Positions 1 to 21,533 of a stretch of DNA of 21,533 bases are shown piece by piece. The number at the start of each line of letters is the position of its first letter. The stretch's first letter is position 1. Source of the stretch: a virus. Under the pieces are notes generated by a model, which was given only the letters and a program-made list of their open reading frames with translations, did not search any database and had not been told where the DNA came from. The translations under genes and the position numbers were made by a program. The stretch covers positions 1 through 21,533 of the IMG/VR virus record IMGVR_UViG_3300006810_000478, one strand, 5' to 3'.

Positions 1-1329
1 TAAACCTGGAATGTATTTATGGATAATATCCATACCTGCAGGTTTTACTTTTCTAATGTTTGCTTCACCATTAGTTGTTCCTATATCATAGATATCATAT
101 CTGTATGATTCAGTAACACCACCATCTGGATGAGCAACTTTGTTTCTATGTCTGTTGTCATAAATAGAATCAACTGATAAGTTAAACTTAGTCATGTTAG
201 GTCCAATATATTCAACAAACTGTCCACCATATGACATACCTTTGTTAGCATAGTCAGCAGATGCTGCACCAATTCTCATAGTTTCTCTTGAAGGAGTAAA
301 TAATTGAGAATGATCCTCTAAAGCTTGATGAAATTGGAATGCACCACGTTCACCTGTAGAAGCTACAAAGTTTCTTTCATCATATCCTAATTTACCTTCA
401 GATAAATCTAAAAGTCTTTTAGATAAAGAGTTGATATCAAAAGTAGTGTATAAAGTTGTATTAGAAGCTTCACACTGCTCTCTTAATCCTGAACCTTGTA
501 CGATAGAATATCCTGATTCACCTTTTTGCATGTAATCACCATTCTCAGTTCTGTTAGAAGTTCCAAACATTAACAATCTGCTAATATCTTGTCTGAACTC
601 CATGTCAAACATGAAAGACTCATACTGTTGCCACATTCTATGCTTATTCCCTTTATCATCTAAGATAAATGTTCCCATTTTCTTTCCTGATAAGTTACCT
701 GGAGTAGCTTTCTCAATTCTAATTTGAGAGAATGCATTTCTCATAGTGATATGAGACTTGTGTTTAATTTGTCTACCACCTTCAGACATTGTTCTTTCAA
801 CTGGAGCAAATTCTCTAGAGAATAATTGACCACCTGAAATTTCTTCAAAAGGAATGAAATCAGTAGCAGTACCTGTCATTAATTCACAAGTATATACTGT
901 ATTAACACCCTCAGATCTACCATTAGATTTAATTCTAATTGGATATAATTCATTTTGCTCACCTACGATAAGTTCTCTATTTGAAAACCAATCTTTAGGG
1001 AATACCATATCAAATTCAGAGAACCCAATACCAGCTTGAGATGCTGCAGTAACAGCTGTACCATCTACTCGTACTTCTACTACAGGTAAGTTATCAATTA
1101 ATTGAGATTCTAGTTCCCAGTAATAATCCCTATCATCTTCAAATTCCTTCACAGGGAATTTATTTAAAATTGAATCTATATCATTACCAAAATAGTTTTG
1201 TTGAATTTTAGTAACAATATCGTTAGCTTTCTGTGGACTTAATGCCCAGATAGCTCCCAAGTGATTCTCAGTTGTCAACCCCTTCCAAGAAGTTGCATCT
1301 GTCATTTGTAATTCACTTATTTTTGCCAT
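1..1329 (-). CDS. Major capsid protein (HK97-type, crAss-like), C-terminus off the window
   Basis: This frame is open from an ATG at 1329 to the window edge, giving 443 residues with no stop, so the C-terminal end is missing. The product begins MAKISELQMTDATSW and its visible end reads HKYIPGL. It is read as the major capsid protein because it is the gene after TerL, portal and a scaffold-like protein in the same operon, which is the standard order in crAss-like phages. Its length (over 443 aa) and mixed alpha/beta, Cys-poor composition fit an HK97-fold shell protein of about 490 aa. It would form the icosahedral head. It starts 30 bases after the preceding gene's stop, behind an AT-only leader (AATAAATAAATAAATA) without Shine-Dalgarno sequence. 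The identification is by position and general character, not by a motif unique to capsids. Confidence 0.8.
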   Translation of the reverse strand, partial: MAKISELQMTDATSWKGLTTENHLGAIWALSPQKANDIVTKIQQNYFGNDIDSILNKFPVKEFEDDRDYYWELESQLIDNLPVVEVRVDGTAVTAASQAGIGFSEFDMVFPKDWFSNRELIVGEQNELYPIRIKSNGRSEGVNTVYTCELMTGTATDFIPFEEISGGQLFSREFAPVERTMSEGGRQIKHKSHITMRNAFSQIRIEKATPGNLSGKKMGTFILDDKGNKHRMWQQYESFMFDMEFRQDISRLLMFGTSNRTENGDYMQKGESGYSIVQGSGLREQCEASNTTLYTTFDINSLSKRLLDLSEGKLGYDERNFVASTGERGAFQFHQALEDHSQLFTPSRETMRIGAASADYANKGMSYGGQFVEYIGPNMTKFNLSVDSIYDNRHRNKVAHPDGGVTESYRYDIYDIGTTNGEANIRKVKPAGMDIIHKYIPGL

Positions 1330-1359
1330 TATTTATTTATTTATTGAGTTTGTAATTTT

Positions 1360-2505
1360 TTAACTTTTATAATTTTTTAAAGCTGCAGCTAATCCATTAG
1401 CTGATGAACTTCGTATTTCTTTTGGTATTCCACCACCAGATTGATTACTTTTTAATTTACTATCTAATTCTTCAACAGCTGATGTTTTAGCTGAATTAGT
1501 TAATTTACTAAAATCTGTAAATCCTTTTGTTATAGTATAAAAATATGATTCCATCATCTCAAACTTTTCCGGATCTTTTAATCTAGCTTGAGTAAGAGCA
1601 TTTATACCATTACCTTTATCATCATAACCTACAACCTTAGTCATATTGTTAAATATCTTTTCTTTAGTTGTAGAGTTTATTTTAATGTTAGGAATAAATT
1701 CTTCCTTGTTTAAAATATTTTCTTTTAACGCTGATAACTTTTCAGCATTCTTTTTATCATCTTCTTCTTTTTGTTTCTTAATAGATTCTAATTCTTTAGC
1801 TACTCTATTAGTCTCTATCTCTCTTAAAGAAGTAAATGCTGATTTAGCATCATCTATATCTTCACCTAAGTCAATACTTCTAGAAGTCATTTTCTCAGCT
1901 TCTTCTTTTGATAATCCTTTTGCTATCCAGTTTTCAGTGATTAATGTTTTTCTCAAATTCTCATCTGCATCAATTGCACCATCTGGAAGACTATCTAAAG
2001 CTTTAATGTTATTAAAGTTTTGCTTTATATCTTCTTCAGGGATTCCATTTCTTAACCCATCAAGATAAGTCTTCTGTGATTCAGTAAGATCTGAATATTC
2101 ACTTTCTGACATTTTCTTTCTCCAACCTTCTATAAGGTCTTTTGCATTTTCAACTTTAACATCATCATCAAGAGTAATGAGTCCCTCAGCAAGGAGAGTT
2201 GAAGCTACAAGTTGTAACGGAGAAGAAGAATTGTCTGCTGAGGGATCACTACTTGAAGTAATATCCTTTATTGTGTCTACATCTTTTTCAAATTCAGAAG
2301 TATCTACTCCTGGTTCATCTGAAGGCGTTCCCCCATCTGTATCTGTATCTGTTGGTTCTACCACAGGATCTTCTGTAGTTTCTCCAGTTTCTGTTGGTTC
2401 TTCTGTAAAAAATGATTCATCTACCTCATTTTTAACATCATCGGGACCTTTACTACCACCATCTAAACTTACCCCACCGAATAGACTGTCTTCTCCTTTC
2501 TTCAT
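1360..2505 (-). CDS. Acidic scaffold-like/head assembly protein between portal and capsid genes
   Basis: This 381-aa protein has no recognisable enzyme motif. Residues about 20-95 are a low-complexity acidic tract rich in Asp, Glu, Thr and Pro (for example TETGETTEDP), predicted to be disordered. The remainder is mainly helical and charged, with a Lys/Glu-rich coil near residues 225-260 (ELESIKKQKEEDDKKNAEKL). Phage scaffolding proteins are typically acidic, helical and encoded between portal and major capsid genes, so a scaffold or head-morphogenesis role is inferred from position and composition. It might also be a minor virion protein. The gene lies 84 bases downstream of the portal stop and 30 bases before the capsid start. 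Confidence 0.6.
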   Translation of the reverse strand: MKKGEDSLFGGVSLDGGSKGPDDVKNEVDESFFTEEPTETGETTEDPVVEPTDTDTDGGTPSDEPGVDTSEFEKDVDTIKDITSSSDPSADNSSSPLQLVASTLLAEGLITLDDDVKVENAKDLIEGWRKKMSESEYSDLTESQKTYLDGLRNGIPEEDIKQNFNNIKALDSLPDGAIDADENLRKTLITENWIAKGLSKEEAEKMTSRSIDLGEDIDDAKSAFTSLREIETNRVAKELESIKKQKEEDDKKNAEKLSALKENILNKEEFIPNIKINSTTKEKIFNNMTKVVGYDDKGNGINALTQARLKDPEKFEMMESYFYTITKGFTDFSKLTNSAKTSAVEELDSKLKSNQSGGGIPKEIRSSSANGLAAALKNYKS

Positions 2506-2589
2506 CTCTTATACAATTTTACGTAATTATTATTAATAAAAGCAATACTTCAAATAGCTATATATATTATTTATAATATCTCCTATAGC

Positions 2590-5010
2590 CTATTTAGGTT
2601 TAGCTTTGTTTTTTAACTTTATTCTTTCTAATTCTTTTTTATTATACCTATCTTTTGCATTTTCTGATGCCTCATGATTACGAGCTTTTTCATTCTCTAA
2701 AGATTCTGCATCTTTTTGCATCTGAGTTTTAACTATCTCTACATCATCCCTGATTCCATCTTTATCTCCATCGAAACCTTTTTCAACAGTTTTAAGTTGT
2801 GCTTTAAGTTGTTCTAATGTAACAGCATTTTGACCTTTCAATACTTCTAAATCAAAATCATGAGCTCTTTCTTTCTCTTTCTCTTGAGCTGCAGCTTGTA
2901 TTTGTTCAGACTGCATTCTTTCAGCTTGTTCAGCCTGCTTCTGATCTCTTTCTGTTTTGTTAGCTTCACCCTTTTCTATCTTTCTTCTAATTGCAGATAA
3001 TGAATCAGAGTTATAAATATCCATAAGTTCACTAAATGTAATCTTATCATTTTGTATTCCTGCGTGAGCAAGTTGTTTCATATTCTCTAATAATTCTTGA
3101 TCATCTCTAGAATTACTAATATGCATATCAAAATCAATACTACGAATATCTTCCATATCCACAGATATCATTTTTGTTGCCATATCATTTGTAACAAACT
3201 GTAACTTCTTAGTTTTAGATTCTCCCCAAGCAAGTTTAGCTGTTTCTAATCCAGTTGCTAAAACTCTTTTCTTTACGTCAGCATGTTCAGCAAAATAGTA
3301 TTCTGTAATATGAGATGATTGAACAACCTCTCTTTGTACATTACCAGATGTAGAACTAGGAGATATAGAACCTTCTCTAGCTTTAGATACACCAACTATT
3401 TCTCCAACTTCTTGTTTAATATGCTCCATCATCATAATGTAAAGCTGTATAGCATTACCTTGAGACATATCAATAACAGGATTTGCATTACTAGATTGTA
3501 AGTTTCCACTTATCTTTCCTAATGCTGCACCTTTCTTCCCTTCTTTAAATGGATCAATAGGGGCAATTTTTAAATACTTAGCATAACTCATCCACTTCTC
3601 TACATCCCATCCATCAGGAACTTGAGTAACATCTAGTTTAAGTATTTTTCCCCAGTTAGTAGATAATGCTAATTCTACATTATACATTAATGCATTATAC
3701 ATATATTGATAAGGCTTCATTCTGTCATAGAATGACATTGCTACATTATCATTAGTATTATATATTGTACCTATTATTCCAGGATAACAAAGAGATGGGT
3801 TTTCCATTCTTCTGTATTGTACAGGTCTAACCTGCATCTTTACATATATACCATCTTCTGATAAATTACCAGAAGCTATTTTATGTCCTTCCCACCATTC
3901 ACTAATCCAAATAACTTTAGACTCCTCACCTTTGTCTTTATCTACAACATACTGTTCAGGCATAAGTTCTGATTGTTCATCACCAAACTCATCATAATAC
4001 TTTACCTTTTGCATCTTACGCATTGATTTCCAATATACTTTAGTAACTCTTACATTACCATTAGAATCAAATGGAGCAGAATGCTCATTAAGATTTGTTT
4101 CAAATATAGCAGTATCAATAGTGTTATCAACCATATCTCTACGATCCATTGTTGCATCTGGATAAGAGCTTTCACCTAAACCTGTAGAATTTAAAGACCT
4201 TTTTTCAATTTGGTCTATTTCACTAGGAGTTAAGTATTCGTTGTATTCATCTATTATTTTACCTGGAGCATAGTAGCTATCAATTACTATAATCTCAGCA
4301 TCCTCTATATAAGGAGATTCTCCACTACGTACCGTATGTACGTTAAGAGGATTATGTTTTAATAATACAGGTTGTCCTGCAACTATATCCCATTGATATA
4401 TTTCTTCACCTGCAATAAGAGCATCTTTGAAACCTTTGTCAAGTTTCATTTTCATACCCTGTTCTTCCCAAAGATGTTTTAGTATCCAAGTACCAGCCTC
4501 TTCTCTTTTATCTTGGTAAGTATAATTTCTATAATGTTCAAATTCTGATAATCTCTTCTGAAGGTCTTCTTCACTAGTAGCTTCAGATTTCATTTGTTCT
4601 ACTATTAACTGTGTAAGCTGTTCGTTTAAATCAGTTTCTTTTTCTGATATAGCATCATCATTAATAGTTCTAAGTCTCCAATCAAATCTTCTTTTAGTTT
4701 CTTCACCCCATAGTAAATCAACTTTTGGATTAATAATAGGATAGTTCTGCATCTTAGCAGGAGTGTAAGAGTTGTCTAATCCTAATGGATCAACAATCTT
4801 TTTGACATCATCTTGATCAAGAATGTCTGAGTATAAGTTATAATTAATTTTCTTTGTCTTATATGACTTCCTTATTCCTTCATCCCTATAGATTGCCATT
4901 GCTTCGGCACCATCTATACAGGCTTTCATCCAAGCTTTTGTCTTCATTGACATAGCTTTCTTTTGTGCAGGAAATTGTTTATACGACATTAAATATGGGT
5001 TTAAATGCAA
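2590..5010 (-). CDS. Portal protein (crAss-like, about 800 aa)
   Basis: This 806-aa protein is encoded directly downstream of the large terminase, where tailed phages encode the portal. The portal is the dodecameric ring at the head vertex through which DNA is packaged. Its central half is alpha/beta. A segment with EVGEIVGVSKAREG and a Ser-rich stretch (SISPSSTSG) near residues 536-555 resembles the stem/crown region of portal proteins of Bacteroidota phages. The last 150 or so residues are a Lys/Glu/Gln-rich coiled coil, interrupted by FDGDKDGIRDD (residues 746-756), which looks like a DxDxDG calcium-binding loop. The first ATG is at 5010, but a second in-frame ATG at 4989 (MSYKQF) follows an A/T-rich TTTAAACCC leader and may be the real start. 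Function comes from position and size. Confidence 0.82.
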   Translation of the reverse strand: MHLNPYLMSYKQFPAQKKAMSMKTKAWMKACIDGAEAMAIYRDEGIRKSYKTKKINYNLYSDILDQDDVKKIVDPLGLDNSYTPAKMQNYPIINPKVDLLWGEETKRRFDWRLRTINDDAISEKETDLNEQLTQLIVEQMKSEATSEEDLQKRLSEFEHYRNYTYQDKREEAGTWILKHLWEEQGMKMKLDKGFKDALIAGEEIYQWDIVAGQPVLLKHNPLNVHTVRSGESPYIEDAEIIVIDSYYAPGKIIDEYNEYLTPSEIDQIEKRSLNSTGLGESSYPDATMDRRDMVDNTIDTAIFETNLNEHSAPFDSNGNVRVTKVYWKSMRKMQKVKYYDEFGDEQSELMPEQYVVDKDKGEESKVIWISEWWEGHKIASGNLSEDGIYVKMQVRPVQYRRMENPSLCYPGIIGTIYNTNDNVAMSFYDRMKPYQYMYNALMYNVELALSTNWGKILKLDVTQVPDGWDVEKWMSYAKYLKIAPIDPFKEGKKGAALGKISGNLQSSNANPVIDMSQGNAIQLYIMMMEHIKQEVGEIVGVSKAREGSISPSSTSGNVQREVVQSSHITEYYFAEHADVKKRVLATGLETAKLAWGESKTKKLQFVTNDMATKMISVDMEDIRSIDFDMHISNSRDDQELLENMKQLAHAGIQNDKITFSELMDIYNSDSLSAIRRKIEKGEANKTERDQKQAEQAERMQSEQIQAAAQEKEKERAHDFDLEVLKGQNAVTLEQLKAQLKTVEKGFDGDKDGIRDDVEIVKTQMQKDAESLENEKARNHEASENAKDRYNKKELERIKLKNKAKPK

Positions 5011-5082
5011 ATATCTCTTTTTATACGAGATAATCTTAGTAGTTGCATATAGTTATTAGTTATTTTTTATTCTCTACTATAG

Positions 5083-7425
5083 CTAAAATAGTTTTTTACC
5101 AAAATTATTAAAATGACTATCCCAAAATTTATCATTTGTTATAGCATCTTTTTTCTTATCCATTATATTAATACTTATTTTTGCTCTATCTTCTTTTAGT
5201 ATCATAAGCATACCCATAGCAGAAACCCTATCGGCATTTATCTCTATGTTCCAGGCTATAAGCTCTCTGATATACCCTATGCTTCTAATAGTGTGTAGAT
5301 TTAATCTTCCTTTATTTGGATCCTCTTCTTCTCCTTCTTCTACATCATTGAAATAAGCTTCTTCTAGTAACCAATCTGCTTGTAGTCTTCTTGCCCATCT
5401 GTTAATCTGTTTACCAGAGTTTGTACCTTTTGCTTTGTTACCATAATAGTTAGGACGCATCATATCCATATCTTTTAGAATCTGAGGATTGTCTGCCAAT
5501 AAATACAAAGCATTCTTTCTATCAAAGTATGCAAACAAACCTTTTTTGTCATTCTCATAATTACAGATAGCATTAAAGTATTTAAGTAATCTATATACGT
5601 TTTCATAAAATTCTGCTGCAGTTCTAGGTCTACCTGTGTACTCTGCTACTATTTGATTTGTTAATACATCCATTATAAACAAGGAACCTAACGAGTTTGT
5701 CTGTGACTCATCATCATCATATGGATCACATCCTACTATATATCTACCAAATGGCACTTTACCATCTGAGTCTCTATATGGCTTTTGGAATATCTCTACA
5801 CAACCTTCTTTATTTTTGTTATCTTTTATAGGGAAATCTCTTATTGGACTAATATCCCCAAATACATCTATATCAAAACCATCTCCTTTATGTATCATTC
5901 TACCACAATAATGTTGTGATACAAATGAATTTAAATTAGGTGCTACATCAGATAAATAATCTTTAAGGTCAGCTACAGGAAATATAGTCCCTTCAATACG
6001 CATTACTGCTTCCTGTGGAATAAGTGGTTCCTCTGCCATAACTTGTGTTATAGCTGTTGGATCAGTAGAGTGCTTTCTAATATTATGTCTGTTACATAAT
6101 ATCTCAATAAGAGATTTTATTACATCTGGTTCACCATTTTGTTCATCATAACAGTTGTTACGATTCATATATGCTCCCCAAAAGAATCCACATTTAGTTC
6201 CACCATTTGTATTCTTATCAAATACATTAGGTATACCATATATGTTAAATGCACCTGGATTATAGAATAGTTTTTCAGAACCTTCAAAAGAAGCTCCTTC
6301 TGTACCACCTGTTCCACCTGCTAACATATATCCGAATGATACATCACCATCCTCTACTGCTTTTCTATTTACACCCCAAGCTTTTTCTAAGTTAGGAAAT
6401 AATCCATCTTCTTCATAATGAATCAACGGACCCCTTATACCCCTTGCTTTGTCAGGATTATCTTTTAATGAAATTCCATATACTGAAGATAAGTTACCCT
6501 TACGAGTACCATATTCATCCTCATATCCTAGTTGGATTTCCATAGCTTTCTTACCATCAACTAGTCTCATTCTAGGAAGTGGTGTGTTTTCAGCTATCCA
6601 ATCTAATGTATCTAATACTTTACCCCATATACCTTTATCTCCTGATAAGAATCCTTTATCAGAAGCTAAATGGAAATTAGGATTACCCGAACCAGGAAAT
6701 ACATACATATTTCGTGGACTCCATGCACCAGCTTTAAATGAGAAACCAACACCCCTAGTTTTAAGTAACTTCCCATGTTGTCCTCTATCTTTACCTTGTG
6801 CTACATAGTGAAAGAATAAGTAATCTCCTAACCAAGGTTTTGGAAACTTTCTCTTTCTCTCTCCTTTAGTTTTATTATTACTACTATCACTATTCTTTGA
6901 CTTATCTGTATCATAAGTCATTATTTTTTGTAACCACTCTTCATGAGTTAATGACTCACCTACTTCTTCAGTTAACCATATAGGGGCATAGTTCCAATAG
7001 AAATATAATTCTCCAGGTATCCATTCTCCATCACTATCTCTGACATGACCATCTTTCCACCTCCTAACTTCTTCTCTCCAAAACTCTGCATACTCACTTT
7101 TAGGATTACCATTAGGCATTATGTTTGTATACCTTCCATTTTTTTCAAAGAAGATAGCTCTTTCTCTGAAGTAATCCATGTCCTCAAGTATATGATGTTT
7201 AGTTATATCAATTTCTTTTCTACCTCTAGGATCAACAATACCCCTGCTCATCATCATAGGTCTATCCTTAATAAACCCTCTCTTTTCTGCAGGTTGTATA
7301 AGCCATGATATAAAGTCTACAGTATCTATGTATTCAATCATAGATGCATATACTTCTTTGGGAAGAGTGTTAATTAACTCTTCTGTAAGTGGTGTTTGAT
7401 ATTTATTTAATTTAGTTAAGTCCAT
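5083..7425 (-). CDS. terL: Terminase large subunit (TerL), ATPase-nuclease DNA packaging motor
   Basis: The product is a packaging motor that hydrolyses ATP to drive DNA through the portal and cuts concatemers. The N-terminal ATPase has a Walker A-like loop KTRGVGFSFK (about residues 222-231), a Walker B-like strand PLIHYEED (about 333-340) and a Gly-rich coupling stretch AGGTGGTEG (about 369-377). The C-terminal RNase H-like nuclease shows its first Asp in IVGCDPYDDD (Asp about 567) and a late catalytic Asp in ADRVSAMGM (about 732). About 780 residues is long for TerL in general but usual for crAss-like phages. An upstream in-frame TTG at 7431 would add two residues; I prefer the ATG at 7425, which follows GAGG. 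The start overlaps the end of the preceding gene by 14 bases, suggesting translational coupling. Confidence 0.93.
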   Translation of the reverse strand: MDLTKLNKYQTPLTEELINTLPKEVYASMIEYIDTVDFISWLIQPAEKRGFIKDRPMMMSRGIVDPRGRKEIDITKHHILEDMDYFRERAIFFEKNGRYTNIMPNGNPKSEYAEFWREEVRRWKDGHVRDSDGEWIPGELYFYWNYAPIWLTEEVGESLTHEEWLQKIMTYDTDKSKNSDSSNNKTKGERKRKFPKPWLGDYLFFHYVAQGKDRGQHGKLLKTRGVGFSFKAGAWSPRNMYVFPGSGNPNFHLASDKGFLSGDKGIWGKVLDTLDWIAENTPLPRMRLVDGKKAMEIQLGYEDEYGTRKGNLSSVYGISLKDNPDKARGIRGPLIHYEEDGLFPNLEKAWGVNRKAVEDGDVSFGYMLAGGTGGTEGASFEGSEKLFYNPGAFNIYGIPNVFDKNTNGGTKCGFFWGAYMNRNNCYDEQNGEPDVIKSLIEILCNRHNIRKHSTDPTAITQVMAEEPLIPQEAVMRIEGTIFPVADLKDYLSDVAPNLNSFVSQHYCGRMIHKGDGFDIDVFGDISPIRDFPIKDNKNKEGCVEIFQKPYRDSDGKVPFGRYIVGCDPYDDDESQTNSLGSLFIMDVLTNQIVAEYTGRPRTAAEFYENVYRLLKYFNAICNYENDKKGLFAYFDRKNALYLLADNPQILKDMDMMRPNYYGNKAKGTNSGKQINRWARRLQADWLLEEAYFNDVEEGEEEDPNKGRLNLHTIRSIGYIRELIAWNIEINADRVSAMGMLMILKEDRAKISINIMDKKKDAITNDKFWDSHFNNFGKKLF

Positions 7426-7972
7426 CCTCAAACATTCCGAATGTTCTGGAACCTTTCTTTTTATTTGTTAAGTCTTCTTGTTCTTTTAATAGTTCAGTAT
7501 AAGATGCTTTTAAGTCTCTCATAATACCAGGTATAGATTTTAATCCAGCTGTTATAGCATTAAGTTGATATACTGGTTTACCTCTATCATCTCTTTCCTT
7601 TAATAATGCATTTGTATTATTTAAATAATCCGATATATCATTTGCAGATTTAATTGCTGACTTATATAAAGTTTCAGATACTGTACATGATAGTCTATTA
7701 TATAGTTCTATAGCTTCTTCTATAACATTATCCATTTCCCATTTTTCCGGAAGAGAGATATCTTTTTTTATTGACTCAGCTTTTTCTTTCGGTGTAGTAA
7801 TACTTAAATAATCAGATTTAATATCACTATAATAGTATATGAATAATACTTCCTTAAATGCCATATCTTTATTCTTAGATTTATCTCTCTTTAGTATTTT
7901 ACTAAATGGTGATAATCCCCATACTTCTTCTTCTACCTCTAATTGGTAGTTGACCATCTTAAATAGTTTCAT
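7412..7972 (-). CDS. Unknown protein in the small-terminase position
   Basis: This 186-aa protein is mostly helical and charged, with a Tyr-rich patch (FIYYYSD, about residues 45-51) and a C-terminal Lys-rich stretch (NKKKGSRTFG). It has no helix-turn-helix that I can identify with confidence. It sits immediately before TerL and overlaps it by 14 bases, the position usually held by the DNA-recognising small terminase subunit, and its length is in the usual TerS range. A TerS role is therefore a positional guess. Its own start overlaps the upstream gene's stop as ATGA, so the three genes are likely translated in series. Confidence 0.6.
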   Translation of the reverse strand: MKLFKMVNYQLEVEEEVWGLSPFSKILKRDKSKNKDMAFKEVLFIYYYSDIKSDYLSITTPKEKAESIKKDISLPEKWEMDNVIEEAIELYNRLSCTVSETLYKSAIKSANDISDYLNNTNALLKERDDRGKPVYQLNAITAGLKSIPGIMRDLKASYTELLKEQEDLTNKKKGSRTFGMFEDGLN

Positions 7973-8169
7973 TTAATTAGTTTTTCTTCTTCTTTATTTA
8001 CTACAGACAGCATATAAGGTCTATCGGTTGCAAACTCTTCGTCATAGTCTCCTATGCGTACATATTTAACAACTCCTTCTTCCCCTATTACTTCTGGTTT
8101 AAATGAATGGTAATATATCTCACCATCTTTAAACTTACCTAGGTATTTTCCTTTTTTTAATATTCCCAT
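7969..8169 (-). CDS. Small unknown protein of the late operon
   Basis: This 66-aa protein begins MGILKKGKYLGKFKDGE and looks like a small beta-rich domain followed by an acidic, Lys-ending tail (NKEEEKLIK). I do not recognise a family. It is embedded in the late operon: its start overlaps the zinc-binding gene by 13 bases and its TGA stop overlaps the next ATG by four bases (ATGA). That packing supports it being a real, co-translated gene, perhaps a small virion or assembly factor. Confidence 0.6.
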   Translation of the reverse strand: MGILKKGKYLGKFKDGEIYYHSFKPEVIGEEGVVKYVRIGDYDEEFATDRPYMLSVVNKEEEKLIK

Positions 8170-8381
8170 TTATTTAGTGGACATTTATTAGTTTCTATCA
8201 TACTTCTAGTTTTAGCATGTAAGGGACAACCGCATTCACTGCAGATTGTCCCATACATAGAGGGACACTTAGCACATATCGATGCTCTTTCTTTTGCTAT
8301 CTTCTCCACCTCTTCATTCTTCCATACGACATTTCTCCATCCATCGTATATTTCTGCTAATTTATCTTTCCAGCTTTTCAT
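8157..8381 (-). CDS. Small Cys-rich zinc-binding protein
   Basis: This 74-aa protein has a helical N-terminus and a Cys cluster: Cys36-x2-Cys39, Cys47-x2-Cys50-x-Cys52 and Cys67, in contexts such as CAKCPSMYG and CSECGCPLHAKTRS. This arrangement is typical of a small treble-clef or zinc-ribbon protein common in phages of Gram-negative bacteria, whose function is generally not established. Its ATG overlaps the GroEL stop by one base (TAATG), so it is likely expressed with the chaperonin. A structural zinc role is likely from the spacing; a DNA- or protein-binding role is inference. Confidence 0.7.
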   Translation of the reverse strand: MKSWKDKLAEIYDGWRNVVWKNEEVEKIAKERASICAKCPSMYGTICSECGCPLHAKTRSMIETNKCPLNKWEY

Positions 8382-9988
8382 TATTTCATGTTTCCTCTAT
8401 CCATTGTAATAGATTCATGGATATGTTGATCATCAGTATAATATATAACTCCTTCTGTTGTTAATATCATCTTTGCTACAGATGCTGCATTTTCTAATGC
8501 ACATCTTGTTACTTTAGCTGGATCAATGATTCCTTCTTCTATAAGGTCTTTTACCTCTTTGTTTGTTTTAACATTTAAAGGATTCTTACTCTCATGAGTA
8601 AGTCCTGCATTATGAAGTATCTGATCAAATGGTTTAGCACAAGTTTTTAGAATTATATCTATTCCCTCATAAAACTCATTAGGTTTTGATGTTGGCAAAG
8701 CAAACTTACCTGGATGCTTTAAAAACCAGCCACCACCTGGAAGTATACCTTCTGATAATGCAGATTGAGTAGCTAGGATAGAATCTTCTACTCTATCTTT
8801 TCTTTCCTTTCTTTCTATGTCAGAACCACCACCTACATATACAGTAGCTATTCCACCGAACATTTGAGCATATCTATTTTTATGTCTATCATCAAGACCT
8901 TTTTGAGCATTCTTAATATTTTCCTTAATAGAAAGCTTTCTCTTTTCAATAGCATCAGGATTTCCTTTTCCTCCTATAATAACAGTTTGCTTTCTATTTA
9001 CAATTACCTTTTTAGCAGAACCATAGAAAGTAGATTTAAAACCTTTAGGTGTATCTCCTTTATTATAATCTTGAAATGATGCTCCTGTGATTACAGAAAG
9101 ATCTTCTAAATGAAATGTTCTCATATTAGACATTCCAGGTGGTAACACTGCTGCAGCTTTAATATGTCCATTTCTAACATTCTTTAATAAAAAAGCTAAT
9201 GCTGATTTATTAAGTTCTTCACAAATAATAAGAATAGGTCTATCTTGTGATTGAGCTATCTTAGTTATATGATATGCTTCTGTATCAGAAGATAATTTAA
9301 AGTTAGATACTACAATAAGAGGATTATCTAAAACTATCTCTTCAGTATCAGCTGCTACAATAAAATTAGCATTGATAATAGGTTGTTGCCAAGTAGCACC
9401 TTTAATTGTTTCAATATAACTTTCAGGACTCTCTGTGTACTCCATAAGTACTTGACCATCTTGACCAACCATTCTTACTGCTTCAGTTATAAGTTCTCCT
9501 AGTTTAGGATCATTATTAGCTGAAATAGTAGCAACATGCAATAAACTGTCATCTTCAATATTTACAGGTTGTGATTTATTCTTAATAGCTTCTACTATCT
9601 TATTAACTGCAAATGTAATACCTTCATTTAAATCTATTGGATTTGCTTTTGGATTGATATTAAGGTATTTAATACCTTCTCTAATTATTTCTCTAGCTAT
9701 TACTGTAGCTGTTGTTGTTCCATCACCAGCTTCATCAGCTGTCTTTTGTGCTGCTTCTTTAATAAGCTGTGCCCCTATATCTTGTACAGGATCTTTTAAA
9801 AAGAACTCACTAGCTACAGTTACTCCATCTTTAGTGACTCTAGATTGATTGTAATGTCTTTGTAGAATTACATTCCTTCCTTTAGGTCCCATTGTATAGG
9901 CAACTGTATCAGCTAGGAGGTTTATACCTTTCAGTAACTCCTCTCTAGCTTCTTGTTTTGATATTACACTTCTCTGATCTCCAAACAT
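8381..9988 (-). CDS. groEL: Phage-encoded GroEL-type chaperonin (Hsp60, group I)
   Basis: This 535-aa protein is full length for GroEL (about 545 aa) and forms, by family knowledge, an ATP-driven folding chamber. Visible signatures are YTMGPKGRNVIL (about 31-42), VTKDGVTVA (51-59), EAGDGTTTATVIARE (86-100; Asp89 matches the ATP-site Asp87 of E. coli GroEL), LEDLSVITGA (294-303), GGIATVYVGG (378-387) and DRVEDSILATQ (398-408; Asp402 matches catalytic Asp398), then GILPGGG (414-420). The key ATPase residues are thus retained. It ends MDRGNMK and lacks the GGM-repeat tail of many bacterial GroELs, and the apical domain is divergent (PPGMSN instead of APGFGD). AAGGAG lies ten bases before the ATG, one of the few clear Shine-Dalgarno sites here. 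It follows the GroES-like gene by 22 bases. Confidence 0.95.
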   Translation of the reverse strand: MFGDQRSVISKQEAREELLKGINLLADTVAYTMGPKGRNVILQRHYNQSRVTKDGVTVASEFFLKDPVQDIGAQLIKEAAQKTADEAGDGTTTATVIAREIIREGIKYLNINPKANPIDLNEGITFAVNKIVEAIKNKSQPVNIEDDSLLHVATISANNDPKLGELITEAVRMVGQDGQVLMEYTESPESYIETIKGATWQQPIINANFIVAADTEEIVLDNPLIVVSNFKLSSDTEAYHITKIAQSQDRPILIICEELNKSALAFLLKNVRNGHIKAAAVLPPGMSNMRTFHLEDLSVITGASFQDYNKGDTPKGFKSTFYGSAKKVIVNRKQTVIIGGKGNPDAIEKRKLSIKENIKNAQKGLDDRHKNRYAQMFGGIATVYVGGGSDIERKERKDRVEDSILATQSALSEGILPGGGWFLKHPGKFALPTSKPNEFYEGIDIILKTCAKPFDQILHNAGLTHESKNPLNVKTNKEVKDLIEEGIIDPAKVTRCALENAASVAKMILTTEGVIYYTDDQHIHESITMDRGNMK

Positions 9989-10010
9989 TCTTCTTCTCCT
10001 TATTTAATTA

Positions 10011-10310
10011 TTACCATACTCCTTCTACATCTAGTTCTCTAAACATAGCATATTGTTCTCCTGCAATTTCTAATACTAATAATGGTTCAGCTCCTCTACG
10101 GATTATATTCCCCATTTCATCTTTTGCTGTATTCTGCATAATCACTTCGTCCCCAATAGCAAGTTCACAATCATCAGCTACTGCAGCTACTGTTATCTTT
10201 TCAGGATCCTTTTCTGGATCTTGGAAGTCTGACTCTTCATCCTGTATTGGTGGGATTTTAACTAAAAAGTTTTTCTTCATTAATCTCTTTGGCAATTCTT
10301 CTCTTATCAT
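10011..10310 (-). CDS. groES: GroES-like co-chaperonin (Hsp10)
   Basis: This 99-aa protein is the length of GroES. The core reads like the GroES beta-barrel: RLMKKNFLVKIPPI at the start (compare the PLxDRVLVK opening strand), then EKITVAAVADDCELAIGDEVIM, where GDEV is the family's conserved turn, and a C-terminal strand pair LLVLEIAGEQYAMFRELDV comparable to the ending of GroES. An acidic insertion (DEESDFQDPEKDPEK, about residues 24-38) sits where the mobile loop that docks on GroEL would be and differs from bacterial loops. The gene lies two bases after the upstream stop and 22 bases before groEL, so the two would be made together as lid and chamber. Identification rests on pattern and pairing with groEL. 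Confidence 0.8.
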   Translation of the reverse strand: MIREELPKRLMKKNFLVKIPPIQDEESDFQDPEKDPEKITVAAVADDCELAIGDEVIMQNTAKDEMGNIIRRGAEPLLVLEIAGEQYAMFRELDVEGVW

Positions 10311-10312
10311 AA

Positions 10313-10672
10313 CTATTTATTTTTTTGTTTTACATATGGTCTTAAACTATGATCTACTTTTTGCATAGCCTTCATTTTCTCCATTGGGTCTTCAATCTTA
10401 GAAATCTTTTCATATTCCTTTTGTATAGCTTTATTTGTTTCAGCTATTGGGTCATAAAATATTTTCTTTTGTTTAGCTTCTTGTTCTAAGAACTTTCTTC
10501 TAATTTTATATTCTACATACGTTTCACCTTCTAACCTTTGAGGTTTAATAGTATTGAATATTTTTAATGGTTCATCAAGACCACTCATTGGTAACTCCTT
10601 ATACCAATATCCATTTTCATGTTGCTTTACTCCTTCTGGTCTATCCAAGGAGTTCTCTGTTTCTTGCTTCAT
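10313..10672 (-). CDS. Unknown helical protein upstream of groES
   Basis: This 119-aa, strongly charged protein has an N-terminal part with aromatic and Pro residues (HENGYWYKELPMSG, about 19-32) followed by a long helical Lys/Glu-rich section. I recognise no catalytic motif. Similar small proteins with an ENGYWY-like segment occur in Bacteroidota phages without known function, as far as I can recall. The start overlaps the preceding gene by 32 bases, and the stop is two bases from groES, so it belongs to the late operon. A structural or assembly role is possible but not shown. Confidence 0.6.
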   Translation of the reverse strand: MKQETENSLDRPEGVKQHENGYWYKELPMSGLDEPLKIFNTIKPQRLEGETYVEYKIRRKFLEQEAKQKKIFYDPIAETNKAIQKEYEKISKIEDPMEKMKAMQKVDHSLRPYVKQKNK

Positions 10673-10892
10673 CTATCAACTCTTCTTTAATTGTTTTAAA
10701 TCTTTTATATAATTCCTTTATATCTTCATTTACAAGTATGTCTTGACTACCAATGTATATTGTTGTATATCCTTCATGCTCTACTGATTCTTCTATTGAA
10801 TCAATATCATTTAAATATAACCACTTCTTTTTAATTACATCTTCGTGATCTTGAACACTATTTCTAAAAACTCTATTTACTAATATTTCCAT
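10641..10892 (-). CDS. Unknown small protein overlapping the HU-like gene
   Basis: This 83-aa protein has a beta-rich first half, with WLYLNDIDSIEE and TTIYIGSQDILVNEDI, and a helical, charged C-terminus (ELYKRFKTIKEEL). The pattern of a short strand, an 'SIEE' turn, then 'TTIYIG' and a conserved 'VNEDIKEL' helix resembles small FlbD-like proteins in outline, but I would not assign it to that family. It overlaps the upstream HU-like gene by 20 bases and the downstream gene by 32 bases, consistent with tight late-operon packing. Confidence 0.55.
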   Translation of the reverse strand: MEILVNRVFRNSVQDHEDVIKKKWLYLNDIDSIEESVEHEGYTTIYIGSQDILVNEDIKELYKRFKTIKEELIDEARNRELLG

Positions 10893-11115
10893 TCTTACTT
10901 TTAATTATATGGTTTATCATTTTATCATTAGCTAGGAACTTTCCAAAAGATAGTAGTTTAATAGTTTTGAATGTTTCTACTTCATCTTTTACAGCACTCT
11001 CCATAACATTCTTTACAAATAAAAACTGACTATTAACTATTTGCTCTACATCTTTTACTGGTATATTATTCCTAAGTGATAAATCTTTTATTATCTTATC
11101 AGATTTCTTTTTCAT
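10873..11115 (-). CDS. HU/IHF-like small DNA-binding protein
   Basis: This 80-aa protein has the helical N-terminal half of the HU/IHF fold: a basic first helix (MKKKSDKIIKDLSLRNN), a second helix around VKDVEQIVNSQFLFVKNVM, then a hydrophobic strand ending LLSFGKFLAND, the position of the conserved FGxF-type turn in HU. The sequence ends soon afterwards (KMINHIIKSKNGNISK), so the long beta-arm and C-terminal helix of bacterial HU (about 90 aa) look shortened. HU/IHF-like proteins are known in crAss-like phages and would bend or compact DNA for packaging or regulation. It could alternatively be a structural adaptor with the same fold. Both ends overlap neighbouring genes, by 17 and 20 bases. 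Confidence 0.6.
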   Translation of the reverse strand: MKKKSDKIIKDLSLRNNIPVKDVEQIVNSQFLFVKNVMESAVKDEVETFKTIKLLSFGKFLANDKMINHIIKSKNGNISK

Positions 11116-11293
11116 AACTCACTGTAAACTCTCCCTCCCATATTTCATCTTCTCTATTGTAAAAGAACTTTGTATCTACGGTTACTTGTCTATTAGTTCT
11201 ATTACTCCAATATAGAACTTTATCTTCTAAATTATTAATCTTTTTAAATAGCTTCTCAAAATCTTCTTCTGCGTATCTTAAAATCTCATACAT
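11099..11293 (-). CDS. Unknown 64-aa protein
   Basis: This 64-aa protein starts with a helix (YAEEDFEKLFKKINNLEDK) and continues with alternating residues typical of a beta-hairpin (RQVTVDTKFFYN, EGEFTVSYEKEI). I recognise no family. One base separates its start from the upstream gene's stop, and its last 17 bases overlap the HU-like gene, so it is clearly part of the late operon. Confidence 0.5.
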   Translation of the reverse strand: MYEILRYAEEDFEKLFKKINNLEDKVLYWSNRTNRQVTVDTKFFYNREDEIWEGEFTVSYEKEI

Positions 11294-11294
11294 T

Positions 11295-11654
11295 TTAGAC
11301 TAATACTATAATACTATCATATAGGGTTTTAGCATAACCCCTAAGATTACTACTATCAGCTTTAATGATGTTATCAGAATTAATATTGGTTATTTTAAAC
11401 TTCTTCTCTCTATGTATCAGCGATGATGCTGATCCATTATCATAATTAGCTACTTCTAATCCTTCATCTGATAATGGGTAATATATTACATGTTTAGTCT
11501 CTTTAGACTTCTCTTCTCCATCTTCTGTTACTTTATATACATAATCTTCATTATCTAAATATATAACAAGTTCACTAGGTTTGTGAATAGGGGTATCTAT
11601 AATAATCATAATCAAATCTCCCCTAACTATGTCTAATCCATTTCTATCTTTCAT
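11295..11654 (-). CDS. Unknown beta-rich protein
   Basis: This 119-aa protein opens MKDRNGLDIVRGDLIMII, a motif-like start ('DRxGxxIxxGDxV') seen in small beta-barrel proteins of phages and bacteria. It continues with many short strands (ELVIYLDNEDYVYKVTEDG). No enzyme motif is visible. It is the second gene after the late promoter and overlaps the first gene by 11 bases. A small beta-barrel fold is inferred from the pattern only; I cannot name a function. Confidence 0.55.
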   Translation of the reverse strand: MKDRNGLDIVRGDLIMIIIDTPIHKPSELVIYLDNEDYVYKVTEDGEEKSKETKHVIYYPLSDEGLEVANYDNGSASSLIHREKKFKITNINSDNIIKADSSNLRGYAKTLYDSIIVLV

Positions 11655-12009
11655 TTTCTATATTGAATTTAAACCCTATCTTAAAAGAATCATCGATATC
11701 TATTACTAAACTATCTTTAATCTTATATCCTATAATGTATCCTGATTTTCTTAATGAAGAGATTGCATTGTTAACTGTAGAAAGGGAGGTGTTTAAATTA
11801 TTGACTATATCTATTTTATTATCGTAATCAAATATCAATTTCCCTCTCACTTTTACATCTACAGTTCTATACTTATGATTTAAATATAGAAGTTCCGCTA
11901 AAACATTTAATTCTCCGTTACTTATTCTTGGAACTAATAAGGGTTTTATAATAGTAAGATACTGTTTAAAGAACTTTCTAGTATCTGTATTTATTTCTAT
12001 AACTCTCAC
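11644..12009 (-). CDS. Winged-helix-like protein, first gene of the late operon (GTG start)
   Basis: This 121-aa protein has the layout of a winged helix-turn-helix: helix 1 near GELNVLAELLYLNH (32-45), helix 2 DIVNNLNT (67-74), a recognition-like helix LSTVNNAISSLRKSGYI (76-92), then a beta-wing (GYKIKDSLVIDI, 94-105). Such proteins bind DNA as regulators, and the position directly behind the promoter would suit a regulator of the late genes, although some phage proteins use this fold structurally. The start codon is GTG at 12009, with AAATTATAA before it and no upstream in-frame ATG in the short leader. The -10 type box ends only 17 bases upstream, leaving a leader of roughly a dozen bases. 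Confidence 0.6.
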   Translation of the reverse strand: MRVIEINTDTRKFFKQYLTIIKPLLVPRISNGELNVLAELLYLNHKYRTVDVKVRGKLIFDYDNKIDIVNNLNTSLSTVNNAISSLRKSGYIIGYKIKDSLVIDIDDSFKIGFKFNIENER

Positions 12010-12026
12010 TTATAATTTCTTTTCTG

Positions 12027-12058
12027 CAAATATAACACTTTATATTTTATATATGCAA
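12027..12058 (-). promoter_or_regulatory. Bacteroidota-type promoter for the leftward late operon
   Basis: On the minus strand the sequence reads TTG (12058-12056), 21 bases, then TATATTTG (12034-12027). This matches the known Bacteroidota primary sigma-factor consensus TTTG-N19-21-TAnnTTTG, with the second box perfect and one base uncertain in the first. Transcription would start around 12021, about a dozen bases before the GTG of the winged-helix-like gene. It is the only intergenic stretch of any size within the leftward run from 12009 to 1, so it probably drives all late genes, and it implies use of the host sigma factor. Confidence 0.75.
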
Positions 12059-12111
12059 GTTTTTTTACTATTTTTTTGTTTTAAGTAACAATTAGATATA
12101 ATATTCCCCTT

Positions 12112-12396
12112 AGCTGGGCTGAAATCTCTATTGCTAGAGCTCCTTTTTAACCTTCAACTTCTATCTAGCCGTTTTGAGCCTACACCAGTTACTTAATCTC
12201 TCTGTCAATTCAGAAGGCTTACTTTTACCTGTAACCAGCCCTAGATGTTATATGAAGGTTGTTTTCGTATCTACCGGGGACAACCTCTCTACTATTTGTA
12301 GATACTAACCCGATGTCTTTGCCTCTAATGATTACCTGGAGGCTGATATTGATACTTTGCAATATTAGGAACTATATTTTACAATTCCTAATATTT
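12112..12396 (+). ncRNA. Candidate structured RNA with interlocked helices
   Basis: This 285-base gap has no plausible gene but many complementary segments. GGGCTG (12116-12121) pairs with CAGCCC (12236-12241), enclosing a CTCTA/TAGAG hairpin (12126-12139). AGGTTGT (12256-12262) pairs with ACAACCT (12280-12286). GTATCTAC (12267-12274) pairs with GTAGATAC (12298-12305). The last two interleave, which is pseudoknot topology or two alternative folds. GCCTC (12321-12325) pairs with GAGGC (12339-12343), and a perfect 11-bp hairpin ends the region. The segment is GC-richer than its surroundings. The plus strand is preferred because G-U pairs such as GAGCC (12176-12180) with GGCTT (12216-12220) are allowed only there, and a weak TTTG-N20-TAATATTC promoter sits at 12075-12106. 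The minus strand remains possible. Confidence 0.5.
12361..12395. terminator. Perfect 11-bp hairpin, probable bidirectional terminator
   Basis: AATATTAGGAA (12361-12371) and TTCCTAATATT (12385-12395) are exact reverse complements around a 13-base loop. A run of six T follows on the plus strand at 12406-12411, after a ten-base spacer, and the leftward 40-aa gene stops at 12403. It may end the leftward four-gene cassette, the candidate RNA to its left, or both. The 5' arm can alternatively join a smaller ATATTG/CAATAT hairpin (12346-12351 with 12360-12365), so the two structures exclude each other. Confidence 0.55.
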
Positions 12397-12402
12397 ATAC
12401 GA

Positions 12403-12525
12403 TTATTTTTTAGAAAGGTTGTATTTAATCCATTCTTCTTTATCTTTTTCCCATACCCCTGTTAATTCTGGATGAAACTCCCAGAACATCCCAGAGTTTA
12501 GTAACTTTATATAATCTTCTTTCAT
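12403..12525 (-). CDS. Very small unknown protein (40 aa)
   Basis: The frame encodes 40 residues beginning MKEDYIKLLNSG and ending NLSKK, with a Trp/Glu/Lys-rich middle (FWEFHPELTGVWEKDKEEW). The ATG overlaps the TGA of the upstream 166-aa gene as ATGA, which argues strongly for translation by coupling. It is the last gene of the leftward four-gene cassette and is followed by a strong hairpin. The composition resembles short phage proteins found at the end of operons; the function is unknown. Confidence 0.6.
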   Translation of the reverse strand: MKEDYIKLLNSGMFWEFHPELTGVWEKDKEEWIKYNLSKK

Positions 12526-13022
12526 AATCCTATCATTTTAAGAACTTTCTTTAGTTCTGATTTGTTTTTAATATACCCATTAAATAACTGTGTCTCTGGT
12601 CTTTCTTCGTCTATTCCAACCCTTTTAATCTTTTGTAGAAACAATATACATCTTGCGTCATGTCTGTAGTATGCAAGATATAAAGTGTCTAGTTCAGTAT
12701 GGTGAGGAAATAAGGGTTTTACTAAATCTAATCTATATAAATAAGTATCACCAAACTGTTCCTTCCTCATTATAAATCCCAAACTCTCTATATCTTCTCT
12801 GTCTAGGTATTTTACTCTACATCTATCAATATCTTTTTCTAGATATTTAAGCCCTAGTTTAGTAGAAGCGTTACCTAAAGCACAATCATTAGGGTAAGTA
12901 CATCCTATCCAAGCAGGTCCATCATATTGCATGAAATCATCATTATCCTCTTTCATTCTACGTTCATACTCAAACCCTACGTGAAACTCTTCTATTTCTG
13001 GTGTGTAGTATTTATTCTCCAT
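12522..13022 (-). CDS. Conserved-looking phage protein of unknown function (166 aa)
   Basis: This 166-aa protein begins with a Tyr/Glu-rich segment (YYTPEIEEFHVGFEYE, residues 5-20) that I associate with small hypothetical proteins of Bacteroidota phages and prophages. Later parts alternate charged helices with strands (FGDTYLYRLDLVKPLFPH) and the end is Lys-rich (ELKKVLKMIGL). No catalytic motif is visible. It is the largest member of the leftward cassette. It overlaps the preceding 57-aa gene by 31 bases and the following 40-aa gene by 4. Confidence 0.75.
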   Translation of the reverse strand: MENKYYTPEIEEFHVGFEYERRMKEDNDDFMQYDGPAWIGCTYPNDCALGNASTKLGLKYLEKDIDRCRVKYLDREDIESLGFIMRKEQFGDTYLYRLDLVKPLFPHHTELDTLYLAYYRHDARCILFLQKIKRVGIDEERPETQLFNGYIKNKSELKKVLKMIGL

Positions 13023-13165
13023 TCTCTATTTGTTACTTTGATTAATTCTTCTTTTAATTCTTTATCCTCTAACTCTTCCATTCTTAAATACTCTTGCATT
13101 GTAATAATATCTTCTATAAGAGCTAAGTTTAGTAAGTCTTTTAATGTTATCTCTTTAGTTATCAT
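12992..13165 (-). CDS. Small helical unknown protein (57 aa)
   Basis: The frame encodes 57 residues, MITKEITLKDLLNLALIEDI at the start, followed by a Leu/Glu/Lys-rich section (MEELEDKELKEELIKV) that should form an amphipathic or coiled-coil helix. The ATG is 11 bases inside the end of the upstream 46-aa gene, and the last 31 bases overlap the next gene in another frame. The coherent helical pattern suggests a real gene, but no family is recognised. Confidence 0.5.
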   Translation of the reverse strand: MITKEITLKDLLNLALIEDIITMQEYLRMEELEDKELKEELIKVTNREWRINTTHQK

Positions 13166-13295
13166 CTGTGTCTGTATTATTTAATTCCCCTATTGTTAAA
13201 TCAAGTCTAGGTTCATTCTTTTCTAACCATTCTTCTAAAGCATCCACCATAGGATTTTTTAAACTATCATTAGTATTATCATCTTTATTTTCCAT
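13155..13295 (-). CDS. First gene of the leftward cassette, acidic 46-aa protein
   Basis: The frame encodes 46 residues, very acidic at both ends (MENKDDNTND and NNTDTDDN) with a helical middle containing DALEEWLEKNEPRLDL. It opens the leftward cassette directly beside the divergent control region. A TAACTTTA box, close to TAnnTTTG, lies only 5 bases upstream of the ATG (13307-13300), so an mRNA started there would have almost no leader. I cannot assign a function. Confidence 0.5.
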   Translation of the reverse strand: MENKDDNTNDSLKNPMVDALEEWLEKNEPRLDLTIGELNNTDTDDN

Positions 13296-13441
13296 AGTGT
13301 AAAGTTACGAAAAATTATTTTTTAAAAAAATTTTTTTGTCGATGAATTTGTGGAGTATCTATAAAAAACCACCCCTACTAAATACTACGGAGAGGGTACC
13401 CCCGTGCTTTAAAGAGGTACCTTATTTTAAACTATAAAGCT
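13296..13441. promoter_or_regulatory. Divergent control region between leftward and rightward genes
   Basis: Transcription diverges here. The left half (13309-13338) is almost pure A/T with phased A- and T-tracts, likely curved DNA. TAACTTTA (13307-13300, minus strand) resembles the -7 box for leftward genes. On the plus strand TTTG (13335-13338) is followed 21 bases later by TATAAAAA, a poor match. The right half holds two GGTACC palindromes, in AGAGGGTACC (13391-13400) and AGAGGTACC (13412-13420), which could be an operator pair, plus an ACGG/CCGT mini-hairpin (13387-13405). It ends in the standard leader TTAAACTATAAAGCTATG. Confidence 0.45.
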
Positions 13442-13678
13442 ATGAACTTTACTAAATTTTTATTACAAGAGGTTACTAATCACACAAATGGAGAGGTTTC
13501 TCAAAGAATAATGGTAGCAACTGATACTAATCAGCTTATCAGACTATTTCACCCTAATCACACTCTTGAGGACATCAAGAAAGATGCGGACAGCATCAGA
13601 AAGAGTTTGGTTGTAGGAGAGAGTGAGTATGGCAAATTTGCTTACATACCATTAGCAATCACATTGGAAGAGTTTTAA
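13442..13678 (+). CDS. First rightward gene, unknown 78-aa protein
   Basis: This 78-aa protein starts MNFTKFLLQEV and contains a strand RIMVATDTNQLIRLFHPNH, a helix TLEDIKKDADSIRKSL and a final strand YGKFAYIPLAITLEEF, so it looks like a small compact alpha/beta domain. I do not recognise its family. Its base composition is less AT-rich than that of the tiny genes to its right. It follows a typical leader (TAAACTATAAAGCTATG) and is itself followed by a UUCG-capped hairpin. As the first gene after the divergent region, it may be expressed early. Confidence 0.7.
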   Translation: MNFTKFLLQEVTNHTNGEVSQRIMVATDTNQLIRLFHPNHTLEDIKKDADSIRKSLVVGESEYGKFAYIPLAITLEEF

Positions 13679-13688
13679 TAACTCTTTC

Positions 13689-13704
13689 AATCCCTTCGGG
13701 GATT
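13689..13704 (+). terminator. UUCG-capped hairpin after the first rightward gene
   Basis: AATCCC (13689-13694), loop TTCG, GGGATT (13699-13704) form a perfect 6-bp stem with the very stable C(UUCG)G loop, ten bases after the stop codon. Only a short broken T-run (TTTGCTCT) follows, so it may be a weak terminator or an mRNA 3'-end stabiliser. A second hairpin follows at once: TGTACA (13720-13725) with TGTACA (13733-13738). Confidence 0.5.
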
Positions 13705-13766
13705 TGCTCTAATTAACAGTGTACAGGATAAGTGTACATAATAATAATTACTTAAACTATAATGCT

Positions 13767-13880
13767 ATGAAAGATTTAAAAGAATATGTACCTTATGTGT
13801 ACAAATGTAAAAAGATTACTATTGATGCTGTAACAGGATGTGCAAGTCCTTATTCTCCAAGAGAGAAGCACAATAAGTAA
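13767..13880 (+). CDS. Very small unknown protein (37 aa)
   Basis: The frame encodes 37 residues, beginning MKDLKEYVPYVYKCKK, with two Cys and a basic end (SPREKHNK). It is supported by the standard leader TTAAACTATAATGCTATG directly before the ATG. Its stop lies six bases before the closing helix of the large structured RNA, so the two could share a transcript. It may be a short peptide gene or a leader peptide for the RNA; no function is recognisable. Confidence 0.5.
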   Translation: MKDLKEYVPYVYKCKKITIDAVTGCASPYSPREKHNK

Positions 13881-13886
13881 AATAAT

Positions 13887-14372
13887 GAAATACTACTAAA
13901 TTTAATTGTATCTATGATACTCTTATTGATGAACAGTAAAGGTTGTGTTAACATAACGCACAATATCTCATAGGTGTGAAGAACCTTGTAGTATTTCTAT
14001 TATAATCAATTAAAGTTTATGAGGTCTAAAAGGCATAAGGACTGCGTGTACACATAATGCTATATATCTTCTATTAACCAAGTAAGATGTAGAATATTAG
14101 GGTGTTCAGATAAAGACTAGTCTATGAGGTTGCTGAAAAACATTTAGCTTATGCTATCTAAAACAACTAATTGACTCTGTGGTGGAGGTTGGAACAGGTA
14201 ATTCAGAAGATAATACTTTAATTGATTAAACTTAGGTGTAACACACAGCCTCAATAAATGTGTGATGAGTATGTATTATCAGGATACATACAAGATAACC
14301 CAAGTTCTAATGTAAATGATTTAAACACGGAGTTGTAGCTACTAAGGTTGTAAGCCCTTAATTATTTACATT
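13887..14372 (+). ncRNA. Large four-domain structured RNA of unknown family
   Basis: This 486-base stretch has no credible gene and folds by inspection into four abutting domains. Domain 1: GAAATACTAC (13887-13896) with GTAGTATTTC (13988-13997), holding GTATC/GATAC (13908-13920) and AAGGTT/AACCTT (13939-13944, 13982-13987). Domain 2: a perfect 14-bp helix TAATCAATTAAAGT (14003-14016) with 14215-14228, holding GCATAAG with CTTATGC. Domain 3: AACTT-A-GGT (14229-14237) with ACC-C-AAGTT (14298-14306), holding two hairpins, CACACA/TGTGTG (14242-14264) and GTATGTAT/ATACATAC (14269-14291). Domain 4: AATGTAAAT (14309-14317) with ATTTACATT (14364-14372). Gaps between domains are 5, 0 and 2 bases. Size and multi-domain form recall large phage or bacterial RNAs such as GOLLD or ROOL, but I see no basis for equating it with them. 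Confidence 0.7.
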
Positions 14373-14415
14373 TTGACTTATTAGAGGTATTATTAACTTA
14401 TTAAACTAAAGAATT

Positions 14416-14601
14416 ATGATAGGAATATATGCAGGGATAGCAATTATCCTGTTTGGAATAGTTATATTAGGATGTTTTAAAACATTAGAGTATATAGATG
14501 ATAGATATAATTTAAATTATGCAATGTCTCTATTCATTTTTATAATGTACTGGGGAGTAATAATATCTATAGGAGGTATTATTTATGAATTATTAAATTA
14601 A
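14416..14601 (+). CDS. Small membrane protein, two transmembrane segments (61 aa)
   Basis: The 61-aa product has two hydrophobic segments, IYAGIAIILFGIVILGCF (about 4-21) and SLFIFIMYWGVIISIGGIIY (about 38-57), joined by a charged loop TLEYIDDRYNLN. It would be a hairpin in the host inner membrane. It is preceded by TTAAACTAAAGAATTATG and followed 11 bases later by a second membrane gene with the identical leader. Small phage membrane proteins often act in lysis or superinfection exclusion, but nothing here decides between these. Confidence 0.65.
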   Translation: MIGIYAGIAIILFGIVILGCFKTLEYIDDRYNLNYAMSLFIFIMYWGVIISIGGIIYELLN

Positions 14602-14612
14602 ACTAAAGAATT

Positions 14613-14777
14613 ATGAAGAATATATTTACACTACTAATGATGATTATATTTATTGCAAGTATAGTATCATTTGTTACAGAAGCAATTAAAGGAGTATTGT
14701 TTCACGAAGCTTTTTGGTCTATCTGTGGATGGGGTTCAGCATTAATCATGCATCTTAAGGAAATTAAAGAGGAATAG
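14613..14777 (+). CDS. Small membrane protein (54 aa)
   Basis: The 54-aa product starts MKNIFTLLMMIIFIASIVSF, a long hydrophobic segment that could be an anchor or uncleaved signal, and has a second Trp/Gly-rich hydrophobic stretch (FWSICGWGSALIMHL, about 34-48) and a charged tail KEIKEE. The leader AACTAAAGAATT before its ATG is the same as that of the preceding gene. The pair may be an operon of membrane proteins. Function unknown. Confidence 0.6.
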   Translation: MKNIFTLLMMIIFIASIVSFVTEAIKGVLFHEAFWSICGWGSALIMHLKEIKEE

Positions 14778-14890
14778 TTTGGAGAAGAATCAATGTTTGT
14801 GTACACCACTACAACCACCCACCATTTAACCACTTTTTAACTAACCACTATTTTATATTAACTAATATATTATAGCTAAAACAAATTATT
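14778..14890 (+). other. Short intergenic stretch with CCAC-rich repeats
   Basis: No gene is visible. The stretch contains a GTGTACA word (14799-14805) followed by a run of imperfect repeats built on ACCAC and AACCAC (14803-14850), pyrimidine/purine-biased compared with its surroundings, and then an A/T-rich part ending in the leader of the next gene. It could carry a promoter or operator, but I see no match to the host promoter consensus. Confidence 0.3.
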
Positions 14891-15046
14891 ATGTCATTAG
14901 ATAACAAATATTGGAAAATTATGGATAACCCATATGAAACTGATGATTATGGTATTCAAATGTCTTTTGAAGATTTAGAAGATGAGTATAATATTCTTAT
15001 TAATAAACAAGAGGAAGAAATGTGGAGTAATTATGATATTAACTAA
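14891..15046 (+). CDS. Small acidic unknown protein (51 aa)
   Basis: The frame encodes 51 residues, MSLDNKYWKIMDNPYETDDY at the start, with many Asp/Glu and Asn and few hydrophobic residues, including FEDLEDEYNILINKQEEEMW. Such small acidic phage proteins sometimes mimic DNA or bind basic host proteins, but this is a guess from charge alone. It follows AGCTAAAACAAATTATTATG and is separated by 12 bases from the next start. Confidence 0.55.
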   Translation: MSLDNKYWKIMDNPYETDDYGIQMSFEDLEDEYNILINKQEEEMWSNYDIN

Positions 15047-15058
15047 AACTATACCGCT

Positions 15059-15313
15059 ATGAAAATATATATTGTAAAAGAAGTATCTGATATTACTTGG
15101 GAAATGGATGGTGATGGACCTTATGATAACCATTGTCACCAAAAAACAAATAATCTTAAATCATTTATTAGTAAAGAATCTGCCGAAAATTATAAAAAAC
15201 AAAAAGAATTACATAAATCAGTTCAAGAAGAAATGATTGCTTTTGAAAATGAGGATTTTTATAATATTCAAATTGATAAAACTTATTATATAGATGAAAT
15301 TGAATTAATTTAA
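15059..15313 (+). CDS. Unknown 84-aa acidic protein
   Basis: This 84-aa protein has an N-terminal strand (MKIYIVKEVSDITWEMDGDG), a His-containing loop (YDNHCHQKTNN), a helical Lys/Glu section (KESAENYKKQKELHKSVQEE) and a final strand pair (IQIDKTYYIDEIELI). This resembles small alpha/beta phage proteins that begin 'KIYIVKE' and whose function is unknown. The leader AACTAAAACTATACCGCTATG supports this start. Confidence 0.65.
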   Translation: MKIYIVKEVSDITWEMDGDGPYDNHCHQKTNNLKSFISKESAENYKKQKELHKSVQEEMIAFENEDFYNIQIDKTYYIDEIELI

Positions 15314-15331
15314 ACTATAAAACTAAATACT

Positions 15332-15511
15332 ATGAAACAATTTATAAAATCAGCATTCTTTGCTAATCTATTAATAGTACTATCATTTGCTTTCTTAACA
15401 GTGTTATCATACATAGCTAATAAAGATGGAGCAACGTGTCCAACAATGTTCTTTGGAATTTGTACTATTATATTTCTAATTATACTACCTTCGTGTAGTT
15501 TAAAAAATTAA
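15332..15511 (+). CDS. Small membrane protein, two transmembrane segments (59 aa)
   Basis: The frame encodes 59 residues with two hydrophobic stretches, FFANLLIVLSFAFLTVLSYI (about 9-28) and FFGICTIIFLIILPSC (about 40-55), connected by a short polar loop (ANKDGATCPT). Both ends are short and polar. The leader TTAAACTATAAAACTAAATACTATG is nearly identical to that of the next gene. It is probably an inner-membrane hairpin of unknown role. Confidence 0.6.
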   Translation: MKQFIKSAFFANLLIVLSFAFLTVLSYIANKDGATCPTMFFGICTIIFLIILPSCSLKN

Positions 15512-15529
15512 ACTATAAAACTAAAAACT

Positions 15530-15853
15530 ATGAAACCTTTAGAAACAGCAGAAAACAAATTATTAGATCAACTTGATATATGGTGTATTACATTTATGAT
15601 AATGGGTACTCAATCAGAAACACCTAGATACTCTCAAATTATGCCTCTAGATTCATTTTCAAGTTCTTATGATGATGACTTTAAACTTATACTAAAAAGT
15701 ACAGTAGCAGTAATTAGATATGATGTTAACTTTACTGATGAAGAAAATAAAGCTCTAATTGAAATGTATAGAGAATCAAAACTTTGGGATTGGTGGAAAT
15801 CAATAAGAACTCAATATTTGGTAGATAACTATCCTACAATAAAACATTATTAA
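15530..15853 (+). CDS. Unknown 107-aa protein
   Basis: This 107-aa protein has a helical first part (TAENKLLDQLDIWCITFMIM), a Ser/Asp-rich centre (LDSFSSSYDDDFK), a strand (TVAVIRYDVNF) and a Trp-rich helix near the end (ESKLWDWWKSIR, about 84-95). I do not recognise it. It is one of the longer proteins of this small-gene region and sits in the uninterrupted rightward series with the standard leader in front of the ATG. Confidence 0.65.
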   Translation: MKPLETAENKLLDQLDIWCITFMIMGTQSETPRYSQIMPLDSFSSSYDDDFKLILKSTVAVIRYDVNFTDEENKALIEMYRESKLWDWWKSIRTQYLVDNYPTIKHY

Positions 15854-15868
15854 TTTAAATTAAAAGCT

Positions 15869-16024
15869 ATGAACGAAGTACTAAAAGAAATAGAATTAAG
15901 GTTTGAGAAAGCCTTAGAAGATAAGACAGGTTGGGGAAAGAATGAGCTATTAAATGTTTATAAAGACATTACAAGAGATGTATACAGAGAGTATATGACT
16001 ACAATGTTTGAACGTAAACAATAG
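15869..16024 (+). CDS. Small charged helical protein (51 aa)
   Basis: The frame encodes 51 residues starting MNEVLKEIELRFEKALEDK, then GWGKNELLNVYKDI, all consistent with two or three amphipathic helices, ending in a basic tail (FERKQ) and a TAG stop. The leader TTTAAATTAAAAGCTATG precedes it. There is no known family. A small regulator or protein-binding peptide is possible. Confidence 0.55.
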   Translation: MNEVLKEIELRFEKALEDKTGWGKNELLNVYKDITRDVYREYMTTMFERKQ

Positions 16025-16046
16025 TATTAACCATAAACTAACACTT

Positions 16047-16226
16047 ATGTCAAAAGAAAATAAAATAGATAATAAAATCAAATATCATTTCTGTATTGAT
16101 AAAGATGGAGATTTAGCAATGGTATCTGATACAATTAAAAAAAGATTTAAAGATATACCACCAATGAAATGTGCATTAATGATCAAAGAAGATAATGCAC
16201 ATGAATTTGGTTATAAACTATTTTAA
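16047..16226 (+). CDS. Small unknown protein (59 aa)
   Basis: The frame could be extended to an ATG at 16008, but that would overlap the previous gene. The ATG at 16047 is preceded by the recurring leader ATAAACTAACACTTATG, so I place the start there. The 59-aa product begins MSKENKIDNKIKYHFCID and has a beta-like middle (GDLAMVSDTIKKRF) and ends with EFGYKLF. It may be a small alpha/beta protein; the function is unknown. Confidence 0.6.
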   Translation: MSKENKIDNKIKYHFCIDKDGDLAMVSDTIKKRFKDIPPMKCALMIKEDNAHEFGYKLF

Positions 16227-16244
16227 CCACTTAAACTAACACAA

Positions 16245-16469
16245 ATGGAAGGAAAAGAAGAAGTATCTATATTAAAAATACATGTAGAATCTAAAATAGA
16301 AGCATTAGATGACTTCTTAGGAGTTTGTAAATTAACTCTAGATGATTGTGATATATTTAATAAAACATTAGATATAGAAGACATTATTACTATTAGAGAT
16401 GCATTAAAAGAAGCTTATCATGAATTAGCTAAACAAGAACAGTTAAATAATATAGCTAAAAGTAACTAA
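16245..16469 (+). CDS. Small acidic protein, probably alpha-helical at its C-terminus (74 aa)
   Basis: This 74-aa protein begins MEGKEEVSILKIHVESK and ends in a helix EIEDIITIRDALKEAY-like stretch (visible residues DIEDIITIRDALKEAYHEL) with a polar tail. Net charge is acidic. The pattern of an initial strand and a long helix near the end is common in small phage proteins. It lies 18 bases after the preceding stop, with leader TTAAACTAACACAAATG. Confidence 0.6.
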   Translation: MEGKEEVSILKIHVESKIEALDDFLGVCKLTLDDCDIFNKTLDIEDIITIRDALKEAYHELAKQEQLNNIAKSN

Positions 16470-16494
16470 TTATTAACCCATAAACTAACACATT

Positions 16495-16695
16495 ATGAAA
16501 AATTTTATAAATACAGACTATTATGGTTATGCCATAGGTCAAAATCAGAGAAAGACTGATATAACAGCTCAAGAGCTAAAAGAATTAGATGAAAAAAGAG
16601 AATATAAACAAGCAGTAACTATTGGTATTATAATAATGGCATCAGTTATAACTTTAGGATTGATACTAAGTCAATTCCAAGGTAATGTTTATTAA
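16495..16695 (+). CDS. Small C-terminally anchored membrane protein (66 aa)
   Basis: This 66-aa protein has a polar, charged first two thirds (including TDITAQELKELDEKREYK) and one hydrophobic segment near the C-terminus (AVTIGIIIMASVITLGLIL, about 40-58) followed by SQFQGNVY. That layout suits a tail-anchored inner-membrane protein with its N-terminus in the cytoplasm. The leader CATAAACTAACACATTATG precedes it. It is the last gene before the structured stretch at 16737. Confidence 0.6.
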   Translation: MKNFINTDYYGYAIGQNQRKTDITAQELKELDEKREYKQAVTIGIIIMASVITLGLILSQFQGNVY

Positions 16696-16736
16696 AAATA
16701 CTTATTTGTTTCATAGCGTATAAGTAGTTTAAATTA

Positions 16737-16882
16737 AGCCTGGTGTAGCAGTGATGTTTATCCAGGCTCTAATATATCAAATTGTCAGAAGAACGGATAA
16801 TGTAGCGTAGCATGTAAATACGTACATACCTTGTAACAGTAATAATGAGATATACGAAGATGTAAACTCCAAATGAACATCT
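16737..16882 (+). ncRNA. Structured RNA or leader upstream of a highly expressed gene
   Basis: The 245 bases between 16695 and 16941 carry no gene. AGCCTGG (16737-16743) pairs exactly with CCAGGCT (16762-16768), TATATC (16773-16778) pairs with GATATA (16849-16854), enclosing ATGTA/TACAT (16812-16827), and AGATGT (16858-16863) pairs with ACATCT (16877-16882). The rest (16883-16940) is A-rich with repeated AAATCAAA words and no Shine-Dalgarno sequence, typical of strong Bacteroidota translation starts. It may be a 5' untranslated regulatory RNA for the 154-aa gene or an independent RNA. Confidence 0.5.
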
Positions 16883-16940
16883 ATAAAAATCAAAGGAGAA
16901 TCAAATAAAAATCAAATAAAAACAATTAAAATCAAACAAG

Positions 16941-17405
16941 ATGAAAAAAGAAAATGTAATAGTAGAAGCAATTTATGATGCTAAAGAAGGTAATAACCCA
17001 AATTTTAAAACTCTTCAATTAAGAACTACTTGGGTTGAAAAGAATTTCTTAAATGATTTATTAGGATCTGATGGATTTGAAAGAAGTAAAGTAGCCTTTC
17101 AATCAGTTCATAAAGATGTAATAGCAGCTAAAGGAATTAAGGTAGGTACAAATTTAGGTGCTGTAATGGGTGCAGATTTAAGAATTATTCATACTGAATC
17201 TTTATCAGATGGACCTGGATTTCAAGCATTGATGTTAATAGGAAAAGATGGGAAACCAACTGATACACCTATTACTTCTGGTGGAGCTCAAATCTATTTC
17301 AAACGTGAATTAGGTGATGCTAATAAAGCAGATACTAAATTACAAAGAGATGTAGCTGCAGTATCAGAAGCAGTTGCTATAGAGTCGGAAGAAGAAACTG
17401 CATAA
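16941..17405 (+). CDS. Probably abundant unknown protein with acidic tail (154 aa)
   Basis: This 154-aa protein starts MKKENVIVEAIYDAKEGNN and looks beta-rich with short helices; it ends in an acidic tail VAIESEEETA. A small beta-rich protein with an acidic C-terminal tip in a phage early region could be a single-stranded DNA-binding protein, but I cannot point to aromatic OB-fold signatures, so this is only a possibility. Three features suggest strong expression: a long structured leader, an A-rich ribosome-entry stretch and a strong intrinsic terminator 27 bases after the stop. It appears to be a one-gene transcription unit. Confidence 0.75.
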   Translation: MKKENVIVEAIYDAKEGNNPNFKTLQLRTTWVEKNFLNDLLGSDGFERSKVAFQSVHKDVIAAKGIKVGTNLGAVMGADLRIIHTESLSDGPGFQALMLIGKDGKPTDTPITSGGAQIYFKRELGDANKADTKLQRDVAAVSEAVAIESEEETA

Positions 17406-17431
17406 TTGGTAGTTTAGATTATATATAAAGG

Positions 17432-17459
17432 GAGGGGATTAATTTCCCCTCTTTTTTTT
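17432..17459 (+). terminator. Strong intrinsic terminator
   Basis: GAGGGGA (17432-17438), loop TTAATT, TCCCCTC (17445-17451) form a perfect GC-rich 7-bp stem followed at once by eight T. G-U and A-U pairs with the upstream AAAGG can lengthen the stem. It is the clearest terminator in the window and isolates the 154-aa gene from the next. Confidence 0.9.
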
Positions 17460-17476
17460 ATTTAAATTATAAAGCT

Positions 17477-17788
17477 ATGGATGATATAAAAATTATAAAA
17501 GTACCTAAAGAAATGAAAAATGTAATGGTAACATTTAAAGGTAGTGTATATGTAAGAGATAAATATTATGGTCATTATGAAGAACAAGTAATAACTAAAA
17601 GAGGATTTTATAGTACATTATTAAAGGGTTATTATAATGCTAAAAATGAATGGATTGATATACCTGAAGGTTATTTTTCTATACCACCAAGTTGGCAAAA
17701 ATTTAAAGGCATATTATTACCTCATGGTTGGGGAGGACATAGAGTAAGACCTAATGAAGTAATTAAATGGGAATATTGTAAAGATTAA
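17477..17788 (+). CDS. Unknown phage protein with conserved PP-W and HGWGG segments (103 aa)
   Basis: This 103-aa protein begins MDDIKIIKVPKEMKNVMVTF and contains IPEGYFSIPPSWQKFKG (about 62-78) and LLPHGWGGHRVRPNEVIKWE (about 80-99). Proteins with this PP-W...LPHGWGG pattern occur in prophages and phages of many hosts, including Bacteroidota, to my recollection without a known role. It starts behind TTAAATTATAAAGCTATG, 17 bases after the terminator's T-run, so it must have its own promoter or escape termination. Confidence 0.75.
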   Translation: MDDIKIIKVPKEMKNVMVTFKGSVYVRDKYYGHYEEQVITKRGFYSTLLKGYYNAKNEWIDIPEGYFSIPPSWQKFKGILLPHGWGGHRVRPNEVIKWEYCKD

Positions 17789-17838
17789 AATATTAAAAGT
17801 GATTACTCTTATTTATTTAAACTATAAAACTATGAACT

Positions 17839-18048
17839 ATGAAAATAACTAAAACATCTACCCTAACAGGTAACACAAACACTATGGATTTAGACATCAC
17901 AGATGAACAAATTTCAAAGTGGGAAAATGGTATGCTAATTCAATTAGCTATGCCTCATTTAAGCATAGGGGAACGTGAATTTCTTATCTCAGGTACAACA
18001 CCTGAAGATTGGGATAGATTGTTTCCAGAAGAGGAGGAAGAGCTATGA
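17839..18048 (+). CDS. Unknown 69-aa acidic protein, coupled to the next gene
   Basis: This 69-aa protein begins MKITKTSTLTGNTNTMDLDI and ends with a very acidic segment (EDWDRLFPEEEEEL). Its last four bases overlap the next gene's start as ATGA. Directly ahead, another ATG at 17832 opens a six-codon frame (MNYENN) whose stop lies inside this gene; the standard leader TTAAACTATAAAACTATG leads to that first ATG, not to 17839, so ribosomes may first read the mini-frame and reinitiate. Confidence 0.65.
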   Translation: MKITKTSTLTGNTNTMDLDITDEQISKWENGMLIQLAMPHLSIGEREFLISGTTPEDWDRLFPEEEEEL

Positions 18049-18758
18049 AAAAGAAAGTAAAACCAATAATGCTCCCTACTGATGGAGCAAGTCATTTATT
18101 TATTGATATTAACAAAGGTAGAAATACATTAATATATAGAATTTTTGGAGGAGTGAAACCACAAGAAAAGAATAAAGGAAATTCTCCTCAACACCTATAC
18201 TTAGTATCTGATGAAGAGATTAAAGAAGGGGATTGGTATATTGTTGGAGATAGAGTATTAACTGCTGTTATAATGCCTATTAGTTCTAAGTATAGAAAGA
18301 TAATAGCTACAACAGATAAGTCTTTAGGTATAATGGAATCAGTCGATTTTACAGATAGAGATGTAAAAGTAGTATTACCTTGGATACCTGAATCATTCAT
18401 TAAAGCTTATGTAGAAGCTAATGGAGAGATAGATGAGGTTATGGTTGAGTATAAACGTATGTATAAAACAGAAAGAGGTTCAACATTTGAAGCTAGAGAT
18501 GGAGAATGTCCTACATTTAATCATACAAAAGAATGGCAAGAACTCAAAACAACAGAAGATAATGAAGTAATCATTCATTTACCTGAAGAGAAGATGTATA
18601 GTAAGGAAGAGGTAGGAAATAAAGGTAGATATTTTATGTACTCATTAATAGATTACATATTTTCAACACCACAAGAAGAATTGACTGAATTAAAAAAACA
18701 CGAAGCTTTTGAAAGAGCTGATGAGTTATATAAAGACTTTATTAAAGAAAATTTATAA
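18045..18758 (+). CDS. Conserved-looking Bacteroidota phage protein (237 aa)
   Basis: This 237-aa protein is the largest in the rightward region. It contains QHLYLVSDEEIKEGDWYI (about 49-66), KIIATTDKSLG and LPWIPESFIKAYVEANG (about 111-127), followed by a VMVEY strand. I associate this series of segments with a protein seen repeatedly in phages and prophages of Bacteroidota; its function is not known to me. The C-terminal third is charged and helical. It is translationally coupled to the upstream 69-aa gene by a four-base overlap and is followed by two structured RNA segments. Confidence 0.8.
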   Translation: MKKKVKPIMLPTDGASHLFIDINKGRNTLIYRIFGGVKPQEKNKGNSPQHLYLVSDEEIKEGDWYIVGDRVLTAVIMPISSKYRKIIATTDKSLGIMESVDFTDRDVKVVLPWIPESFIKAYVEANGEIDEVMVEYKRMYKTERGSTFEARDGECPTFNHTKEWQELKTTEDNEVIIHLPEEKMYSKEEVGNKGRYFMYSLIDYIFSTPQEELTELKKHEAFERADELYKDFIKENL

Positions 18759-18763
18759 ACATA

Positions 18764-18819
18764 AACACCACTCCGTATAGGTAAAGCTTCTATTGTAGAA
18801 GGACTGTAGTTGTGGTGTT
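18764..18819 (+). ncRNA. Compact stem-loop RNA element downstream of the 237-aa gene
   Basis: AACACCAC (18764-18771) pairs perfectly with GTGGTGTT (18812-18819). Inside, TATAG (18777-18781) can pair with CTGTA (18804-18808) with one G-U pair, and CTTCTA (18787-18792) with TAGAAG (18796-18801) around a three-base loop. All three stems are nested, giving one long interrupted hairpin beginning six bases after the stop codon. It may be an mRNA 3'-end element or part of a two-domain RNA with the next segment. Confidence 0.55.
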
Positions 18820-18823
18820 AAAT

Positions 18824-18912
18824 AAATCATCAGAAAATAAATAACTAGAGGTGTTTTTTGATAGATTCGCTCACTAGAGGAATTGACGTTCCTAATAACG
18901 TCCTGATGATTT
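18824..18912 (+). ncRNA. Second structured RNA domain closed by a 10-bp helix
   Basis: AAATCATCAG (18824-18833) is the exact complement of CTGATGATTT (18903-18912). A GACGTT/AACGTC hairpin (18885-18890 with 18897-18902) abuts the closing stem, so the two could stack coaxially. The word CTAGAGG occurs twice inside (18845-18851 and 18874-18880). A T-rich stretch TTACTTTT follows. Together with the hairpin four bases upstream, it fills the whole gap between the 237-aa gene and the next gene's leader. Confidence 0.55.
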
Positions 18913-18937
18913 TACTTTTAATTTAAACTATAAGACT

Positions 18938-19114
18938 ATGAAAAAATTGAATTTATTAGTAGAATATGCTTTAAATGTAGTATATTCGTTAAATAATATA
19001 AAAGAAACAGAAAGAAAGCATGAAGCTTTTAATATTGTAAGGTGTAGATTGGAAGGAAACGATTATATAAATTATAAATTAAATAATTATGGATCCAAAA
19101 TTATTTGTAAATGA
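18938..19114 (+). CDS. Small unknown protein (58 aa)
   Basis: The frame encodes 58 residues, MKKLNLLVEYALNVVYSLNN at the start, with a charged middle (KETERKHEAFNIV) and an Asn/Tyr-rich end. It is supported by the leader TTTAAACTATAAGACTATG. Its last 26 bases overlap the next small gene in another frame. No family is recognised; the first half is probably a helix. Confidence 0.5.
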   Translation: MKKLNLLVEYALNVVYSLNNIKETERKHEAFNIVRCRLEGNDYINYKLNNYGSKIICK

Positions 19115-19256
19115 AACAGACAGTGAAAATAAAACTTTATATTGTCTAACATATTTTATATATGGGTATGAGGTAGAATTATCAATAGTAAACAATGAAT
19201 ATATGTATACTAAGAAACCTATATATCATAAATGTGCAGAAATATGTTATAACTAA
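19089..19256 (+). CDS. Small unknown protein overlapping its neighbour (55 aa)
   Basis: The frame encodes 55 residues, beginning MDPKLFVNETDSENK, with Tyr- and Cys-containing strands (LYCLTYFIYGYEVELSIV) and an end with two Cys (KCAEICYN). The ATG lies 26 bases before the stop of the previous gene and is preceded by ATTATAAATTAAATAATT, a version of the recurrent leader. The small beta-like pattern looks protein-coding, but the function is unknown. Confidence 0.5.
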   Translation: MDPKLFVNETDSENKTLYCLTYFIYGYEVELSIVNNEYMYTKKPIYHKCAEICYN

Positions 19257-19268
19257 AACTTAGAAAAC

Positions 19269-19412
19269 ATGAGAAAAAGATTAATGGAATTAATAGTTGG
19301 ACACGCAGGCGATGAATTAGATAAACAAGATTACATTGACATGGCAAGTGAGACTGATGAAGAATTGCTTGAGAGAGTAGCACAAATAATTGAATACTTT
19401 AGAATTAACTAA
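19269..19412 (+). CDS. Very small acidic helical protein (47 aa)
   Basis: The frame encodes 47 residues: a basic start (MRKRLMELIVGHAGDELDK), then an acidic helix (SETDEELLERVAQIIEYF). The arrangement of two amphipathic helices resembles small antitoxin- or adaptor-like proteins only in the most general way. The leader AACTAAAACTTAGAAAACATG supports the start, and the next gene has almost the same one. Confidence 0.55.
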   Translation: MRKRLMELIVGHAGDELDKQDYIDMASETDEELLERVAQIIEYFRIN

Positions 19413-19424
19413 AACTTAGAAATT

Positions 19425-19622
19425 ATGATACTACAAATATTACTAATAATGCTATTATCAATGTTTGTTGCATTGTTTATAATGTTACGAAAAATTAGAC
19501 TAGGAATAGAATCTAATAATACATTAACAGATGATGAAATATTTGAGATATTTGCAAAAAAAACAATTCAAATATTTTTAATATCATTATTGTCATTTTT
19601 AATACTTGAATTTCTAGTGTAA
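19425..19622 (+). CDS. Small membrane protein, two transmembrane segments (65 aa)
   Basis: The 65-aa product starts MILQILLIMLLSMFVALFIM, a long first membrane segment, followed by a charged loop (RKIRLGIESNNTLTDDEIFE) and a second hydrophobic segment at the C-terminus (IFLISLLSFLILEFLV). Both ends would be on the same side of the host inner membrane. It precedes the structured RNA at 19628. Function unknown. Confidence 0.6.
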   Translation: MILQILLIMLLSMFVALFIMLRKIRLGIESNNTLTDDEIFEIFAKKTIQIFLISLLSFLILEFLV

Positions 19623-19627
19623 ATAAT

Positions 19628-19784
19628 AATCTCTCTGCTAGAAGATAGACAGATAAACAGCCTTCAATATGAGGATAATAAGCTGTAACCTCTTTATATA
19701 AACCGCTTCCAACGGTGTTGTTTATTGGATAGGTAGCGGTAGTCGAAACTACGTCAGCACTCCAATGGAAAGGACAGAGAGATT
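19628..19784 (+). ncRNA. Structured RNA with pseudoknot-type helices
   Basis: AATCTCTCTG (19628-19637) pairs exactly with CAGAGAGATT (19775-19784), closing a 157-base domain. Inside, ACAGC (19657-19661) pairs with GCTGT (19682-19686) while GAGG (19671-19674), in that loop, pairs with CCTC (19689-19692), an H-type pseudoknot. ACCGCT (19702-19707) pairs with AGCGGT (19735-19740), stacked directly on TCCAA/TTGGA (19708-19712 with 19725-19729). AGT/ACT with a CGAA loop (19741-19750) follows. No gene fits here. It occupies the gap between a membrane-protein gene and the Cys-pair protein. Confidence 0.6.
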
Positions 19785-19816
19785 TTAATTAAATTAACTA
19801 ACTAAAACTTAAAGTT

Positions 19817-20152
19817 ATGGATAAATTTAAAATAGGTGAAGTATTTACTGCTTCAGATTCAGCTAGGGATGTAAGTTTCAATAAAATAGGAGGATTAAAA
19901 ATTCAAGTATTATCTGCTTATGATGAAGATACATTATTAGTTTCTATAATAGCAACAGGGAGTATAATTAGAATATACGGAACTATTGAAAATGATAATG
20001 AAGTAAATTATATTATATGTTGTGAAGATTGTGGAAATGTTGAATCTAAATTATATTCATATAATATTAAGAAAAGATTTTTAGGTATAGTATATAGTAA
20101 AAGAGAGAAACTATTATGTATGGATTGCCTGGTATCAAATAAATATAAATAA
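19817..20152 (+). CDS. Unknown protein with two CxxC pairs (111 aa)
   Basis: This 111-aa protein has a beta-rich first part (FKIGEVFTASDSARD, LKIQVLSAYDEDTLLVSI) resembling a small barrel, then Cys69-x2-Cys72 (CCEDCGN) and Cys101-x2-Cys104 (CMDCLV) separated by a 28-residue, partly basic loop. The Cys pairs suggest a zinc ribbon. The combination of a small barrel and zinc ribbon suits nucleic-acid or protein binding, but no specific role can be named. Leader: AACTAAAACTTAAAGTTATG. Confidence 0.65.
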   Translation: MDKFKIGEVFTASDSARDVSFNKIGGLKIQVLSAYDEDTLLVSIIATGSIIRIYGTIENDNEVNYIICCEDCGNVESKLYSYNIKKRFLGIVYSKREKLLCMDCLVSNKYK

Positions 20153-20165
20153 AAACTAACTAATT

Positions 20166-20384
20166 ATGGAAAAAATAATATCATTACTATGCATTATTAT
20201 TACTATGGTAATAATAAATGGATTTACAGCACCAACTGATCATGATGTATTAGAAGCTACAAATACTTTAGAAGATATGAAAGAGTGGATGGAGTGGGAT
20301 ATACAAAATGAAACAATTGATTCTGCTACAGGAAATACCTATTTATATAATATAGAAAAATGTATATCTATATTAGATAGGTAA
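20166..20384 (+). CDS. Small exported or membrane-anchored protein (72 aa)
   Basis: The 72-aa product starts MEKIISLLCIIITMVIINGF, a hydrophobic segment that fits a signal peptide or N-terminal anchor; the Cys at position 9 lies too early for a clear lipobox. The rest is acidic and helical (EATNTLEDMKEWMEWDIQNE). It precedes the two signal-peptide genes and may belong with them in a group acting outside the cytoplasm. The function is not known. Confidence 0.6.
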   Translation: MEKIISLLCIIITMVIINGFTAPTDHDVLEATNTLEDMKEWMEWDIQNETIDSATGNTYLYNIEKCISILDR

Positions 20385-20410
20385 ATTATAAACAATTTTA
20401 AACTAACACA

Positions 20411-20845
20411 ATGAAAAAGAAATTAATTATTATATTATTAATACTAAGTATTAGTAATATACATGCTCAAACAGGAGAGTATGATCAATATAAAACTGTA
20501 TGTACCTCTTATCAAATTGGTACACTAACTCCTCAGAATATATATGAATACGAAGAAGTTTCAAAAACTACAATATCATTTATGGTATTAAAAAGAACTG
20601 AAAGTATAAAATATTTAAGGATTAATTATAATTCCGGAGAAGGAACTACAACTCATGATTATTTAATAATAGATAGGCATAATACTGAAAATTCAGATGA
20701 AATAGCTATATATGAAGGACTTAGCCCATTTGGAGCATTAGTTAAATTAATATATGACGATCAGAATTTTGAACTTCATTATAATTATAAAGTAATAAAA
20801 GATAAAATAATTTATAAGAAGTTATATATAGGAACCTTAAATTAA
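20411..20845 (+). CDS. Secreted protein, first of a tandem pair (144 aa)
   Basis: The 144-aa protein opens with a clear signal peptide, MKKKLIIILLILSISNIHAQ, with likely cleavage after HAQ, the usual Bacteroidota pattern. The mature part is beta-strand rich and ends IIYKKLYIGTLN. It resembles the next gene in layout and in its C-terminal block (IYEGLSPFGALVKLIYDD versus IMLDSYGGYITLRYN in the neighbour), so the two look like diverged paralogues. They would act in the periplasm or at the surface, perhaps changing the host envelope, but there is no direct evidence for that. Confidence 0.65.
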   Translation: MKKKLIIILLILSISNIHAQTGEYDQYKTVCTSYQIGTLTPQNIYEYEEVSKTTISFMVLKRTESIKYLRINYNSGEGTTTHDYLIIDRHNTENSDEIAIYEGLSPFGALVKLIYDDQNFELHYNYKVIKDKIIYKKLYIGTLN

Positions 20846-20850
20846 ATATT

Positions 20851-21276
20851 ATGAAAAAGATAATAATTATTATATTATTAATGTTAAGCGTTAATAGTAT
20901 ATATGCACAAAATCAAACAATTTATGTAATAAATAAACTTGAAAAAGGAATTTATAATGATCAAACTAATAAATATAGTGTAACAAATATTACTGGAACT
21001 ATTACTTTACAACCTTTTACAAAAGGAGATGTCACATATATAACTATTACAAATGGTACAAATTCTTTTCACTTTGTAAATGATTATGCTGTTGTAGAAG
21101 AAATAATAGCTGATAATAACGTAGATATGAGTACTTATATAATGTTAGATTCCTATGGAGGATACATTACACTTAGGTATAATAGGTATAGAGCTGAATT
21201 ATTTTATTTCCATGATAGTTGTTATAATAATGGGAAAGGTGTTTGGAGAGAGTATCTTTCTGGAGTAATAAATTAA
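20851..21276 (+). CDS. Secreted protein, second of a tandem pair (141 aa)
   Basis: The 141-aa protein has a signal peptide MKKIIIIILLMLSVNSIYAQ and then a beta-rich, Asn/Thr/Tyr-rich mature domain (TGTITLQPFTKG, VTYITITNGTNSF) ending in VWREYLSGVIN. Two Cys are absent except one near residue 125, so no disulphide core is apparent. Its start is only five bases after the preceding stop, and a strong terminator follows, so the two genes form the end of a transcription unit. Its relation to the upstream paralogue suggests duplication followed by divergence. Confidence 0.65.
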   Translation: MKKIIIIILLMLSVNSIYAQNQTIYVINKLEKGIYNDQTNKYSVTNITGTITLQPFTKGDVTYITITNGTNSFHFVNDYAVVEEIIADNNVDMSTYIMLDSYGGYITLRYNRYRAELFYFHDSCYNNGKGVWREYLSGVIN

Positions 21277-21280
21277 TTAA

Positions 21281-21316
21281 TAAAGCTAAGGTATTAATTT
21301 ACTTTAGCTTTATTTT
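21281..21316 (+). terminator. Intrinsic terminator after the secreted pair
   Basis: TAAAGCTAAGGTA (21281-21293) pairs with TACTTTAGCTTTA (21300-21312) over 13 bp with one G-U pair and a six-base loop (TTAATT), followed by TTTT (21313-21316). It begins four bases after the stop of the second secreted protein. The loop sequence TTAATT is the same as in the terminator at 17432. Confidence 0.8.
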
Positions 21317-21365
21317 AAAATAGATTAGTTATGAGTGATAAAAGAAATAAAAAATTTATACATAT

Positions 21366-21533
21366 ATGAAAATTATTAAAATAGATTGGTGCAAGATATT
21401 AGGGCATTGGTACGAGCCAATATTTATAAAGGGTGCTTATGCAGATAAAGAAGTGAAGTTTATTGGATGTAAATGCAGAAGATGTGATTTTGGAGAAGAT
21501 GAACTATTGGATGCAAATAAAAAAATGGATAGA
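21366..21533 (+). CDS. DUF1660-like small Cys protein, cut by the window edge
   Basis: The frame is open from an ATG at 21366 to the end of the window, 56 residues without a stop. It has CKILGHWYEP near the N-terminus and CKCRRCDF (about 35-42), resembling the small phage proteins of the DUF1660 type, which begin with a CxxxGH segment and end with a CxxC pair and probably bind zinc. The function of that family is unknown. A 12-codon frame starting at 21331 ends in the ATGA that overlaps this start, so translation may be coupled to it. Confidence 0.55.
   Translation, partial: MKIIKIDWCKILGHWYEPIFIKGAYADKEVKFIGCKCRRCDFGEDELLDANKKMDR

Follow-up and report, generated by a model that had tools for sequence, protein, structure and literature searches.

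A putative four-domain structured RNA among other candidate structured RNAs of a crAss-like phage

The window, i.e., the whole 21,533-nt stretch of DNA analysed here, is a fragment of the genome of a crAss-like phage, carrying genes for the terminase (phrog_6681), the portal protein (phrog_6547) and a GroEL-like protein (phrog_5725), all on the minus strand; the best named relatives of the terminase are crAss-like phages (about 41% identity), and the GroEL-like chaperonin gene lies at 8381-9988 (minus). Phages of this group are described as highly abundant in the human gut virome (PMC8375218), and, judging from titles and abstracts, none of the open-licence papers listed by searches on RNAs in crAss-like phages reports structured RNAs of the kind considered below. 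Near the junction of two gene blocks, an ORF at 12522-13022 (minus) has matching pieces in L003, the closest relative, where they directly adjoin the terminase gene (2134-1657); this ORF seems to have moved. A plus-strand row of small genes begins at 13442; their place suggests that these are early genes. A hairpin at 13684-13709 shows a weak likeness to the CRISPR repeat family DR25 (22.7 bits against a threshold of 36); other hairpins were seen by eye at the equivalent place in the related phages L161 and L006, and the hairpin is probably a terminator or a processing hairpin. The largest gap between same-strand genes in the window, as defined by a simple gene caller, is the 535-nt gap 13881-14415, most of which is taken up by the focal stretch; the latter begins 6 nt past the stop codon of a 37-aa ORF that bears the C-terminal motif TGCxSxxxPREKHN. 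The features of the region are listed in Table 1.

The original prediction described the focal stretch as four consecutive domains, each closed by complementary arms. All four pairs of arms are present where they had been placed, with lengths of 10, 14, 8 (including one A-C mismatch) and 9 bp, and the gaps of 5, 0 and 2 nt between the domains are correct. Domain 1 contains a candidate pseudoknot, recognised by eye and without covariation, in which 13939-13944 (AAGGTT) could pair with 13982-13987 (AACCTT), the latter abutting the closing arm. In domain 2, an alternative helix 14033-14039/14148-14154 crosses the second helix, and domain 3 contains two hairpins, 14242-14247/14259-14264 and 14269-14277/14283-14291. 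Four copies of the hexamer AGGTTG lie within the focal RNA (13940, 14127, 14186 and 14345), which is uncommon, a 6-mer with at least three G/C being found that often in 5 of 2000 shuffles. The pairing of all AGGTTG copies with the domain 3 loop CAGCCTCA was considered and rejected, as many partners for one site being found in 239 of 600 shuffles.

Table 1. Positions of the focal stretch, its predicted domains, the adjoining ORF and the other candidate structured RNAs in the window
Feature	Position	Strand	Description
Small ORF	13767..13880	+	37 aa, ends TGCASPYSPREKHNK; directly upstream of the focal RNA; relatives in L006 and L161 (81%)
Focal structured RNA (putative)	13887..14372	+	486 nt; four closed domains; arms, no ORF, G+C 0.313
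Domain 1	13887..13997	+	10-bp closing arms 13887-13896/13988-13997; inner helix 13906-13917/13968-13979
Domain 2	14003..14228	+	14-bp closing arms 14003-14016/14215-14228; second helix 14065-14072/14205-14212
Domain 3	14229..14306	+	Arms 14229-14236/14299-14306, 8 positions, one A-C mismatch
Domain 4	14309..14372	+	Closing arms 14309-14317/14364-14372, 9 bp (13 with G-U)
Second structured RNA	18764..18916	+	Module A 18764-18820 and module B ~18824-18916; counterparts in L161 and L166, with comparative support; no homologue of the focal RNA
Third structured RNA	~12110..12400	-	Conserved in L006 (nhmmer match 12129-12397); upstream of minus-strand genes
Structured intergenic segment	16699..16880	+	Conserved in L165; consensus of 16 pairs: 15 unchanged, 1 with a one-sided change
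Closed RNA-like domain	19628..19784	+	157 nt; perfect 10-bp arms; G+C 0.40; no convincing relative

No gene fits the focal stretch, as had been claimed: the longest stop-free run in 13881-14415 comprises 30 codons on the plus strand and 43 on the minus strand. A coding frame across the region, which would speak against an RNA, was not seen: no ORF exceeds 45 aa even with TAG or TGA recoded, and the idea that recoded stops conceal a gene was dropped. On either strand, all three stop codons are in use among the ORFs called under table 11, which is weak support against recoding given that this very table served to call them. No protein remnant was found either, a six-frame tblastn search against the loci compared returning one match with an E-value of 0.78. 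Raised G+C outside genes in an AT-rich genome is a recognised sign of functional RNA. The G+C content of the focal stretch is 0.313, compared with 0.270 for 23 early genes as a whole and 0.152 for their third codon positions alone, and with 0.233 for 14 short spacers; treated as a binomial, this gives z = 9.9 over third positions, 4.2 over spacers and 2.1 over genes, the last being a slight excess only. With 31% G+C against 15% and 23% at third positions and in short spacers, respectively, the stretch does not look like neutral filler.

The closing helices were compared with shuffled and sliding controls. A chain of perfect closing helices totalling 33 bp, as found here, is matched by 2 of 3000 dinucleotide shuffles of the 486 nt, and the total of 33 bp is not attained in any of 390 sliding windows of the same length, none of which is in register with all four focal domains. 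The next-best sliding windows (29 and 28) include those over the RNAs at 18764 and 19628 and also some over no described RNA. Several high-scoring windows (at 19117, 19873, 19981 and 11395) overlap none of the other structured RNAs described here, so the chain statistic is not specific to RNAs. The 14-bp helix had been called far beyond chance, which holds in part: a 14-mer arm within the span limits is rare in 486 nt (4 of 3000 dinucleotide shuffles), but across the AT-rich window the wording is too strong, as a perfect 14-bp inverted repeat with a span of up to 300 occurs in 4 of 40 shuffles of the whole 21.5 kb. A real 13-bp inverted repeat sits inside the terminase gene. The folding energy of 13870-14385 corresponds to z = -2.15, with 3 of 100 shuffles folding equally well, and that of 13881-14380 to z = -1.72 (antisense strand, -1.06); eight coding controls range from -2.07 to +2.59, so that the focal z, at about -2, is like that of some coding controls. 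Strong helices are no more numerous than expected by chance (268 of 600 shuffles). Considering the window shuffles, the modest fold z and the average helix count, the closing arms are notable, but by themselves not overwhelming.

The same figures, namely the weak fold z, the recurrence of the 14-bp repeat in window shuffles and the ordinary number of strong helices, together with the searches that found no relatives of the focal RNA, would fit a stretch that contains no functional RNA at all and represents AT-rich sequence, either intergenic or decayed, whose complementarity is due to chance. We consider this unlikely, as the G+C content is twice that of third positions and also above that of the short spacers, the helix chain is rarely matched by shuffles, the compared loci provide no protein remnant and conserved RNAs occupy other slots of the phage.

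Distant blastn searches with the focal RNA gave no match in either the phage (50,697 records) or the plasmid collection (72,556 records). In 40 terminase-sharing records (40 of the records behind 57 terminase loci), blastn matches with E<=1 were obtained in 33, the best being 3.2e-4 over 29 nt, and these were treated as AT-rich noise rather than as relatives; a laxer blastn search over the loci gave matches of about 55% identity down to an E-value of 2e-4, which were likewise judged noise, nhmmer returning none on the same set at E<=10. An exact 22-mer of domain 4 and a covariance model of domain 1 run on 80 of the collected records both matched the same phage only, and a relaxed domain 1 pattern hit six stretches, one in the same phage and five judged on reading to be chance. 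The covariance model of domains 3-4 found four weak matches beyond the same phage in the 80 records (best E 0.012); the two strongest, both inside ORFs, were not accepted as relatives. A terminase search of genome contigs found no relative. The inside of domain 4 bears a weak likeness to part of the corresponding slot in L006 (6 of 300 shuffles score as high), as seen in a comparison made after an earlier profile had pointed to it. A 491-nt gap in L172 is about as long as the focal gap, and its sequence is not similar (85 of 200 shuffles score as high). The focal RNA is, therefore, an orphan, for which neither sequence nor structure searches gave a convincing relative outside the same phage.

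The original prediction did not equate the focal RNA with OLE, GOLLD or ROOL, and the Infernal/Rfam search agrees, no family reaching the gathering score in the window. At E<=5, the region 13640-14600 contains three weak Rfam matches, all before 13840 and none within the 486 nt, and six scanned loci of the same phage and its relatives gave no match at the gathering score. The GOLLD, ROOL and OLE covariance models had no match at the gathering score in the window or at E<=5 in 13640-14600. ARAGORN found no tRNA or tmRNA in the window, and L171, an extension of the same phage, has no tRNA gene. No ToxI-like array of short repeats was recognised in 13881-14415: a tandem-repeat search at score 30 came back empty, and no direct repeat reaches 12 nt. 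Group I and group II introns were discarded as candidates, there being no Rfam match and the upstream ORF ending at the same residue in relatives that lack the insert. A divergent GOLLD, ROOL or OLE RNA, or a divergent intron of group I or II, would agree with the size range and the elaborate predicted folding, and GOLLD and ROOL are found in phages, often near tRNA islands (PMC12286853), a location that is frequent and not universal. Such an assignment is nevertheless highly improbable for 486 nt that have no Rfam match even at E<=5, in a window without a tRNA gene; as to an intron, the preceding ORF ends naturally, as do its relatives at the same place, and no split exon is seen.

A pattern of the PREKHN motif found three stretches in the viral collection, namely those of the same phage, of the L006 record and of the L161 record, and the same three records were among the matches listed in a protein search with the 37-aa ORF. 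A different RNA occupies the slot in L161: it has three closed domains, shares its first base with the stop codon of the PREKHN ORF and folds with z = -4.95 (0 of 200 shuffles). What comes after the ORF in L006 is a strong terminator-like hairpin and further pairing (z = -3.37). The PREKHN slot thus carries a structured segment in each of the three phages, and it is not the same one. Elsewhere in L006, an element with GGCTA...TAGCC hairpins is repeated at 232-364 and 523-653, the copies being 72% identical and located before two small genes. More long non-coding gaps are present in related phages, e.g., L172 6821-7311 and 11758-12012 and several of 166-594 in L174.

The three-domain RNA in the L161 slot consists of modules A, B and C, and its part 815-968 matches window 18764-18916, where A and B are found together behind a different gene than in L161. 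Module B is also present in L166 (2264-2183, minus), behind yet another gene; that is, it has a different gene upstream in each of the three phages, and in L161 it lies in the focal RNA's own slot. A profile of module A had no match in L166 or L082. The core of module B, AGGAATTGACGTTCCT...AACGTC, is kept in all three sequences, with one base inserted in the L161 loop, although L166 was first noticed through the B-core pattern, so that the identity of its core in part reflects how it was found; module B is also recovered when the L166 contig, fetched by a protein match, is searched with a profile. By eye, the core can form an H-type pseudoknot. In the closing stem of module B, 3 of 10 pairs are changed on both sides between the window and L161, and in L166, as aligned, five of the ten are broken and one is gapped, an 8-bp stem being readable by eye; 15 of 500 shuffles reach these counts and 60 of 500 reach the covariation score. 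In module A, both partners have changed in 3 of 11 pairs and no pair is broken, values reached by 69 of 500 shuffles. The module B model R1, run at E<=1 on the record of the same phage, found one site, corresponding to window 18822-18916, and did not match the focal RNA. Its matches beyond the three known members scored at most 19.5 bits; L187 was rejected as a member, the match being inside an ORF, and the L163 match to the B pattern belongs to an unrelated contig, as read by eye.

The minus-strand RNA at ~12110-12400 is 68% identical to its L006 counterpart over 438 nt, and both bases differ in 10 of its 61 pairs while no pair is broken, which is reached by 2 of 500 shuffles, the structure having been predicted from the same alignment that was used for the pair counts, so that the counts lean its way. 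A comparison with Rfam gave one sub-threshold match only. This RNA is better supported than the focal RNA. The segment 16699-16880 shares an invariant GCCTGG...CCAGGC hairpin with L165, and its pair counts give the pairing little support. The neighbouring RNAs make the focal stretch more credible as an RNA, though they are not its relatives.

The six RNAs measured (focal, 16699, 18764, 19628, L161 and L166) all start between a 1-base overlap with the upstream stop codon and 6 nt after it, and for the four located in the window, the next start codon follows 21 to 60 nt after the RNA ends; the minus-strand RNA, which is outside these six, begins further from the preceding ORF, as judged by eye. 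A sigma-70-type scan of 13200-14700, which may not fit the promoters of the host, gave 13 promoter candidates where 9.3 were expected (sd 2.9), which is no excess, and the same region has no terminator-like site on the plus strand. Since the RNAs start near stop codons and neither a promoter excess nor a plus-strand terminator-like site was seen, the structured RNAs are likely co-transcribed with the upstream genes. A T-tailed hairpin was noticed by eye in the same operon, within 17406-17476.

Such an arrangement might suit a cis-acting element of the early operon that shields the 3' end of the upstream message, insulates genes or drives read-through of downstream terminators, as the put and EAR RNAs do in making RNA polymerase read through the terminators located downstream of them. 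The snug fit of the RNAs between a stop codon and the next leader, the results of the promoter and terminator scan, the T-tailed hairpin and the terminator-like hairpin with more pairing in the L006 slot are all consistent with this possibility, which we regard as the less probable one, as about 500 nt far exceeds what such roles need; the core of module B, which but for one base inserted in a loop is the same behind three different genes, suggests a specific partner, a part that RNA polymerase itself could play.

A structured non-coding RNA, as originally proposed, remains the best reading of the focal stretch, relying on the composition, the lack of a coding frame, the helix chain and the comparative support for neighbouring RNAs, even if the argument from the 14-bp helix had been overstated. 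We suggest, with somewhat less than even confidence, that the focal stretch encodes a large non-coding RNA of four closed domains, a cassette of an early operon that is most likely a trans-acting accessory RNA. Judging from its position, it would be transcribed together with the small gene before it, presumably early, and would end just short of the leader of the next gene; the predicted fold would consist of four closed domains in a row, one or more of which may be pseudoknotted. The RNA may then act in trans early in infection, for instance by binding or mimicking a host factor. A trans-acting accessory role is proposed because the RNAs are replaced between relatives, a neighbouring module changes slots while keeping its core and no protein accompanies the cassette; replacement, slot movement and the conserved core favour a trans-acting RNA over a local message element only mildly. 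Perhaps, and this broader suggestion is offered as a speculative one, the lineage carries swappable large structured RNAs in its early operons, i.e., self-closed, partly pseudoknotted modules that move between slots, give way to unrelated RNAs in related phages and serve as early trans-acting weapons or decoys consisting of RNA rather than protein, the focal RNA being the largest seen in the window. Were the early-operon slots to hold RNAs that can be exchanged, the phage would count RNA among its means of takeover or counter-defence.

The put RNAs of phage HK022 and the EAR RNA of Bacillus are structured elements located in long operons or early regions; they are much shorter than the focal RNA, and antitermination by the latter could be suggested by analogy only. 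The OLE RNA, a bacterial RNA, resembles the focal RNA in being large and ornate (PMC12286853), whereas the focal RNA has no Rfam match to OLE. GOLLD and ROOL resemble the focal RNA in being large multi-domain phage RNAs of unknown function (PMC12286853), and ROOL contains several pseudoknots and has no identified protein partner according to the same source (PMC12286853). Many GOLLD RNAs are longer than 800 nt, in contrast to the 486 nt of the focal RNA, which has neither an Rfam match nor a nearby tRNA gene. A multimeric RNA cage with kissing loops is a further characteristic of ROOL and GOLLD. The pseudo-ToxI of phage PhiTE, a phage non-coding RNA related to a pseudoknotted antitoxin RNA, acts in trans against a host abortive-infection system (PMC3475682). 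It is built on a short repeat with a 36-nt pseudoknot unit (PMC3475682), unlike the focal RNA, which has no repeat array; pseudo-ToxI illustrates the use of an RNA by a phage against host defence (PMC3475682).
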